The position numbers were made by a program, and so were the translations under genes. The notes under the pieces were generated by a model. That model saw only the letters and a list, made by a program, of their open reading frames with translations. It made no database searches and was not told where the DNA came from. Positions 1 to 64,000 of a stretch of 64,000 nt of DNA are shown piece by piece. How positions within the stretch are numbered: the first letter of the stretch is position 1; every line of letters begins with the position of its first letter. The DNA is taken from assembly GCF_009930795.1 (NCBI RefSeq), contig NZ_CP017146.1, positions 124,001-188,000 of the forward strand. The letters are read 5' to 3'. This DNA comes from Marisediminicola antarctica. GTDB taxonomy: Bacteria; Actinomycetota; Actinomycetes; Actinomycetales; Microbacteriaceae.

Positions 1-79
1 GGTGCAAGGTTCGGCATTCCCCCGCTAATATGTTTCCGTCCCCCACAAATCAACGACGAAGCCCAAGGACGGTACCGCC

Positions 80-1270
80 ATGACTCTCACCCCGACCCGC
101 GACGACAAGTTCTCCTTCGGGCTCTGGACCATCGGCTACAACGGCGCCGACCCGTTCGGCGGACCGACGAGGCCGCACCTCGACGTCGTCGAGGCAGTGC
201 ACAAGCTCGCCGAGATCGGCGCCTACGGACTCACCTTCCACGACGACGACCTGTTCGCATTCGGGTCGAGCGACGCCGCGCGGCAGAAGGAGATCAACCG
301 CGCAAAGCAGGCGTTCGCCGACACGGGCATCATCGTGCCAATGATCACGACCAACCTGTTCAGCGCTCCCGTGTTCAAGGACGGCGGTTTCACCTCGAAT
401 GACCGGGCCGTGCGGCGCTTCGCGATCCGAAAGGTACTGCGCAACATCGACCTCGCCGCCGAGCTCGGCGCGACGACGTTCGTCATGTGGGGCGGGCGCG
501 AGGGCGCGGAGTACGACGCCGCCAAGGACATCCGCGGCGCCCTCGAGCGCTACCGCGAGGCGGTCAACCTGCTCGGCGACTATGTGACCGACAAGGGCTA
601 CGACATCCGGTTCGCGATCGAGCCCAAGCCGAACGAGCCCCGCGGCGACATCCTGCTCCCCACCCTCGGCCACGCGCTCGCGTTCATCGAGACGCTCGAG
701 CGTCCCGAGCTCGTCGGAGTCAATCCGGAGACGGGCCACGAGCAGATGGCCGGGCTCAACTTCACCGCCGGGATCGCCCAGGCGCTCTACCAGGGCAAGC
801 TCTTCCACATCGACCTCAACGGGCAGAAGGGCATCAAGTACGACCAGGACCTCGTCTTCGGCCACGGCGACCTCGCGAACGCGTTCTCGCTTGTCGATCT
901 GCTCGAGAACGGCGGTCCGGACGGCGGTCCGTCGTACGACGGGCCGCGCCACTTCGACTACAAGCCCAGCCGCACCGAGGACGCGGTCGGGGTCTGGGAC
1001 TCGGCGGCCGCGAACATGCGCATGTACCTGCTGCTCAAGGAGCGCGCCGCGGCCTTCCGCGCCGACCCCGAGGTGCAGGAGGCCCTCGCGAGCGCGCGCG
1101 TGCACGAGATCAACGAGCCGACCCTCTCCGCCGGCGAGAGCTACGCCGACCTACTCGCGGATACGGCTTCCTACGAGACATTCGACACCGACGCGTACTT
1201 CGGGGGCAAAGGCTTCGGCTTCGTTCGCCTCAACCAGCTCGCTACCGAGCACATCCTCGGAGCCCGGTAG
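80..1270 (+). CDS. xylA: Xylose isomerase
   Basis: Interconverts D-xylose and D-xylulose in the cytoplasm, the first step of the isomerase pathway. The 396-residue protein keeps the residues of the actinobacterial enzyme at nearly the same numbers: H54 and D57 (LTFHDDDL), E181 and K183 (EPKPNEP), E217 and H220 (NPETGHEQ), D245, D255 and D257 (HIDLN then YDQD), and the HFDYK aspartate near 293. The ATG follows AAGGA by about ten bases; a TAATAT box at 26-31 may be the -10. It stands alone on the plus strand next to the pentose transporter, while the kinase XylB is encoded near 39.7 kb. Family assignment is secure; xylose as the natural substrate is the usual inference. Confidence 0.97.
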
Positions 1271-1281
1271 TCCAGAGCGCG

Positions 1282-2403
1282 TCAGAGCGCACCCGCGAGC
1301 AGCTCCCCGGCCGCCCGCAGCCATCGGAGCGGGTCGGCGAGCGCCGCATCCGTGCCTCCCGCGAGGTCGGACAGGGAGACGGACGCCGCGAAGCCGTGAG
1401 TATCGGCATCGATGCGGCCGGCGACGAGCATCGCTGCGGCCCCGCCCGTGTCGGCGAGTGCGAGCACGCGCGAGGGCACCTTGCCGCCGCTCGACTGGTC
1501 GTCGAACCTGCCCTCGCCCGTGATGACGACGTCGGCCGAGCGGATGCTGTCGGCAAGGCCGATCGCGTCGGCGACGGCCGCGGCACCCGGCGTCATCGCG
1601 GCGCCCCAGGCGAGCAGCGCGAATCCGGTGCCACCCGCGGCGCCCGCGCCGGGTGTCTCCGGGTCGACGGAAAGCACGCCAGAGAGCCGTCGTAGTCCCG
1701 CATCGAGTTCGGCCATCTGGGCGGGCGTCGCCCCCTTCTGCGGCCCGAACACGGCGGCGGCACCCTTCTCTCCAAGCAGCGGGTTCGTGACGTCGCCCAG
1801 CACGACCGCCCCGCCTGCGGGAAGGGGGAGGAGCGCGGACAGGTCGGCCCGCTCGATATCGCGGAGGCCTGCGCCGCCGGGCCGAACCTCCACGCCCGCG
1901 TCGTCGAGGAACCGGGCACCGAGCGCGGCGAGCGCACCCGTACCGCCGTCGGTCGAGGCACTGCCGCCGATCGCGAGCAGCAGCCGGTCCACGCCGGCCT
2001 CCAGCGCCCGTTCGATGAGCTGCCCGAACCCGCGAGTATGTGCGGCCATCGGTGCCAGCGGGTCGAGATGCGTGATGCCGCTCGCGGCGGCAAGCTCGAC
2101 GACGCCGGTGGGTCCCTCGCCGGGCCAGGTCCCTGGCAGCAGCAGCCACTCCGCATCCACCAGCCCGTCATGGCCGCGCCCGACCGGGCCCTGGACCCGC
2201 TCCGGCATCCGTCGCGCTCCGGGGACGGCGGCCGCGATCGTGTCGATCGTGCCCTCGCCCCCGTCCGCCATCGGAGCGAGCATAACCTCGTCGCTCGGCC
2301 TGACCGCGTGCCAGCCCACCGCGAGTGCCGCGGCCGCATCGACGGCGGTCGCGGTGCCCTTGAACGAATCGGGCGCCATAACGACCGTCAGCCTCGCGGT
2401 CAT
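1282..2403 (-). CDS. Glycerate kinase
   Basis: Phosphorylates glycerate with ATP, linking glyoxylate/glycerate to glycolysis. The 373-residue length fits the GlxK/GarK-type family. Visible family motifs are APDSFKG near residue 10, PMADGGEGT near 45, and SASTDGG near 168. The gene runs on the minus strand, is convergent with xylA (11 bases between stops) and lies 125 bases downstream of the sugar permease, beyond a hairpin, so it may be read as the last gene of the transporter operon by read-through. Whether the product is 2- or 3-phosphoglycerate cannot be told from sequence. The physiological link to pentose uptake is inference from position only. Confidence 0.9.
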   Translation of the reverse strand: MTARLTVVMAPDSFKGTATAVDAAAALAVGWHAVRPSDEVMLAPMADGGEGTIDTIAAAVPGARRMPERVQGPVGRGHDGLVDAEWLLLPGTWPGEGPTGVVELAAASGITHLDPLAPMAAHTRGFGQLIERALEAGVDRLLLAIGGSASTDGGTGALAALGARFLDDAGVEVRPGGAGLRDIERADLSALLPLPAGGAVVLGDVTNPLLGEKGAAAVFGPQKGATPAQMAELDAGLRRLSGVLSVDPETPGAGAAGGTGFALLAWGAAMTPGAAAVADAIGLADSIRSADVVITGEGRFDDQSSGGKVPSRVLALADTGGAAAMLVAGRIDADTHGFAASVSLSDLAGGTDAALADPLRWLRAAGELLAGAL

Positions 2404-2480
2404 CGGCTATCCGGTGCGTGATCGGTGCTTCGGTCCGCTGCGATCATGGCGATCCCTCCTACGCTGCGAGGGTACTGCAC

Positions 2481-2514
2481 GACGAGCCCCGCTCCGAAAG
2501 GAACAGGGCTCGTC
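2481..2514 (-). terminator. Hairpin after the sugar ABC operon
   Basis: GACGAGCCC and GGGCTCGTC form a 9-bp stem with a 16-base loop just past the permease stop codon on the minus strand. There is no U-tract, so it may be a weak or partial terminator ahead of the glycerate kinase gene. Confidence 0.5.
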
Positions 2515-2528
2515 GCGGGGAGATGGTG

Positions 2529-3752
2529 CTAGCGACCTCCGGAGCGGCGCTTGTTGAACACATCGAAGGCGACCGCGAGCAGGAGCACGAGGCCCTTGAC
2601 GGCCTGCTGCCACTCGATTCCGATGCCCATGATCGACATACCGTTGTTGAGCACACCGATGATCAGGCCTCCGATAATGGCACCGGCGATCGTGCCGATC
2701 CCGCCCTGCACCGCCGCCCCACCAATGAATGCGGCGGAGATCGCCTCCAGCTCGAAGCCCTCACCCGCCTTCGGCCCGGCGAGGTTGAGCCGCGCGGTGA
2801 AGACGAGGCCCGCGAGCGCCGCGAGGAAGCCCATATTGACGAAGATCCAGAAGTCGACCTGGCGGGTCTTGACACCCGAGAGCTCGGCCGCGTGGCGGTT
2901 GCCGCCGATCGCGTAGATGTGGCGCCCGAACACGCTCTTGGTTGTCAGCACCCCATAGATCATCACGAGCACCGCGAGCACGATGAGGGTGATCGGGATG
3001 CCCTTGAAGGTGGCGAGGGCGTAGGCGAAGAATCCGATGCCGGCGATAATGAGGGCGAGCTTCGCGATAAACCAGACGAGGGGCTCGACCTCCTGCGCGT
3101 ACTGCAGGCGACCGCGGCGGGTTCGGATCTGCTGGAACACGAGGGCGATGATCGCGATGACCGCGATGCCCATCGTCACCGGGTCGACCTGATAGGCGCC
3201 GAGAAGGTCGGTCAGGAACCCGTTGCCGAGCGCGCGGTACTCCGACGGGAACGAGCCGATGTTGGCATTGCCCAGCACCACAAGCGCGAGGCCGCGGAAG
3301 ATGAGCATGCCGGCGAGAGTCACGATGAACGCGGGTATACCCACATAGGCGATCCAGAAGCCCTGCCACGCTCCGACTACAGCGCCGACGAGCAGCGACA
3401 GGATGATTGAGAGCCACCACGGCAGCCCCATTTGCACCGCGAAGACGCCCGATACCGCCCCGACGAACGCGGCCACCGACCCCACCGACAGGTCGATGTG
3501 CCCGGCGACGATCACGAGGACCATGCCGATCGCGAGGATCAGGATGTAGCCGTTCTGCACGATCAGGTTCGAGATGTTCTGCGGTCGCAGGAGGATCCCG
3601 TCGGTCGTGATCGAGAAGAGGATGATGACCGCGATCAGGGCGAGGAAGATGCCGTTCTTGCCGAGGTCGGCGAGGATGTGGGTCAGCGGAGCGGTGAATC
3701 GGTTTTCGGGTGGCCCGATTGTCTCTGTGGAGGCCGGCTTGGTGTCAGTCAT
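2529..3752 (-). CDS. CUT2 sugar ABC transporter permease
   Basis: Membrane subunit of a ribose/xylose/multiple-monosaccharide importer (BPD_transp_2 family; XylH/GguB/MmsB-like). The 407 residues contain about ten hydrophobic segments beginning near residue 34, and the family signature around VLVIVAGHIDLSVGSVAAF near residue 80, typical of carbohydrate-uptake family 2 permeases. It is the third gene of the binding protein-ATPase-permease operon on the minus strand, about 30 bases after the ATPase gene. The ara-type operator upstream of the operon suggests L-arabinose as a substrate; D-xylose, glucose or galactose are also handled by close relatives. The C-terminus ends in basic residues, as expected for a cytoplasmic tail. 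Confidence 0.93.
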   Translation of the reverse strand: MTDTKPASTETIGPPENRFTAPLTHILADLGKNGIFLALIAVIILFSITTDGILLRPQNISNLIVQNGYILILAIGMVLVIVAGHIDLSVGSVAAFVGAVSGVFAVQMGLPWWLSIILSLLVGAVVGAWQGFWIAYVGIPAFIVTLAGMLIFRGLALVVLGNANIGSFPSEYRALGNGFLTDLLGAYQVDPVTMGIAVIAIIALVFQQIRTRRGRLQYAQEVEPLVWFIAKLALIIAGIGFFAYALATFKGIPITLIVLAVLVMIYGVLTTKSVFGRHIYAIGGNRHAAELSGVKTRQVDFWIFVNMGFLAALAGLVFTARLNLAGPKAGEGFELEAISAAFIGGAAVQGGIGTIAGAIIGGLIIGVLNNGMSIMGIGIEWQQAVKGLVLLLAVAFDVFNKRRSGGR

Positions 3753-3786
3753 GGGCGTGAATGCTCCTTTGTGAATCGCCCGCCCG

Positions 3787-5316
3787 TCAGCGAGGCGTCT
3801 CCATGGTCATGAGTTTGATGAGTGCTTCGGGGTTCGCTTGTTCGATCGGCAGCTCGCCGGTGATCCTGCCCTCGGAGATCGCGTAGATGCGGTCGCAGAT
3901 GCCGAGAAGCTCGGGCAGCTCGGACGAGATGACGATGATGGCCTTCCCCTCCGCAGCCAGCCGATTGATGATCGTGTAGATCTCGTACTTCGCTCCCACG
4001 TCGATTCCGCGCGTCGGCTCGTCCAGAATCAGCACGTCGGGGTCGGAGAAGATCCACTTGCTCAGCACGACCTTCTGCTGGTTTCCGCCCGAGAGCTTGC
4101 CCGTCTTTGCGAGCACGGTCGGCGCCTTGATATTCATCGACTTGCGATATTCGTTCGCGACCTTGAATTCCTCGTTGTCGTGGACGAGGCCGTACTTCGA
4201 GAGCTTGCCGAGTGCCGCCATCGAGACGTTCCGTTTGATGTCGTCGATGAGGTTGAGCCCGTAGGTCTTGCGGTCCTCGGTCGCGTAGGCGATGCCGTTG
4301 CTGATCGCCTCCGAGACATCCCGAACCTTGATCTCCTTGCCGTTCTTGAAGACCTTGCCGGTGATCCTGCTGCCGTAGGAGCGGCCGAAGAGGCTCATCG
4401 CGAACTCGGTGCGTCCGGCTCCCATGAGACCGGCGATCCCGACGATCTCGCCGGCCCGCACGTTGAGGTTGACGTTGTCGACCATCACCCGTGTCGGGTC
4501 CTGGGGGTGATGCGCCGTCCAGTTCTCCACGCGCAGCACCTCCTCGCCGACGTGAGGGGTGTGGTCGGGGTACCGGTGCTCAAGGTCGCGGCCCACCATG
4601 TCCTTGATGATCCGGTCCTCGGTCACCTCGGCCTTGGTGATCGTCTCGATAGTCTTGCCGTCGCGGATGACGGTCACCGAGTCGGAGACCTTTTTGATCT
4701 CATTGAGCTTGTGGCTGATGATGATTGAGGTGATCCCCTGCCCCTTGAGGTGCAGGATGAGGTCGAGCAGGTGGTCGCTGTCCTCGTCGTTGAGGGCCGC
4801 GGTCGGCTCGTCGAGGATGAGGAGCTTCACTCGCTTCGACAGTGCCTTAGCGATCTCGACGAGCTGCTGCTTGCCGACGCCGATGTTCTTGATCTTCGTC
4901 GTCGGGTTTTCGCGAAGACCGACCCGAGCGAGAAGTTTCGCTGCTTCCGCGTTGGTCTTGTTCCAGTCGATCAGGCCGAAGGCGCCGCGCTGTTCGTTGT
5001 TGAGGAAGATGTTTTCCGCGATCGACAGCTGCGGGCTCAGGGCGAGTTCCTGGTGGATGATCACGATCCCGTGAGCTTCGCTTTCTCGGATGTCGTGGAA
5101 TGACATCGTCTTGTCTTCGAAGACGATGTCGCCGTCGTACGTGCCGAGGGGGTAGACGCCGCTGAGGACTTTCATCAGGGTCGACTTGCCCGCGCCGTTT
5201 TCGCCACAGATGGCGTGGACCTCGCCGCGGGCGACGTTGAGGGTGACGTCCGACAGCGCTTTCACACCGGGGAATGTCTTCGTGATCGAACGCATCTCGA
5301 GAATGTTTGCATTCAC
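3787..5316 (-). CDS. CUT2 sugar ABC transporter ATP-binding protein
   Basis: Tandem ATPase of the monosaccharide importer (XylG/GguA/MmsA-like). The first nucleotide-binding half has a Walker [10 protein letters not shown], a signature around [14 protein letters not shown] and Walker [12 protein letters not shown]. The second half has the degenerate P-loop [11 protein letters not shown], signature [14 protein letters not shown] and Walker [13 protein letters not shown], the usual CUT2 pattern. I chose the GTG at 5316 (product begins [15 protein letters not shown], 509 residues), because it follows AAAGGAG and matches the family length. The longer in-frame reading from 5388 would translate the intergenic hairpin. 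Second gene of the operon. Confidence 0.93.
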
Positions 5317-5358
5317 CGGCGATCCAACTCCTTTGGTGGTGGGGTAGTACATTGTGTT

Positions 5359-5393
5359 CGCCGGTGGGGGTACCTGGGTACTCCCCACCGGCG
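5359..5393 (-). terminator. Stem-loop between binding-protein and ATPase genes
   Basis: CGCCGGTGGGG pairs with CCCCACCGGCG and the interior adds GTACC/GGTAC, giving an almost continuous long hairpin. It lies between the binding protein stop and the ATPase start. Such loops usually protect the 3' end of the binding-protein mRNA or partly terminate, giving more binding protein than membrane subunits; that role is inferred. Confidence 0.6.
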
Positions 5394-5430
5394 TGTTGGT
5401 GCTGTGTGCTGCTATCGCGGTGCGATGTGA

Positions 5431-6564
5431 CTAGCCGTTGATCTCTGCGTCGGTCCAGTAGCCGCTGTCGATCAACACCTCGGGGATGTTGTCCGCGACG
5501 ACGATGATCGGCTCGAGCAGGTACGACGGCACGGTCTTGACGCCGTTGTCGTAGTCCTCGGTGTTGTTGACCTCGGGGTCTTCGCCGTCCAGAACCGCAA
5601 CCGTCATCTCGACGGCCTTCGACGCGAGGTCGCGGGTGTCTTTGAAGATGGTGGCGTACTGCTCACCGGAGACGATCGCCTTGACGGAGTCGAGTTCGGC
5701 GTCCTGACCCGAGATGATGGGCCATTCGGCGCCGACCGTGTAACCGGATCCCTGGAGTGCCGAGATGATTCCACGGCTGATGCCGTCGTAGGGCGACAGA
5801 ACAGCGTTGACCCTGTCTCCGCCGGAGTACTGCGCGGTGAGGATGTCCTCCATGCGGCTCTGTGCGGTCTCGCCGTCCCAACGGAGGGTGGCAACCTGCT
5901 CGATCTCGGTCTGGCCGCTCTTGACGACGAGCGTTCCGTCATCGATCAGCGGCTGGAGCACGTCCATGGCGCCGTTGAAGAAGAAGAACGCGTTGTTGTC
6001 ATCGAGCGATCCGGCGAACAACTCGATGTTGAACGGTCCGGCAGGAGCGCCGTCGATCGGGGTTCCGTCGAGCTCGGTGAGGCCGAGCCCGTTGGTGATC
6101 GACCAGGCCTGCTGCTGTCCGACGAGGAAGTTGTCGAACGTGGCGTAGTAGCTGACGGCCTCGGTGTCGCGCAGCAGTCGGTCGTACGCGATGACCGCGA
6201 TGTCCTGGCTTGCGGCGTCCTCGAGCACGTTGGTGAGCGTGGTTCCGTCGATCGAGGCGACGATCAGGGCGACTGCGCCCTTGGTGATCATGTTCTCGAT
6301 CTGGAGGACCTGGGTCGGGATGTCGTCTTCTGCGTACTGAAGGTCGACCTCGAAGCCGGCCTCTTCGAGCTGGGCCTTGACGGCTTCGCCGTCCTGGATC
6401 CAGCGCTCGGACGACTTCGTCGGCATCGCGACGCCGACGAGGCCGCCTTCGCCGCCGCCGTCGGTTGCGCCGCCGCCGCCGCCGTCGTCGGCGGGTGCGC
6501 AGGCCGCGAGGCCGAGCGCGAGTGCTCCGGCGGCAATTGTCGCCAGAATCTTCCTGTTGTTCAC
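5431..6564 (-). CDS. Sugar-binding lipoprotein of the CUT2 transporter
   Basis: Extracellular substrate-binding protein (Peripla_BP_4 type; ChvE/XylF-like), 377 residues. It starts with a lipoprotein signal: basic MNNRK, a hydrophobic stretch, then the lipobox LGLAACAP with the acylated cysteine at residue 22, followed by a Gly/Asp-rich linker. The body begins [13 protein letters not shown], typical of the ChvE/multiple-monosaccharide group. RBS AAAGGAAACAC precedes the ATG. It is the first gene of the operon, whose upstream region holds an ara-type LacI operator, so an L-arabinose (or arabinose/xylose/galactose) substrate is the best inference; the sequence alone does not fix the sugar. Confidence 0.93.
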
Positions 6565-6856
6565 TGTGTTTCCTTTCGTGGGTGCTTGGACTTCGGGAAC
6601 TGCGTGGTGCTCATCGGGCCGACCTCGTCCATGCGGTCAGCCGTCGTCCGCCTACCCGGCGAGGGGCCGGGTGCCTGGCGAGTCAGGGAGGTGCGTGTCG
6701 GCGACCGCGTGGCGGAGGAGGCGGGCATCACGGGCGCGGCCCACCGGGTTCCGCGGCGCGACGACGTGGTCTGCGCGCGTGGGGGAGGGTGGGATCGTGC
6801 TCACTGCTTGACCTCTTCGTCATGCGATCGGTGGACACCGGTGCAGGTTGTGTGCT

Positions 6857-6915
6857 CAATGTGAACGGTCACATTGTGGACTACATGCTAATCCGTTTCC
6901 CTGGGGCCGTGTCAA
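6857..6915 (-). promoter_or_regulatory. Promoter and LacI-type operator of the CUT2 operon
   Basis: The 347-base gap 6565-6911 holds this control region and a long 5' leader, with no gene seen. A perfect TTGACA (6910-6915, overlapping the lacI stop) and TAGCAT (6885-6890) are spaced by 19 bases. The inverted repeat CAATGTGA-ACGG-TCACATTG (6857-6876) begins at the predicted transcription start, a position for repression. The same operator occurs before araB and before the second LacI gene. Confidence 0.8.
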
Positions 6916-7940
6916 GCATTCACTTCACGGTTCGGTAACGGGATTACGGGTGCCGTCGACGCGCGCACGATGAGTTCGGGGGTCGCATGCACCGGTTCGA
7001 ACGGCGGACGACCGTCGAGAACCTGCAGCAGCGTCTCCATCATTCGGGCGCCGAGGTCGGCGAAGTCCTGGCGCACTGTCGTGAGCGGGGGCGAGTAGTG
7101 CACGCTCTCGGGGATATCGTCGAAGCCGACAACGCTCACGTCTCTCGGAACTCGCAAGCCGGCGTCCGCGAGCGCATGCAACAGGCCGATCGCCATCTGG
7201 TCGTTGGCCGAGAAGATAGCTGTCGCCGCGCGCGCCCCGACCGCCCCGGTTCGGGTGAGCTCGGTGCCGATCGCATAGCCACTGTTGGCCAGCCAGCTGC
7301 CCACGAGCGGCGGTGTAACAGGCAGCCCTGAGGCCTCGAGCTCGGCGCGCCAGCCCCGCTCGCGCTCGGCCGCATCCACCGACCAGTCCGGACCCCTGGC
7401 ATGCAGGATTCTCCTGTGACCGAGCTCGACCAAGTGGCGCACCGCGAGTCGCGCGCCGGCGAACTGGTCGATCGACACACTCAGGAATCCCTCCCGGCCG
7501 CTGCTCTCGGCCGTAACAAGGGGCACCCCGATCTCGAGCCCCTCGATCGCGTCGAAGGCCGCGACATCCGCGACGATGAGCACGAGTGCCTCGACGCGCT
7601 GCCTGAGAAGCACCTCGACGGCGCTCACCATGGCCGTCCTGTCAACGCTCGTCATGCTCGCGATGGTGACCTGGTACCCGGCCGAACGAGCTGCCTCGTT
7701 GAAGGCCAGCATGGTGCTCGACGGGCCGTACAACGGCGCTCCGGTCGCGATGAGACCAATTGCGTTGGACTTGCGCGTCACGAGCGCGCGTGCGGCCGAA
7801 CTCGGCCGGTAGTTGAGCTCCCGGATTGCGGCATCCACGCGCGCCCGGGTCGCCGGGCGCACGGCGGCGTCGTTGAGCACGCGCGAGACCGTCTGGTGCG
7901 AGACTCCCGCGAGCTTCGCGACGTCGGTGATGTTGGCCAC
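6912..7940 (-). CDS. LacI-family regulator in the ara operon
   Basis: Transcription factor with an N-terminal helix-turn-helix (ITDVAKLAGVSHQTVSRVLND, residues about 3-23) and a periplasmic-binding-protein-like effector domain, 342 residues. GTG start. It is the last gene of araB-araD-araA-lacI, ten bases after araA, so it is transcribed with the genes it probably controls. The DNA-binding helix closely resembles that of the LacI gene at 12142-13179, and both stand beside AATGTGA-N4-TCACATT operators. Likely effector is L-arabinose or a catabolite; inference from context. Confidence 0.9.
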   Translation of the reverse strand: MANITDVAKLAGVSHQTVSRVLNDAAVRPATRARVDAAIRELNYRPSSAARALVTRKSNAIGLIATGAPLYGPSSTMLAFNEAARSAGYQVTIASMTSVDRTAMVSAVEVLLRQRVEALVLIVADVAAFDAIEGLEIGVPLVTAESSGREGFLSVSIDQFAGARLAVRHLVELGHRRILHARGPDWSVDAAERERGWRAELEASGLPVTPPLVGSWLANSGYAIGTELTRTGAVGARAATAIFSANDQMAIGLLHALADAGLRVPRDVSVVGFDDIPESVHYSPPLTTVRQDFADLGARMMETLLQVLDGRPPFEPVHATPELIVRASTAPVIPLPNREVNA

Positions 7941-7950
7941 GGCGGCGCGG

Positions 7951-9471
7951 CTACAGCCCGCGGGCGAGCCGGTAGTAGGCCTGGTTCCAGCGCAGCTCCC
8001 TGCTGAAATCGCGCAGGTTCGTGTTCTTGTCGATCACGACGAGCTCGTTGCGCGCGATCTCTGCGAAGTCCTCGAAGACGTCGATGCCGACGGCGGTCGA
8101 CATCACCGTGTGGTGGGCGGCTCCCGCCACAAGCCACGCGGCGGCGCTTGTCGCGAAGTCGGGCTCGGGCTTCCACACCGCGCGGGCCACCGGCAGCTTG
8201 GGAAGCGGATGCGGCAGCGGCACGACCTCGACGACGTTCGCGACGAGCCGGAAGCGGTCGCGCATATCGGAGAGGGCGACGACGACGGCGGGTCCGGCAT
8301 CCGTATCGAACACAAGCCGCACCGGGTCCTCGCGGCCGCCGATGCCGAGCGGATGCACCTCGAGGCGCGGCCTCGAGGTCGTCAGCGACGGGCACACCTC
8401 GAGCATGTGCGCACCGAGGATGAGCTCGTTGCCCGGGGTCATGTCGTAGGTGTAGTCCTCCATGAGCGAGGCCCCGCCGGGGAGCCCGGCGCCCATGACC
8501 TTGGCCGCGCGAACAAGAACGGCGGTCTTCCAGTCGCCCTCGGCGCCGAAACCGTAGCCGTCGGCCATGAGTCGCTGCACGGCGAGGCCGGGCAGTTGGC
8601 GGAGTCCGCCGAGGTCTTCGAAGCTCGTCGTGAAGGCACTGAACCCGCCGGCCTCGAGGAAGGAGCGCAGCCCGAGTTCGATGCGCGCGCCGTAGCGCAG
8701 CGAGTCGTGGCGCTCCCCGCCGGATCGCAGCTCTGGCACAACCTCGTAGAGTTCCTCGTACTCGGCGACGAGCGCGTCGACGTCGGCCTCGGTCGCGGCG
8801 TCGACCGCCTCGACGAGATCGTTCACTCCCCAGGTGTTGACCTGCACACCGAACTGCAGCTCGGCCTCGGTCTTGTCTCCCTCGGTCACGGCCACGAAGC
8901 GCATGTTGTCGCCGAACCGGGCGAGCTTCAGCTCGTGGGTCGCCGCCCAGCCCGCCGCGGCGCGCGTCCACGTGCCGATTCTCGCGGCGACCACAGGGTT
9001 GGAGACGTGGCCGACGACCGTCTTGCGGGCGACTCCGAGACGGGTCTGGATGTAGCCGAACTCGCGGTCGCCGTGCGCGGCCTGATTGAGGTTCATGAAG
9101 TCCATGTCGATCTCAGACCACGGCAGCTCCACGTTCGCCTGCGTGTGCAGGTGCAGCAGCGGCTTGCGCAGCAGGTCGAGGCCGGTGATCCACATCTTCG
9201 CGGGGCTGAAGGTGTGCATCCACGCGATGACGCCGATGACGCGGTCGTTCGCGTTGGCGTCGAGGGCGAGACGGCGGATGGAATCGGAGTCCTTGAGCAC
9301 CGGCATCCACTTCACGGTCACGGGGACGTCGCGGGCGGCACCGAGCGCGCTGGCGATCTGCTGGGACTGCTCCGCGACCTGGCGCAGCGTCTCGTCGCCG
9401 TACAGGTTCTGGCTGCCGGTGACGAACCAGACCTCGTACGTGGCGAGGTCGGGAATGATCGAGCCGTTCAT
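7951..9471 (-). CDS. araA: L-arabinose isomerase
   Basis: Converts L-arabinose to L-ribulose. The 506 residues match the family length (about 500). The N-terminus contains [19 protein letters not shown] and the centre [15 protein letters not shown], both hallmarks of AraA; the C-terminal region includes the conserved stretch around [10 protein letters not shown] with the histidine pair. It overlaps araD by four bases (ATGA), indicating translational coupling in the order araB-araD-araA. Under the operator at 12042-12059. Confidence 0.97.
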
Positions 9472-10241
9472 ACGTCTTCTCCAGTGTTGTTCAGTGCGGG
9501 GTCGTTCACTGCGGCGTCGTTCACTGCGGGGTCGTCGAGCGTGGTGTCGTCGAGCGTGCCGACGGGCGCCTGCCCGTAGACGTTCTGGTAGCGGTCGAAC
9601 AGGGCGTCGATCTTGTCCTGCGGGATGGGGATCGGCTCACCGAGCTGCCGGGAGATGTGCACCGTCCGCGCGACGTCCTCGGCCATCACGGCGGCCTTGA
9701 CGGCGTCGCGCGGGTCCTTGCCGATCGTGAAGACGCCGTGGTTCTGCATGAGCACGGCGCGCGAGCGGTGGCCAGAGAGCGTCGCGACGATCCCCTCGCC
9801 GATCGACTCGTCGCCGATGATCGCGAACGGCCCGATCGGGATCTCGCCGCCGAACTCGTCCGCCTGGCCCGTGATCACGCACGGCACCGGTTCGCCCCTG
9901 GCCGCCCATGCGGTGGCGTAGGTGGAGTGGGTGTGCACGACGCCGCCGACCTGCGGCATGTTGCGGTAGACGTACGCGTGCGCCGCAGTGTCGCTCGACG
10001 GGCTGCGATCGCTGCCCTCCGACCCGGGGACCACCGTGCCGTCGAGGTCGCAGAGGATCATGTTCGAGGCGTCGAGGTCGTCGTACTCGACGCCGCTCGG
10101 CTTGATCACGAACAGGCCGGCGCCGGGCACCCGGCCGGAGATGTTGCCCCCTGTCCAGATCACGAGCCCGTAGCGGGTGAGCTGGTCGTGCAGGGCTGCG
10201 ACGTCGGCGCGAACGCGGCGGATGTCGTCGTCGATACTCAC
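9468..10241 (-). CDS. araD: L-ribulose-5-phosphate 4-epimerase
   Basis: Epimerises L-ribulose 5-phosphate to D-xylulose 5-phosphate (class II aldolase fold). Visible motifs: the phosphate-binding GNISGR near residue 33, [10 protein letters not shown] near 68, and the zinc-binding histidines in [13 protein letters not shown] near 101-105. It begins with GTG overlapping the araB stop (GTGA) and overlaps araA by ATGA. At 257 residues it is longer than usual because of an Asp/Asn-rich C-terminal tail of about 30 residues ([18 protein letters not shown]) encoded by degenerate 15-base repeats at about 9475-9560. Core function is secure; the tail is probably non-catalytic. Confidence 0.95.
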
Positions 10242-11998
10242 GGCCCGACCTCGCTCTCGGCTGGGTCGCTGTGCTCCGGTTCGTCCGCGGCGTGGGCGCG
10301 GGAGACCTCGCCCGCTCCCCCGAGCGCGCCCCGCCGCATGGCCTTCAGCCGGTGCATGACGCCGTTGCCGCCGCGACCGAAGTAGTCGTGCAGCAGGGTG
10401 TACTCGGCGTACAGCAGGTCGTAGGCGTCAGCCGCATCCGGATTCGGGGTGAAGGCGGACCTGTTGAGGCGACCCATCGCGTCGCCGGCGGCGCGCACGT
10501 CGCGATAGGCGCCCGCCGCGACCGCGGCATGGATCGCGGAGCCGAGCGCGGGGCCCTGGTCGCTCACGATCGTCGACACCGGCATCCGCAGCACATCGCT
10601 GTAGACCTGCATGAGGAAGGGGTTCTTGATCAGGCCGCCCGCGGCGACGAACTCGGTCACGGGGGTGCCGCTCGCGGCGAAGGTCTCGACGATCGTGCGG
10701 GTGCCGAACGCGGTGGCCTCGAACAGGGCCCGGTAGATCTCCTCGGCCCGGGTCGCGAGCGTCGCGCCGATGAGGGTTCCGCTGAGCTCGTGATCGACGA
10801 GCACCGAGCGGTTGCCGCTGTGCCAGTCGAGGGCAATGAGGCCGTGCCCGCCGACGGGCTGATCCTCGATGAGCGAGGTCAGGTACTCGTGCACGCTGAG
10901 CCCCCGCGCCGCGGCCTCCTCGTGATAGCGGCCCGGAACCTGGTTGTTCACGTACCAGGCGAAGATGTCGCCGACGCCGGACTGCCCCGCCTCGTAGCCG
11001 TAGAGCCCCGCGACGATCCCGCCGTCGACGACGCCGCACATCCCGGGCACCTCGGTGATCCCCGTCGCGTTCATGACGTGGCAGGTGGAGGTTCCCATGA
11101 TCGCGAGCATCTGGCCGGGCTCGACGGCCTGGGCCGCCGGCGCCGTGACATGCGCGTCGACGTTGCCGACCGCGACCGCGATGCCGGCAGGGAGCCCGGT
11201 CCACGCTGCGGCCCGGTCCGACAGCACGCCCGCCTTCTCACCGAGCTGGCCGATCTCGTGGGCGATCTTGTCGTCGGCGAATCCCGCGAACTCGGGGTTG
11301 AGCGCGGCGAGGAATCCGCGGCTGGGGTATGCGCCGTCCTGCAGGATGCCCTTGTAGCCGGCCGTGCAGGCGTTGCGCAGGTAGTTGCCGGTGAGCTGCC
11401 AGACGATCCAGTCGGCGGCCTCGACGAAGTGGTCCATTCGGGCATAGAGCTCTGGGTCCTCCTCGAGCAGCTGCAGGCCCTTGGCGAACTCCCACTCGCT
11501 CGAGATGAGCCCGCCGTAGCGGGGCAGCCAGCTCTCGCCGCGGGTGCGGGCGAGTTCGTTGATGCGGTCGGCCTGCGCCTGCGCCGCGTGGTGCTTCCAC
11601 AGCTTGACGTAGGCGTGCGGGCGTGACTCGAGGCCGGGAACCTCGCTGAGCGGGGTTCCGTCGGCGAGCACGGGGAGCGGGGTGCTCGCGGTGAAGTCGG
11701 TGCCGATGCCGATGACCTGCTGTGGGTTGATTCCGGATGCGGCGATCGCCCGCGGCACGGCGGTCCTGAGCACATCCACATAGTCGGCCGGCACCTGTAG
11801 CGCCCACTCGGGCGGCAGCTGCTCGCCGGTCGAGGCGAGCACGGTATCCATCACGGCGTGCGGGTATTCGTGGGTCGCGGTGCCGAACTCGGCGCCGTCG
11901 GAGACGCGCACGACGAGGGCGCGACCGGACAGGGTGCCGTAGTCGACACCGACGACGAATCGGTCCTCCGGCGTGATCGGTGCGGCGGAAGCGGGCAC
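10238..11998 (-). CDS. araB: Ribulokinase
   Basis: Phosphorylates L-ribulose at the expense of ATP (FGGY carbohydrate kinase family). The 586-residue length and the N-terminal GVDYGTLSGRALVVRV are specific to AraB rather than to the shorter xylulokinases, as is the GTDFTAS segment near residue 101. GTG start preceded by AAGGAG at good spacing. First gene of araB-araD-araA-lacI, with a promoter and LacI-type operator immediately upstream. The C-terminal extension beyond the second FGGY domain is rich in charged residues and ends by overlapping araD. Confidence 0.96.
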   Translation of the reverse strand: MPASAAPITPEDRFVVGVDYGTLSGRALVVRVSDGAEFGTATHEYPHAVMDTVLASTGEQLPPEWALQVPADYVDVLRTAVPRAIAASGINPQQVIGIGTDFTASTPLPVLADGTPLSEVPGLESRPHAYVKLWKHHAAQAQADRINELARTRGESWLPRYGGLISSEWEFAKGLQLLEEDPELYARMDHFVEAADWIVWQLTGNYLRNACTAGYKGILQDGAYPSRGFLAALNPEFAGFADDKIAHEIGQLGEKAGVLSDRAAAWTGLPAGIAVAVGNVDAHVTAPAAQAVEPGQMLAIMGTSTCHVMNATGITEVPGMCGVVDGGIVAGLYGYEAGQSGVGDIFAWYVNNQVPGRYHEEAAARGLSVHEYLTSLIEDQPVGGHGLIALDWHSGNRSVLVDHELSGTLIGATLATRAEEIYRALFEATAFGTRTIVETFAASGTPVTEFVAAGGLIKNPFLMQVYSDVLRMPVSTIVSDQGPALGSAIHAAVAAGAYRDVRAAGDAMGRLNRSAFTPNPDAADAYDLLYAEYTLLHDYFGRGGNGVMHRLKAMRRGALGGAGEVSRAHAADEPEHSDPAESEVGP

Positions 11999-12041
11999 GA
12001 GAGACTCCTTCGTCAGGGCGGCGGATCGCAGCGGATCACGA

Positions 12042-12092
12042 AATGTGATCGCTCACATTGCATGGTAGCCGCCCGGTTGACGTGCCTGTCAA
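12042..12092 (-). promoter_or_regulatory. Promoter and LacI-type operator of the ara operon
   Basis: TTGACA (12087-12092) and TACCAT (12062-12067) are separated by 19 bases, the same unusual spacing as before the CUT2 operon. The operator AATGTGATCGCTCACATT (12042-12059) follows directly over the predicted transcription start, so binding should block initiation. Confidence 0.8.
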
Positions 12093-12141
12093 GCCCGCGG
12101 GCTCGCAGCAGGCGCTCGCTCCCGGCTCGGTGAGTCCGCCG

Positions 12142-13179
12142 TCAGCCGCGAGCGCGGGCCGTGGACTCGCGCACGATCAGCTCCGGCAGGATCTGCGCGT
12201 GGTCGAGGTCGGTCTCGCCCTCGATCTCGCCGACGAGCAGTGCGATCGATCGCCTGCCGAGCTCGGCGAAGTCCTGCCGAACCGTCGTGAGCGGCGGGAA
12301 GAAGTGCCGGGCCTCCGGGATGTCGTCGAAGCCGACCACGCTTATATCGCCGGGAACATCGAGTCCGGCGTTGCGGAAGGCGTGCAACAGGCCGAGCGCC
12401 ATCTGGTCGTTCCCCGCGAACACCGCCGTGAAGTCGCGAAAGTCCAGCAGTTCGGTGCCGACGTGGTACCCGAAGTCTGCTGTCCAGTCACCGAGGATGG
12501 GCCGGTGGGTTCTCAGGTCGGCCGCGCTGATGGCATCGAGGAATCCGCGCATCCGGGCTTCCGCCTCAATCCAGTCGCGCGGGCCGGCGACATGGACTAT
12601 CTCCTCGTGGCCGAGCCCGATGAGGTGGGTCGTGGCCATCCTCGCGCCCGCGATCTGGTCAACCGAGAGACTGCGGGGCGCATCCTGGCCGGTGGAATCG
12701 AGCGTCACCAGCGGGATGGTGAGGGCGAGCTGCCGGAAGGCGTCGAATACGCGCACCTGCGGGGCGATGACCACAAGGCCCTCGATCGCCTGCGCCATGA
12801 GGTGCTCGAGCCCCTCGGTGACTGCCCCCTGATCGCTTGTCGACAGGCTCGTCGTGGTGATGAGGTAGCCAGCCTCGCGTGCCGCATCCTCGATGGCGTG
12901 CAGGCTGGTCGTCGGGCCGTAGTGGGCCGTCTGCGAGGTCAGCACACCGATGGTCCGCGACTTGCTCGTCACGAGGGCGCGCGCCGCCTGGTTCGGCCGG
13001 TAGCCGATCTGCTCGATGACCTCGAGCACGCGCTGCCTGGTGCTGGGCTTGATCGACTCGGCGTTGTTGAGCACCCTGGACACCGTCTGGTACGAAACGC
13101 CCGCGAGCCGTGCGACATCTCGGATGTTGGGAGCGCGAACCTTTGGTGGTTCCATGGTGACTGTCGTACCCGGCTTCAT
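12142..13179 (-). CDS. LacI-family regulator, probable pentose repressor
   Basis: 345-residue LacI protein: helix-turn-helix NIRDVARLAGVSYQTVSRVL near residues 18-37, then a sugar-binding domain ending DISVVGFDDIPEARHFFPPLTTVRQDF, which closely parallels the ara-operon LacI (DVSVVGFDDIPESVHYSPPLTTVRQDF). It is a single gene upstream of, and in line with, araB. An alternative start is the ATG at 13155 (MEPPKVRAPN); neither start has a strong RBS. An operator of the same family sits five bases before the first start, indicating autoregulation. Probably shares the regulon of the other pentose LacI. Confidence 0.9.
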   Translation of the reverse strand: MKPGTTVTMEPPKVRAPNIRDVARLAGVSYQTVSRVLNNAESIKPSTRQRVLEVIEQIGYRPNQAARALVTSKSRTIGVLTSQTAHYGPTTSLHAIEDAAREAGYLITTTSLSTSDQGAVTEGLEHLMAQAIEGLVVIAPQVRVFDAFRQLALTIPLVTLDSTGQDAPRSLSVDQIAGARMATTHLIGLGHEEIVHVAGPRDWIEAEARMRGFLDAISAADLRTHRPILGDWTADFGYHVGTELLDFRDFTAVFAGNDQMALGLLHAFRNAGLDVPGDISVVGFDDIPEARHFFPPLTTVRQDFAELGRRSIALLVGEIEGETDLDHAQILPELIVRESTARARG

Positions 13180-13183
13180 CGGC

Positions 13184-13221
13184 GATGTGTACGTTCACAT
13201 TTCGCGAACGAGACCATTATG
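13184..13221 (-). promoter_or_regulatory. Operator and -10 of the second pentose LacI gene
   Basis: GATGTGT-ACGT-TCACATT (13184-13201) has the same spacing as the two perfect operators, with two changes in one arm. A CATAAT -10 (13216-13221) places transcription start close to 13209, so the site lies just downstream of it. Confidence 0.6.
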
Positions 13222-13279
13222 GCGCACCCGCGACGCCACGCCACCCGCAAGTACCGATCAACGTGTGCGCGCGGGTCGG

Positions 13280-14422
13280 CTACCGGTCGAGCGCCTGCAG
13301 CAAGTCGCCCAGCAGGTCGTCGACACCCTCGATCCCGACCGACAGTCGCACGATGTTGTCCGGCACCTCGAGCTCAGTGCCGCGCACCGAGGCGTGGGTC
13401 ATCTCCGACGGGTAGCCGATGAGCGACTCGACACCGCCGAGCGACTCGGCGAGCAGGAACACCTCGGTCGACTCGACGAGCTTTCGGGCAGCGGGTGCCC
13501 CGCCCCGGAGCGCGAGCGAGAGCATGCCCCCGAAGCCGCGCATCTGCCGGGCCGCGATGTCGTGCCCGGGGTGCTCTGCCAGGCCGGGGTAGTAGACCCG
13601 CTCGATCGACGGATGCCCGACGAGCCGTTCCGCGATCGCCCGCGCGTTGCTCGAATGGCGCTCGACACGCACGGCGAGGGTCTTGATCCCGCGCACCGTG
13701 AGCCAGGCATCCATCGGTCCGGGGACCGCACCAACAGCGAACTGATGGAAGCCGACCTTCTCGGCGATCTCCTCGTTGCTCGTCACGACCGCCCCGCCGA
13801 GCACGTCGGAGTGCCCGCCGAGGTACTTGGTGGTGGAGTGCGTGACGACGTCGGCGCCGAGGGCGAGCGGGTTCTGCAGGTAGGGGGAAGCAAAAGTGTT
13901 GTCCACGACGACGATCGCGCCGGCCGCGTGGCCGATCTCGGCGAGCGCCGCGATGTCGCTGATCTTCATGAGCGGGTTGCTGGGTGTCTCGACCCAGAGC
14001 ACCGCAGTTCCGGGCGTGACGGCGGCGCGCACGGCGTCGAGGTCGGTGAGCTCGACGGTTTCGAGCTCGATACCCCACGGAACGAACACGCGGTTGACCA
14101 GGCGGTGCGTGCCGCCATAGACGTCGTTGCCCATCACGACGCGAGCGCCCGGCGCGAGGATCGCGCGCAGAAGGGTGTCTTCGCCGGCGAGCCCAGACGC
14201 GAAGCTGAACCCGTGGGCTGCCCCCTCGAGGTCAGCGACGAGGGCCTCCAGGGAGGTGCGGGTCGGGTTACCACCGCGGGCGTACTCGTAGCCGCCGCGG
14301 AAACCCCCGATCCCGTCCTGTACGAACGTCGAGGTCTGGTAGATCGGCGGGATGACCGCGCCGGTTGCCTTGTCGGGGGTCTGCCCGACGTGGATGGCTC
14401 GGGTGGAGAAGTCGTGACTCAT
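13280..14422 (-). CDS. metB: Cystathionine gamma-synthase or gamma-lyase
   Basis: PLP enzyme of the Cys/Met-metabolism (transsulfuration) family, 380 residues. D174 (VVDNTFASP) and the Schiff-base lysine K199 (THSTTKYLGGHSD) are in place, as are the substrate-phosphate contacts in YEYARGGNPTR near residue 45. It follows cbs on the same strand with a 53-base gap made of a 14-bp tandem repeat; RBS GAAGGAC. Pairing with cystathionine beta-synthase suggests the reverse direction (cystathionine to cysteine), in which case gamma-lyase is the true activity; sequence cannot separate the two. Confidence 0.9.
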   Translation of the reverse strand: MSHDFSTRAIHVGQTPDKATGAVIPPIYQTSTFVQDGIGGFRGGYEYARGGNPTRTSLEALVADLEGAAHGFSFASGLAGEDTLLRAILAPGARVVMGNDVYGGTHRLVNRVFVPWGIELETVELTDLDAVRAAVTPGTAVLWVETPSNPLMKISDIAALAEIGHAAGAIVVVDNTFASPYLQNPLALGADVVTHSTTKYLGGHSDVLGGAVVTSNEEIAEKVGFHQFAVGAVPGPMDAWLTVRGIKTLAVRVERHSSNARAIAERLVGHPSIERVYYPGLAEHPGHDIAARQMRGFGGMLSLALRGGAPAARKLVESTEVFLLAESLGGVESLIGYPSEMTHASVRGTELEVPDNIVRLSVGIEGVDDLLGDLLQALDR

Positions 14423-14432
14423 GGGGTCCTTC

Positions 14433-14488
14433 GTCAGTTGGAGAGGGTCAGTTGGCGAGCGTCAGTTGGCGAGGGTCAGCTGGAGAGG
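14433..14488. repeat. 14-bp tandem repeat, four units
   Basis: Four copies of GTCAGTTGGMGAGS (14433, 14447, 14461, 14475). The last copy contains the cbs stop codon, so on the coding strand the LSS-stop end of cbs is repeated three more times as untranslated sequence before the metB RBS. Confidence 0.9.
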
Positions 14489-15825
14489 TAGCTGAGCAGG
14501 TCGGTCCGGGTGAGCAGCGCGAGCGGTTTGCCGCCATCGGTCACGAGGAGTGTGTCGGCGGCGCCGAACGCCTCGAGTGCCGATTCAATCGACTGGCCGG
14601 CCCCGACGAGGTCGAGCGGCGGGCCGACGAGCCCGCCGATCACATCCGTCATTGCCGCGTCGCCCGCGAGTACGAGCTCGAGCAGCCGGTCTTCGTGCAC
14701 CGCGCCGAGCACCTCACCGAGCACGACCGGAAGATCCGCAGAGAGCACGGGCAGCTGCGACGCCCCCGTTTCGCGCAGGAGCCGGATGGCGTCGCGCACG
14801 GTGTGCTCGGGCCGCAGGTGGGCGAGTTCGCTGCCGGCGACGACGTCCGCGACCGTCGCGCCCTCATCGGGTGTCGCGAAGCCGTGTGATCGCATCCACC
14901 GGTCGTTGAAGATCTTGCCGAGGTAGCCGCGCCCGCCGTCGGGCAGCAACACGACGACGACGTCGTCGGGGCCGAGGTCCCGCGCCGCCTCGAGCGCGGC
15001 CGCGATCGCGAGCCCGCTCGATCCGCCGACGAGCAGTCCCTCTTCCAGCGCAAGCCGGCGGGTCAGGGCGAAGGAGACGGCATCGGATGCCGCGATGACA
15101 CGATCGACGACGCTCGGGTCGTAGGCCTCGGGCCAGAAGTCCTCGCCGACGCCCTCGACGAGATACGGGCGGCCGGTGCCGCCGGAGTAGACCGACCCCT
15201 CGGGGTCGGCGCCGATGATCTGCACCGCTCCGCCCGAGACCTCCTTGAGGTACTTGCCCACGCCGCTGATCGTGCCGCCGGTGCCGACACCGGCGACGAA
15301 GTGCGTCACCTTGCCCTCGGTGTCCCGCCAGATCTCCGGACCGGTCGTCTCATAGTGGCTGAGCGGCCCGTTCGGGTTGGCGTACTGGTTGGGCTTGAAC
15401 GCGCCGGGAATCTCGCGGGCGAGACGGTCGGACACCCCGTAGTACGACTCGGGGCTGTCGGGTGCGACGGAGGTCGGCGTCACGACGACCTCGGCCCCGT
15501 AGGCGGTGAGCACATTGCGCTTGTCGATTCCGACCTTGTCGGGCACCACGAAGACGCACCGGTAGCCGCGCTGCTGGGCGACGAGCGCGAGCCCGACGCC
15601 GGTGTTTCCGGATGTCGGCTCGACGATCGTTCCGCCCGGCTTCAACAGCCCGTCGCGCTCGGCCGCGTCGATGATGCGCGTTGCAATGCGGTCCTTCGAC
15701 GATCCCCCGGGGTTCACGTACTCGAGCTTGACCAGGATCGTGGCCGAGATGCCCTCGGTGACGTGGTTCAGCTTCACGAGCGGCGTGTTGCCGACGAGGT
15801 CGATCACAGAATTTGCGTACTTCAC
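14476..15825 (-). CDS. cbs: Cystathionine beta-synthase
   Basis: Condenses homocysteine with serine (or acetylserine) to cystathionine. A fold-type II PLP domain occupies residues 1 to about 320, with the Schiff-base K44 in NPGGSSKDR and the PLP-phosphate loop GTGGTISGVGKYL near 185. A tandem CBS-domain module (about 335-449) follows, likely a regulatory adenosine-ligand domain. No haem-binding N-terminal extension is present. First gene of the cbs-metB pair on the minus strand; together they form a reverse transsulfuration route to cysteine. Confidence 0.93.
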   Translation of the reverse strand: MKYANSVIDLVGNTPLVKLNHVTEGISATILVKLEYVNPGGSSKDRIATRIIDAAERDGLLKPGGTIVEPTSGNTGVGLALVAQQRGYRCVFVVPDKVGIDKRNVLTAYGAEVVVTPTSVAPDSPESYYGVSDRLAREIPGAFKPNQYANPNGPLSHYETTGPEIWRDTEGKVTHFVAGVGTGGTISGVGKYLKEVSGGAVQIIGADPEGSVYSGGTGRPYLVEGVGEDFWPEAYDPSVVDRVIAASDAVSFALTRRLALEEGLLVGGSSGLAIAAALEAARDLGPDDVVVVLLPDGGRGYLGKIFNDRWMRSHGFATPDEGATVADVVAGSELAHLRPEHTVRDAIRLLRETGASQLPVLSADLPVVLGEVLGAVHEDRLLELVLAGDAAMTDVIGGLVGPPLDLVGAGQSIESALEAFGAADTLLVTDGGKPLALLTRTDLLSYLSS

Positions 15826-16007
15826 TGGGCCAGCCCCTGGTTCGCCGGATAAGGAGGATATTGCGGACTCGCAGCCCGCCCGGCGAGCCTACCAAGGCGC
15901 CCCGGAATGTTACGGGGGCACCGACATCCGGCTCCCTCACACCCAGCGCTTACCGGACTAAGGCATCCTTGTAGTGCAACAACCGCACCGACGACAGGAC
16001 CACAGCC

Positions 16008-16709
16008 TTGCCCCCTCGCGATTCGACCTCCCAGCCCATCCCGCCGGCCGCCCGCAAGGAGCTGACCGTCAAGCAACAGCGCGACGCGCGCCGGGCCGAG
16101 AAAGTTGCGGCGTTGAAGAAGAAGCAGGCCACCGAGAAGCGCAACCGCGCGATCGCGATCAGCCTCGGCAGCATCGCCGCGGTCGCCGTCGTCGGACTCG
16201 TCATTGGCGCGGTCGTCACCAACAGCACTCCCAGGGTCGAACCCGATGACATTACTATCCAGGGCCTGCAGTCGTACCCGGAGATCGCCGGCCAGACCTT
16301 CAATCACGTGGCCGAGCCCGTCGAGTACGAGCAGAGCCCCGCGGTCGGCGGCGAGCACGCAGGGGCGTGGCTCAACTGCGGAATCTACACCGAGCCGGTG
16401 CCGACAGAGAACGTTGTGCACTCCCTCGAGCACGGCGCCGTGTGGGTGGCGTACAACCCCGATGACATTGCGGGCGATGACCTGGAGGCGCTGCGGGATG
16501 CCGTGCCGGACACCTACTCCGTGCTTGCGCCCTTCCCTGGGCTTCAGGCGCCGATTGTGGTGTCCGCGTGGAGCGAGCAGGTCGAACTCGACGATGTCGA
16601 GGATGAGCGGCTGCAGCAGTTCGTCGACAAGTTCTGGCAGGGCGGCAGCGCCCCCGAGCTTGGTTCCGCCTGCACCGGCGCGATCGATGGGGCCGGCAAG
16701 ATTTCGTGA
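16008..16709 (+). CDS. DUF3105 membrane-anchored protein
   Basis: 233 residues. A basic, lysine/arginine-rich cytoplasmic N-terminus (about residues 17-47) leads to one membrane helix (AISLGSIAAVAVVGLVIGAVV), then an extracytoplasmic DUF3105 domain with NCGIYTEPVPTENVVHSLEHGAVW. The Cys/His/Glu pattern suggests metal binding, but no function is proven for the family. I read the start as TTG, with AGGAC upstream. It overlaps the following DUF305 gene by four bases (GTGA), a pair that recurs in actinobacteria. Confidence 0.85.
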   Translation: MPPRDSTSQPIPPAARKELTVKQQRDARRAEKVAALKKKQATEKRNRAIAISLGSIAAVAVVGLVIGAVVTNSTPRVEPDDITIQGLQSYPEIAGQTFNHVAEPVEYEQSPAVGGEHAGAWLNCGIYTEPVPTENVVHSLEHGAVWVAYNPDDIAGDDLEALRDAVPDTYSVLAPFPGLQAPIVVSAWSEQVELDDVEDERLQQFVDKFWQGGSAPELGSACTGAIDGAGKIS

Positions 16710-17383
16710 CCCTGCCAGAGTCGGACGACTCCGCCCGCGCTCGGCCGCGCACGCGGCTCGTGGTCGCCGCCGGGCTCGCGGCGCTCCTGCTTGTGGTCGG
16801 CGGACTCGCGATCGGGCGGCTGACTGCGCCGAATGCGCCCCTGCCCCCATCGACGACGAGCGCCGAAGCGGGTTTCGCGCGGGACATGCAGACCCACCAC
16901 CACCAGGCCGTCGAGATGGCCATGATCATCCGATCCACAACAACGGATCCCGACCTGCTCACGCTCTCCTACGACATCGCGACCTCGCAGGCGCAGCAGG
17001 CCGGCCAGATGTTCGGCTGGCTGTCGGTCTGGGGCGTCCCACCGGCATCACCGGAGCCCGCGATGACGTGGATGACCCGTCCGGCACTCGACGGAGCCAC
17101 GCACGGGCACGACAACGGCGAGGGCGCAGCCCACATTCCCGGGGAGCCGATGCCGGGGCTGACGACGTCCGAGCAGCTCGCCGAACTCCGCGCGGCGGAC
17201 GGCGAAGCGGCCGACGAGCTCTTCCTCACCCTGATGATCGCCCACCACGAGGGCGGTGTCGGAATGGCCGAGGCGCTGCTCGACCGCTCCGACAACGCCG
17301 TCGCGACAAGCCTCGCGCGCGGCATCGTCACCTCGCAGCAGGGCGAGATCAACTACATGTGGCAGCTCCTCGACGCCCCCTAG
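16706..17383 (+). CDS. DUF305 metal-binding-type secreted protein
   Basis: 225 residues with one N-terminal membrane anchor (about 18-38). The extracytoplasmic DUF305 domain is a ferritin-like helical bundle bearing two histidine motifs, MQTHHHQAVEMA (H64-H66) and MIAHHEGGVGMAE (near residue 178). These are the likely metal ligands; relatives are linked to copper handling in some bacteria. A His/Asp loop (THGHDNGEG) lies between them. Translationally coupled to the DUF3105 gene. Function beyond probable metal binding is unknown. Confidence 0.87.
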   Translation: MTLPESDDSARARPRTRLVVAAGLAALLLVVGGLAIGRLTAPNAPLPPSTTSAEAGFARDMQTHHHQAVEMAMIIRSTTTDPDLLTLSYDIATSQAQQAGQMFGWLSVWGVPPASPEPAMTWMTRPALDGATHGHDNGEGAAHIPGEPMPGLTTSEQLAELRAADGEAADELFLTLMIAHHEGGVGMAEALLDRSDNAVATSLARGIVTSQQGEINYMWQLLDAP

Positions 17384-17395
17384 CCGCCACGCGCG

Positions 17396-17668
17396 CTTTC
17401 ATCATTCAGGAGTGGAGGCTGCCGGGGAACGGTGTCAGGCGCCATCTGACGGAATGCTGCTTTCACCATTCAGGACTTCCGGACCACGACGGCCGACAGT
17501 ATTCAGGAGCCTCCGGCGTCGGTCACACGCGATCACCCTGAATCCGGGCTCCTCGACCGCTACGCTCGTGAATTCCAACCCCAACTCCTGAATTCTGAAA
17601 CCAGGTTGTAGCCCCAATTCCTGAATGATGAAAGCCGGATGGCAGCCCAGACTCCTGAATGATGGAAG
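17396..17668. repeat. Cluster of an 18-bp element in both orientations
   Basis: The 303-base gap between two convergent genes holds no ORF but several copies of CTTTCATCATTCAGGAGT: 17396-17413 (exact), 17460-17477 (two changes) and a partial copy at 17501-17510 on the plus strand; then inverted copies at 17584-17600, 17617-17634 and 17651-17668. A degenerate CCTGAAT occurs near 17537. The plus-oriented and inverted copies face each other and could fold into alternative hairpins, perhaps bidirectional transcript ends. Confidence 0.85.
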
Positions 17669-17686
17669 CGGGTGCTGGGGCGGCGG

Positions 17687-19543
17687 TCAGGAGCCGGCCC
17701 GCACCTGCTCCCGGTACAGGCCCGAATAGACGCCGCCGAGTGCCATGAGATCGTCATGGGTGCCTCGCTCGACGATGCGCCCCGCATCCACCACGAAGAT
17801 CACGTCGGCGCCCACAATCGTCGACAGTCGGTGAGCGATCGCGATCGTCGTCCGTCCCCGCGCGGCGGCGTCGAGCGCCGACTGCACGACCCGCTCCGAG
17901 ATCGAGTCCAGCGCGCTCGTCGCCTCATCGAGGATGAGCACAGCCGGGTCCTTGAGCAGCACTCGGGCGATAGCGATGCGCTGCTTCTCGCCGCCGGACA
18001 GGCGGTACCCGCGCTCGCCCACGACGGTGTCGTAGCCCGCGGGGAACGAGGCGATGGTCTCGTGGATGTTCGCGGCCCGGGCGGCCGCCTCGATCTCGCC
18101 CCCGCTCGCGTCCGGCTTCGCATACCGCAGGTTCTCGCCGATGGTCGCGTGGAAAAGGTAGGTCTCCTGGCTCACGATGCCGATGTGCGCGACGAGCGAT
18201 TCCTGCTCGAGTTCGCGCACGTCGTCGCCAGCGAACAGGATGCGGCCGGAACTCACGGCGTGGAAGCGCGGAATCAGGTACGACACCGTCGTCTTGCCCG
18301 CCCCCGACGGCCCGACGAACGCGGCGTACTGGCCCGGCTCGATCGCGAACGACATCCCCTTCAGTGTCGCCGGGGTATCAGCCGGCGAGTCCGGGTAGGC
18401 GAACACGACGTCGTCGAATACGACCCGTCCGAGCCCGGAGTCGTTGACCGGCCGCGCGCCCTCCCGATCGGTGATGGCGGGCTTCAGGTCGAGGTAATCG
18501 AAGATGCGCGCGAAGAGCGCCTGCGAGGTCTGCAGGTCGAGGGCCACACGCATGAGCCCCAGAAGGGGCCACATGAGCCGAGCCTGCACCGTCGTAAAGG
18601 CGACGATCGTTCCCGCGGTGATGGGCACATCGCCGAGGATCAGGAAGGCCGAGACGAGGTAGACGATTGCCGGGATGATGGCAAGGAAGATCTGCACGGT
18701 CGCGAAGAACCACTGGCCGCTCATCTGCAGCCGCACCTGGAGGCCTACCTGGGTGTCGTTCTCGGCGCTGTACCGTCCGGTCTCCGCCCTCTGCTGGTTG
18801 AAGCTCTTGGCGAGCAGGATGCCGGAGACCGACAGCGTCTCCTGGGTGATCGCGGTCATGTCGCTGAGCGACTCCTGCGTCTTGGTCGCGATGCGGGCGC
18901 GCACCTGGCCGACACGGCGCTGAGCGATCACGAGGATCGGCATCAGAATCACGGCCACGATCGTGAGCTGCCACGACAGCAGGAGCATGGAGATGAAGGC
19001 CGCGATGACAGTGACGGTGTTGCCCAGGACGCTCGACACGGTGTTGGTGAGAACCCCGGCGACGCCACCGACATCGTTCTGCAGTCTCGACTGGATCGCC
19101 CCGGTCTTGGTTTTGGTGAAGAACGCGAGCTCCATCCGCTGGAGGTGCTCGAACAGGCGGATGCGCAGTGCTCCCATGACCTTGTTGCCCACCGTCGCGG
19201 TGAGCCAGGTCTGCCAGACCCCGAGTCCGGCGCTGACGATGAAGATTGCGACCATGAGGCCCACGACCTCGGCCAGCAGCGGCACATCCGGCCCCTGCCC
19301 CGGCGGGAAGAGCCCCTGATCGAAGGCGACCTTCGTCAGCAGCGGCGGAAGCACGGTGAGGCCGGCGCCGACCACCACAAGGACGACCGTGAGGATGAGG
19401 GTGCTTTTGTGCGGTGCGAACAGGTCTCCGACGCGGCGGAGCAGGTCGGGAACGCTCGGGGCTCCCTCGTTCTCCTTGCGCTGGGCCGACGCGTCGCCGC
19501 CACCCATCATGCGGCCGCCTCGGCCGCGCTGCATTGTGCTCAC
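17687..19543 (-). CDS. ABC exporter, fused permease and ATPase
   Basis: 618-residue half-transporter of the multidrug/lipid export type (MsbA/LmrA-like). Residues about 45-330 form a six-helix membrane domain. The ATPase part has Walker A GPSGAGKTTVSYLI near 405, signature YRLSGGEKQRIAIARVLL, Walker B AVLILDEATSALD, and the H-loop AHRLS. The N-terminus is Gly/Arg/Met-rich (RGRGGRMMGGGD). Starts with GTG; ATG at 19534 is an alternative. Monocistronic on the minus strand. Substrate unknown; it would act as a homodimer since no partner gene is adjacent. Confidence 0.9.
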   Translation of the reverse strand: MSTMQRGRGGRMMGGGDASAQRKENEGAPSVPDLLRRVGDLFAPHKSTLILTVVLVVVGAGLTVLPPLLTKVAFDQGLFPPGQGPDVPLLAEVVGLMVAIFIVSAGLGVWQTWLTATVGNKVMGALRIRLFEHLQRMELAFFTKTKTGAIQSRLQNDVGGVAGVLTNTVSSVLGNTVTVIAAFISMLLLSWQLTIVAVILMPILVIAQRRVGQVRARIATKTQESLSDMTAITQETLSVSGILLAKSFNQQRAETGRYSAENDTQVGLQVRLQMSGQWFFATVQIFLAIIPAIVYLVSAFLILGDVPITAGTIVAFTTVQARLMWPLLGLMRVALDLQTSQALFARIFDYLDLKPAITDREGARPVNDSGLGRVVFDDVVFAYPDSPADTPATLKGMSFAIEPGQYAAFVGPSGAGKTTVSYLIPRFHAVSSGRILFAGDDVRELEQESLVAHIGIVSQETYLFHATIGENLRYAKPDASGGEIEAAARAANIHETIASFPAGYDTVVGERGYRLSGGEKQRIAIARVLLKDPAVLILDEATSALDSISERVVQSALDAAARGRTTIAIAHRLSTIVGADVIFVVDAGRIVERGTHDDLMALGGVYSGLYREQVRAGS

Positions 19544-19583
19544 TGCATTACTTTACGTCTCGTCAGATGGGGGTTAACCGCGA

Positions 19584-19621
19584 CCGCGGCCGCGGCACCC
19601 GGTGAGGTGACGCGGCCGCGG
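19584..19621 (-). terminator. Hairpin after the alpha-glucoside transporter genes
   Basis: An 11-bp GC-only stem (CCGCGGCCGCG with CGCGGCCGCGG) and 16-base loop lies 25 bases past the last permease stop. No U-tract; probably a weak or factor-aided terminator. Confidence 0.45.
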
Positions 19622-19645
19622 CCGGCGTGTGTTCGAGCGCTCCGA

Positions 19646-20590
19646 CTACCCCTTCGTCGAGCCGGCCAGCAGCCCGCGCACGAAGTAGCGCTGCAGGCTG
19701 AAGAACACGATGAGCGGGATGATCAGCGAGATGAACGCCGCTGCGGGCAGGCGCTCCGCGTTGCGACCGAAGTTGCCGACGAGCTCCGCGAGTCTCTGAG
19801 TGAGAGGTGCGACGTCGACGGTGCCTCCGGAGAACACGAGGGCGATCAGCAGGTCGTTCCAGACCCAGAGGAACTGGAAGATTCCGATGCTCGCGAGGGC
19901 GGGCATCGACAGCGGCAGGATGATCCGGAAGAAGATCTGTGTGTGGTTCGCGCCGTCGACGCGCGCTGCCTCGATCACCTCGCCCGGGATCTCCGCGATG
20001 AAGTTGTGGAGCAGGAAGATCGTCAGCGGGAGGCCGAAGATCGTGTGCGCGATCCAGACCGCAGGGAACGTTCCGCTGATCCCGAGCACCTGGGAGAAGA
20101 TCTGGAGCAGCGGGATGAGCGCCATCTGCAGCGGCACGATCTGCAGCGCGAAGATCAGCACGAAGATGGCTCCGCTGCCCTTGAACTTGATCCAGGCGAA
20201 CCCGTATGCGGCCATCGTCGCGAGGGCGATCGGGAACAGCGTCGCGGGGATCGAGATGACGAGCGAGTTGATGAAGTAGGAGCTCAGGTTCGCGCTCGAT
20301 GCCCCACTCTCGAACAGAACGTCGGCGTAGTTCTCGAGGCTGAAGCTCGGGTTCGTGAACACGGTCCACCAGCCGGTTGTCCGGATCTGCTCGGCGGGAC
20401 GGAACGACGACACAAACAGCCCGAAGGTCGGGATGGTCCAGAGGGTCGCGATGATGATCGCGGCGATCGTGGCACCGCGCGAGGTCAGCCGCTGCTTGAC
20501 CCTGTCGGCCTTCGGGACCTTCCGCGGCCGCAGCGTGTTCTTCTGGCCGAGGGGACGATCCAGCTTGTCCTCGGCTTCTTTGACGCTCAT
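19646..20590 (-). CDS. CUT1 alpha-glucoside ABC permease (AglG-like)
   Basis: 314 residues, MalG-type inner-membrane subunit. A charged cytoplasmic start (MSVKEAEDKLDRPLGQKNTLRP) precedes six membrane segments from about residue 38. The EAA loop, which docks the ATPase, is visible as EIPGEVIEAARVDGANHTQIFFRIILPLS. Overlaps the preceding permease gene by ATGA. No ATPase gene is in this cluster, so a shared MsmK/MalK-type ATPase encoded elsewhere must energise it; this is common in actinobacteria. Confidence 0.9.
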   Translation of the reverse strand: MSVKEAEDKLDRPLGQKNTLRPRKVPKADRVKQRLTSRGATIAAIIIATLWTIPTFGLFVSSFRPAEQIRTTGWWTVFTNPSFSLENYADVLFESGASSANLSSYFINSLVISIPATLFPIALATMAAYGFAWIKFKGSGAIFVLIFALQIVPLQMALIPLLQIFSQVLGISGTFPAVWIAHTIFGLPLTIFLLHNFIAEIPGEVIEAARVDGANHTQIFFRIILPLSMPALASIGIFQFLWVWNDLLIALVFSGGTVDVAPLTQRLAELVGNFGRNAERLPAAAFISLIIPLIVFFSLQRYFVRGLLAGSTKG

Positions 20591-21624
20591 CGGATCTCCC
20601 TCTGCTTGCGCATCGACCGGACGTTGTAGATGACGATGGGCATCACCATGATGAAGAGCACCACCGCGAGCGCGGAGCCCTGTCCGAACTCGCCGCGGTT
20701 GAACGCCTGGGTGTACATCTCGTTGGCGATGACGCTCGTGTCGAACTGACCGCCGGTCATGGTGCGCACAATATCGAAGACCTTCAGGGTGGCGATCGTG
20801 ATGGTCGTGACGACCACGATGAGAGTGCCACGGATCGCCGGGATGGTGACGTTGCGGAACTGCTGCCAGGCGTTGGCGCCGTCGAGCTTCGCGGCCTCGA
20901 TGATCTCCAGGGGTACACCCTTGATGGCCGCGGACAGCAGCACCATGGCGAAACCGGTCTGGATCCAGACCATGACGACGATGAGGAACAGCGTGTTGAA
21001 CGGGCTGTTGATGAGGAACTGCTGCGGCTCACCGCCGAACCAGACGAGGAGCTGGTTGAGGATACCGATCTGCTCGAATCCCTCGGCCCGATACTCGTAG
21101 ACGAAGCGCCAGATGATGCCGGCTCCGACGAACGAGATGGCCATCGGCATGAACACCAGGGACTTGAGCACCTTCTCGCCCGCCGACTTGTCAATGAACA
21201 CCGCGTAGGCGAGGCCCACGGCGGTTGACAGGAGCGGGACGAGCGCGACCCAGATGAGTGTGTTGATCAGTGTCGTGATGATCGTCGGCTGGGTGAACAT
21301 CCAGACGAAGTTGTCGATGCCGACGAAGTCGCCCCCGCGGTTGGTGAAGGCGAGCAGTGTGGTGCGGATGGCGGGGTAGATGAGGCCGACGGCGAGCAGG
21401 GCCAACGCCGGTAAGACGAAGGCGAACACCTGCACGACGTCGCGGCCGCGCTTCGGTGCGCGGTCGGCGAGGAAGAGGATGAGACCGACGACGGCTGCGA
21501 AGGCGGCGAGCCCGACGATCATGAGACCGAATTTCTCGGTGATGTCGCCGAGGATTCCACCCCGGCTGAGGGGCAAGAGGCCCACGTTCGCGAGCACCTC
21601 GCTATGCACTATCGACGTTGACAT
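20587..21624 (-). CDS. CUT1 alpha-glucoside ABC permease (AglF-like)
   Basis: 345-residue MalF-type permease with about eight membrane segments and the EAA loop VPLEIIEAAKLDGANAWQQFRNVTIPAI. The long N-terminal region with two extra helices and the DKSAGEKVLKSLVFMPMAISFVGAGIIWRF stretch resembles the AglF group. RBS GGAGGTACCTGC before ATG. Second gene of the binding protein-AglF-AglG operon, beyond an intergenic stem-loop. Confidence 0.9.
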   Translation of the reverse strand: MSTSIVHSEVLANVGLLPLSRGGILGDITEKFGLMIVGLAAFAAVVGLILFLADRAPKRGRDVVQVFAFVLPALALLAVGLIYPAIRTTLLAFTNRGGDFVGIDNFVWMFTQPTIITTLINTLIWVALVPLLSTAVGLAYAVFIDKSAGEKVLKSLVFMPMAISFVGAGIIWRFVYEYRAEGFEQIGILNQLLVWFGGEPQQFLINSPFNTLFLIVVMVWIQTGFAMVLLSAAIKGVPLEIIEAAKLDGANAWQQFRNVTIPAIRGTLIVVVTTITIATLKVFDIVRTMTGGQFDTSVIANEMYTQAFNRGEFGQGSALAVVLFIMVMPIVIYNVRSMRKQREIR

Positions 21625-21661
21625 GCAGGTACCTCCGTTGGTTTGTATTCACGTTATCCGA

Positions 21662-21699
21662 AACCTGGCCCACCGAGGAAGATCTCGATGGGCCAGGTT
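21662..21699 (-). terminator. Stem-loop between binding protein and permease genes
   Basis: AACCTGGCCCA pairs with TGGGCCAGGTT (11 bp, 16-base loop) 21 bases after the binding-protein stop. Like the loop in the CUT2 operon, it probably stabilises or partly terminates the binding-protein mRNA. Confidence 0.6.
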
Positions 21700-21720
21700 C
21701 GGGCTACTTCATTGGCGCAC

Positions 21721-23073
21721 TTACGGGTAGGTGCTGTCGATGAAGGTCAGGACTTCGTCGGTGCTTCTGGTTCCGGAGACCCAGTCGACCATGCCGGTCC
21801 AGAACGAGCTCGTGCCGACTGCCGCCGGCATGAGGTCGGATGCATCGAACGCGAAGGTGGTGTCCTCGCCCTGCAGGATTTCGATCGACGCCTTGCCGAG
21901 TTCCGATCCGGCAAGCTCCGGGTCGAGTCCCTTGTTGGCGCTGATCACTCCGCCGAGCTCGACGCGGTTGTTCGCCCAGGTGTCGGACGACATGTACGTC
22001 TGAACAGCCTGAACGGCCTCGGAGTCGCTGAAGGCAGCGACGAACTCGCCACCACCGGTGACCGAGTCACCGGCACTTTCGTCGATCTTCGGGGTGATGA
22101 ACGCCCAGATGTCGCCATCGGGAGAAACGGTCGTGCCCTCGGGCCACTGTGCTTCATAGAACGAGGCCTGGTGGTGCAGCGAGCAGTTACCGTCGAGAAT
22201 CGGCAGCGCGGCGTCGTTGAAGGTGGTCGACACGATGGAGTTGACCCCGCCGAATCCGCCGTTCACGTAGTCCTCGTTGAGCAGGATGTCGCCAACGCGG
22301 TCAAAGGCGCTCTTGATCTCGGGGTCGGAGAACTTGACCTCTCCCGCTACCCACTGGTTGTAGACCTCGGGGCCGGACTCGCGAAGAACCACGTCTTCGA
22401 TCCAGTCGGTTCCCGGCCATCCGGTGGCGTCGCCCGAGCCGAAGCCGACGCACCAGGGGCGGTAGGTCGCTGTGCTCTCCTCGGCCATGGTCGCCGTGAG
22501 CTCCATCATCTCGTCCCACGTCTCGGGAACTTCATAGCCCTTGGCTTCGAAGTCCGAGGGCGAGTACCAGACCCAGCCCTTGACGCTCGCCATCAGCGGA
22601 GCCGCATAGAACGTGTCATCGACGGTTCCGTAGCCCTTCCAGTCCTCGGACCAGAACTCGTCGACGTTGGCCTCGACCGACTCCGGTGCGGGAAGCACGT
22701 AGCCGTCGTTGATGAGGCGCTGGAGCAGACCGGGCTGCGGGATGATCATCAGGTCGGGAGCGTCACCGGCAGCGGCGCGCACGTTGATCTGAGTTTCCGC
22801 CTCCTGGGTGCCCACGAAGTCGATGGTGATGCCGGTGCAGGACTCGAAGTCCGCCCAGCTCTGGACCAGCTGATCGGCCTCGACGTCGACGATGGTCGAG
22901 TAGACCTCGACCGATTCGCCCTCGAAGGTTCCGTAGTCCTCGTACGGCCCACAGTCGGCATCGGAGGCGGCCGGGCCGCCGTCGTCGGTTCCGGTACAGC
23001 CGGCGAGCACGAGGCCCATTACTCCGGCGGCGGCGATTGGCAGGAGCAAGCGGCGATGCAAGGTTGAGCTCAT
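21721..23073 (-). CDS. Alpha-glucoside-type ABC substrate-binding lipoprotein (AglE-like)
   Basis: Family 1 extracellular solute-binding protein, 450 residues from the ATG at 23073, which follows an ideal GAGGAGG. The lipobox LVLAGCTG puts the acylated Cys near residue 25, then a Gly/Asp linker. The body (GESVEVYSTIVDVEADQLVQSWADFESCTGITIDFVGTQEAETQINVR) resembles alpha-glucoside (AglE) binding proteins. A longer in-frame reading from 23193 lacks a signal peptide and runs through the promoter, so I rejected it. First gene of the operon, divergent from a LacI regulator with shared operators. Substrate is inferred. Confidence 0.9.
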   Translation of the reverse strand: MSSTLHRRLLLPIAAAGVMGLVLAGCTGTDDGGPAASDADCGPYEDYGTFEGESVEVYSTIVDVEADQLVQSWADFESCTGITIDFVGTQEAETQINVRAAAGDAPDLMIIPQPGLLQRLINDGYVLPAPESVEANVDEFWSEDWKGYGTVDDTFYAAPLMASVKGWVWYSPSDFEAKGYEVPETWDEMMELTATMAEESTATYRPWCVGFGSGDATGWPGTDWIEDVVLRESGPEVYNQWVAGEVKFSDPEIKSAFDRVGDILLNEDYVNGGFGGVNSIVSTTFNDAALPILDGNCSLHHQASFYEAQWPEGTTVSPDGDIWAFITPKIDESAGDSVTGGGEFVAAFSDSEAVQAVQTYMSSDTWANNRVELGGVISANKGLDPELAGSELGKASIEILQGEDTTFAFDASDLMPAAVGTSSFWTGMVDWVSGTRSTDEVLTFIDSTYP

Positions 23074-23172
23074 GTTTTTCCTCCTCGTTGAGGTCGGCCG
23101 CGTCTCGGAAGCACAGGACGCGGGATTGGTGTCTGGATGTGGAACGGATGTGACTTCTCGGCGTTGCGGCAA

Positions 23173-23191
23173 AGGGTAGGGAAACGGTTCC
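23173..23191 (-). promoter_or_regulatory. Operator and -10 of the alpha-glucoside transporter operon
   Basis: The near-palindrome GGAAACGGTTCC (23180-23191) lies just upstream of TACCCT (23173-23178) on the minus strand, so a bound repressor would occupy the promoter spacer. It matches the second site beside the LacI gene. Confidence 0.65.
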
Positions 23192-23324
23192 ATAATCGAC
23201 GCTATGGCACCCCACGCCGCGGCGCAACAACTGTTCCACAGCGAAATCTAACGATTGGGGCACGGCTGGAAAATGGCTGGGAGAGTTTCGATAGCCTGTT
23301 TCACCAGGATTGAGCACGAGAATC

Positions 23325-23362
23325 TGGAACCGATTCCACACCGGTCGAATCCCGGTTAGTAT
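23325..23362 (+). promoter_or_regulatory. Operator and -10 of the agl-type LacI gene
   Basis: TGGAA-CCGA-TTCCA (23325-23338) overlaps the -35 region of a plus-strand promoter with TAGTAT (23357-23362). Shared core with the other site is GGAAMCGRTTCC. This indicates autoregulation. Confidence 0.65.
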
Positions 23363-23396
23363 TCCAGCCAGACCTAACCCAATGGAGGGAGTGGAG

Positions 23397-24416
23397 GTGA
23401 GCGCGCTTGCAGATGTCGCCCGCATGGCGGGAGTGTCGAAGTCCACCGCCTCCAGGGCGCTGAGCGGCGCCGGCTATGTCGCCCTCCCCACGAGGGAGCG
23501 GGTGGAGCGCGCGGCCTCGGCGATCGGCTATGTCGCCTCCTCGAACGCGGCGAGCCTCGTGACCGGCCAGACCCGCAATGTGGGCGTTGTCATTCCCTTC
23601 ATCAACCGGTGGTTCTTCGCGGAAGTGCTCGAAGGAATCGAGTCCACGCTCATCGGCGCCGGCTACGACCTCACCCTGTACCGCCTCAGCAGCGATCCGG
23701 ACCAACGTCGTCGTGTGTTCGACTACTTCCTGGTTCGCAAGCGCGTGGACGCGGTGATCGCAATTGGGATCGAGCTCGACCCGTCGGAGATCGGGCTGCT
23801 GCGCTCGCTCGGCAAGCCCATCGTCGGCCTCGGCGGCCCCATCGACGGGATGTCCACGCTCAGCATCGACGACGTGGAGGCGGCCCGGTTGGCGACCGAG
23901 CACCTCATCAGCCTCGGCCACCGCCGCATCATGCACCTCGGTGGCGATCAATTCGAGCAGATGGACTTCCGGGTGCACGCCCAGCGTCTGACAGGATTCC
24001 GTCTCGCGATGGATGAGGCCGGGATCGAACGGGGGGACGACTTCCGCGCCGTTCCGTTCTCGGTTCCCGGCGGCTATAGGGCCGCCCGGCAGCTGCTCTC
24101 CGACCCGCGCCTGCGACCGACGGCGATCATGGCCGGATGCGACGAGATCGCGATCGGGGTCATCATCGCCGCGCGAGAGCTCGGTCTCGACGTGCCGAGG
24201 CAGCTCTCGGTGATCGGCATCGATGACCATGACCTCGCTGCCATGTTCGGTCTCACGACGTTGCGTCAGGAGCCGTGCCGGCAGGGAGCCCGCGCGGTCG
24301 AGCTGGTGATGCGCGAGCTCTCGATCTCGGGTGATCCAGCCGCCATCGAGCGAGTGACCGTGCCTCTCGCTTTCGTGGCCCGGCACAGCACCACTGCACC
24401 GCCTCACCCGGGCTAG
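23397..24416 (+). CDS. LacI-family regulator of the alpha-glucoside transporter
   Basis: About 339 residues. The helix-turn-helix ALADVARMAGVSKSTASRALSG begins at residue 3 and is followed by the hinge VASSNAASLVTGQTRNVGVVIPF and a sugar-binding domain. I favour the GTG at 23397, seven bases after GGAGGG; the ATG at 23382 would add five residues. Divergent from the binding-protein operon, with GGAAMCGRTTCC operators on both sides of the intergenic region. It is closely similar to the LacI protein at 50698-51717, including NRWFF and RRVFDYFLVRKRVDAVIAI, so the two are paralogues. Confidence 0.9.
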   Translation: MSALADVARMAGVSKSTASRALSGAGYVALPTRERVERAASAIGYVASSNAASLVTGQTRNVGVVIPFINRWFFAEVLEGIESTLIGAGYDLTLYRLSSDPDQRRRVFDYFLVRKRVDAVIAIGIELDPSEIGLLRSLGKPIVGLGGPIDGMSTLSIDDVEAARLATEHLISLGHRRIMHLGGDQFEQMDFRVHAQRLTGFRLAMDEAGIERGDDFRAVPFSVPGGYRAARQLLSDPRLRPTAIMAGCDEIAIGVIIAARELGLDVPRQLSVIGIDDHDLAAMFGLTTLRQEPCRQGARAVELVMRELSISGDPAAIERVTVPLAFVARHSTTAPPHPG

Positions 24417-24435
24417 GACGAGCATGGCAGGGATG

Positions 24436-24468
24436 GGCGGGTGCCTCCGGGATTTCGAAGCACCCGCC
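24436..24468 (+). terminator. Hairpin after the LacI gene
   Basis: GGCGGGTGC pairs with GCACCCGCC twenty bases after the stop codon. No U-tract. Beyond it, 24480-24639 holds no gene; a perfect TGTCTAGACA palindrome at 24519-24528 is the only pattern seen. Confidence 0.45.
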
Positions 24469-24639
24469 GCGTCCTGATGTGGTGCGAGAGAACCAGGTGG
24501 CTAGCCAGAGGGTAAGACTGTCTAGACACGAACGGGTAGGGCCGGACTTCTCCGACCCTCACCTACCGGCTGAATCTCTGTGGGGTGTCCTCATTATGGT
24601 GGACAAACGTCACGCCGTCCACCGACCCGCCACCACGCA

Positions 24640-24672
24640 AATAAGCCCCCGGCCAGAGGCCGAGGGCTTATT
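24640..24672 (-). terminator. Terminator of the rplJ-rplL operon
   Basis: AATAAGCCCCCGGCC and GGCCGAGGGCTTATT form a 15-bp stem with a three-base loop, with one mismatch. The A-rich foot gives the downstream U-run on the minus strand. Lies 28 bases after the rplL stop. Confidence 0.85.
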
Positions 24673-24699
24673 CGAGGTGCGCCGCCTGCGCGGCAGATG

Positions 24700-25080
24700 T
24701 TACTTGAGGGTGACGGTGGCGCCAGCTGCTTCGAGCTGAGCCTTCGCCTTCTCGGCGGTCTCCTTGTTTGCACCTTCGAGGACGACGCCGGGGGCACCAT
24801 CGACGACGGCCTTCGCCTCGCCGAGGCCGAGGCTCGTGAGCGCGCGAACCTCCTTGATGACCTGAATCTTCTTGTCACCGACGGACTCGAGGACGACGTC
24901 GAAGGAGTCCTTCTCTTCGACCTCTTCGACGGGAGCGGCGCCACCGACGGCAGCAGCGGCGACGGGAGCCGCAGCGGTGACCTCGAAGACCTCTTCGAAC
25001 TTCTTGACGAAGTCGCTCAGCTCGATGAGCGTGAGCTCCTTGAATGCTTCGATGAGTTCGTCATTTGAAAGCTTTGCCAT
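24700..25080 (-). CDS. rplL: Ribosomal protein L7/L12
   Basis: 126-residue stalk protein that recruits translation factors. The N-terminal dimerisation part ([32 protein letters not shown]) leads to an Ala-rich hinge (near 35-55) and the C-terminal domain with [52 protein letters not shown]. Second gene after rplJ under the L10 leader. Confidence 0.99.
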
Positions 25081-25142
25081 GATTATTCTCCTTAGTGGTT
25101 CTGTGATCGTTGCGGCCGCTTGGCCAAACCCGCGAGGGGTTC

Positions 25143-25658
25143 TTAGCTCGAGGACTCCTGCTTTTCACGCAGCGCGTCGACCGTGCGAACGGCCTTCGAC
25201 AGCGGTGCGTTGAACAGGTATGCCGCACCGAACAGCGACTGCTTGAAGGCGCCGGCCAGCTTGCCCAGCAACACCTCCCGGCTTTCGAGGTCGGCGAGCT
25301 TCATGACCTCTGCCTGGGTAAGAGCGTTACCGTCGAAGTAACCGTTCTTGACCACAAGCAGCGGGTTTGCCTTGGCAAAGTCACGCAGAGCCTTCGCGAC
25401 GGCGACGGTATCGCCGTGCACGAATGCGATCGCGGACGGCCCGGCGAGCTCATCGTCGAATGACGAGATGCCCACATTGTTGGCCGCGATCTTGGTCAGC
25501 GTGTTCTTCACCACGGCGTATGTTGCGTGCTCACTGATCGACTTCCGCAGCGTTTTCAGCTGGGCGACGGTGAGTCCGCGATACTCGGTGAGCAGGACAG
25601 CATTCGAGCTACGGAACTTCTCCGCAAGCTCGGCGACTGAAGCTTCCTTGTTCGCCAT
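25143..25658 (-). CDS. rplJ: Ribosomal protein L10
   Basis: 171 residues; anchors the L7/L12 dimers to the 50S subunit and, with them, binds its own mRNA leader to repress synthesis. Begins [38 protein letters not shown], typical of L10. RBS AAAGGAG. Cotranscribed with rplL, 62 bases downstream. Confidence 0.99.
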
Positions 25659-25689
25659 GGCACTCCTTTGATTGATTGTTTGCGCCGCG

Positions 25690-25860
25690 ACCGGGGCAGT
25701 GAATCAACAGGCTCGGCTCATGAAAAAAGCTCCGGCGCAAGCGCACGGAGCTGAAACCCTGGGGGAGACTTCTACACACACCTGCGCTGGCATTCGCTGA
25801 GCGAATCTTCGATCGGGTACCCGGTGATGGGCACGCCGACAACCTGCGGTCTTTGGCTTC
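25690..25860 (-). promoter_or_regulatory. L10 leader RNA with attenuator
   Basis: The untranslated region before rplJ carries the conserved leader core (minus strand AGACCGCAGGTTGTCGG near 25850-25833, and GCAGGTGTGTGTAGAAG near 25780), the binding site for the L10(L12)4 complex, plus the stem-loop CATTCGCTGAGCGAATC. The terminator at 25723-25751 follows inside the leader. A second hairpin is described separately at 25874-25907. Confidence 0.8.
25723..25751 (-). terminator. Attenuator terminator in the L10 leader
   Basis: On the minus strand GCTCCGTGCGCTTGCGCCGGAGC folds into a hairpin followed by six U residues. It lies 64 bases before the rplJ start, so transcription may be aborted here when L10-L12 is in excess. 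Confidence 0.8.
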
Positions 25861-25873
25861 TCTGAGGGTAGGG

Positions 25874-25907
25874 GATGCGGGCCCGATTGGCAAACCGGGC
25901 CCGCATC
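25874..25907 (-). terminator. Terminator of the NAD epimerase gene
   Basis: GATGCGGGCCCG pairs with CGGGCCCGCATC (12 bp, ten-base loop) four bases past the stop codon. It separates this gene from the L10 leader transcript. Confidence 0.75.
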
Positions 25908-25911
25908 GGCG

Positions 25912-26757
25912 CTAGACGTGGTTGCGCCAGGAGTGCTCAGGCTCATAGCCCAGCACGCGGCGGGCCTTGTCGATCGAGAGCATCGTCTCGTTCTCGCCGA
26001 GCTGCTTCGTGACCGGCACGCCGGGAAACACTTCTGCCGCGAGTTCGGTGCTCGACCGGGTCATGACCGTGTCGGCGTTGGCGATGATGTACGCGGCGAA
26101 CCCCGGGATGTTCTTCTCGAGTGCCTTCAACACGGCCTGCGCCCCGTCGCGAGCATCGATGTAGCCCCACAGGTTCCACTTGCGGGCAAGCGCGTCCGCG
26201 TCGTAGGACGCGAAGTCTGCGTAGTCCTCGACGTGCATGACGTTGGAGAAGCGCAGCGCGGTGATGCTCAGCTCGGGATCCCAGCGGACGAGCTTCTGGG
26301 CGAGCTCCTCCTCAAGGTGCTTGGTGACCGCGTAGGTGCTCTCGGGCCGGGACTCGTACTCCTCGTCGACCGGGATGTAGGGCGGCGGAGCGTCGAAGGG
26401 GATGCCGAGAAGCGTCTCGCTCGAGGCATAGACGATCGTCCTGATGCCGGCGCGACGAGCCGCCTGGAACACGTTGTAGGTGGCGATCATGTTGTTGTGG
26501 AAGGTCGCGGAATCGGGCAGGATGCCGCCGGCCGGTGCCGCCGCAAGATGCACGACCGCGTCGAGCCCGGTGTGCCGGCCGTCGATGCTGCAGAACGCGT
26601 CGACGGTCTGTCCATAATCGGTGAAGTCGACGCGCGTGAACGTCTCGCTGCGTGGGCCGGCGAGGTCCAGTTCGTGCACTGTGTGTCCCGCGGCACGGAG
26701 CTCTGCGACGACAACGCTCCCTAGTTTTCCGGCTGATCCGGTGACGGCGATCCTCAT
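25912..26757 (-). CDS. NAD-dependent epimerase/dehydratase family protein
   Basis: 281-residue extended short-chain dehydrogenase. N-terminal nucleotide-binding motif MRIAVTGSAGKLGS with GxxGxxG; catalytic Y-x-x-x-K appears as TYAVTKHLEEEL near residue 140. The closing region SWRNHV and the overall layout resemble UDP-glucose 4-epimerase or uronate dehydrogenase-like members, and the shorter length favours the latter group. ATG at 26757 follows AAAGGAGCCC; longer upstream readings are shadows of pdxH. Substrate unknown. Lies alone between pdxH and rplJ on the minus strand. Confidence 0.85.
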   Translation of the reverse strand: MRIAVTGSAGKLGSVVVAELRAAGHTVHELDLAGPRSETFTRVDFTDYGQTVDAFCSIDGRHTGLDAVVHLAAAPAGGILPDSATFHNNMIATYNVFQAARRAGIRTIVYASSETLLGIPFDAPPPYIPVDEEYESRPESTYAVTKHLEEELAQKLVRWDPELSITALRFSNVMHVEDYADFASYDADALARKWNLWGYIDARDGAQAVLKALEKNIPGFAAYIIANADTVMTRSSTELAAEVFPGVPVTKQLGENETMLSIDKARRVLGYEPEHSWRNHV

Positions 26758-26819
26758 TCGGGCTCCTTTGGTGAACGATTGCAAGGTTCCATCCTCCCAC
26801 CCCTCCGGATCCGGGGCGC

Positions 26820-27476
26820 CTAGGGCTGCAGGCGCTCGCGTGCCCAGCCGAGTGCGCCAGCACCCTGCTCGCTTGTCGCCGTGAACCGGATGCGGTCGTG
26901 CAGGCGGGAAGTGCGGCCCTGCCAGAACTCGATCTCCCGTGGCACCACGCGCACCCCGCCCCAGTGCTCCGGCCGGGGGACCTCTGCCCCCTCCGGGTAG
27001 CGCTCCTCGAGCTCCCTGACCCGGCGCTCGAGCTCGTCCCGCGAGGCGACCGGGCGGGACTGCTCGCTCGCGAGGGCGGCGATCCGAGCGCCGCGCGGGC
27101 GCCGGGCGAAGTAGGCGTCGCTCACCTCGGCTGAGGTCGGTGCGGCGGTGCCGAGCACGCAGACCTGACGGTTGAGTGAATACCACGGAAACAGCAGCGA
27201 CACCGCGGGGTTCGCAGCAAGCGCGCGCCCCTTGCGCGACTCGTAATTGGTGACGAACTCGAACCCCTCGCCATCCAGCCCCTTGAGCAGTACTGTGCGG
27301 CTGCTCGGCCGCCCGTCGGCGTCGACGGTGCCGACCACCATCGCGTTGGGCTCGTAGACCCCGGCCTCCTCGGCCCGGGCAAGCCACGCAGCGAACTCGA
27401 CGAGCGGATCGGGGTCGACGTCCGCTTCGGTCAGGCTCGTCGATCCGTAGTCGGTGTGCCGGGTGAGTGAATCCAT
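26820..27476 (-). CDS. pdxH: Pyridoxamine 5'-phosphate oxidase
   Basis: 218-residue FMN enzyme that oxidises pyridoxamine/pyridoxine 5'-phosphate to PLP. Visible: MDSLTRHTDYG start, the FMN-binding PSSRTVLLKGLDGEGFEFVTNYESRKGRAL segment near residues 55-85, EQSRPVASRDEL, and the closing HWGGVRVVPREIEFWQGRTSRLHDRIRF. It lacks only minor terminal variation from the family. Upstream in-frame sequence overlaps the histidine kinase gene and is not coding for this protein. Confidence 0.96.
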   Translation of the reverse strand: MDSLTRHTDYGSTSLTEADVDPDPLVEFAAWLARAEEAGVYEPNAMVVGTVDADGRPSSRTVLLKGLDGEGFEFVTNYESRKGRALAANPAVSLLFPWYSLNRQVCVLGTAAPTSAEVSDAYFARRPRGARIAALASEQSRPVASRDELERRVRELEERYPEGAEVPRPEHWGGVRVVPREIEFWQGRTSRLHDRIRFTATSEQGAGALGWARERLQP

Positions 27477-27513
27477 CGCCGTGCCCGCTTCCTGGCGACC
27501 CGTGCCGCCGGTG

Positions 27514-28977
27514 TCATTCTGCCCTGTCCGCCCGAGTGCCAGCCGGGGCCGGCGCGAGGGGCAGCTCGACCGTGAAGACGGTGCGGCCGGGCACGGAGTC
27601 GACAGACACCGTTCCGCTGTGGCCCTCGACGACGGCTCGCACGATCGCGAGGCCGAGGCCCGTGCTTCCGGCTGCCCGCGACCGGGACTCGTCGCCCCTC
27701 GTGAAGCGCTCGAACAGTGATGCCTGGCGCTCCGCGGGAACCCCAGGCCCGTTGTCGGCAATGGTCAGGATGGCACTGTCGCGCACCCCGAGGCCGACGG
27801 TGATCGCGGTGCCCGCCGGGGTGTGCACGCGCGCATTGGCGAGCAGGTTCACCACGACCTGGCGCAGGCGCGAATCGTCGCCACTGACGATCACCGGCAC
27901 GTCGGGCAGGTCAAGCGCGAAGCTGTGGTCGGGGGCCGCGGCGTGCGCGTCACTCACCACGTCGAGCAGGATACCCGACAGGTCTACCGGCCCGGTCTCG
28001 AGGTCGCGGCCCTCATCGAGGCGCGCGAGCAGCAGGAGGTCCTCGACGAGGGAGGTCATACGGATCGCCTCGGATTCGATGCGCTCCATCGACCTGACGA
28101 CGTCGGGCGGCAGTTCGTGGCCGCCGCGCCGGGTGAGCTCGGCGTAGCCGCGGATCGAGGTGAGCGGGGTGCGTAGCTCGTGGCTCGCGTCGGCGACGAA
28201 GCGGCGCACCTTGCCCTCGCTCTCCTGCCGGGCGAGCAGGGCGGATGCCACGTGGTCGAGCATCCGGTTGATCGCGGCGCCAAGTCGCCCGACCTCCGTT
28301 CTCGTGTCGGTATCGGCATCCGGCACCCGCGGGGCGAGGGCGACCTCGCCTTTCGCGAGCGGCAGTCTCGATACCCTGGCGGCAGTGTCCGCGACGCGGC
28401 CGAGGGGTCGCAGCGCCAGCCTGACCACCGCGGAGCCGATCACGGCCGTTGCGGCGAGCGCGGCCGCCGTGACGAGCGCGATGATGAACAGCAGCTGCGC
28501 GGTCGTCGCCCGCGATTCCGCGAGCGGCAGCCCGACCACGAGGCGTTCGTCTGCGCGCGTGGTCTCGGCTAGCACCCGGTACTCTCCGAGCTCGCCAAGG
28601 TCGACACTCGCCGCCGCGCGCCCGCCATCGACCTCGAGCAGCACGTCCCGCTGGGCGGTGGTCAACGGCGCGGCCGTGCCGTCTTCGGCCACATACCCGG
28701 CGACCACCACGCTCCCCCGCGATTCGACGAGCACGACGGCGCCGGGCCGGAGGGCATCCCGCGGGGACGGCGTGTACTCCCCCCGACCCGGACCCGACGG
28801 TCCGAGGAGGATGTCGGCGGCGGACCGCAGCTGCTCGTCGACCCTCGCTGTGAGGGCCTGGCCGAGCGCGGCGGTGCTGACGGCGCCGACGACGATGCTG
28901 ACGAGTGCGAGAAGCAGCATGATGCCGACTACGAGCCGCCGTTGGAGCGACCAGAGCGACCGCGAGCGACCCGTCAT
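27514..28977 (-). CDS. Sensor histidine kinase
   Basis: 487 residues. One membrane helix near 14-37, an extracytoplasmic sensor domain to about 160, a second helix near 161-188, a HAMP linker (LALRPLGRVADTAARVSRL), then HisKA with H266 in ADASHELRTPLTSIRGYAEL and the ATPase domain with G boxes LTIADNGPGVP and GSTGLGLAIVRAVVEGHSG. Architecture resembles the TrcS/MprB-type OmpR-partner kinases of actinobacteria. Overlaps its response regulator by ATGA, so the two form one system. Signal unknown. Confidence 0.95.
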   Translation of the reverse strand: MTGRSRSLWSLQRRLVVGIMLLLALVSIVVGAVSTAALGQALTARVDEQLRSAADILLGPSGPGRGEYTPSPRDALRPGAVVLVESRGSVVVAGYVAEDGTAAPLTTAQRDVLLEVDGGRAAASVDLGELGEYRVLAETTRADERLVVGLPLAESRATTAQLLFIIALVTAAALAATAVIGSAVVRLALRPLGRVADTAARVSRLPLAKGEVALAPRVPDADTDTRTEVGRLGAAINRMLDHVASALLARQESEGKVRRFVADASHELRTPLTSIRGYAELTRRGGHELPPDVVRSMERIESEAIRMTSLVEDLLLLARLDEGRDLETGPVDLSGILLDVVSDAHAAAPDHSFALDLPDVPVIVSGDDSRLRQVVVNLLANARVHTPAGTAITVGLGVRDSAILTIADNGPGVPAERQASLFERFTRGDESRSRAAGSTGLGLAIVRAVVEGHSGTVSVDSVPGRTVFTVELPLAPAPAGTRADRAE

Positions 28978-29711
28978 CGGGCCGGTTTGATGAGGTAGCC
29001 GACGCCGCGCACCGTGTGGATCATCGGCTTCCGTTCGCCGTCGACCTTTTTGCGCAAATAAGAGATGTAGAGCTCGACGATGCTCGACCGCCCGCCGAAG
29101 TCGTAGCTCCAGACCCGGTCGAGGATCTGCGCTTTGCTCATCACCCGTCGGGGGTTCCGCATGAGGAAGCGCAACAGCTCGAACTCGGTCGCGGTGAGCT
29201 CGATCGCCTCGCCAGAGCGCTGCACCTCATAGCTCTCCTCGTCGAGGGTGAGGTCTCCCACGCGCAGGACCGGGTCGCTCAGCTCGGCCGCGAGCGCGGT
29301 GGACCGGCGGATGAGCCCACGCAGCCTGGCGACGAGTTCCTCGAGGCTGAATGGCTTGGTGACGTAGTCGTCACCGCCCGCGGTCAGCCCCTGAATGCGG
29401 TCGTCGAGGGAGTCTTTCGCGGTCAGGAATAGTATCGGCATGTCGCGCCCGTCGGCCCGGAGCCGGCGCAGCACGCTGAGGCCGTCGACGTCGGGCATCA
29501 TGACGTCGAGCACGACGACATCCGGCCCGAACTCACGGATGAGGCCGATGGCGGCAGCGCCGCCGGACGCCGAGCGAACGTCCCAGCCCTCGTAGCGCAG
29601 CGCCATCGTGAGCAGGTCGGTGAGGGAGGCCTCGTCGTCGACGACCACCGCGCGCACGGGCGAGCCGTCGGCGCGACGCAGGAGGGCTCGGGCGGGGGCA
29701 GTGTCGGTCAC
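28974..29711 (-). CDS. OmpR-family response regulator
   Basis: 245 residues: receiver domain with acidic pair near D25-D26, phospho-acceptor D69 in VVVLDVMMPD, and switch lysine in VTKPFSLEEL; then a winged-helix output domain ending GVGYLIKPAR. GTG start; a GATAGT box lies seven bases before it, so the mRNA may be leaderless. First gene of the regulator-kinase operon on the minus strand. Target genes are not evident here. Confidence 0.95.
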   Translation of the reverse strand: MTDTAPARALLRRADGSPVRAVVVDDEASLTDLLTMALRYEGWDVRSASGGAAAIGLIREFGPDVVVLDVMMPDVDGLSVLRRLRADGRDMPILFLTAKDSLDDRIQGLTAGGDDYVTKPFSLEELVARLRGLIRRSTALAAELSDPVLRVGDLTLDEESYEVQRSGEAIELTATEFELLRFLMRNPRRVMSKAQILDRVWSYDFGGRSSIVELYISYLRKKVDGERKPMIHTVRGVGYLIKPAR

Positions 29712-29877
29712 GCCTCCTACTATCCCCTGTTTTCTCTGAGAAGCCTATGCGTGGGCCCAGTGCCTGCTGTGCGGCACCGAAGCCGAAAGCCCCTGTCGCG
29801 GGCGGTGTCGCTCGCGATTTCTTCAACCATCACCGTCACCATCCGCTCGGAGGACGCATGGCCAAGGGCGAGAGGGC

Positions 29878-30501
29878 TCAGGGCGAGGCGAGCCAGTCGA
29901 GCGCCGCACGCAGGTCCGACCCGTCGATGCCGTGGCCACCGGCGCGCACCACGTGCCGGGCCTCGGCGCCGCGTTCGGCGAGAACCGCGACGACACGTTC
30001 CGCGCTCGCGAGTGGCGCGAATGGGTCGGAGTCTCCGTTCAGCATGAGCACCCTGCTCCCCGAGAGGTCAGTGTCGACCTCCCTGTCGGGGAGCGGGTTC
30101 ATGCCTGAGAAGGCGATAGCGCGGTCGATCGACTCCGGATGCAGCAGGGCCGTCGCGAGGGCGATGTTCGCGCCGTTGGAGAAGCCGATGGCGATGAGCC
30201 GCCGGTCGCCGAGCCCGTAGGCGGCGCACGCCTCGGCGATGAACGCGGCGAGCTCGCCCGCCCGGCGCACGACGTCATCGACGTCGAACTGGCCTTCGGC
30301 GAACCGTCTGAACCAGCGCAGCATCCCGCTCTCCTGCACTGGTCCGCGCGGCGCGAGCACCGCGGCCGAGGGGTCGATCGACTCCGCGAGCGCGACGAAG
30401 TCGCGCTCGTTCCCTCCCGTGCCGTGGAGCATCAGCAGCACCGGCGAATCCGGAGCCCCCTCGCGGTACAGGTGCGGCCACGCTGGCGGCGGGGTCGTCA
30501 T
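29878..30501 (-). CDS. Alpha/beta hydrolase (carboxylesterase, MhqD-like)
   Basis: 207 residues of the phospholipase/carboxylesterase family. Oxyanion region LMLHGTGGNERDF near residue 23, nucleophile elbow IGFSNGANIA near 105, catalytic Asp in GDSDPFAPL and His in RAGGHGID near the end. Overlaps the ring-cleavage dioxygenase-like gene upstream by ATGA. The same pairing occurs in Firmicute mhqED operons for hydroquinone resistance, which suggests, but does not prove, a role in detoxifying quinone or dihydroxybenzene compounds. Confidence 0.88.
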   Translation of the reverse strand: MTTPPPAWPHLYREGAPDSPVLLMLHGTGGNERDFVALAESIDPSAAVLAPRGPVQESGMLRWFRRFAEGQFDVDDVVRRAGELAAFIAEACAAYGLGDRRLIAIGFSNGANIALATALLHPESIDRAIAFSGMNPLPDREVDTDLSGSRVLMLNGDSDPFAPLASAERVVAVLAERGAEARHVVRAGGHGIDGSDLRAALDWLASP

Positions 30502-31475
30502 CGCGTGTACTCCTCGAGCTGAGGGTTGTTCCCGGCGGGCAGTTCGATCTTCGCCACGGCGTTCTCGATCGCATTGCGGCTCGGCTCAAGCCACGGCGGG
30601 AGCTTGAGGGAGCGGCCGAGCTCGAGCAGCGGCTCGTCGATGTCGAACCCGGGGGTGTCCGTGGCGATCTCGAAGAGCACCCCGCCCGGCTCCCGGAAGT
30701 AGATCGAGGTGAAGTACTGGCGGTCGAGAATGGCCGTCACCTGATGGCCGCGATCGACGAGCTCGCGACGCCACAGCTCCTGGGTCGCCTGGTCCGGAAC
30801 ACGGAACGCGATGTGGTGCACCGTGCCTCCGGCCGACAGCCCCTGCGGACCGGTGGGGTCGGCGACGACGTCGACGATGTTGCCTGCTCCCCCGTCGCCG
30901 GCCTCGAGCCGGATCCGGTTTCCACGCTCGCTCACGATGCGCAGCCCGAGGTCGTCGGTCAAAAGGCTCACGGTCTTCGTGGGGTCGCCGACGGTGAGCA
31001 CCGAGGAGTGCTGCCCGCGCACGGCGTACTCTGCGGGCACCGACGCGGAGTCCCACGGGTCGCGCGGGTCGGAGATCGAGGATGCGACGAGGTCGATCTG
31101 CAGGCCGTCCGGGTCCCGCAGCGACACACGCTCCTCGTCGCCGGAGGCGGAGGTCACCGTCGATTCGACGCCGAGGCCGGAGAAGTGGTCCCTCCACCAG
31201 CCGAGGGTGCCCGCCGGAACCGAGAAGGCCGTCGAGGTCGACTGGCCGCGGCCGACGCGGCCGTCGGGCACCGAGGCCCAGGGGAAGAAGGTGATGAGCG
31301 ATCCCGGGCGCCCCGCGGTGTCGCCGTAGTAGAGGTGGTAGGTGCCCGGGTCGTCGAAGTTGACGGTCTTCTTGACGAGGCGGAGCCCGAGCCCGGTCAC
31401 ATAGAAGTCGATGTTGCGCTGCGGCTCGCCGGCAATCGCCGTCACGTGATGCAGCCCTGCTGTGTTCACACTCAT
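30498..31475 (-). CDS. Ring-cleaving dioxygenase-type glyoxalase protein (MhqO/MhqE-like)
   Basis: 325 residues with two vicinal-oxygen-chelate halves: the first starts GLHHVTAIAGEPQRNIDFYV, the second VRGQHSSVLTV; HHIAFRV and EPGGVLFEIATDTPGF supply the second-half His and Glu metal ligands. ATG at 31475 follows ACGGAGGCA. The longer in-frame reading to 31907 is antisense to the YqaJ gene and was rejected. First gene of a two-gene operon with the hydrolase. Confidence 0.9.
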   Translation of the reverse strand: MSVNTAGLHHVTAIAGEPQRNIDFYVTGLGLRLVKKTVNFDDPGTYHLYYGDTAGRPGSLITFFPWASVPDGRVGRGQSTSTAFSVPAGTLGWWRDHFSGLGVESTVTSASGDEERVSLRDPDGLQIDLVASSISDPRDPWDSASVPAEYAVRGQHSSVLTVGDPTKTVSLLTDDLGLRIVSERGNRIRLEAGDGGAGNIVDVVADPTGPQGLSAGGTVHHIAFRVPDQATQELWRRELVDRGHQVTAILDRQYFTSIYFREPGGVLFEIATDTPGFDIDEPLLELGRSLKLPPWLEPSRNAIENAVAKIELPAGNNPQLEEYTR

Positions 31476-31583
31476 TGTCCGTGCCTCCGTACTTGATTGT
31501 ATCCATGCAAACGCATATTTTTGCCCGAGTATTCCCGGAAGTGTCCACGCCCGGTAGAGGCGGTCGTCGGGGAGAATGGCACG

Positions 31584-32201
31584 GTGACGTTCGTGCAGCC
31601 GATGCTCTCCCTGTGGGACGAGCCGCCCCCCGACCATCGGGACCGGCTCGTGGCGCGATCGAGCGATCGCGTCGCGTGGCTGCGGGCCAGGAGCAAGGGG
31701 ATCACGGCGACGGATGCCGCGCGGCTGTCCGGCATCCGCTCCGTACAGGCCGTCGCCCTCGAGAAGGTGCACGGCTCCGCTTTCGGCGGCAATGCCTACA
31801 CCGACCACGGCCGGGCCCGTGAGCCCGAGATCGCCCGCTGGGTGAACGGCGAGTACGGCATTTCCCCAAGCGACGGGCTGTTCCACGCGAACGGCGAAAA
31901 ACAGCATCTGGCGACGCCGGACGGACTCGGCCGCTCGAGCGCCGGCGACCTGGTCCTCGCCGAGATCAAGACGACGAAATCGGCGTGGCAGTCGGTCCCG
32001 CGGTCATACCTGCGCCAGATCTGGTGGCAGCAATACGTGCTGGGGGCGGAGCGCACGCTGCTCGTCTGGGAGCAGCACCTCGACTTCGTACCGGTGAACC
32101 TCCAGCCGGAGTGCCGCTGGATCGAGCGCGACGAGAACGAGATCCACTCGCTTGTGCAGTTGGCGAACCAGGTGCTCGACGTGCTCGCGCGTCAGCGCTG
32201 A
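31584..32201 (+). CDS. YqaJ-family nuclease-like protein
   Basis: 205 residues from a GTG preceded by GGGGAG. The YqaJ viral-recombinase fold (PD-(D/E)xK) is suggested by LRARSKGITATDAARLSG near residue 30, the GRAREPEIARWV helix, and the catalytic pattern TPDGL...GDLVLAEIKTTKS with the D and E-x-K residues. C-terminal WWQQYVLGAERTLLVWEQH matches exonucleases of phage recombination systems. Here it is a lone chromosomal gene without a recombinase partner or other phage genes; divergent from mhqO. Activity likely but unproven. Confidence 0.8.
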   Translation: MTFVQPMLSLWDEPPPDHRDRLVARSSDRVAWLRARSKGITATDAARLSGIRSVQAVALEKVHGSAFGGNAYTDHGRAREPEIARWVNGEYGISPSDGLFHANGEKQHLATPDGLGRSSAGDLVLAEIKTTKSAWQSVPRSYLRQIWWQQYVLGAERTLLVWEQHLDFVPVNLQPECRWIERDENEIHSLVQLANQVLDVLARQR

Positions 32202-32314
32202 CCGCGGCAGGCCAGCGCGAATCGCGCAGAGTTAGCATTCAATTGACACCGCCGTAACAGCCTCGACTCACGGGCCGGCTTGACTGGACTTCTTGAGGCG
32301 GGGAGGCCATTCGA

Positions 32315-33280
32315 ATGACCACGATGCGAGCCATGGTGATCCGCAGCACCGGCGCGCCGCTGGAGCTGGTCGCATCGCACGTACCGGTCCCGCTGCGGGT
32401 CAACTCCGAGGTGCTTGTTCGGGTGCTGGCCGCCGGAATCAATCCGATCGACGCAAAGACCCGCTCCGGTGGCGGGGTCGCCGCGGCGATCGGCGCCTAC
32501 CCCGCGGTGCTCGGCCGCGACTTCAGTGGCGTCGTCGTCGAGAGTCCGTTCGAGGCCCACTCGCTCCAGCCCGGCACGGAGGTGTTCGGCATGACGGGCT
32601 TTCCACGGTCCGCCGGAAGCTACGCCGAGTACGTGGCCGTCTCCTCGCTCAGCCTGACGCGCAAACCTGCGAGCCTGTCCCATGTCGAGGCGGCCGGGGT
32701 TCCCCTCGCCGCCCTCACCGCGTGGGGGATGGTCGTCGATGTCGCGAAGGCGCACGAGGGCCAGCGGATGCTCATTCACGCGGGCGCCGGAGGGGTCGGC
32801 CACTTCGCAGTGCAGTTTGCGCGGTACTTCGGCGCCCACGTCATCGCGACGGGATCGACGCGCAACCTCGGCTGGCTCGGCGAGCTGGGCGCGAACCAGG
32901 TCATCGATTACACGGCCTCGCGGTTCGAGGAGGGCCTCGACAAGGTCGACGCCGTAATCGACCTCATCGGCAACGTGCACGACGACACCGGCACCCGGTC
33001 GTTGGCCACCCTGCGCCGCGGCGGCCTGCTCGTGAACGCCCCGACCGGTAGCTGGCCGACGATGCGCGCGGATGCTGCTGCCGCGGGCATCCGCGCGACG
33101 GGGTACAAGGTCGCGCCCGACGGGGCGACTCTCGCGATCATCGCGCGCATGCTCGAAGCCGGCGACATCCGGGTCCACCTCGACGACGTCTTCGACCTCG
33201 ACGAGGCGGCGGCGGCCCACACCAAGCTCGAGACGGGCCATACTCGCGGCAAGATCGTGCTCAGGGTCAGCGAGGCGTAG
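32315..33280 (+). CDS. NADP-dependent quinone oxidoreductase-type protein (MDR family)
   Basis: 321 residues. N-terminal GroES-like domain (LAAGINPIDAKTRSGGG near 36-50) without structural zinc cysteines, then a Rossmann domain with HAGAGGVGHFAVQFARYFGA near residue 151. Members reduce quinones or enones with NADPH. RBS GGGGAGG. Its last 14 bases overlap the convergent GNAT gene. Confidence 0.9.
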   Translation: MTTMRAMVIRSTGAPLELVASHVPVPLRVNSEVLVRVLAAGINPIDAKTRSGGGVAAAIGAYPAVLGRDFSGVVVESPFEAHSLQPGTEVFGMTGFPRSAGSYAEYVAVSSLSLTRKPASLSHVEAAGVPLAALTAWGMVVDVAKAHEGQRMLIHAGAGGVGHFAVQFARYFGAHVIATGSTRNLGWLGELGANQVIDYTASRFEEGLDKVDAVIDLIGNVHDDTGTRSLATLRRGGLLVNAPTGSWPTMRADAAAAGIRATGYKVAPDGATLAIIARMLEAGDIRVHLDDVFDLDEAAAAHTKLETGHTRGKIVLRVSEA

Positions 33281-33842
33281 GCCAGGACTCGAAGCGGAGC
33301 TCGCGCACGAAGTCGTCCTCCCAGCGATTGCCGACGAGGAAGCGCTTGGTTCCCACGAGCCCGAACCCGCTCTTCTCATAGAACGCGTTCGCCCGCTCGT
33401 TGAGCTGGTTGACGCCGAGCCAGACTCCGCGCGCCCCCCGCCGCAGGGCACGTCGGAGCGAGGCCTCCACCAGTCGCGCGGCGATCCCACTGCCGTGGTG
33501 TCCGGTGTGCACGTAGAGCTTGCTGAGTTCGACCGTTGGGCGAACCGTAACCACCGCCGACACGTCGGGGTCCCCTGGCTCACCGAAGATCAGCATCGTG
33601 TACCCGGCGGCCCGGCCGTCGACCTCGGCGAGCAGCAGCTCCCGGTGCGGGTCGGCGAGGTAGCCCGTCATCTTCTCGCGGGAGAGATGGGTGGCCACGA
33701 AAGCGTCCATGTCCCGCCGCAGGGTTCCGGGAGGGCAGGCGAGGGGGAACGTGGCCGCAGCGAGCTCGTGCAGCGCTGCGGCATCCGCCGGCCTGGCCTG
33801 GCGCACCACGACGCGCTCCTTGGCTGAGGCGGTCGTGGGCAT
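33267..33842 (-). CDS. GNAT-family N-acetyltransferase
   Basis: 191 residues. The acetyl-CoA-binding motif A is seen in VHTGHHGSGIAARLVEASLRRALRRGARGVWLGVNQ near residues 112-147, and the C-terminus has NERANAFYEKSGFGLVGTKRF. The motif order and length fit small-molecule or protein N-acetyltransferases. Substrate cannot be told. Sits between rplA and the MDR gene, with a possible -10 CAGAAT five bases before its ATG. Confidence 0.85.
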   Translation of the reverse strand: MPTTASAKERVVVRQARPADAAALHELAAATFPLACPPGTLRRDMDAFVATHLSREKMTGYLADPHRELLLAEVDGRAAGYTMLIFGEPGDPDVSAVVTVRPTVELSKLYVHTGHHGSGIAARLVEASLRRALRRGARGVWLGVNQLNERANAFYEKSGFGLVGTKRFLVGNRWEDDFVRELRFESWPTPR

Positions 33843-33897
33843 ACTCGATTCTGTCGCACTGGAGGGCGACGCCCCTAATGTGTGCCGCGGGAATACG

Positions 33898-33924
33898 AAA
33901 AGGGGCCCACTCGCGTGGGCCCCT
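33898..33924 (-). terminator. Terminator of the rplK-rplA operon
   Basis: AGGGGCCCAC pairs with GTGGGCCCCT around a TCGC loop, followed on the minus strand by UUUU. It lies 35 bases past the rplA stop. Confidence 0.85.
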
Positions 33925-33958
33925 CGTCGTGTCGCTCGTGCTGAGCGGATGCTGCCTG

Positions 33959-34648
33959 TTACAGAACGTTCACGTCCAGCGGGATGCCGGGGCCGAACGT
34001 GGTCGACACCGTGCCCTTCTGGATGTAGCGGCCCTTCGAGCTCGAGGGCTTGGCCCGCGAGATCTCGTCGAGCGCGGCCTTGATGTTCTCTTCGAGCTGC
34101 ACCTGGTCGAAACCGGACTTGCCGACGATGAAGTGCACGTTGCTGTGCTTGTCGACGCGGAACTCGATCTTTCCCCCCTTGATCTCTGTCACGGCCTTGG
34201 CCGGGTCCGGGGTCACGGTGCCCGTCTTCGGGTTCGGCATGAGGCCGCGGGGCCCCAGGACCTTACCGAGACGACCGACCTTGCCCATCAGCTCCGGCGT
34301 CGAGACGGCGGAGTCGAAGGAGGTGTATCCGGCGGCGACCTTCTCGATGAGCTCATCGCCACCGACCTCGTCGGCGCCAGCCGCGAGAGCTGCCTCAGCG
34401 GCCGGTCCCGTCGCGAACACGATGACGCGCGCGACCTTTCCGGTTCCGTGCGGAAGGTTGACGGTTCCACGAACCATCTGGTCGGCCTTGCGCGGGTCGA
34501 CCCCGAGCTTGAGCGCGACCTCGACGGTCGAGTTGAACTTGGCGGAGCCGGTCTCGCGGGCAACCGCGACGGCCTCAGACGGCGTGTAGAAACGTCCTTC
34601 TTCGATCTTCTCTGCTGCGGCGCGGTAGGCCTTGGATTTCGTAGCCAT
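33959..34648 (-). CDS. rplA: Ribosomal protein L1
   Basis: 229 residues; forms the L1 stalk and can repress its own operon. Begins [15 protein letters not shown]; signature [26 protein letters not shown] and [17 protein letters not shown] are diagnostic. Start codon overlaps the rplK stop by one base (TAATG), so the two are coupled. Confidence 0.99.
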
Positions 34649-35079
34649 TATGCGTCCACCGTGATCCCCATCGAGCGGGCGGTGCCGGCGATGATCTTTG
34701 AAGCTGCTTCAATGTCGTTTGAGTTGAGGTCGGCCATCTTGACCTCGGCGATCTCGCGAACCTGGTCCTGGGTGAGCCGCGCAACCTTGACGGTGTGCGG
34801 GGTTCCCGATCCCTTGGCCACTCCGGCGGCCTTCTTGATGAGCTCGGCTGCCGGCGGGGTCTTCAGGATGAACGTGTACGAGCGGTCCTCGTAGACCGTG
34901 ATCTCGACGGGGATGACGTTGCCGCGCTGGGCCTCGGTCGCCGCGTTGTACGCCTTGCAGAACTCCATGATGTTGACGCCGTGCTGTCCCAGCGCCGGCC
35001 CGATGGGCGGTGCGGGGGTGGCTGCGCCAGCCTTGATCTGAAGCTTGATCAGACCGGTGACTTTCTTTCTCGATGCCAT
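34648..35079 (-). CDS. rplK: Ribosomal protein L11
   Basis: 143 residues; binds the GTPase-centre rRNA. Contains [35 protein letters not shown] and ending [22 protein letters not shown] at 35079 follows GGAAAGAGAG. In-frame sequence further upstream is nusG shadow. Order secE-nusG-rplK-rplA is the standard bacterial one. Confidence 0.99.
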
Positions 35080-35182
35080 TGTTTCTCTCTTTCCTTGTCG
35101 AGCATCCGGGACCCGGATGCTCTCCCGCTGCCCGGTAGGTCCGGTTGCGGTGGTCTGTGTGTCGCGGTGTCGCGGTGTCGCG

Positions 35183-36133
35183 TTAGAGCTTGGTGACCTG
35201 GTCGAAGCTGAGCTCGACCGGCGTCTCGCGCTCGAAGAGCGACACGAGCACGGTGAGCTTGCCGCTCTCCGGCTTGATCTCGCTGATCGAACCGGGAAGA
35301 CCCGCGAACGAGCCCTCCTTGATCGTGATGGTCTCGCCGACCTCGAAGTCGACTTCCTGCGGGATTGAGCGCGCGGTGGTCTTGCCACCCTTCGCGCCTG
35401 CCTTCACGGGCGCTTCGACGATCTGCACGAGGCTCTTGAGCATCGAGAAGGCTTCTTCGAAGCGAAGCGGGGTGGGGTTGTGCGAGTTGCCGACGAAGCC
35501 GGTGACCCCGGGCGTGTGGCGCACGACGGACCAGGAGTCCTCGTTGAGGTCCATACGCACGAGCACGTATCCGGGGATGCGCACTCGATTGACGAGCTTG
35601 CGCTGGCCGTTCTTGATCTCGACGACGTCTTCCATCGGCACCTCGACCTGGAAGACGTAATCTTCCATCGACATGCTCACCTTGCGGTTCTCGATGTTCT
35701 GCTTGACGCGCTTCTCGAACCCCGCGTAGGAGTGGATGACGTACCACTTGCCCGGCGCGAATTTCAGCTCGGCGCGGAAGGCCTCGTACGGGTCAACCTC
35801 TGCCTCCTCCTCCGGCTCGGCTTCAACCTCAGCTTCGACCTCGGCCTCGTCGTCGACCGCGGCGACGGATGCGTCGGCCTCGTCGATCGAATCAACGTCG
35901 AGGGCGTCCTCGACTACCTCGTCCGCCTCGGGGTCGACGGCGGTCTCGATCGCGTCGAGTGCCGCATTGAGATCGGACTCGACGTCGTTCTCGACGTGCA
36001 TCGCGGTGTGCTCAGCGGGCTCCACCGACGACTCGGCCTCGTCGAGGGTGTTGCCCTCTTGAGCCTCTTCCACCTCGGAGGACTGCTCGGCGGCAGTCGC
36101 GAGGTCGATATCGTCGCGTTCTGTGTCAGACAC
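35183..36133 (-). CDS. nusG: Transcription termination/antitermination factor NusG
   Basis: 316 residues. The NGN domain starts near residue 128 ([19 protein letters not shown]) and the KOW domain near 255 ([21 protein letters not shown]). Residues 1 to about 125 form a very acidic extension ([22 protein letters not shown]), longer than in E. coli NusG but usual in actinobacteria. GTG start. Couples RNA polymerase to Rho and ribosomes. Second gene after secE. Confidence 0.97.
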
Positions 36134-36245
36134 TGGATTCCATTTCCGTTGTTGTTGCCGGTCTGCACGCTCACCTTGCGGCTCCGCGCGCCGTCACGAT
36201 TTCCGGGGCATCCCCGGGATTCGGCCGCTTGCGCGGCCAGGGGAA

Positions 36246-36524
36246 CTACTGCGCGGGCCCGTCACCGAAGACATACGCCACACCAAGAGCGAACAGGAAG
36301 TCGAAACCCGCCACGATCGACATCATGATGACGACGAACGCGAGCACGACACCCGTGTAGCTGAACAGTTCCTTGCGGGTCGGGGTGACGACCTTCTTGA
36401 GTTCATTGATGACCTGTCGGATGAACAGGGCGATGCGACCGAATGGACCGCGCCTTCCGGCACGCTCTTTCCTGGCGTTGGCGACGACGTCCTCGCTTGA
36501 CTCGTCGGTCACGTTCTTCGCCAC
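36246..36524 (-). CDS. secE: Preprotein translocase subunit SecE
   Basis: 92 residues from the GTG at 36524 (MAKNVTDESSED), which follows GGAAGG; another GTG at 36551 would add nine residues. Conserved amphipathic region FIRQVINELKKVVTPTRKELFSYT and one C-terminal membrane helix (VVLAFVVIMMSIVAGFDFLF). Part of SecYEG. Directly downstream of tRNA-Trp and upstream of nusG, the classical arrangement. Confidence 0.96.
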   Translation of the reverse strand: MAKNVTDESSEDVVANARKERAGRRGPFGRIALFIRQVINELKKVVTPTRKELFSYTGVVLAFVVIMMSIVAGFDFLFALGVAYVFGDGPAQ

Positions 36525-36610
36525 TGTTATTACCTTCCGGATACCGGTCACCCGATCCGATGAGGATCAGGCAACTCGCTGGTTCGTGCATTCCCGCACG
36601 AATCGAGCTG

Positions 36611-36683
36611 CAGGGCGGACAGGACTTGAACCTGCAACCTGCGGTTTTGGAGACCGCTGCTCTACCAATTGAGCCACCGCCCT
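36611..36683 (-). tRNA. tRNA-Trp (CCA anticodon)
   Basis: 73-nt cloverleaf: acceptor AGGGCGG pairs with CCGCCCT, discriminator G, anticodon loop CTCCAAA, T-loop GGTTCAAGTCC. No CCA is encoded. Upstream of secE on the same strand, as in many bacteria. Confidence 0.97.
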
Positions 36684-36856
36684 TCGGAGAAAAAACCCCA
36701 CACTCACGACCGTTCGGTCGGCATCCGGATTGTTGGCTACAAACGGGCACGCAAAAGCATGGCAGATTTCCACTACCTCTCCCAGTCTAGGTCAGGTCTC
36801 AGGGGGTGTAAAGCCAGCCCGCGCTGATGGCACCGCACACCACAGGTCTGGTTGGT

Positions 36857-36862
36857 TAAGCT
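36857..36862 (+). promoter_or_regulatory. -10 box of a leaderless aspC mRNA
   Basis: TAAGCT ends six bases before the GTG start and there is no RBS, so transcription should begin at the start codon. Confidence 0.6.
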
Positions 36863-36868
36863 GGGATC

Positions 36869-38071
36869 GTGGCCACCCAACTCCCCCGTATCTCACAGCG
36901 CATCTCCTCGATCGCCGAATCCGCGACCCTCAAGGTCGACTCGAAAGCCAAGGCGCTGCAAGCCGCCGGGCGCCCCGTCATCAGCTACGCCGCGGGCGAG
37001 CCGGACTTTCCGACGCCGGCAAACATCGTCGAGGCAGCATCCGTCGCCGTCCTCGACCCCAAGAATCATCGTTACACCCCGGCGGCCGGCCTGCCGGAGC
37101 TGCGCGAGGCAATCGCGGCGAAGACCGCGCGGGACAGCGGCTGGGCGGTGACCGCCAACCAGGTGGTCGTCACGAACGGCGGCAAGCAGGCCGTCTACCA
37201 GGCCTTCGCCACGCTCATCGACCCGGGCGACGAAGTCATCCTGCCCTCCCCGTATTGGACGACCTACCCCGAGGCGATCCGCCTGGCCGGCGGCGTGCCT
37301 GTCGAGGTCTTCGCGGGGGTAGAGCAGAACTACCTCGCCACGGTCGAGCAGCTCGAGGCCGCCCGCACCCCGCGCACCAAGGTTCTCCTCTTCGTCTCGC
37401 CGTCCAACCCGACGGGGTCGGTCTACTCGGCCGAGCAGACCCGCGCGATCGGCGAGTGGGCGCTCAAGCACGGCATCTGGGTCATCAGCGACGAGATCTA
37501 CCAGAACCTCGTCTACGACGGCATCCGCGCGGTGTCGATCGTCGAGGCCGTCCCGGCCCTCGCCGACACCACAATCCTTGTGAACGGGGTCGCCAAGACC
37601 TACGCAATGACCGGCTGGCGCCTCGGCTGGATGGTCGGACCCGTCGACGCCGTCAAGGCCGCCGCGAACCTGCAGTCGCACCTCTCCTCCAATGTGTCGA
37701 ACATCTCGCAGCGGGCGGCGATCGCCGCGCTGACCGGTCCGCAGGATGCCGTGGAAGACATGCGGCGGGCGTTCGACCGTCGCCGCGCGACCATCGTCGC
37801 CGAGCTCAACAAGATCGACGGGGTCAACTGCCCGATCCCGGAGGGCGCGTTCTACGTCTACCCCGACGTGACGGGCCTGCTCGGGCGCGAGTGGGGCGGG
37901 GTGACGCCCACGAGCTCGCTCGAGCTCGCGGACCTGATCCTCGAGCAGGCCGAGGTGGCCGTCGTCCCCGGTGAAGCGTTCGGGCCGAGCGGCTACCTGA
38001 GGCTCTCATACGCGCTCGGCGACGAGGCGCTGCTCGAGGGAATACAGCGCCTGCAGCGCCTGTTCGCGTAG
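36869..38071 (+). CDS. aspC: Aspartate/aromatic aminotransferase, class I
   Basis: 400-residue PLP enzyme. Conserved [10 protein letters not shown] near residue 41, [15 protein letters not shown] near 68, [11 protein letters not shown] near 177, [12 protein letters not shown], and the Schiff-base lysine K243 in [16 protein letters not shown]. This is the AspB/AspC Igamma subgroup, so oxaloacetate/aspartate is the likely substrate. GTG start, leaderless promoter. Monocistronic; a 73-bp repeat array follows. Confidence 0.93.
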
Positions 38072-38113
38072 GAGCCGCCTCTGCGCTGCGGGTCTCGAAC
38101 GACTCCGCTTGGG

Positions 38114-38420
38114 CAGGCAACTCGCGCACCCACACCCCGCGAACCACCCACAAACGTCCCCTCCGCGCCCACCAAGGCCGCACAAGCAGGCAACTCGCGC
38201 CCCCACACCCCGCGAACCACCCACAAACGTCCCCTCCGCGCCCACCAAGGCCGCGCAATCAGGCAACTCGCGACCCCACACCCCGCGAACCACCCACAAA
38301 GGTCCCCTCCGCGCCCACCAAGGCCGCGCAATCAGGCAACTCGCGCACCCACACCCCGCGAACCACCCACAAAGGTCCCCTCCGCGCCCACCAAGGCCGC
38401 GCAATCAGGCAACTCGCGGC
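38114..38420. repeat. 73-bp tandem repeat array, four units and a partial fifth
   Basis: Units start with CAGGCAACTCGCG at 38114, 38187, 38260, 38333 and 38406, giving an exact 73-base period with few substitutions. The unit also holds CCACACCCCGCGAACCACCC and CCAAGGCCGC. The period is not a multiple of three, so ORFs through it are repetitive artefacts. The 507-base gap 38072-38578 contains nothing else I can name. Confidence 0.95.
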
Positions 38421-38578
38421 GTGAAAGCTTGCGCAGGCAGGATCCGAAGCCAGACATCATGCCGATGGCGCAGGCGCCCCACGGCGCTCCTCCCCTCCCC
38501 AGCCGCCAGGTTCGCCGATCACTTCCCCACCGCGGGCGGGCCTGGACCGGAGGTCCAGCTGTCTCCGAGCATTAGTGC

Positions 38579-39484
38579 ATGCACCCCTCACCGCTTCCTT
38601 CGCAGCTGACTCATCTAGCCTTCACGGTCGCCGACGGCGAGCGCGCAGGCATCCAGCGCGGACGTATGCGAGCGCTCGATCTCGACAAGTCGATCTGGGG
38701 CGTGCGCCACCCCCACGCGGGCGAGAAGCCGCTTGAGACCGTCTGTGCGATGTTCGCCCTGAGGATGCCAGATGACGCCGTATTCAGCCACGCAACATCC
38801 GCGCGCCTGTTTCGCGCGCCGCTGCCCTTCGCAACCGAGCGGGATTCCCGCCTGCACATTTCTGTGCCCTCCCCCGCGCGGGCGCCGCACGCGGCTGGCA
38901 TCCTCGGGCACAGCCTCGATCTGTCGCCCGTTGATGTCGTCGAGACGAACGGGCTGCGTCACACGTCCGCCGCCCGAACGTGGTGCGACTTGGCCGCGTA
39001 CCTGTCGCTGATGGATCTCGTCGCAGTTGGCGACCATCTGATCCAGTGGAGGTTGAAGTTCGCGACACTGTCGGAGCTCGCGGCGTGCGCCTCCCGCCTC
39101 GCGGGGCGGCGAGGTGCGAAGCGGATGCGGGAGTCTCTCCCCCTCCTGAACGACCGTTCCGAGTCCCGACCTGAGTCGTGGCTGCGTGTGATCATCGTCC
39201 GAGCGGGACTGCCCACGCCATCGATCAACCACGCGATTGTCGACGCCGAAACCGGCACTGGCTACCGCACGGACATCGCCTTCGCGCAACACAAAATACT
39301 TCTCGAGTACCAAGGCGACTACCACCGTGACCAGAAGCAGTGGCGCAAGGACATGACCCGCCGCTCGCGCCTGGAGGCGAACGGCTGGATCGTCATGGAG
39401 ATCAACGCCGACGACATGAGGAGACCGGAGGAACTCGTCGGACGCATACGGACTGCGCTTCACGGTCGTGGCTGGCGCGGCTGA
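38579..39484 (+). CDS. DUF559-domain protein with AbiEi-like N-terminal region
   Basis: 301 residues. The C-terminal third resembles DUF559/Vsr-like PD-(D/E)xK folds: [25 protein letters not shown] with the D, E and Q-x-D pattern, then [17 protein letters not shown]. The N-terminal part ([27 protein letters not shown]) resembles the type IV antitoxin AbiEi-like region often fused to DUF559 in actinobacteria. No toxin gene is adjacent. It lies between two tandem-repeat arrays that share a core. Activity unknown; DNA cleavage is only suggested by fold resemblance. Confidence 0.82.
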
Positions 39485-39571
39485 GTCTTCCACCACACCC
39501 ACAACGTCATCAAGGAAGCGCGAGTCGCCCACAACCGTCGCCTCCATCGCCGCCAACCCGACAGAAATGGG

Positions 39572-39670
39572 CAACTCGCGCCAGCAGAGAGGTGGGAGGG
39601 CAACCTGCGCCAGCAGAGAGGTGGGAGGGCGGCTCGCGCCAGCAGAGAGGCGGGCGGGCGGCCTGCGCCA
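39572..39670. repeat. 29-bp tandem repeat, three units and a partial fourth
   Basis: Units of CAACTCGCGCCAGCAGAGAG plus GTGGGAGGG start at 39572, 39601 and 39630; a fourth is cut at 39670. The first unit is preceded by GG and so contains GGCAACTCGCG, the core of the 73-bp array 1.2 kb upstream. The array precedes the xylB promoter. Confidence 0.92.
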
Positions 39671-39699
39671 CCGGCCACGGTTTGTTGCCGCCGACTCCA

Positions 39700-39705
39700 T
39701 ATACT
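39700..39705 (+). promoter_or_regulatory. Probable -10 box of xylB
   Basis: TATACT lies 27 bases before the xylB start, with room for a short leader containing the RBS AACGGAGGAC. No clear -35 or operator is seen. Confidence 0.45.
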
Positions 39706-39732
39706 GCAAGCCGGACAGCCAACGGAGGACCC

Positions 39733-41169
39733 ATGGCACTCATCGCCGGCATCGACTCGTCGACGCAAAGCTGCAAGGTCGTCGTGCGCGACCTCGAGAC
39801 GGGGCGGCTCGTTCGCGCGGGCCGCGCGAGCCATCCGGCCGGCACCGAGATAGATCCGGTGCTGTGGTGGGATGCGTTGCTCGCCGCGGTGCTGGATGCC
39901 GGCGGACTCGAGGGCGTCGTCGCCCTCTCGATCGGCGGCCAGCAACACGGCTGCGTCTGTCTCAACGCCGCCGGCGAGGTCGTGCGGCCTGCGCTGCTCT
40001 GGAACGACACCCGTTCAGCGTCCTCCTCCGACGACCTCGCGGCTGAGCTGGGGGCAGAGGCCTGGGCGACCGGCTCGGGTAGCCTGCCCGTCGCCTCGTT
40101 CACGGTGACCAAGCTGCGCTGGATGCGCGACCACGAGCCGGCGAACGTGGACGCGACCGTCGCCGTTGCGCTGCCCCACGACTACCTGACCTGGCGCCTG
40201 CTGGGCCACGGCCACGGCCACGGCCACGGCCGCGGCCCCGGCCCAGCCGATTTCTCCGCGCTCATCACCGACCGCTCCGACGCGAGCGGCACCGGCTACT
40301 GGTCACCGGCGACCGGCGCCTACCGCCTCGACCTGCTTGAGCACGCGTTCGGACGACAGGTGATCGTGCCGCGCGTACTCGGACCAGTGGATTCCGCGGG
40401 CGAGACCGCCGCGTTTCCGGGTATTCCTGCCGGCATCCTCGTCGGTCCCGGTGCGGGGGACAACGCGGGGGCCGCCCTGGGGCTCGGGGCTGGCCGCGGC
40501 GACGTCGTGATCTCGATCGGCACATCCGGCACGGTGTTCGCGGTGAGCGACACCACGGTGGCGGATGCCTCCGGCACCGTCGCCGGGTTCGCTGACGCGA
40601 CCGGGCTCTTCCTGCCCCTCGTCGCAACGCTCAACGCGGCCAGGGTGCTCACCGCCGCGGGCACCCTGCTCGGCGCCGACCACGACCGGGTTGCCGAGCT
40701 GGCGATGCGGGCAGCGCCCGGCAGCGGCGGGCTCGTGCTGCTGCCCTACCTCGAGGGCGAACGCACACCGAACCTCCCGACCGTGCGAGGGTCGATCCAC
40801 GGGCTGACCCTCGCGAACGCGACGCCGCCAAACCTCGCGCGGGCGATGGTCGAGGGGATGCTGTGCGGTCTCGCAGACGGACTCGACGCGATCGCGAGCC
40901 GCGGAGTCGAGGTCGAGCGGATCCTGCTCATCGGGGGCGGGGCGCGGAACGCCGCTGTGCAGCGGATCGCCCCCGAGGTGTTCGGGCTGCCGGTCACCGT
41001 GCCACCCGCCAGCGAGTATGTCGCCGATGGCGCGGCGCGCCAGGCAGCCTGGGTCCATACGGGAGAGCAGCCCGAGTGGCCCCTCGGCCCGACGACGCGC
41101 TTCGACGCGAGCGCCCAGCCGGTGATCCGTGAGCAGTACGCCGCGGCCGGGCGCGCCCTCGGCTACTGA
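39733..41169 (+). CDS. xylB: Xylulokinase
   Basis: 478-residue FGGY kinase that phosphorylates D-xylulose to enter the pentose phosphate pathway. N-terminal [21 protein letters not shown], then [10 protein letters not shown] with the conserved Gln, LWNDTRS, the central [15 protein letters not shown] and the ATP-site [14 protein letters not shown] are all XylB hallmarks. ATG at 39733 follows CGGAGG. An unusual run [14 protein letters not shown], encoded by four GGCCAC hexamers at 40204-40227, sits near residue 158. Encoded far from xylA, without a regulator beside it. Confidence 0.94.
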
Positions 41170-41173
41170 CCGG

Positions 41174-42205
41174 TCAGTCCCCGGACGTCATGCCGATGTA
41201 GCCGGGTTCCGGCTGAAGAGCCACACCGAATTCGTTGCGCACACGCTCCTGCACGAATCGGGCCAGCTCGAGGATATCGTATGCCGTCGCCGACCCGGTG
41301 TTCACGATCGCCAGAGTGTGCTTGCTCGAGATCGCGGCTCCGGATCCGGGAAGCGAGAATCCCCGGCCGATGCCGGCCCGCTCGATCAGCCACGCCGCCG
41401 ACAGCTTGACCCGATCGGGTTCGATCGGCCACTGGGCGGCATCCGGCGGCAGTGCCCTGGCGAAGGATGCGGCGACGAGCGGGTTGGTGAAGAACGAACC
41501 GGCGCTCGTGGTGTCGGGGTCGGCCGCATCGAGCACCATTCCCTTGACCCGCCGCAGGGCCAGCACAGCGTCGCGGATGACGCCGACCGGGATCCGGTCG
41601 CCGAAGGCAGCGCCGATCGCGGTCGCGAGCTGCTGGGATGCGACCGGGCGGCTGAGTCCCTCGGCATCCGTCAGCTCGAGCTCGATCGAAAGCACGATGC
41701 CCCGGCGGCCCGCCTTGAATACGGAGCTGCGGTAGCCGAGCTCGAGCCGGGCAGCCGGGATGACCTCCAGGCGGCCCGTCTCGTGGTCGAGGAATTCGAC
41801 CGAGACGAGCGTGTCGGAGAGTTCCTGGCCGTACGCGCCGATGTTCTGAATGGGGCCGGCGCCGCTCGACCCGGGGATGCCCGCCATCGCCTCGATCCCG
41901 GCGAGCCCGCGGTCGACGGTGTAGCTGACCAGCTCGTCCCACGGCTCGCCAGCCTGCACGCGCAGCCGTGCCGTGCCGGGCACCGATGGCAGCGCCTCGA
42001 TGCCGCGGGTAAGAACGCGGATGACGCTGCCGTCGAATCCGTCGTCGCCCACAACGATGTTGGATCCGCCGCCGAGGGCCATCCATTCCTCGCCGCTGGC
42101 CCACACATCCAGGCTCGCGCGCACGAGTTCATCGGGCGTTTCCGGGCTCAGCAGCTCGCGGGGTGACCCACCGACGCGCAGGGTCGTCAGTTCGCGCAGA
42201 TCCAT
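41174..42205 (-). CDS. murB: UDP-N-acetylmuramate dehydrogenase
   Basis: 343-residue FAD enzyme of peptidoglycan precursor synthesis. FAD-binding GGGSNIVVGDDGFDG near residue 45, GIPGSSGAGPIQNIGAYGQE near 108, and the catalytic SAGSFFTNP near 230. ATG at 42205 lies 14 bases after the MaoC gene; there is no strong RBS, suggesting coupling. The longer reading through the MaoC genes is a shadow. Its position after two dehydratase genes is an arrangement often seen in actinobacteria. Confidence 0.93.
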   Translation of the reverse strand: MDLRELTTLRVGGSPRELLSPETPDELVRASLDVWASGEEWMALGGGSNIVVGDDGFDGSVIRVLTRGIEALPSVPGTARLRVQAGEPWDELVSYTVDRGLAGIEAMAGIPGSSGAGPIQNIGAYGQELSDTLVSVEFLDHETGRLEVIPAARLELGYRSSVFKAGRRGIVLSIELELTDAEGLSRPVASQQLATAIGAAFGDRIPVGVIRDAVLALRRVKGMVLDAADPDTTSAGSFFTNPLVAASFARALPPDAAQWPIEPDRVKLSAAWLIERAGIGRGFSLPGSGAAISSKHTLAIVNTGSATAYDILELARFVQERVRNEFGVALQPEPGYIGMTSGD

Positions 42206-42219
42206 CTGTGGCAGGCCGG

Positions 42220-42654
42220 TCAGCGCAGGCTGACGCGAACCTGCGCCTTCCCGAGTACGGTGCCGCCGTGCGCGGTGACGGTGAGGTCGATCCGCGCCTC
42301 CCCCGCATCCGGGTCGAGTGCCCCGACCTTCGCGACGACCGCGATGCCCGCACCCTCGAGTGGATCCACGACGACCGGGCGGGTGAAGCGAACGCCGTAG
42401 TCGAGAATGCGTCCGGGGTCGCCGAGCCAGTCGACGACGGACTGCACCGCAATACCCATGGTGAGCATGCCGTGCGCGAGCACGCCAGGAAGACCGACGG
42501 CCTCGGCGACGTCGTCGCGGTAGTGGATGGCGTTGAAGTCCCCGGATGCTCCCGCATAGCGCACGAGGCTGTCGCGGCTGATGCGGTAATCGGCGTCGGC
42601 GACGACCTGTCCGATCTCGAGTGCGTCGAGGCGAGGTGCGGTCACAGCGCTCAC
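42220..42654 (-). CDS. MaoC-family dehydratase, HadB-like
   Basis: 144 residues, hot-dog fold. The R-hydratase signature YAGASGDFNAIHYRDDVA carries the catalytic Asp and His. Overlaps the upstream HadA-like gene by four bases, which suggests an (R)-3-hydroxyacyl dehydratase heterodimer. In mycobacteria such pairs act in FAS-II; this organism may use them for other acyl chains, so the pathway is inferred. Confidence 0.88.
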   Translation of the reverse strand: MSAVTAPRLDALEIGQVVADADYRISRDSLVRYAGASGDFNAIHYRDDVAEAVGLPGVLAHGMLTMGIAVQSVVDWLGDPGRILDYGVRFTRPVVVDPLEGAGIAVVAKVGALDPDAGEARIDLTVTAHGGTVLGKAQVRVSLR

Positions 42655-43097
42655 GCGTCACCCCGCACGACGAGAGTGGAGGACGCGGTGACGACGTGGC
42701 TGCCTGCCTGGTCGACGATGGAGGATTCGGCGGTCACCATGGCGTTGCCTCCAAGGGTCTTGATGCTCGTCACCGAGAGGGTCGCGGTGAGTTCGTCGCC
42801 GGCCACGATCGGCCTCGAGTAGCTGAACCGCTGTTCCCCGTGCACGACGCGGCTGAAGTCGATGCCGGCATCCGGTTCGGCGAGCAGCTGCGCGAGGGTC
42901 GACTCCTGCACGACGACAGCGAAGGTGGGTGGCGCAACGATGTCGCTGTAGCCTGCTGCCGCTGCCGCTGCCGGGTCGTGGTTGATCGGGTTGGTCGCGA
43001 AGACGGCGCGGCCGAATTCGCGCACCTTCTCGCGGCCGACGAGGTAGGGATCGGTGGGGGCGAATACGCGGCCCTGCAGTTCTGGGTTCACTGGCAC
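42651..43097 (-). CDS. FAS1-like/MaoC N-terminal dehydratase, HadA-like
   Basis: 148 residues from the GTG at 43097 (MPVNPELQGRVFAPTDPYLVG), supported by TAGGCT seven bases before it; a TTG at 43115 is less likely. Hot-dog-fold protein without a full catalytic motif (NPINHDPAAAAAAGYSDIVAPPTFAVVV), matching the stabilising partner of HadB. First gene of hadA-hadB-murB on the minus strand. Confidence 0.85.
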   Translation of the reverse strand: MPVNPELQGRVFAPTDPYLVGREKVREFGRAVFATNPINHDPAAAAAAGYSDIVAPPTFAVVVQESTLAQLLAEPDAGIDFSRVVHGEQRFSYSRPIVAGDELTATLSVTSIKTLGGNAMVTAESSIVDQAGSHVVTASSTLVVRGDA

Positions 43098-43104
43098 GTG
43101 TGCC

Positions 43105-43110
43105 AGCCTA
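43105..43110 (-). promoter_or_regulatory. -10 box of the hadA-like gene
   Basis: TAGGCT on the minus strand ends seven bases before the GTG at 43097; no RBS, so a leaderless start is likely. Confidence 0.55.
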
Positions 43111-43150
43111 ACCAATTGCTACTGCCAGCAGCCGAAGCGGGGCAATGCGA

Positions 43151-43183
43151 AAGGCCCGGCCATCGTGATGATGGCCGGGCCTT
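43151..43183 (-). terminator. Terminator of the micropeptide gene
   Basis: A perfect 14-bp stem (AAGGCCCGGCCATC with GATGGCCGGGCCTT) and five-base loop, followed by UUU on the minus strand, 18 bases after the micropeptide stop. Confidence 0.85.
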
Positions 43184-43201
43184 CCGGGTGGACTTAGTCG
43201 C

Positions 43202-43282
43202 CTACTGGCAGCTGTCGCACTGTAGGAGATCCATCGGGTCGACGGGGATTTCGTAGCCGCCTACGTTGTTGTCGTTGTCCAT
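43202..43282 (-). CDS. 26-residue CxxC micropeptide
   Basis: Unrecognised small gene, below the size of standard gene calling. ATG at 43280-43282 lies five bases after a perfect AAGGAGG (43288-43294). The product begins MDNDNNVGGY, is acidic, and ends LLQCDSCQ. It has no signal peptide, hydrophobic segment or aromatic-rich core. It forms its own unit: promoter with a palindrome over the -35, about 79-base 5' leader, ORF, then a strong terminator. Possible roles: RiPP-like precursor, metal or redox peptide, or signalling or leader peptide. No maturase, protease or exporter is adjacent. Coding is supported by the RBS and flanking signals, not by homology. Confidence 0.7.
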   Translation of the reverse strand: MDNDNNVGGYEIPVDPMDLLQCDSCQ

Positions 43283-43367
43283 GTTGGCCTCCTTCAAGCT
43301 TCGTTGCCGATCACCCCGATCGGCTCCAGCAGGTGCGGGGATCGAAACCCTCGCTTGCTGGATCTTT

Positions 43368-43398
43368 ACTATATAACGCTAATGACACCCGTGTCATT
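43368..43398 (-). promoter_or_regulatory. Promoter of the micropeptide with palindromic operator
   Basis: On the minus strand ATGACA (-35, 43392-43397) and TATAGT (-10, 43368-43373) are 18 bases apart. The -35 is embedded in the perfect inverted repeat AATGACACCCGTGTCATT (43381-43398), so a dimeric regulator binding here would cover the promoter. Confidence 0.7.
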
Positions 43399-43400
43399 CC

Positions 43401-43412
43401 ACTACATGTAGT
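43401..43412. promoter_or_regulatory. Perfect 12-bp palindrome next to the micropeptide operator
   Basis: ACTACATGTAGT is fully self-complementary and lies two bases beyond the 18-bp operator, just after the SDR stop codon. Possibly a second regulator site. Confidence 0.5.
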
Positions 43413-43415
43413 GTT

Positions 43416-44261
43416 TCAAGATTTTTTTGGAGATTGTTGCGCCACACGCCCGGTGAAGTCGTCCATCGAGCGATAGACGCCGAAAAGGCGGCCGGCGACA
43501 AAGTCGAAGGCGCGCTGCGGGAGCAGCCCGTTGAGCGCCCGCCCCAGGCTCACTGTCCAGGGCAACAGGAGGAACGGCCGGGCTGCGAGCATCGCGGCCC
43601 AGGCGCGATCGACGACATACTCTGGTGCCATGATCGGCGTCAGCAACGGCCCGCGGGCGCCGTCGAACATGCCGGTGCTGATGTAGCTGGGGGCGAGGGT
43701 CGTGACACCGACGTGCCCGTGACCGGCTCGCACCAGCTCGAGACGAAGCGAGTCGCTCCAGCCGATCACCGCCCACTTCGACGCCGCGTAAACGCTCATT
43801 TTCGGATTCGACACGGTTCCGGCAGCCGAGGCAACATTGAGAATTCGGCTCGGGCCCGCCCCCTTGATCATCCCCGGCAGGAATTCGGCCGCGATCTGCA
43901 TGGGGGCGATCGCGTTGACGCGCATCGTGAGCTCGGTATCACGCTCGGAATCGTGGTCCCAGAAATAGCCCGACCGTACGATCCCGGCGTTGTTGATGAG
44001 CACCTCGGGGTTGCCGACCTCCGCTCGCACACGTCCGGCAGCATCCGAGATAGATTTCAGCGCAGAGATGTCGACGAGGTAGGGAGCGATTCTCACCCCC
44101 GGTGTGGCGAGTTCCGCGGCGGTCGCGGCGAGGGCATCCGCGTCGATGTCCCAGAGGACAACCGCTTTCGCCCCCTCCAGCACCGCCCGCTGACCATAGA
44201 GGCGCCCCATACCCATGGCGGCCCCGGTGACGAGCACGATCATTCCCGCGACTGATTTCAT
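43416..44261 (-). CDS. Short-chain dehydrogenase/reductase
   Basis: 281 residues. NAD(P)-binding VTGAAMGMG near residue 11, NNAG near 89, and catalytic YAASK in SVYAASKWAVIGWS near 157. The C-terminal 80 residues include a hydrophobic stretch (RPFLLLPWTVSLGRALNGLLP), suggesting membrane association or a lipid/retinol-type substrate. Leaderless start (TAGTGT six bases before ATG). Upstream of and collinear with the micropeptide gene, but a separate promoter lies between them. Confidence 0.9.
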   Translation of the reverse strand: MKSVAGMIVLVTGAAMGMGRLYGQRAVLEGAKAVVLWDIDADALAATAAELATPGVRIAPYLVDISALKSISDAAGRVRAEVGNPEVLINNAGIVRSGYFWDHDSERDTELTMRVNAIAPMQIAAEFLPGMIKGAGPSRILNVASAAGTVSNPKMSVYAASKWAVIGWSDSLRLELVRAGHGHVGVTTLAPSYISTGMFDGARGPLLTPIMAPEYVVDRAWAAMLAARPFLLLPWTVSLGRALNGLLPQRAFDFVAGRLFGVYRSMDDFTGRVAQQSPKKS

Positions 44262-44267
44262 TTCTCG

Positions 44268-44273
44268 ACACTA
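44268..44273 (-). promoter_or_regulatory. -10 box of the SDR gene
   Basis: TAGTGT on the minus strand ends six bases before the ATG, with no RBS: leaderless start. Confidence 0.6.
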
Positions 44274-44378
44274 CGCCGGGATTACCGGCGTGTCGCGGAG
44301 GCTCGATGGCCCCAGCTTGAGGGACTGTCATACGAGAACCGGCGTGCCTACGCTGGTGCCAACTGAGTTGGAGGGGTC

Positions 44379-44684
44379 ATGTCGAACACCGGGGTCGTGG
44401 GCCAGGCGACCACGACGACGTTCGCCGCCGTCGCATCCGCGCCAGCCGGCTGGTACGACATCGGATCCGGCCGCCGGCGATGGTTCGACGGGCGCGGATG
44501 GACCGACCACTACGCCCCGATGCCCCCTGAGACAGCAGCGGCTTCGTCGCGGCGGACCCCAGCCGACCACGGATTCCATCTGATCATGACTGTTATGACC
44601 CTGTGCGCGTGGCTTCCGGTGTGGGGCATTGCGGCCGGGTGGAGTGCCGCGCGTCGGACACCACACCGTCTCATTCGCTCGTAG
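44379..44684 (+). CDS. DUF2510-domain membrane protein
   Basis: 101 residues. The DUF2510 motif PAGWYDIGSGRRRWFDGRGWTDHYAP lies near residues 22-47; a single hydrophobic helix (LIMTVMTLCAWLPVWGIAAGW) follows near 68-88, then a basic tail. RBS TTGGAGGGG. Such small actinobacterial proteins often sit in the membrane with the DUF2510 part in the cytoplasm; function unknown. Confidence 0.85.
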   Translation: MSNTGVVGQATTTTFAAVASAPAGWYDIGSGRRRWFDGRGWTDHYAPMPPETAAASSRRTPADHGFHLIMTVMTLCAWLPVWGIAAGWSAARRTPHRLIRS

Positions 44685-44696
44685 CGCGGGACGGGC

Positions 44697-45023
44697 TCAG
44701 TGCGCCCCGTGCGCCGTCGGGTTCACTCCGGGCTCGTCGGAGAAGTGGAGCCCGCCGGGGCTGTTGGCGGAAACGGTGAGCGCCTCGATCCACTCCCGGT
44801 TGATGGCGGGGATGCGGCTGCCGAAGTAGCGGAAGTAGAGGGGGATGCTCGAGTGCATCCAGATGCTGCTGCGTCCGTCGCCGACATCGAAGGCGTCGCG
44901 CCAGGAGAACACGAAGCATTCCTGCCGCCGGAGCTTCGCGGAAATGACGATCTGCAGGTGCATGAGCGCGCGGTCGTCGAATTCCACGTCCATGCTTGAA
45001 CTGCCGTACAGCAATTTACCCAT
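44697..45023 (-). CDS. DUF7882-type small protein (first copy)
   Basis: 108 residues. MGKLLYGSSSMDVEFDDRALMHLQIVISAKLRRQECFVFSW matches a Microbacteriaceae family often labelled as ATP-dependent ligase-like, now DUF7882; there are no ligase motifs in it. About half identical to the copy at 45397-45741, with conserved GRSSxWMxxxIPLYFRYF. Possibly single-stranded-nucleic-acid or stress related; unproven. Confidence 0.8.
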   Translation of the reverse strand: MGKLLYGSSSMDVEFDDRALMHLQIVISAKLRRQECFVFSWRDAFDVGDGRSSIWMHSSIPLYFRYFGSRIPAINREWIEALTVSANSPGGLHFSDEPGVNPTAHGAH

Positions 45024-45149
45024 GGTTTATTCGTCTTCTCCCTCGTCCCTTTCCACGGTAACGGTTCGAAGCTCGCGCCGCTGAGTTTTCATGATCGGAC
45101 GGGAATGCGTCGCCGAGCGTAGGTTGTCGTATCCGCGAAAATCAATCCC

Positions 45150-45407
45150 TTGAGGTTTTTGGGCGCCGACGGCTTCACTGTAGAAATGCTGAAAGCTGAA
45201 CTTGGTGAACCGAAATGGCACGAGGCCACGGACGGCCTCTGGGAAGCAACACTCGACAACATGCCCCTCGGCTCGATCGAGGAGACGCGCGCATACGGGT
45301 TCGTTGTTAAGAATTCGCGGGGTGACTGGCTGGCAAGCTTCTCGGTTCTCGAGAATGCGATGTGGTTCCTGCACGTCGCCGAGCGGGCCACGTGGTCTAA
45401 CCGGTGA
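45150..45407 (+). CDS. Small ORF between the DUF7882 copies, possible remnant
   Basis: Unrecognised 85-codon ORF with balanced amino-acid use (for example VEMLKAELGEPKWHEATDG and WLASFSVLENAMWFLHVAER), unlike the Arg/Ala/Pro-rich shadows elsewhere. It has no RBS and only a TTG (45150) or internal ATG (45186) start; the frame is open back to 45123. Its third codon positions are less GC-rich than in the neighbours. It may be the 3' remnant of an acquired gene. Confidence 0.4.
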   Translation: MRFLGADGFTVEMLKAELGEPKWHEATDGLWEATLDNMPLGSIEETRAYGFVVKNSRGDWLASFSVLENAMWFLHVAERATWSNR

Positions 45408-45741
45408 TGCGCTGAACCTTGGGGTTGGGTTCGACGGTCTCGCGCTCAGGCTCTGAGGTGAACTGCAGGCCCGACACGCTGTTGGCCGACTCCATCAAGG
45501 CGTCGATCCAGGCGCGGTTGATAGCGGATGCCCCAGCGTGGAAGTATCGGAAGTAGAGGGGGATGCCCGGGTCCATCCACACGCTGCTCCGCCCGCTCCC
45601 GACGGTAAGCGAATTGGTCCAGCTGAACAGGAACCGCTCATTGCGCCGCAGCTTCGAGGTGATCACGATCTGCAGATGGGCGAGTGCCCGATCGTCGATG
45701 TCGATCTCCATGCCGTGGCTGCCGTACAGCAATACGCCCAT
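45397..45741 (-). CDS. DUF7882-type small protein (second copy)
   Basis: 114 residues, start MGVLLYGSHGMEIDIDDRALAHLQIVITSKLRRNERFLFSW. Conserved with the first copy through GSGRSSVWMDPGIPLYFRYF and the SANSVSGLQF segment; the C-terminal tail differs (EPERETVEPNPKVQRITG). RBS GGGAGC. The two copies lie on the same strand 373 bases apart, which suggests a tandem duplication later interrupted by the intervening ORF. Confidence 0.8.
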   Translation of the reverse strand: MGVLLYGSHGMEIDIDDRALAHLQIVITSKLRRNERFLFSWTNSLTVGSGRSSVWMDPGIPLYFRYFHAGASAINRAWIDALMESANSVSGLQFTSEPERETVEPNPKVQRITG

Positions 45742-45841
45742 ATTGTGCTCCCGGTGAGACTGCTCGCGTCTAGGTGCCTCTTAAGCTACCCGGTGGGGCG
45801 CTCTGGCGTGGAAGATTCTTGCGGGGCTCGAGGTGCTGCTG

Positions 45842-45955
45842 TCAGCCGAACCAGCCGACCGAGCAGACGCGGCACCAGTGATAGGGCCGCTCCTCGGTGG
45901 CAATCTCAAGGCGGTCGCGGCAGGTCGGGCAATGGTCCCGCAGAGTCTTATTCAC
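45842..45955 (-). CDS. 37-residue zinc-ribbon protein
   Basis: Small gene starting GTG at 45955, seven bases after AGGG. Two CxxC pairs, HCPTCRDRLE (Cys 9 and 12) and WCRVCSVGWFG (Cys 28 and 31), are spaced for one zinc ribbon, and the protein ends four aromatic/glycine residues later. A GTG two codons upstream is an alternative. Monocistronic, between the second DUF7882 gene and tRNA-Met. Function unknown; rubredoxin-like electron transfer is unlikely from its size, nucleic-acid or protein contact more so. Confidence 0.65.
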   Translation of the reverse strand: MNKTLRDHCPTCRDRLEIATEERPYHWCRVCSVGWFG

Positions 45956-46046
45956 GTGCACACCCTAATGCGCCGTTCGCCGGGCGCCTCCGAAGGCCGA
46001 TTAAATCTCATCGGCGCGCCACGGGGCGGATGCCGGTGCTGCTGTG

Positions 46047-46120
46047 TAGCGAGGGCGGGACTCGAACCCGCGACACCACGATTATGAGCCGTGTGCTCTA
46101 ACCACCTGAGCTACCCCGCC
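46047..46120 (-). tRNA. tRNA-Met (CAT anticodon)
   Basis: 74-nt cloverleaf: acceptor GGCGGGG pairs with CCTCGCT (two G-U pairs), discriminator A, anticodon loop CTCATAA, T-arm GCGGGTTCGAGTCCCGC. The paired G1-U72 end favours the elongator rather than initiator type. No encoded CCA. Confidence 0.95.
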
Positions 46121-46156
46121 GGGTACGTCACTTCCGAGAATGAATCGGGAGCACGG

Positions 46157-46228
<72 letters not shown>

Positions 46229-46457
46229 GTGACCACCTGGCGACCGCGGACGGCGCGCCGGTTTGGCACCGTACGAGACTAGCACCTGGCGCGCACCCCG
46301 CGAATCACCGGGCGCCCGGCACCCGGTGGGATTCAGCCGGCCGTCAGGTCACTTGACGGAGCCTGCCGTCAGCCCGGCGGCATGCACGGAACCTGCTGGA
46401 TGAAGTCGCCCTTTTCACCGTCACTGGTGTTGCCTTCTCCAGCAACGCGCGCGATAC

Positions 46458-46471
46458 TGCAAGCGCTTACA
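46458..46471 (+). promoter_or_regulatory. Distal LacI/MalR-type operator of the alpha-glucosidase gene
   Basis: TGCAAGCGCTTACA is a near-perfect palindrome of the LacI/MalR type with the central CG. A matching site lies 120 bases downstream, allowing repression by looping. The surrounding gap 46229-46620 holds no confident gene. Confidence 0.7.
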
Positions 46472-46577
46472 TCTACCAAGTAGACCTCGGTCTCCACCAA
46501 CATTCCTGTTGGATTTGGCACAACACCCCCGGTGATTTCGGGGGAAGCAATGCGTATTGCTCCCGGTGAGACCACAA

Positions 46578-46614
46578 TGCAAACGCTTCCATTTCGCGCA
46601 TCATGCAATAGAGT
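46578..46614 (+). promoter_or_regulatory. Proximal operator and -10 of the alpha-glucosidase gene
   Basis: TGCAAACGCTTCCA (46578-46591) covers the expected -35 of a promoter whose -10 is TAGAGT (46609-46614). The -10 ends six bases before the ATG, so the mRNA is probably leaderless. Confidence 0.7.
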
Positions 46615-46620
46615 TCCCTG

Positions 46621-48363
46621 ATGACTTTCGACAACTCCGTGGATATCGTCGCGCCCGCGCGCGGCGAAGACCCGACCTCCGCACTTGTGGCCACCGGCCG
46701 CGAATGGTGGCGCAACGCCGTCATCTACCAGATCTACCCCCGCTCGTTTGCCGACGCCTCCGGCGACGGCATCGGCGACCTGCGCGGAATCACCGCCCGG
46801 CTCCCCTCCCTCGTCGAGCTCGGGGTCGACGCCATCTGGCTCTCGCCGTTTTTCGTGTCTCCCCAGCGCGACGCCGGCTACGACGTCGCCGACTACTGCG
46901 ACGTCGACCCGCTGTTCGGCACCCTCGACGATTTCGATGCGCTTGAGGACGCCGCGCACGCTCTCGGTCTCAAGATCATCGTCGACCTCGTCCCGAACCA
47001 CACCTCGAGCGACCACGCGTGGTTCCGCGCGGCCCTGGACGCCGCGGAGGGGAGCGTCGAGCGCGCTCGCTACATGTTCCGCGACGGCACGGGCGAGGGT
47101 GGCGAACTGCCCCCGAACAACTGGGAGTCCGTCTTCGGGGGCCCGGCATGGACCCGCACCACCAATACGGACGGCACGCCCGGCCAGTGGTACCTGCACC
47201 TGTTCGACTCCACCCAGCCCGACCTCGACTGGGAGAACCCTTGGGTGCGCGACCAGTTCCGCGACATCCTGAGGTTCTGGCTCGACCGAGGTGTTGACGG
47301 CTTCCGCGTCGACGTCGCCCACGGCATGATCAAGGAGGCCGGCCTCCCCGACTACACGGCTCCGGCCGACTCGGGGAGCATGGGAGGCGGCGCTGTCGGG
47401 CTCGAGCCCGAGATCGGTACCCACCTCGACGCTCCGACCCCGCCCTACTGGGCGCAGGACGGCGTGCACGAGATCTATCGCGACTGGCGCCAGGTGCTCG
47501 ACGAGTACGACGGCAACCGGGTCATGGTCGCCGAGGCGTGGGTCGAGCCGCTGTCCAAGCTCGCCCGCTGGGTCCGCCCGGACGAGATGCACCAGGCCTT
47601 CAACTTCTCCTACCTCGAGACGTCGTGGGCAGGACCCGCCATCCGCCGGGTCGTCGACGGCTCGCTCGACGCCTTCACCAGCGTCGGGGCACCGAGCACC
47701 TGGGTGCTCTCCAACCACGACGTTGTCCGGCACGCGACGCGCCTCGCGCTCACGGCCGACAACCCGCAGGGCCACGGCATCGGACCCAAATCCCCCGGCC
47801 AGCCGATCCCTGAGCTCGGCCTGCGCCGTGCCCGCGCGGCATCCGCTCTCATGCTCGCGTTGCCCGGAAGCGCCTACCTCTATCAGGGCGAGGAGCTCGG
47901 CCTGCCCGAAGTCATCGACCTGCCGGACCGTTCACGTGAGGACCCCACCTGGTTCCGCACGAATGGCGAGCGGTACGGACGTGACGGATGCCGTGTGCCG
48001 ATTCCCTGGGAGGCGGATGCTGCCTCGTACGGCTTCAGCACGTCGGGGAAGAGCTGGCTACCCCAGCCGGCCGACTGGGCTCCGGTATCGAGGGACGCGC
48101 AGCTCGGCGTGACCGGATCGACGCTCGAACTTTATCGTCTCGCGCTCGCGCTGCGTCACGAGCACGACCTCGGATTCGGCGCCATCGAGTGGCTGCCCGG
48201 CTACGGCGAGAACGTCGTCGCCTTCCGCAACGGCAGTGTCACCGTGATCGCCAATACGAGCGACGTCCCGGTGGAGCTCCCCGTCGGCCGGGTTCTGCTC
48301 AGCTCAGCGGATCTTCACGGCTCAGCGCTCGCTCCCGACCAGACGGTCTGGATGCGCAGCTAG
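46621..48363 (+). CDS. GH13 alpha-glucosidase (oligo-1,6-glucosidase type)
   Basis: 580 residues, cytoplasmic (no signal peptide). Family 13 regions: VDLVPNHTS near 125, GFRVDVAHG with nucleophile D231, VMVAEAW with acid/base E305, and LSNHDV with stabiliser D367. The QIYPRSF start matches alpha-glucosidases that cut maltose, isomaltose, sucrose or trehalose-related sugars. It would hydrolyse the alpha-glucosides imported by the CUT1 transporter at 19.6-23.1 kb, though its operators differ from those of that operon. Confidence 0.95.
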   Translation: MTFDNSVDIVAPARGEDPTSALVATGREWWRNAVIYQIYPRSFADASGDGIGDLRGITARLPSLVELGVDAIWLSPFFVSPQRDAGYDVADYCDVDPLFGTLDDFDALEDAAHALGLKIIVDLVPNHTSSDHAWFRAALDAAEGSVERARYMFRDGTGEGGELPPNNWESVFGGPAWTRTTNTDGTPGQWYLHLFDSTQPDLDWENPWVRDQFRDILRFWLDRGVDGFRVDVAHGMIKEAGLPDYTAPADSGSMGGGAVGLEPEIGTHLDAPTPPYWAQDGVHEIYRDWRQVLDEYDGNRVMVAEAWVEPLSKLARWVRPDEMHQAFNFSYLETSWAGPAIRRVVDGSLDAFTSVGAPSTWVLSNHDVVRHATRLALTADNPQGHGIGPKSPGQPIPELGLRRARAASALMLALPGSAYLYQGEELGLPEVIDLPDRSREDPTWFRTNGERYGRDGCRVPIPWEADAASYGFSTSGKSWLPQPADWAPVSRDAQLGVTGSTLELYRLALALRHEHDLGFGAIEWLPGYGENVVAFRNGSVTVIANTSDVPVELPVGRVLLSSADLHGSALAPDQTVWMRS

Positions 48364-48385
48364 ACCAAACGGGGCCGAACCCACG

Positions 48386-48426
48386 GTCCCGTCGTCCTGC
48401 GCGTTGCGCGGGGCGGCGGGACTTTT
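48386..48426 (+). terminator. Terminator of the alpha-glucosidase gene
   Basis: GTCCCG (48386-48391) pairs with CGGGAC (48417-48422), extended inward by TCG/CGG pairs, and TTTT follows. It lies between convergent genes. Confidence 0.55.
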
Positions 48427-48441
48427 CCGTGTGCGGAGCGC

Positions 48442-49416
48442 TTAGCCCGCGTTGGCCTGCAGCCAGGCGAAGGGGTCGACCGGCGTTCCACCGAGGTGGA
48501 CTTCGAGGTGGAGGTGGGCTCCGGTGGAGGCCCCCGTGTTGCCGACTGCGCCGATCATGTCGCCGACCCCGATTGTCTGGCCGACGGCCACCTGGATCGA
48601 GCCGTACTGCATGTGAGCGTAGGAGGTCTGCACCTTCTGCCCACCGACGACGTGGTCGACGACCACGTAATTTCCGAAACCGCTGTTAGCCACCTGAACG
48701 GTGCTCACGACCCCACCGGCGATCGCCTGGATCGGCACACCCGAACCGGGCGTGAAGTCGAGACCCTGGTGATAGGTCGAGCAGAACCCGCACCCGGCCA
48801 CCTGGCGCGGCCCGAAGCCGCTCGTGATGGGTGAGCCTCCGGGGAACGGCCACTGGACGGCGCTGGTCGGGTTGTTGGTGAAGTTGTAGCTGCGGCTGCC
48901 GGCGCGCGCCTGAACCTGCCGGACGAGCGAGACGACGGTGTATCCGTCGCGGGTGATCTCGGGCGCCGCGGCGGCCTCGACCTTGAGCTCCTGCGGCTTG
49001 GCGGTCGACTCGGTGACCGCTGTCGCACTCACTGACGACTCGGGACGCGAGAAGGCGTTGGCCGGAACGGTCGTGGAGATGAGGATGAGCCCGACACCGG
49101 CCATCGCACCGACCGTGGCGAGGTTGGAGAGGATGCGGCGCTTAAGGTGATAGGTCTTCGCGGCGAGGGAAGCCGAGTCGCGCGTCGGGGTTGTCGCGAT
49201 CCTCGACGTGGGCGGCTTGCGCCTCGCGGACCGGCGGGCCCGTGCCCCGGATGATTCGGAGCGCTTCCGGCCTGCCTGCGGCGTGGCGGTGGCGGCGAAG
49301 AGCTTCGGACGAGCGGTCTTCGCGTCACGCTCGCGCAATTCGCGTCGAGTGAGGGCCGGGGTGTTGGGCGTCTCAGCCGGGGTCTGCTTACCGAGAAGGG
49401 AGTCGATGCTGCTCAC
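48442..49416 (-). CDS. M23-family peptidoglycan endopeptidase
   Basis: 324 residues. A Ser/Arg/Lys-rich cytoplasmic region (1-100) leads to one membrane helix (LATVGAMAGVGLILISTTVPANAFSRP, near 104-130), then a linker and the C-terminal LytM/M23 domain: ITSGFGPRQV...CSTYHQGLDFTPG with the first zinc His/Asp and HLHLEVHLGGTPVDPF with the second H-x-H. Cell-wall hydrolase or regulator at the outer face. GTG start with only a weak GAGG. A terminator lies upstream. Confidence 0.9.
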   Translation of the reverse strand: MSSIDSLLGKQTPAETPNTPALTRRELRERDAKTARPKLFAATATPQAGRKRSESSGARARRSARRKPPTSRIATTPTRDSASLAAKTYHLKRRILSNLATVGAMAGVGLILISTTVPANAFSRPESSVSATAVTESTAKPQELKVEAAAAPEITRDGYTVVSLVRQVQARAGSRSYNFTNNPTSAVQWPFPGGSPITSGFGPRQVAGCGFCSTYHQGLDFTPGSGVPIQAIAGGVVSTVQVANSGFGNYVVVDHVVGGQKVQTSYAHMQYGSIQVAVGQTIGVGDMIGAVGNTGASTGAHLHLEVHLGGTPVDPFAWLQANAG

Positions 49417-49501
49417 TAACTATCGAACCTCGAATGCCACGGGCGGTGTCGTCGAAAACGTCTCAATGAAGCATCCGCGAATCGACAAACCCAAACTCCT
49501 C

Positions 49502-49535
49502 AAAAAAGGACCAGCTCAGCGAGGCGGGCTGGTCC
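49502..49535 (-). terminator. Terminator upstream of the M23 gene
   Basis: GGACCAGC pairs with GCTGGTCC around a 12-base loop and is followed by six U residues on the minus strand. It most simply ends the inositol-phosphatase transcript, but it may also act as an attenuator for the M23 gene 86 bases on. Confidence 0.75.
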
Positions 49536-49608
49536 GGACAACTATGTGATTCCTCCGGGGAAAGATCACCGAAAGATAACGAACGGGTAAACACTAGCGG
49601 AAAAGAGC

Positions 49609-50427
49609 CTAAACGCCCAAATTGGGTCGTTTGGGATGAAGCGCCGCGAGCAGTTCTTCGAGCGTTGCGGCCAATCGGGGCGGGGCGGCGAGAAGAAATT
49701 CCCGTCCCGCGGCCGCGCCACGCAGACCGCTCACTGTCGCACCCGCCTCAGCGGCGATCAGGGCGCCGGCGGCGTGATCCCAGGGGGCCAGGCCCCGCTC
49801 GTAGTAGGCGTTGAGGCGGCCGGTGGCCACCGCGCAGAGGTCGAGCGACGCTGTCCCGGCCCGGCGAATGTCACGCACCTTCGAGATGAGCTGCACCAGC
49901 ACCTCGGCCTGCTCGCGGCGGGTTTCGGCGGCATAGGCGAAGCCCGTTCCGACCAGGGCGAGGGGGAGCTCTGCCTCGACGACGCGCAGCCGACGGGTGC
50001 CCAGATGCGCGCCGCCGCCCGCACTGGCCGTGTAGACCTCGTCGACCGCAGGGTTCACCACGGCCCCGGCGAGCGCGCGCCACGTGGCCGGATCCGGGTC
50101 GCCCTCGACGACGGCGATGCTGACGGCGTAGTGGGGCACGCCGTACAAGTAGTTCACCGTGCCGTCGATCGGATCGACAATCCACGTCAGGCCGCTCGTT
50201 CCGGCATCCGCGCCGCTCTCCTCGCCGACGAAGCCGTCCTGCGGCCGCGCCTCGGCGAGGAGGCCCCGGATGAGCGCCTCGGTCTCGCGGTCGGCGTGCG
50301 TGACGACATCCTCCGGCGACGACTTGCTCGCGGCGACCTCGACGCCCTCGAATCGTCGTTGGGCAGCGAGCGCACCGGCACGAATGGCGGTGTCGCGGGC
50401 GAGGGTCAGGAGCTCTTCGACGGCCAC
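49609..50427 (-). CDS. Inositol monophosphatase family phosphatase
   Basis: 272 residues from the GTG at 50427, six bases after AGGAGG. Metal-site motifs GEESGAD (near 68), WIVDPIDGTVNYLYGVPHYAVS (near 82-103) and ERGLAPWDHAAGALIAAEAGA (near 215) are all present, so it is an active Mg-dependent phosphatase. In actinobacteria such enzymes act on inositol phosphate, histidinol phosphate or PAP; the substrate cannot be decided. Upstream in-frame sequence is tRNA-Tyr antisense. Confidence 0.92.
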   Translation of the reverse strand: MAVEELLTLARDTAIRAGALAAQRRFEGVEVAASKSSPEDVVTHADRETEALIRGLLAEARPQDGFVGEESGADAGTSGLTWIVDPIDGTVNYLYGVPHYAVSIAVVEGDPDPATWRALAGAVVNPAVDEVYTASAGGGAHLGTRRLRVVEAELPLALVGTGFAYAAETRREQAEVLVQLISKVRDIRRAGTASLDLCAVATGRLNAYYERGLAPWDHAAGALIAAEAGATVSGLRGAAAGREFLLAAPPRLAATLEELLAALHPKRPNLGV

Positions 50428-50452
50428 AATTCTCCTCCTAGGAAACCTTGCG

Positions 50453-50482
50453 AAAAAAGGCCCGGCGTGGCGCCGGGCCTTT
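50453..50482 (-). terminator. Terminator of tRNA-Tyr
   Basis: AAAGGCCCGGCG pairs with CGCCGGGCCTTT around TGG; on the minus strand a run of six U follows. Lies between tRNA-Tyr and the phosphatase gene. Confidence 0.85.
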
Positions 50483-50501
50483 CTCTCGTCAATCTGATCT
50501 G

Positions 50502-50583
50502 TGGCAAGTGCAGGATTCGAACCTGCGAAGTCTAAGACGGCTGATTTACAGTCAGATCCCTTTGGCCACTTGGGTAACTTGCC
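50502..50583 (-). tRNA. tRNA-Tyr (GTA anticodon)
   Basis: 82-nt class II tRNA: acceptor GGCAAGT/ACTTGCC, discriminator A, anticodon loop CTGTAAA, long variable arm, T-arm GCAGGTTCGAATCCTGC. No encoded CCA. Confidence 0.97.
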
Positions 50584-50697
50584 AGGTGCGCACCCGACCA
50601 AATGTAATCACCAACCGAAGGCGCGGGTCAAGGATACAACGCCGGCGCGCCTCTTCAGAACGCCGCTAGTATCGGCTCACCGACGGAGGAGATGGCG

Positions 50698-51717
50698 ATG
50701 CCCGGCATTGACGAGGTCGCAATGCGCGCGGGGGTGTCCACGGCGACCGTGAGTCGCGCGCTGAGCGGGCGAGGCCAGGTCTCACCCGCGACGCGGGAGC
50801 GGGTCGTCGCTGCGGCGAAGGCGATCGGCTATGTCGTGAGCTCGAACGCGTCGGGCCTCGCGACAGGACGCACACGGAATGTCGGTGTCGTCATCCCCTT
50901 CCTCAACAGGTGGTTCTTCTCCTCCGTCGTCGAGGGGGCCGAGAGTGCGCTCATGGGCTACGGGTACGACCTCACGCTCTACAACCTCGGTGGCGGCGGC
51001 GAGGAGCGTCGGAGTGTCTTTGACGACTTCCTGCTGCGCAAGAGGGTCGATGCCGTCATCGCGATCTCGCTCGAGCTGACGACGGATGAGGTGGCGAGCC
51101 TGCTCGAGGTGAAGAAGCCGATGGTCGGGGTGGGCGGCCCCCTGGCGGGCGTGCGCACTCTGAGCATCGACGACGTCGAGGTGGCACGCCTCGCGACCGG
51201 TCACCTCATCGCCCTCGGGCACCGCGAAATCGCCCATCTCGGCGGGAATGAAGACCCGGGCGCCGCCTTCCACCTGCCGACAAACCGCAGGGAGGGCTAT
51301 CAGGCGGCACTCGAGGACGCGGGCATCCCGGTCGATCCCAATCTCATCATTTACGCCGACTTCACCCTCCAGGACGGATATGCAACGGCCAAACAGTTGC
51401 TGGGCAGTCCGCACAAGCGCCCGACAGCGATATTCGCCGCCTCGGACGAGATGGCGATCGGCGCGATCCTCGCCGCCCGCGACCTGGGGCTGCGAGTGCC
51501 GCAGGATGTCTCGGTCATCGGCATCGATGACCACGAGCTGAGCGGGTTCTTTGGACTGAGTACCGTCGCCCAGTTCCCCGCGCTCCAAGGGCGCCGGGCG
51601 GTCGAGATTCTCATGGACCAGCTGCACCCCACCCGCGCCGAGTCGCCCTCCGTCAACACCCCGCTGCCGTTCGAGCTCATCGTGCGGTCGAGCACCGCGA
51701 CGCCCGGCGGAGGTTAA
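50698..51717 (+). CDS. LacI-family regulator, paralogue of the agl-type LacI
   Basis: 339 residues from the second ATG, eight bases after GGAGG (the first ATG at 50692 is too close). Helix-turn-helix IDEVAMRAGVSTATVSRALSG, hinge VVSSNASGLATGRTRNVGVVIPF, and a ligand-binding domain sharing NRWFF, RSVFDDFLLRKRVDAVIAISLEL and SVIGIDDHELSGFFGL with the LacI at 23397-24416. Its own operators are not obvious and no transport genes adjoin it; it may control the GH13 gene 2.3 kb away or distant genes. Its TAA stop is inside the -10 of yajQ. Confidence 0.9.
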   Translation: MPGIDEVAMRAGVSTATVSRALSGRGQVSPATRERVVAAAKAIGYVVSSNASGLATGRTRNVGVVIPFLNRWFFSSVVEGAESALMGYGYDLTLYNLGGGGEERRSVFDDFLLRKRVDAVIAISLELTTDEVASLLEVKKPMVGVGGPLAGVRTLSIDDVEVARLATGHLIALGHREIAHLGGNEDPGAAFHLPTNRREGYQAALEDAGIPVDPNLIIYADFTLQDGYATAKQLLGSPHKRPTAIFAASDEMAIGAILAARDLGLRVPQDVSVIGIDDHELSGFFGLSTVAQFPALQGRRAVEILMDQLHPTRAESPSVNTPLPFELIVRSSTATPGGG

Positions 51718-51720
51718 GCT
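51715..51720 (+). promoter_or_regulatory. -10 box of the yajQ-like gene
   Basis: TAAGCT overlaps the lacI stop and ends six bases before the ATG; no RBS. Leaderless start. Confidence 0.6.
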
Positions 51721-51726
51721 GATCGC

Positions 51727-52215
51727 ATGGCAGATTCCACTTTCGACATCGTCAGCAAGGTCGACCACATGGAGGCGGAAAACGCCGTCAACCAAGCCCA
51801 GAAGGAGATCGCGCAGCGCTACGATTTCAAAAACATCGGGGCGTCGGTCGAATGGAGCGGAGAGAAGCTCCTGCTGAAGGCGAGCGCCGAGGAGCGCGTG
51901 AAGGCTGTGCTCGAAGTTCTCGAGGCGAAGATGATCAAGCGCGGAATCACACTGCGGAGCCTCGACGCTGGCGAACCCTACGCCTCCGGCAAGGAGTACC
52001 GCATCGAGGTCGGCCTCAAGAACGGGATCGATTCCGACGATGCGAAGAAGATCGCCAAGATCATCCGCGACGAGGGGCCGAAGACGGTCAAGAGCCAGAT
52101 ACAGGGCGATGAGCTGCGCGTCTCGTCGAAGAGCCGCGACGATCTGCAGGCCACGATGGCGCTGCTCAAGGGTAAGGACCTCGACGTCGCCCTTCAGTTC
52201 GTGAACTTCCGCTGA
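51727..52215 (+). CDS. YajQ-family nucleotide-binding protein
   Basis: 162 residues, full length for the UPF0234 family: MADSTFDIVSKVDHMEAENAVNQAQKEIAQRYDFKN at the start, EEYRIEVGLKNGIDS-type centre and SKSRDDLQATMALLKGKDLDVALQFVNFR at the end. Two ferredoxin-like folds. Relatives bind cyclic di-GMP or RNA; the ligand here is unknown. Leaderless promoter. Confidence 0.95.
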   Translation: MADSTFDIVSKVDHMEAENAVNQAQKEIAQRYDFKNIGASVEWSGEKLLLKASAEERVKAVLEVLEAKMIKRGITLRSLDAGEPYASGKEYRIEVGLKNGIDSDDAKKIAKIIRDEGPKTVKSQIQGDELRVSSKSRDDLQATMALLKGKDLDVALQFVNFR

Positions 52216-52259
52216 CCCTCGAGACCGTCCGACGGCACTGAGCCCCGCGCGCCCGTCGA

Positions 52260-52265
52260 TACACT
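52260..52265 (+). promoter_or_regulatory. -10 box of the cardiolipin synthase gene
   Basis: TACACT ends six bases before the ATG; no RBS. Leaderless start. Confidence 0.6.
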
Positions 52266-52271
52266 TCGAAA

Positions 52272-53735
52272 ATGGACTCTGCCTGGATCGCACCGCTCGT
52301 CGCAGCGCTCGCGATCATCGTCGATGTGACGGTCCGCGTCGTCGCCCTCATCGTGGTGCCCATCAACCGCCGCCCCCAAACCGCGGCGGCCTGGCTCCTC
52401 GCGATCTTCCTGATTCCCTACGTGGGATTCCTGCTCTTCCTGATGCTCGGAAGCACCAAGCTGCCGAAGCATCGTCGCGAGAAGCAGCTCGAGATCAACA
52501 AGTACATCGTCGAGACGACAGACGGAATGGACGACGTCTCGGTCGACCCTTCGTGGCCCGACTGGCTCGAACCGGTGGTCGAGCTCAACCGCACGCTCGG
52601 AGCGATGCCCCTCGTCGGCGGCAACAGCGCCAAGATGTACCCCGACTACGACTCGTCACTCGGAGCGATGACGCGGGCGGTGAACGAGGCGACAAGGTTC
52701 GTGCACGCTGAGTTCTACATCATCTCCCTCGACGCCACAACGAAGCCGTTCTTCGACGCGCTCGAGGCCGCCGTGCAGCGGGGCGTCACGGTGCGAGTGC
52801 TGCTGGACCACATCGCCTCCCTGCGCGCCCCCGGATACGGGCACACCATCCGCGCCCTCAAACGGATCGGCGTCGAATGGCGGCTCATGCTCCCGGTGCA
52901 GCCGTGGCGCGGGCGCTACCAGCGACCTGACCTGCGCAACCATCGCAAGCTCCTCGTCATCGACGGCATCCGTGCCTTTACGGGGTCACAGAACATGATC
53001 GACCGCAGTTACAACAAGCCGGGCAACATCAAGCGCGGGCTTCAATGGAAAGACGTCATGGTGCGCTTCGACGGGCCCATCGTCGCCGGAATCAACGCGC
53101 TGTTCGTCAGCGACTGGTACAGCGAGACCGACGAGCTGTTGCTGCGCGAAACACAGCCGGTGGCCGACGACGAGGAGCGGCAGGGCCTCGATGCGCAGGT
53201 GGTTCCCAGCGGTCCCGGGTTCGACGGCGAGAACAACCTGCGCCTGTTCAACGCGCTGCTGTACAACGCGCAGGAGCGCATCATCGTCACGAGTCCCTAC
53301 TTCGTGCCTGATGACTCGATGCTCTACGCCATCACGACGGCCGCACAGCGCGGGCTCGACGTGCAGCTCTTCGTATCAGAGGTCGCCGATCAGCCGGTCG
53401 TGTACCACGCCCAGCGCAGCTACTACGAGGTGCTGCTGCGGGCGGGCGTACGCATCTGGCTCTACCCGGCGCCGACGGTGCTGCACGCGAAGCACTTCAC
53501 GATCGACGAGGATGTCGCGGTGATCGGCTCGAGCAACATGGACATGCGCTCCTTCAGCCTCAACCTCGAGATCTCGATCATGGTGCGCGGCGTGACGTTC
53601 ATCACCGCGCTGCGCGAGATCGAGGACGGCTATCGGGAGGTCAGCCGCGAGCTCAGCCTCGAGGAGTGGCTCGAGCGGCCCTTCCGGTCCAAGGTGCTCG
53701 ACAACCTCGCCCGGCTCAGCTCGGTCGTTCAGTAG
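52272..53735 (+). CDS. cls: Cardiolipin synthase
   Basis: 487-residue phospholipase D superfamily membrane enzyme. Two N-terminal helices (about 5-30 and 38-60, PLDc_N region) precede two HKD motifs: NHRKLLVIDGIRAFTGSQN near 223 and HAKHFTIDEDVAVIGSSNMD near 405. Joins two phosphatidylglycerols, or uses PE/PG, into cardiolipin. Monocistronic. Confidence 0.95.
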   Translation: MDSAWIAPLVAALAIIVDVTVRVVALIVVPINRRPQTAAAWLLAIFLIPYVGFLLFLMLGSTKLPKHRREKQLEINKYIVETTDGMDDVSVDPSWPDWLEPVVELNRTLGAMPLVGGNSAKMYPDYDSSLGAMTRAVNEATRFVHAEFYIISLDATTKPFFDALEAAVQRGVTVRVLLDHIASLRAPGYGHTIRALKRIGVEWRLMLPVQPWRGRYQRPDLRNHRKLLVIDGIRAFTGSQNMIDRSYNKPGNIKRGLQWKDVMVRFDGPIVAGINALFVSDWYSETDELLLRETQPVADDEERQGLDAQVVPSGPGFDGENNLRLFNALLYNAQERIIVTSPYFVPDDSMLYAITTAAQRGLDVQLFVSEVADQPVVYHAQRSYYEVLLRAGVRIWLYPAPTVLHAKHFTIDEDVAVIGSSNMDMRSFSLNLEISIMVRGVTFITALREIEDGYREVSRELSLEEWLERPFRSKVLDNLARLSSVVQ

Positions 53736-53793
53736 CCTCCGTGCGGTAGCCGGCGGGTCGTCAAGGCCTAGCCGTGCGCGCGGCAGCGCTGCC

Positions 53794-53799
53794 TACCTT
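53794..53799 (+). promoter_or_regulatory. -10 box of the AI-2E family gene
   Basis: TACCTT ends five bases before the ATG; no RBS. Probably leaderless, with a spacing one base shorter than the others. Confidence 0.5.
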
Positions 53800-53804
53800 G
53801 AGAA

Positions 53805-54944
53805 ATGAACAGAGACGACGATTCCCCTGCGCCACCGAGCGCGATGTTCGGCGACCGGCTGGGGCGGCTCGCGATCCGCAGCGCACAGGTGCTTGTCGCG
53901 CTGGCCCTCGCCGCGGTGGTCGTCTGGGCCCTCTCCCAGGTGAAGCTCGTGGTGATCGCGCTGCTCGTGGCGCTGCTGCTCGCGGTGGCCATCGGGCCCG
54001 TCGTGAACTGGATGCGCCGGCACGGGGTCCCGGCGATCGTCGCGACCTGGCTCACTTTCCTGGGCGTGCTGCTCGCACTCGCAGCCATCGTCACCCTCGT
54101 CACCCTCGCGGTGCGCGACCAGTGGGACGAGCTCGCCACCTCGGCTGCGCAGGGACTCGACGAACTTCAGACCTTCCTCACCGAGGGGCCGATCCAGATC
54201 TCGGACGAGCAGGTCGCCGACGTGCGGGGCGCGATCATCGAGTTCGTGACGAGCACACAATTCGGCTCCGGTGCCCTCGCCGGGGTCTCAGCGGCGACCG
54301 AGTTCGTGACCGGTGCTCTCCTGGTCGTCGTCATCCTGTTCTTCTTCCTCAAGGACGGGGCGACAATCTGGAACTTCCTGCTGAGCCCGTTCGCCGGTAA
54401 ACGGCGGGCGAGGGGCGTGCGGGCAGGCCAGACGGCGATGCGTGTGCTGGGCGGGTACGTGCGCGGTACCGCGATCATCGCGTTGTTCGATGCCGTCGCC
54501 ATCGGGCTGGGACTCGCGATCCTGCAGGTCCCGCTCGCTCTCCCGCTCGCGGTGGTCGTCTTCCTCACAGCGTTCGTCCCCATCGTCGGGGCCACCCTCG
54601 CCGGCGCCGTCGCCGCGCTCGTCGCGCTCGTCGCGAACGGGCCGCTCGTCGCGCTCATCGTGGTGATCATCGTCGTGGCGGTGAACCAATTGGAGGGGGA
54701 CCTGCTGCAGCCGCTCGTGATGGGCCAGAGCCTCAAGCTGCATCCGCTCGTCATTCTGGTGGCGCTGACTGCGGGCACCATCCTCGCTGGGCTTGCCGGT
54801 GCCGTGCTCGCTGTGCCGCTCACCGCAGTGGCGTGGGCGATCATCAAGGTCTGGGACAACCCCAACGCCGACATCTCGTGGCGGAGGCGGGGCTCGGGCA
54901 CCGCGACCCGAACCGCCGCAGCAGGGCCGGTGGCGCCTGTCTAG
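53805..54944 (+). CDS. AI-2E family transporter
   Basis: 379 residues with about eight membrane helices: a pair near 22-60, a long extracytoplasmic helix region, then ALLVVVILFFFLKDGATIWNFL, and the conserved NQLEGDLLQPLVMGQSLKLHPLVILVAL near residue 300. Members export AI-2, indole or act in Na+/H+ exchange; substrate here unknown. Its stop codon shares CTAG with the convergent oxidoreductase gene. Confidence 0.92.
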   Translation: MNRDDDSPAPPSAMFGDRLGRLAIRSAQVLVALALAAVVVWALSQVKLVVIALLVALLLAVAIGPVVNWMRRHGVPAIVATWLTFLGVLLALAAIVTLVTLAVRDQWDELATSAAQGLDELQTFLTEGPIQISDEQVADVRGAIIEFVTSTQFGSGALAGVSAATEFVTGALLVVVILFFFLKDGATIWNFLLSPFAGKRRARGVRAGQTAMRVLGGYVRGTAIIALFDAVAIGLGLAILQVPLALPLAVVVFLTAFVPIVGATLAGAVAALVALVANGPLVALIVVIIVVAVNQLEGDLLQPLVMGQSLKLHPLVILVALTAGTILAGLAGAVLAVPLTAVAWAIIKVWDNPNADISWRRRGSGTATRTAAAGPVAPV

Positions 54945-56326
54945 CCGTCCGTTTGCGGGGCCGCGGTGGCGGAGGCGAGCGGCGCGTTCGATACCCGCAC
55001 CATCTCTGCGCGCGGCACGACCTTGACCCGCACTCGCCCCTCGGCCTCGCCGAGCGCGAGTTCGTGCTCGTCGAGGTGGCGCCAGCCGTTCAGGTCGGTG
55101 TAATCGACGCCGCGACTGCGGAGCAGCTCGCTGACGGCTGCCTCGTCGGGCGAGGCGGGCGACCACCAGTTCGCCTGATCGTTGATGACGTTGCGGATGG
55201 TCTCCATGGCGTCGCTCTTGGTGTGCCCGATGAGTCCGACCGGGCCCCGCTTGATCCACCCGGTGGCGTAGACCCCATGGACCTGCTCGTCGTTGTCGTC
55301 GATGACCTGACCCTCGCGATTGGGGACCACGCCGTGCCTGTTGTCGAAAGGGATCTCCGCGAGCGGCGAACCGAAGTACCCGATCGCCCGGTAGACCGCC
55401 TGCACGGGGATCTCACGAATCTCGCCCGTGCCGACAACGCCGCCCTCGCCGTCGGGCCGGGTGCGCTCGTACCGGAATGCCTCGACCGCGTCGCTGCCGA
55501 GGATCTCGAGCGGCTTCGCCCAGAAGTGCAGGTGTAGGCGGCGGGAGGCGCCCGTGGGCTCGCGGGTGCGCCAGGAATTGAGCACCTTGTTGAGCACGAA
55601 GATCTGCTTGTTCGTCTCGATCGCCGCGATGGACGCGGCATCCAGCTCGAAGTCTTCGTCGTGCACGATCACGTCGACGTCGCGCATCTCGCCGAGCTCG
55701 CGCAGCTCGAGCGGGGTGAACTTCACCTGCGCCGGGCCGCGGCGCCCGAAGACGTGCACGTCGGTGACCTTCGAGCGAGTGAGGCCCTCATAGACGTTGG
55801 CCGGGATCTCGGTCGACAGCAGGTCGTCCGCGGGCTTCGCGAGCGTGCGCGCGACATCGAGCGCGACGTTGCCGTTGCCGATCACCGCGACCTCCCGGTG
55901 CTCGAGCGGCCATTCGCGCGGGTAATCGGGGTGCCCGTCGTACCAGCTGACAAACTCCGCGGCGCCGTAGCATCCGGGAAGGTCGGTGCCGGGGATCGGC
56001 AGCGCGGCATCACGGACGGCGCCCGTGGCGAAGATCACGGCGTTGTAGTGCTTCTTCAGGTCGGCGAGGGTGATGTCGCGACCATAGAGAACGTTGCCGA
56101 ACAGGCGGATGCGGCCTGTGTCGAGCACCTCCCGCAGGGCATTGATGATGCCCTTGATGCGCGGGTGGTCGGGCGCGACACCGTACCGGACGAGGCCGTA
56201 GGGCGCCGGCAGCTGCTCGAACAGGTCGATCGAGACCTCGAACTTGCGCTCGGCCTTCAGCAGGATGTCGGCGGCGTAGATTCCGGCCGGGCCTGCTCCG
56301 ACGATGGCGAGTCTGAGCTTGGTCAT
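54941..56326 (-). CDS. FAD-dependent ferredoxin-NADP reductase (FprA-like)
   Basis: 461 residues. FAD-binding LAIVGAGPAGIYAADILL near residue 6, LFEQLPAPYGLVRYGVAPDHP near 36, and the NADP-binding GNGNVALDVARTLA near 152 fit the adrenodoxin-reductase type. GWIKRGPVGLIGHTKSDAMET near 370 is also conserved in FprA. RBS GAAAGGA. Third gene of menG-polyprenyl synthase-reductase on the minus strand. Confidence 0.92.
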   Translation of the reverse strand: MTKLRLAIVGAGPAGIYAADILLKAERKFEVSIDLFEQLPAPYGLVRYGVAPDHPRIKGIINALREVLDTGRIRLFGNVLYGRDITLADLKKHYNAVIFATGAVRDAALPIPGTDLPGCYGAAEFVSWYDGHPDYPREWPLEHREVAVIGNGNVALDVARTLAKPADDLLSTEIPANVYEGLTRSKVTDVHVFGRRGPAQVKFTPLELRELGEMRDVDVIVHDEDFELDAASIAAIETNKQIFVLNKVLNSWRTREPTGASRRLHLHFWAKPLEILGSDAVEAFRYERTRPDGEGGVVGTGEIREIPVQAVYRAIGYFGSPLAEIPFDNRHGVVPNREGQVIDDNDEQVHGVYATGWIKRGPVGLIGHTKSDAMETIRNVINDQANWWSPASPDEAAVSELLRSRGVDYTDLNGWRHLDEHELALGEAEGRVRVKVVPRAEMVRVSNAPLASATAAPQTDG

Positions 56327-56336
56327 GGGGTCCTTT

Positions 56337-57413
56337 CTAGCTGCTGCGCTCGACGATGGAGTCCGCGAAGCGCGTGAGCGCCTTCTTCACCGGCCCCTCG
56401 GGAAGCGGCGCGAGAGCCTCGACGGCCTCCCTCGCCCAGCGGTGGGCTTCGGCAACGGTCTGCCTGGTGACTTCGTGCTGGCGCAGTTCCGCGATCGCCG
56501 CGGTGAACTCGTCGTCGTCGGCCGCGCCGTAGTGCGCCGTGTTGACGTCGCGCTCGATTCGAGTGAGCAGCTCCGCCGCATCCACGTCGGTCGTGGCCAG
56601 ACGGCGCAGGTAGAGCAGCGGCAGCGTGGCAACGCCCGAGCGGAGGTCGGTTCCCGGTGTCTTCCCTGTCTCATCGAGCGGAGGGGCGAGGTCGATGACG
56701 TCGTCGACAAGCTGGAACGCGACACCGACCTTCTCTCCGAATTCGGTCACGGGCACCCGGTACTGCGCTGGGGCCTGGGAGAGCACCACGCCGAGCTGGG
56801 CGGCCGCGGCGATGAGCGACCCTGTCTTGTCGGCGAGCACGCTGAGGTAGTGGTCGATGGGGTCCTCGTCGTCGCGCGGGCCCATCGTCTCGTGAAGTTG
56901 GCCGAGGCAGAGGCGCTCGAAGGTCTCGGCCTGTAGCCGGATGGCCGCTTCGCCGAGGCCCGCGACGAGCTTGCTGGCCCGCGCGAAGAGCAGATCGCCC
57001 GTGAGGATCGCGACCGAGTTGCCCCACACCGCGTGGGCGCTCGGAACGCCGCGGCGCATTTGGGCCTCGTCCATGACATCGTCGTGATAGAGCGACGCGA
57101 GGTGCGTCATTTCGATCGCCTGTGCGGCGCCGATTACCGCCTCGACGTTCCCGTTGCCGAGCTGCGCGGTGAGCAGCGCGAGGGTTGGGCGGATGCGCTT
57201 GCCCCCCGCGTCGAGAAGGTAGCGGCTCGTGGTGTCGGCGAGGCTGTCGGCGAACGACATCTCCTCGAGCAGGCCTGACTCGACGGCGTCGAGCCCGTCC
57301 TCGACTGCGGACGCGAACCGGCGGTCCCCCGCCGAAGCGAAGAGCTTCTCGCCGAGGCCGAGCGCAGAGCTCAGACTGCTGGCCTTGCGCACGACCGGGC
57401 GGCTCACATTCAC
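56337..57413 (-). CDS. Polyprenyl diphosphate synthase
   Basis: 358 residues from the GTG at 57413, eight bases after GAGG. First aspartate-rich motif YHDDVMDEAQMRRG near 122 with two upstream helix residues, and second LVDDVIDLA near 248. Chain length in the DDVMD family is set by residues before the first motif; a long-chain (octa- to nona-prenyl) product for menaquinone is inferred from the neighbouring menG. The N-terminal 50 residues are a basic extension not needed for catalysis. Confidence 0.92.
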   Translation of the reverse strand: MNVSRPVVRKASSLSSALGLGEKLFASAGDRRFASAVEDGLDAVESGLLEEMSFADSLADTTSRYLLDAGGKRIRPTLALLTAQLGNGNVEAVIGAAQAIEMTHLASLYHDDVMDEAQMRRGVPSAHAVWGNSVAILTGDLLFARASKLVAGLGEAAIRLQAETFERLCLGQLHETMGPRDDEDPIDHYLSVLADKTGSLIAAAAQLGVVLSQAPAQYRVPVTEFGEKVGVAFQLVDDVIDLAPPLDETGKTPGTDLRSGVATLPLLYLRRLATTDVDAAELLTRIERDVNTAHYGAADDDEFTAAIAELRQHEVTRQTVAEAHRWAREAVEALAPLPEGPVKKALTRFADSIVERSS

Positions 57414-57447
57414 TGTCTCAACCTCTGTGTTCTCGACGGACGAAGCC

Positions 57448-58221
57448 TTAGAGCTTCGGAGCGCCTTGCTCGGTGGGCAGGGTGGCGGCGGACGCGGCCA
57501 CGCGGGAGCGACGCACCCGCGGCGCGCTCGTGCTCTTGCGACCGCGGTGCAGCGCCACCACGCCGACGGTGAGGTTGCGATGGGCGACCCTCGAGAAGCC
57601 GGCACCACGAATCCACTGACTCAGGGTTCCCTGGTCGGGCCACTCCCGGATCGACTCGGCGAGGTAGTCGTACGCCTCGGAGTTGGAGCTCGCAACCCTC
57701 ACCACAATCGGCATGAGGTACTTCAGGTAGGCGTTATAGCCCGTCCGGAAGATCGCGCGGGGCGGCGTGCTGAACTCGCAGATGACGAGCCGGCCGCCGG
57801 GCTTGAGCACGCGGTGCATCTCGGCGAGCGCCTTCTTCGGGTCCTGCACATTGCGCAGGCCGAACGAGATCGTCACGGCGTCGAACTCGCGGTCCTTGAA
57901 CGGCAGCGCGGTGACATCCGCCTGGACGAATTCGATCTCGGGGTGCCGTTCGCGCCCCACGTCGATCATGCCCGCCGAGAAGTCGACGGCGGTGACCGTC
58001 GCGCCACTCTTGGCGAGCGCGACCGAGCTCGTGCCCGTCCCCGCGGCGAGGTCGAGGATGCGCTCCCCCGGCTTGGGCGCCACCGCCCGCACCGTGGCGA
58101 TCCGCCAGAGCGCGTCATTGCCCAGTGACAGCACCGAATTGGTTCGGTCATATCCCTTCGCGACCTGATCAAACATCGTCGCGACATCGCTCGCTTGCTT
58201 GCTCAAATCCGCTTTGGCCAC
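57448..58221 (-). CDS. menG: Demethylmenaquinone methyltransferase
   Basis: 257 residues, UbiE/MenG family. SAM-binding ILDLAAGTGTSSVALAKSG near residue 54, VDFSAGMIDVGRER and the UbiE signature YDRTNSVLSLGNDALWR near 24. The C-terminal 25 residues are Arg/Ala-rich. GTG start with TAGACT six bases before it. Last step of menaquinone synthesis; head of the menG-polyprenyl synthase-reductase operon. Confidence 0.95.
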   Translation of the reverse strand: MAKADLSKQASDVATMFDQVAKGYDRTNSVLSLGNDALWRIATVRAVAPKPGERILDLAAGTGTSSVALAKSGATVTAVDFSAGMIDVGRERHPEIEFVQADVTALPFKDREFDAVTISFGLRNVQDPKKALAEMHRVLKPGGRLVICEFSTPPRAIFRTGYNAYLKYLMPIVVRVASSNSEAYDYLAESIREWPDQGTLSQWIRGAGFSRVAHRNLTVGVVALHRGRKSTSAPRVRRSRVAASAATLPTEQGAPKL

Positions 58222-58227
58222 CTCTCA

Positions 58228-58233
58228 AGTCTA
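58228..58233 (-). promoter_or_regulatory. -10 box of menG
   Basis: TAGACT on the minus strand ends six bases before the GTG. The spacer also reads TGAGAG, so a weak RBS cannot be excluded. Confidence 0.55.
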
Positions 58234-58324
58234 AGTGCCCGCGCCTGCGTGTTTCGCGGTGAGGGGAGCGGGCGGCCGTGACGCCCAGCTGCCCGCGCGC
58301 GTGCCGGCGCTCAGGCCCCAAAGG

Positions 58325-58330
58325 TAAGCT
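58325..58330 (+). promoter_or_regulatory. -10 box of menF
   Basis: TAAGCT ends six bases before the GTG start; no RBS. Leaderless start, divergent from menG. Confidence 0.6.
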
Positions 58331-58336
58331 CCGTTC

Positions 58337-59581
58337 GTGACCACAACGGAGCATCCGATGCCCGCGCTCAGGGTCGAAACGACCGCCTGCCGGGAGCTCG
58401 GATCGCTCCTCCCGCTGCTCGATGAGAGCGAACCACTGCTGTGGATGCGGCGCGGCTTCGGCATGGCGGGCGTCGGCACGGCGCTGCGACTCGAATTCAC
58501 CGGACCGACCCGCATTGCGGATGCCGCCGCGGCGTGGCAGCGCGTGGTCGCCGCCGCGACCGTCGTCGACCCGGTGGCGCTGCCGGGGACCGGCCTGATC
58601 GCGCTCGGCACGTTCGCCTTCTCCGAGCACTCCGAGCTGACGAGCGTGCTTGTCGTGCCCGCCACGATCATCGGGCGCACCGGCGGGCAAAGCTGGATCA
58701 CCCGCATTGCCATCGGCGACCTGTCCCCTCTTGTGGTGCCGCCCTCACGCCCGCTGGGCCCGGAGGCGCGAGCATACCTCGCCCCCGGCGCACTGTCGGC
58801 CGCCGCCTACCGCGACGCCGTCGGCACCGCGGTGACGAGCATCCGAAACCACGAACTCAGCAAGGTCGTGCTTGCCCGCGACCTCACCGGGCAGCTTCCG
58901 GCCGGAGCAGACCTGCGATCGGCCATCGGCGCCCTCGCTCTCGGCTACCCGGACTGCTGGACCTTCGCGATCGACGGGTTCATCGGGTCGAGCCCCGAGA
59001 CCCTGGTCGGCGTCACGGGCGGCTCGGTGACCGCCCGCGTTCTTGCCGGCAGTGCCGCGCGGGGAACGGATGCCGCGTCGGACCAGGATGCCGCGACCGC
59101 CCTGGCGACCTCGGCGAAGGATCTCGACGAGCACGAGTACGCCGTGCAGAGCGTGCTCTGTTCGCTCCGCCCGCACAGCCCCACGGTCATGGCGAGCGAG
59201 TTGCCCTTCACCCTCAAGCTCCCGAACCTGTGGCACCTCGCGAGCGATGTCGAGGGAACCCTCGTCGACGGCTCGACGGCGCTCGACCTCGTCGGGGCGC
59301 TGCATCCCACCGCGGCGGTCGCCGGCACGCCGACCCCCCTCGCGCTCGCGCTCATCGAACGTCTCGAGCCGTTCGACCGCGGGCGCTATGCCGGTCCGGT
59401 GGGGTGGGTCGGCGCGAACGGTGACGGCGAATGGGCTGTCGCGGTGCGCTCCGCCCAGGTCGGGCTGCGGGGCGACGTCACCGCCTACGCCGGGGCCGGC
59501 ATTGTCGGGGATTCGGTGCCGGAGCGAGAACTGGTCGAGACCCGGCTGAAGTTCCGCCCGGTCGTCGAGGCGTTCGGGTGA
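58337..59581 (+). CDS. menF: Isochorismate synthase
   Basis: 414 residues of the chorismate-utilising enzyme family. Conserved KVVLARDLTGQLP near residue 180, FIGSSPETLVGVTGGSVTARVLAGSAARG near 217-245, DEHEYAVQSV with the catalytic Glu, and LHPTAAVAGTPTPLALALI near the end. Converts chorismate to isochorismate for menaquinone, given menD and menA nearby; salicylate or siderophore use is less likely here. Confidence 0.92.
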   Translation: MTTTEHPMPALRVETTACRELGSLLPLLDESEPLLWMRRGFGMAGVGTALRLEFTGPTRIADAAAAWQRVVAAATVVDPVALPGTGLIALGTFAFSEHSELTSVLVVPATIIGRTGGQSWITRIAIGDLSPLVVPPSRPLGPEARAYLAPGALSAAAYRDAVGTAVTSIRNHELSKVVLARDLTGQLPAGADLRSAIGALALGYPDCWTFAIDGFIGSSPETLVGVTGGSVTARVLAGSAARGTDAASDQDAATALATSAKDLDEHEYAVQSVLCSLRPHSPTVMASELPFTLKLPNLWHLASDVEGTLVDGSTALDLVGALHPTAAVAGTPTPLALALIERLEPFDRGRYAGPVGWVGANGDGEWAVAVRSAQVGLRGDVTAYAGAGIVGDSVPERELVETRLKFRPVVEAFG

Positions 59582-59603
59582 GCGCCGCCCGAGAAGGGGC
59601 TCG

Positions 59604-60455
59604 TCAACTCAGGGCGAGCCGCTCCTTCGCCTCGGCGACGTCGAAGTCGGCCGCCGGCCACTGCAGGTCGAGGCCGCCCAACGCCTCGATGAGCAGCTGC
59701 TGCACCGTCAAGCGCGCGTACCACTTGCGGTCGCCGGGAACGACGAACCACGGCGCATCCGGTGTCGAGGTGTGCTCGATCGCGAGCTGGTAGGCCTCCT
59801 GGTAGGCCGGCCAGAGGACGCGTTCGTCGAGGTCTCCGAGGCTGAACTTCCAGTGCTTGTCCGGCCGGTCGAGTCGCTCGGCGAGCCTGGCCTTCTGCTC
59901 GTCCGCGCTGATGTGCAGCATCACCTTGATAATCGTCGTACCGCTCGCGGCGACCTCCTCCTCGAATTCGCGGATGAGTCCGTACCGCTCCTCGATCACG
60001 TCGGGCGATGACAGACCGCGCACGCGGTGGATGAGCACGTCCTCGTAGTGCGAGCGGTCGAAGATGCCGACGATCCCCGGCTCGGGCAGCTCGCGGCGGA
60101 TGCGCCAGAGGAAGTCGTGCCGGCGCTCGGCGGGCGTGGGCGCCTTGAACGCCGTCACCTTGACGCCGAGCGGGTCCATCGCCCCCACGACGTTTCGCAC
60201 GATCCCGCCCTTTCCCGCCGTGTCCATGGCCTGCAGCACCAGCAGTACCGACCGGGTGCCGCCCGACCGACTCTCGGCCCAGAGCTGCTCCTGAAGCTCC
60301 GACAGCCGATCGCTCTCGGCCTTGAGCGCGGCCCGGCCGTCGCTCTTGCCGCCGTCGAATCCAGGTTTGCCGTGTGGATCGATGCTCGCGAGGTCAAACC
60401 CGGCCCGTGCCCGAAGCAGGTCGCTCGGGCTGTCCTCCCATTGTGTTTTCGCCAT
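59604..60455 (-). CDS. Polyphosphate kinase 2 family protein
   Basis: 283 residues. Walker A-like QAMDTAGKGG (residues 75-84) and Walker B-like GIVGIFDRSHYEDVLIHRVRG near 128-148, followed by the lid RLDRPDKHWKFSLGDLDER. The single-domain form phosphorylates ADP or AMP from polyphosphate; nucleotide preference is not clear. ATG preceded by TAGCAT six bases upstream. It separates menF from menD but has no known place in that pathway. Confidence 0.93.
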   Translation of the reverse strand: MAKTQWEDSPSDLLRARAGFDLASIDPHGKPGFDGGKSDGRAALKAESDRLSELQEQLWAESRSGGTRSVLLVLQAMDTAGKGGIVRNVVGAMDPLGVKVTAFKAPTPAERRHDFLWRIRRELPEPGIVGIFDRSHYEDVLIHRVRGLSSPDVIEERYGLIREFEEEVAASGTTIIKVMLHISADEQKARLAERLDRPDKHWKFSLGDLDERVLWPAYQEAYQLAIEHTSTPDAPWFVVPGDRKWYARLTVQQLLIEALGGLDLQWPAADFDVAEAKERLALS

Positions 60456-60461
60456 GGGGGA

Positions 60462-60467
60462 ATGCTA
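60462..60467 (-). promoter_or_regulatory. -10 box of the PPK2 gene
   Basis: TAGCAT on the minus strand ends six bases before the ATG; no RBS. Leaderless start. Confidence 0.6.
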
Positions 60468-60476
60468 CGTCGCCGG

Positions 60477-62144
60477 TCATCCGCGCGACAGCGGAACCTC
60501 GACGAGGGTGGGGCGTTCGCACGGCGCGAGCGCCTCGTCGAGCTCGCCGCGGTTGCCGGCGAGCCGGTAGTCCCAGCCGTACGCTTCGGCGAGCGCGCGG
60601 AAGTCGACCGACTGCGGGGTATAGAGCACCCGGTCGAACGAGCCGGCGGGCGCGGTCTGGGCGACCTCGAGTCCGTCGAAGATCGTGCCGCCGCCGTCGT
60701 TGCCGACGATGACCTGCAGGCGGGGGCGCGGCTCGCCAGCACCGTAGAGCATCGAGCCGGCATCGTGCAGCAGGGTGAGGTCGCCGAGCAGCACCCGGGT
60801 CGTTCCGGCCGACCCCGACGCCTCACTCGCGAGGGCGATGCCGGTCGCGGTCGCGATCGTTCCGTCGATTCCGGCGAGGCCACGGTTGGCGTGCACCGGA
60901 ATCGCCTTGCCCGGCACAACTCGGTCGGCGTCGCGGACGAGTCGGGACGCCCCAAAGACAAGCCGGTCGTGCGGCCAGGTCACGCGCCATACCGCCTCGA
61001 CCAGCATCCGCCTGGTCGCACTTTCCCGGAACACCGCGAGCTGGGCGCGGGCGAACTCGGCGACAGCCAGGCGGTCGTCGGTGCGCGCATCGGGCGTCTG
61101 GGCGGCGCGCACCTCGAGCAGGGCGCGGCTCGCGTGCACCCAGGACGCGGCCCAGACCCTCGCTGCCGGCTCGCCGTTGTAGCTCGCGGCGTCGATGTGA
61201 GTTGCCCGGCGCCCCGGGTCGTAGTCCTCGAAGCCGGGCCCCCGCACGACGATCGTGTCGACGTCGAGACGCTGCAGGAGCGCCGGGACCTCCCGGCTGA
61301 GCGTCGGGTGACCGAAGACGATGGCGCGGCGCACGCGGCCCCCGAACTCCCGGTCGGTGAGCAGCTCGCGGTAGGCGACGACGAGGTTGGGGCCGAAGCG
61401 GGCACCGCTGGCGACCTCGGCGACGAGCGGCGCCCCCAGTTCGCGCGCGAGCACCTCCGCGCCCGGTCCCGCCCCCTGCCCCGCGATGACGATGGTCTCG
61501 GATGCCGGGGCGAGCTCGGTGACGCGCGGCCGGCGACCGTCATGGACCCTCTCCGCCACGGTGATCGCGGGCAGCGTGCCGACGGCTGCCGACAGTGGCT
61601 CGCGGAAGGCGAGGTTCAACTGCACTGGGCCGGCGGGCGAGGAGTGGCCCGCGGCGGCGGCGAAGGCCTCGTGGGCGAGCTCGCCCGGATACTCGGGCGA
61701 GAACCCGGTGGCACTGGGGGCGGCAATATCGCGCGCGAAGCGCACCGCCGACCCGAAGATGCCGAGTTGGTCGGTCGTCTGATTCGACCCGATGCCGCGC
61801 AGCTCCTCCGGTCGGTCGGCGGTCAGCAGAATGAGCGGCACACCGGAGTGGTGCGCCTCGAGCACTGCGGGGTGGAGGTTGGCGACCGCCGTTCCCGACG
61901 TCGTGATCACGAGCACCGGCATCCGGGTCTCGACGGCGAGGCCGAGGGCGAGGAAGCCGCCGACCCGCTCATCGATCCGCACCCGCAGGCGCACGAGGCC
62001 AGCGAGTTCGAATTCCGCTGCGGCGAGCGCGAGGGCTTGCGAGCGAGCGCCGGGACTGAGCACGATGTCGCGCACGCCGAGGGCGATGAATTCGCCGAGC
62101 AGGGCTACCGAGAAGTCGGTTGCCGGGCTTCCGCCCGGGCTCAC
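60477..62144 (-). CDS. menD: 2-succinyl-5-enolpyruvyl-6-hydroxy-3-cyclohexene-1-carboxylate synthase
   Basis: 555-residue thiamine-diphosphate enzyme. Begins TDFSVALLGEFIALGVRDIVLSPGARSQALALA and has the cofactor-activating Glu region RIDERVGGFLALGLAVETRMPVLVITTSGTAVANLHPAV; the C-terminal domain has LLGDLTLLHDAGSMLYG, the TPP-binding GDL region. GTG start overlaps the PLDc_N gene stop (GTGA). Confidence 0.95.
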   Translation of the reverse strand: MSPGGSPATDFSVALLGEFIALGVRDIVLSPGARSQALALAAAEFELAGLVRLRVRIDERVGGFLALGLAVETRMPVLVITTSGTAVANLHPAVLEAHHSGVPLILLTADRPEELRGIGSNQTTDQLGIFGSAVRFARDIAAPSATGFSPEYPGELAHEAFAAAAGHSSPAGPVQLNLAFREPLSAAVGTLPAITVAERVHDGRRPRVTELAPASETIVIAGQGAGPGAEVLARELGAPLVAEVASGARFGPNLVVAYRELLTDREFGGRVRRAIVFGHPTLSREVPALLQRLDVDTIVVRGPGFEDYDPGRRATHIDAASYNGEPAARVWAASWVHASRALLEVRAAQTPDARTDDRLAVAEFARAQLAVFRESATRRMLVEAVWRVTWPHDRLVFGASRLVRDADRVVPGKAIPVHANRGLAGIDGTIATATGIALASEASGSAGTTRVLLGDLTLLHDAGSMLYGAGEPRPRLQVIVGNDGGGTIFDGLEVAQTAPAGSFDRVLYTPQSVDFRALAEAYGWDYRLAGNRGELDEALAPCERPTLVEVPLSRG

Positions 62145-62476
62145 TCCTTGGCGCTGGAGTCGTCGTCGAGGTCGGCGAGTTCCTGCTCGAGTCTGCGGAT
62201 GCGCTCCTCCTGCTCCTTCTCGGAGCCGAGGCGGCGCAGGAAGTCGGGATCGTCGTCGGGCGCGGTCTGCCGCATGACCGGCTTACTCTTTCCCCGGTCT
62301 TTGCCGAGCGTGAACCAGAGAACAGCACCGATCACCGGCAGGACGAGAATGACAAGAACCCAGACGAACTTGGGGAGCCCGCGAGTGCGGCGCTTGTCGG
62401 TCATCAGCGAGTCGACGGCGGCGTAAATCGACAGGGCGATGATGGCAAGCCCTGCCACTATGTAAACGCGTACCAT
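62141..62476 (-). CDS. PLDc_N-domain membrane protein
   Basis: 111 residues with two membrane helices (VYIVAGLAIIALSIYAAVDSL near 4-24 and FVWVLVILVLPVIGAVLWFTLG near 37-58) of the PLDc_N type, then a charged coiled-coil tail (EKEQEERIRRLEQELADLDDD). It lacks any HKD phospholipase domain. Overlaps and precedes menD on the same transcript. TAGAAT six bases before its ATG. Function unknown. Confidence 0.88.
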   Translation of the reverse strand: MVRVYIVAGLAIIALSIYAAVDSLMTDKRRTRGLPKFVWVLVILVLPVIGAVLWFTLGKDRGKSKPVMRQTAPDDDPDFLRRLGSEKEQEERIRRLEQELADLDDDSSAKE

Positions 62477-62482
62477 GCAGTA

Positions 62483-62488
62483 ATTCTA
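62483..62488 (-). promoter_or_regulatory. -10 box of the PLDc_N-menD unit
   Basis: TAGAAT on the minus strand ends six bases before the ATG; no RBS. Leaderless start. Confidence 0.6.
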
Positions 62489-62557
62489 AGCCCGGCAACT
62501 GGGCGCCGCCTGCGCGGGTTCTTGCGATCGCGCAACGAATGGCCAGCGAGGCGTGCC

Positions 62558-62563
62558 TAGACT
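62558..62563 (+). promoter_or_regulatory. -10 box of the DUF4229 gene
   Basis: TAGACT ends seven bases before the GTG start; leaderless start on the plus strand. Confidence 0.55.
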
Positions 62564-62570
62564 GGGCGGC

Positions 62571-62906
62571 GTGAAATCGTCGCGCCAGTGGATCAGCTAC
62601 TCCCTACTCCGGTTGGGCGTCTTCGCGGCCGTGCTCATCGTGCTGCTCGTCCTGCAGGTCGAACCGTGGATTGCCGCAGTCATCGCTGCGGTGGTCGGGC
62701 TGTGTGTCGCCTACATCTTCTTCCGCCCACAGCGCGAGGCCGTTGCGCGCAGCTTCTGGGAGTTCCGCACCACCGCGCAACGCGACTCCGACTCGGATGC
62801 CGAGAACGACGCGCTCGACGCCGCAGCGACGCCGAGCGCCTCGCCGCTAGAAGGCCAGGGCGGCGGCGAGGCCGACGCCGAAGAGCAGGGCCGTCAGGCT
62901 CGTTAG
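62571..62906 (+). CDS. DUF4229 membrane protein
   Basis: 111 residues from the GTG at 62571. Two hydrophobic segments (LLRLGVFAAVLIVLLVLQV near 12-30 and WIAAVIAAVVGLCVAYIFF near 34-52) precede a charged tail. Its last 60 bases overlap the 3' end of the convergent menA gene. The DUF4229-menA adjacency recurs in actinobacteria; function unknown. Confidence 0.85.
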   Translation: MKSSRQWISYSLLRLGVFAAVLIVLLVLQVEPWIAAVIAAVVGLCVAYIFFRPQREAVARSFWEFRTTAQRDSDSDAENDALDAAATPSASPLEGQGGGEADAEEQGRQAR

Positions 62907-63860
62907 CTTGAGCGCAAGCACGAACTCCGACGCGGACTTGCCGGTGAGCGTGATGATCACCGCGGGCAGCCCCGCGAGCAGCGCGAAGTAGACGTAGATC
63001 GCGAGCGGGAACACTGGGGCGTACAGCCCGAGGATCCCGAACGGCACGAGGGCGAAGACCGCGAACAGGGTGCGTGCGGCCCTGTCGCCGACCCGCACGG
63101 CAAGGGTGCGTTTGCCGGCGACCCTGTCCTGCTTCAGGTCGCGGATGTTGTTGACCATGAGCACAGCGCAAGAGAGCAGCCCGATCGCGACGGCGGCGCC
63201 CCAGGCCTCGGCGCTCACCGTGCCGACCTGCACGAACATCGTGCCCGCCGTGGCGACGAGCCCGAAGAAGATGAAGACGAACACCTCGCCGAGCGCGTAG
63301 TAGCCATAGGGGTGCTTGCCGCCGGTGTAGAAGTAGGCAGCGACGACGCATACGGCGCCGACGGCGATGAGCCACAGGAATCCGCTGATGACGCTGACGG
63401 CGACCCCGGCGAGGCCGGCGACCGCGAAGAACACGAGCGCCACGGCCAGCACCTGTCGGGGCTTCGCCGCGCCGGACCCCGTGAGCCTCGACGGCCCGAC
63501 CCGGTGCGAGTCGGTGCCGCGGATGCCGTCGGAGTAGTCGTTGGCGTAGTTGACGCCGATCTGCAGCCCGACCGCGACGGCGAGGCAGAGCAGCGCACGC
63601 ACCCAGTGCCAGCCGTCGTCGTTGTTGTACAGGAACGCGGCCCCCGTGCCGAGGGCGACGGGTGCGATGGCGAGGGGAAGGGTGCGCAGCCGGGCGCCGC
63701 CGATCCAGTCCTTGGCGGTGGCCGGACGGATCGCTGGGGCCGTCGGCGGTCGCCCTCCCGGACGTCCGCTCGGCCGGCCGCTGCGCGCCGTGCTGCCACT
63801 CCCGGTGTTGGTGCGTCCACTGCTGGCGCGAGTTCTGGTTCGATTGCCTCTGTTAGCCAC
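62847..63860 (-). CDS. menA: 1,4-dihydroxy-2-naphthoate polyprenyltransferase
   Basis: 337-residue UbiA-family membrane enzyme that attaches the polyprenyl chain to 1,4-dihydroxy-2-naphthoate. First Asp motif NYANDYSDGIRGTD near 105 and second DLKQDRVAGKRTLAVRVG near 242; about eight helices. The first 50 residues are a Gly/Arg/Ser/Thr-rich basic extension of unknown use. GTG start; TAGACT six bases before it overlaps the menE stop codon. Confidence 0.93.
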   Translation of the reverse strand: MANRGNRTRTRASSGRTNTGSGSTARSGRPSGRPGGRPPTAPAIRPATAKDWIGGARLRTLPLAIAPVALGTGAAFLYNNDDGWHWVRALLCLAVAVGLQIGVNYANDYSDGIRGTDSHRVGPSRLTGSGAAKPRQVLAVALVFFAVAGLAGVAVSVISGFLWLIAVGAVCVVAAYFYTGGKHPYGYYALGEVFVFIFFGLVATAGTMFVQVGTVSAEAWGAAVAIGLLSCAVLMVNNIRDLKQDRVAGKRTLAVRVGDRAARTLFAVFALVPFGILGLYAPVFPLAIYVYFALLAGLPAVIITLTGKSASEFVLALKLTSLTALLFGVGLAAALAF

Positions 63861-63866
63861 GAGCAG

Positions 63867-63872
63867 AGTCTA
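63867..63872 (-). promoter_or_regulatory. -10 box of menA
   Basis: TAGACT on the minus strand ends six bases before the menA GTG; its bases 63870-63872 are the menE stop codon. Confidence 0.6.
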
Positions 63873-64000
63873 GTTTCGCCGTGCGACGATCTCCCGCAGC
63901 GTGACGAGGTCGGGCTTGCCCGTCGAGAGGAGCGGGATGCTGTCGAGGACCACGACCCGATCGGGGGCGGCCTCGCGGGCGAGCGCGGTCACAACCGCGC
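63870..64000 (-). CDS. menE: o-Succinylbenzoate-CoA ligase, C-terminal end (partial)
   Basis: The last 42 codons of a minus-strand gene that continues beyond the window. The reading ends LLSTGKPDLVTLREIVARRN; the STGKPD segment is the conserved C-terminal lysine motif of acyl-CoA synthetases. Position directly upstream of menA in a menaquinone cluster makes MenE the best call; other acyl-CoA ligases cannot be excluded from this fragment. Confidence 0.8.
   Translation of the reverse strand, partial: AVVTALAREAAPDRVVVLDSIPLLSTGKPDLVTLREIVARRN

Follow-up and report, generated by a model that had tools for sequence, protein, structure and literature searches.

What is made from a gene of only 26 codons that is surrounded by a complete set of expression signals, and what might the product be used for? 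Such a gene lies on the minus strand of the window, the 64,000-nucleotide stretch of Marisediminicola antarctica DNA analysed here, and encodes the peptide MDNDNNVGGYEIPVDPMDLLQCDSCQ. It is flanked by a short-chain dehydrogenase gene on one side and by a HadA/HadB-like pair, followed by murB, on the other. A preliminary description had outlined a unit at 43151-43412 with -35 and -10 elements, AAGGAGG five bases before ATG, and a 26-codon reading frame, and its coordinates match those listed here:

43202..43282, minus strand: predicted tail peptide gene, 26 codons plus TAG (ATG at 43282, TAG at 43204-43202), from the translation
43208..43219, minus strand: putative redox CxxC codons (Cys22 to Cys25), from the sequence, with CDSCQ at the peptide end
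43288..43294, minus strand: ribosome-binding site AAGGAGG, from the sequence, five bases before ATG
43392..43397, minus strand: -35 element ATGACA, from the promoter scan
43368..43373, minus strand: -10 element TATAGT, from the promoter scan, 18 bp from the -35 element
43399..43414, minus strand: NrdR-like box 1, ACACTACATGTAGTGG, putative operator half, from box-pair scoring
43366..43381, minus strand: NrdR-like box 2, TAGCGTTATATAGTAA, 17 bp from box 1, covering the -10 element
43381..43398, minus strand: inverted repeat AATGACAC-GG-GTGTCATT, from the sequence, between both boxes
43151..43183, minus strand: terminator-like hairpin, 14-bp stem and 5-base loop, starting 18 bases past the stop

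The -35 and -10 elements, with 10 of 12 matches, form the single promoter-like match in 43100-43450 (0.2 expected). The perfect 18-bp inverted repeat that had been placed over the -35 element was confirmed at 43398-43381; it consists of two perfect 8-bp arms and a 2-bp centre, with the -35 element within the left arm. The palindrome-controlled promoter proposed on that basis held in part: the palindrome is real, but it is not the whole operator, being flanked by the two NrdR-like boxes. The proposed terminator, 18 bases after the stop, also stood with respect to its 14-bp stem and its position, and a 66-base stretch containing 43183-43151 folds at z = -6.0, with 0 of 200 shuffles equally stable, but the hairpin is absent from the list produced by the T-run terminator scan. 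Rfam, at gathering score, returned tRNAs only. A further inverted repeat, GCCGATC-GGGGT-GATCGGC, is located in the 5′ leader at window positions 43307-43325, just upstream of the ribosome-binding site, and tandem direct repeats with a 73-bp period occupy window positions 38041-38478, behind a gene that was named aminotransferase-like by reading.

No family in Pfam or NCBIfam covers the 26-residue peptide, and a weak Pfam zinc-finger match (E 0.3) was rejected. A peptide search of 60 related genomes gave matches at E <= 1 in 20 of them, in most cases two or more each, and in two genomes of other families (L018 and L019) the same motif forms the C-terminus of a long reductase alpha frame. Fused NrdA ends in other families read, for example, ...CPVDPMERLQCESCQ. 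By this similarity, MDNDNNVGGYEIPVDPMDLLQCDSCQ is, though separately encoded, homologous to the C-terminal redox tail of NrdA, the alpha subunit of class I ribonucleotide reductase. All class I enzymes are stated, in the excerpt of PMC6187632, to have a C-terminal cysteine pair in NrdA, which, once reduced by redoxins, reduces the pair in the active site. The peptide has the C-terminal cysteine pair and is homologous to the tails of complete NrdA proteins, and at the gene level it is no covalent part of the alpha subunit, being encoded by a separate gene. The window copy is best described, from its signals, as an extra stand-alone gene with its own promoter.

The hint of redox chemistry that the preliminary description saw in the terminal CxxC is borne out by this homology; its statement that there is no known family is accurate for Pfam and NCBIfam, but overlooks the kinship with a known element, the NrdA tail. 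The functions it listed instead, a metal-binding peptide, a modified-peptide precursor or a leader peptide, would suit a gene that is short, CxxC-ended and well signalled, but are made highly improbable by the homology and by the absence of modification or export genes among the four neighbours scanned (the short-chain dehydrogenase, the HadA-like and HadB-like hotdog dehydratases, and MurB); the stable hairpin between the tail gene and the next gene may also speak against a leader peptide.

If the peptide is a detached tail, the reductase of the same genome becomes the relevant partner. The own nrdA gene (G000:C1:1234900-1237443) encodes at most 847 residues with ATP cone, alpha-helical (lgN) and barrel domains, and its product ends ...SAPRKGFGFGKPGN, with the tail absent. 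The nrdA stop overlaps the start of a small gene encoding MNEQFQYEVPVDPMDDLQCDSCQ, and nrdB (PF00268, E 7e-74) is next. Among solved class I alpha chains, 5im3 gave the best alignment with this NrdA (E 3e-194), and the cysteine segments and the TTYYL segment are kept in it; we take these segments to hold the catalytic residues. Its alpha-chain domains, its homology and the adjacent nrdB mark the partner as a class I alpha subunit. A second stand-alone tail gene of this genome, without a box pair, was found at G000:C1:1654577-1654651 (L032, tail stop at 8654), between an IS4/5-type transposase frame and a VapB antitoxin/PIN pair (PIN just under the cut-off), in surroundings that look like an island.

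The same arrangement was found across the family. Among 150 Microbacteriaceae genomes, 70 have this NrdA (at least 72% identity) and 72 show a match to the tail (E <= 0.01), with 1-6 tail copies per genome; the tail is present in 70/70 genomes with this NrdA, versus 2/80 without it (Fisher p 4e-41, phylogeny ignored). A match in G168, which has no such NrdA, was a 16-residue frame (E 5.8e-4) unconfirmed on reading, and G140, in which tails are present and no reductase was found, is represented by an assembly that is 77% complete. The 3′ end of nrdA was read in 68 of the 70 genomes, leaving out G027 and G128 for their partial nrdA matches; G014 was excluded as well, its assembly having a broken nrdA frame, which leaves 67 readable C-termini. 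None of the 67 has a cysteine after the YYLH motif. In 63 of them, a separate tail gene is located just downstream of nrdA, with a stop-to-stop distance of 62-180 nt, and many of these genes overlap the nrdA stop. CxxCQ is kept in all 62 adjacent tails that were found by a search blind to cysteines, and also in the 63rd (G074), which lies 180 nt behind the nrdA stop, was found with a profile, and has Val where the search pattern required Leu, Phe or Met. The remaining four genomes (G020, G081, G150 and G165) have no tail within 1.5 kb behind nrdA, and all tails found in them lie elsewhere. In G020, G081 and G150, the one PF02867 protein found is the tail-less NrdA; G165 weighs less, because a class II-like reductase is also present. 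G020, a 0.9-Mb genome, and G081 have a single tail each, that of G020 about 33 kb from nrdA.

In other families of the order, the tail is part of NrdA in 19/19 ends read, taken from the 30 other-family genomes that matched at E <= 1e-150 in a set of 198 order genomes. At class level, 18 of 394 genomes gave a match. Setting aside the own genome and G168, 15 of these matches are in frames of at least 855 residues, and that of G545 runs off the contig end. The split therefore appears to be confined to Microbacteriaceae, within the samples examined. Taken from these reading frames and their order, the tail of NrdA is apparently lost in Microbacteriaceae and supplied by separate genes, usually one between nrdA and nrdB plus at least one stand-alone copy.

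We put at roughly 0.83 the probability that the peptide is a free C-terminal redox tail that re-reduces the active-site disulfide of the tail-less NrdA in trans. With each turnover, two active-site cysteines of NrdA end up joined by a disulfide; the CxxC of the translated peptide would enter the active site, take over this disulfide and leave, and the oxidised peptide would then be reduced by thioredoxin or a similar redoxin. In the genomes with unlinked tails only, action in trans is hard to avoid, if the enzyme works. The positions of the adjacent genes, 63 of 67 close behind nrdA with many overlapping its stop, could also suggest that the ribosome adds the tail to NrdA through a frameshift, stop read-through or bypassing, and that stand-alone copies are spares; 8 tails are indeed in the same frame behind the nrdA stop. 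This is quite unlikely, given that the adjacent tails occupy all three relative frames (frames 2, 0 and 1 in 50, 8 and 5 cases) with variable gaps, that nrdA has no neighbouring tail gene in 4 of 67 genomes, and that the window copy comes with a promoter, ribosome-binding site and hairpin of its own. Frameshift fusion as a general rule was judged improbable on the same frame counts and the same four genomes.

Codon constraint bears on whether the free peptides are used at all. Computed for the last 17 codons, pN/pS came to 0.10 among 59 distinct chromosomal stand-alone sequences, 0.14 among 54 viral sequences (pS 0.89, near saturation), and 0.22 among 62 nrdA-locus tails. The comparison that the preliminary description had proposed, conservation of peptide and palindrome with a bias toward synonymous change, thus came out in its favour: both are kept across genera, with the value of 0.10 for the stand-alone genes. 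DTT has been reported to reduce reductase active sites without C-terminal cysteines (excerpts of PMC4520616 and PMC6459318), whereas TCEP is reported to do so through the C-terminal pair only (excerpt of PMC6459318); a small thiol or redoxin might, like DTT, reduce the tail-less NrdA directly, leaving the peptides as relics. Relics would not be expected to keep such constraint, to accompany this NrdA in every one of the 70 genomes, or to be carried by phages and plasmids, which makes direct reduction very unlikely. Within the last 17 residues, position 10 is Leu in 57/76 stand-alone and 52/62 viral tails, and Asp or Glu in 48/64 adjacent tails (counts that required C..CQ and are circular for those letters); this position may mark two functional types.

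The window promoter carries two palindromic boxes with 17-bp spacing. The excerpt of PMC12051234 describes NrdR binding as strongest with paired 16-bp boxes 15-17 bp apart, and that of PMC9110341 reports NrdR to be dependent on G-C pairs that are conserved in each box, nine positions apart; both window boxes have such pairs. A nrdR gene is present in the own genome (TIGR00244 above cut-off, G000:C1:2462834-2463265). The exact pattern CTACATSTAGKG-N22-25-TATATAGT occurs at two sites in the 3.35-Mb genome, the window gene and the nrdA promoter, and the reversed control gave 0.

The scan of genome contigs used the pattern DPMDxLQC followed by D or E, and that of viral contigs DPMDxLQC; these residues are conserved by construction in the retrieved sets, because they served as the search pattern. 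From the best 80 of 324 confirmed genome stretches, 77 stand-alone chromosomal loci remained after removal of three adjoining nrdA, and 75 of the 77 have an upstream box pair scoring at least 21, whereas none of 231 shuffles scored above 18; the two loci below 21 are L089 and L114. Named stand-alone carriers among these best 80 of 324 include Marisediminicola senii, Galbitalea soli, Aurantimicrobium minutum and Alpinimonas psychrophila, and further ones are Microcella and Salinibacterium species. Of the nrdA promoters, 50/51 score at least 20 (shuffle maximum 18); 14 of 65 loci were without a readable start. The scorer was tuned on sequences already seen, and the exact-pattern search and the aligned promoters are therefore the stronger evidence.

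From this shared operator-like sequence, we infer that the window gene is under NrdR control. The separate control that had been claimed for the gene thus takes the form of its own promoter with a box pair, and the argument that its signals speak for a peptide that is made is a fair one. The unit exceeds what chance would give, with the box-pair pattern found twice in 3.35 Mb and not in the control, and with peptide and promoter conserved across genera. The palindrome between the boxes, AATGACA-N4-TGTCATT, is kept at stand-alone tail genes and not at nrdA: in 73 stand-alone promoters with a 17-bp spacer (from the best 80 of 324), conservation of its AATGACA and TGT columns reaches 90% or more, and AATGACA-N4-TGT was found in 0/50 nrdA promoters with boxes. 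It may serve a second regulator.

The window copy would be transcribed alone and probably repressed by NrdR together with nrdA; through this shared repression, NrdA and tail dose are proposed to rise and fall together. Extra stand-alone copies may keep the peptide in excess over NrdA, because a tail that is no longer tethered to the enzyme gives up its high local concentration there. Two observations sit less easily with the trans-acting tail: most genomes keep at least two tails, and neither the viral copies nor the second stand-alone copy of the own genome have the box pair.

Yeast Sml1 is said to occupy the reductase tail site. A stand-alone peptide might similarly act as a competitive inhibitor or regulator at the NrdA tail site, rather than as an electron carrier; a free peptide resembling the tail could be a competitor there, and viral copies could tune host nucleotide synthesis. 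In this family, there would be no NrdA tail to compete with (0/67), a stand-alone copy is the sole tail found in G020 and G081, and an operator common with nrdA fits supply better than inhibition. Such a role is unlikely.

Tail genes were also found on mobile elements. In annotated collections, three distinct phage isolates carry the tail, unannotated in each: in Pontimonas phage phiPsal1 (E 0.009) and Clavibacter phage CMP1 (E 0.1) it is directly behind the holin gene, and in Clavibacter phage CN1A (E 1) it is behind a metallophosphatase. A short query accounts for the weak E-values; each matching frame ends in DPMDxxxCxxCQ, followed by a stop. Five Staphylococcus phage matches, with 54% coverage at E about 10, were put down to chance. 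The tail occurs in 19 plasmid records from Clavibacter, Leifsonia and Gryllotalpicola (E 6e-5 to 0.2). In plasmids pCM2 (L054) and pCS1 (L318), it has an ArdC-like gene on one side and a single-strand-binding protein gene on the other, a context that hints at expression early after transfer; a weak single-strand-binding protein match follows the tail in L030. A reductase large subunit was found in 0/6 of the phage and plasmid records checked. One 33-residue plasmid tail (L055:4977-5078, WP_223361114.1) is publicly named “ribonucleotide-diphosphate reductase subunit beta” and resembles the alpha tail; the reductase link has therefore left a trace in annotation, under the wrong subunit.

In IMG/VR, 305 stretches encode tail relatives. 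Among the best 80 of these 305, L146 and L205 have nrdB, L215 has nrdA and nrdB, and the other 77 lack both within the stretch covered (at most about 10 kb per contig). The NrdA of L215 ends ...APRKGFGFKSAN and is tail-less, with a tail gene just upstream and nrdB downstream. This viral NrdA (L215:5164-8526, 1120 residues) has a large insertion and a Pfam intein splicing domain match (E 6e-8, below cut-off). The frame between the tail gene and nrdB of L205 (L205:5168-6097) has no PHROG or Pfam match; by eye, its start resembles a Hint/intein domain. The box pair is wanting at the viral copies, 76/77 of which score below 20 (from the best 80 of 305). Among the four viral loci with neighbours named, an endolysin is encoded within about 1.6 kb upstream in L137, L161 and L189, and not in L159.

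On balance, the evidence leans toward phages and plasmids carrying just the tail of about 25 residues as a free mobile microprotein that raises or holds the host dNTP supply, which these copies would do during replication or establishment. The location of some phage copies near lysis genes, not an obvious place for nucleotide metabolism, argues against this role. If it is correct, the mobile tail would be one of the smallest auxiliary metabolic genes, and reductase control through tail dose would be a new regulatory layer. A function would also be given to small phage and plasmid genes that are unannotated or called hypothetical.

The wider interest of the locus lies in a whole family in which class I NrdA is tail-less in every case read (67/67) and a separate peptide gene has the tail, a probably essential function missed by family libraries. 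It would provide a natural system in which enzyme regeneration is titratable apart from catalysis, and a test of tails in trans. A search of full texts, a collection with few subscription papers and no bioRxiv preprints, gave no description of a detached NrdA tail among the matches listed, as judged by title and the start of the abstract. Zhang et al. (2007) reportedly studied the yeast tail.

Among known systems, the class I NrdA tail has the homologous sequence and the same CxxCQ terminus, but here it would be the product of a separate gene, linked or unlinked to nrdA and present in 1-6 copies per genome. The closest parallel in trans is the split class II reductase of Pseudomonas aeruginosa, in which, according to the excerpt of PMC4520616, NrdJb provides NrdJa with disulfide exchange in trans and is needed in vivo. 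In both cases, catalysis and disulfide exchange are, or are here proposed to be, placed on different chains; the catalytic subunit here is a class I alpha with an adjacent small chain, not an AdoCbl-dependent class II enzyme, and, whereas NrdJb is produced from a two-gene operon, the small peptide is often multi-copy, sometimes unlinked, and carried on phages and plasmids. The promoter resembles those of the NrdR regulon in its paired 16-bp palindromic boxes, 15-17 bp apart, but the target is a stand-alone tail gene, and an extra conserved palindrome lies between the putative boxes. NrdH and fused glutaredoxins (excerpt of PMC6187632) are likewise separate or separable redox partners of class I reductases; they are folded redoxins, whereas the tail peptide would be what they reduce. 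Compared with these systems, we rate the detached tail as a putative split reductase that is unusual in how far the separate part is pared down, in its copy number and in its mobility.
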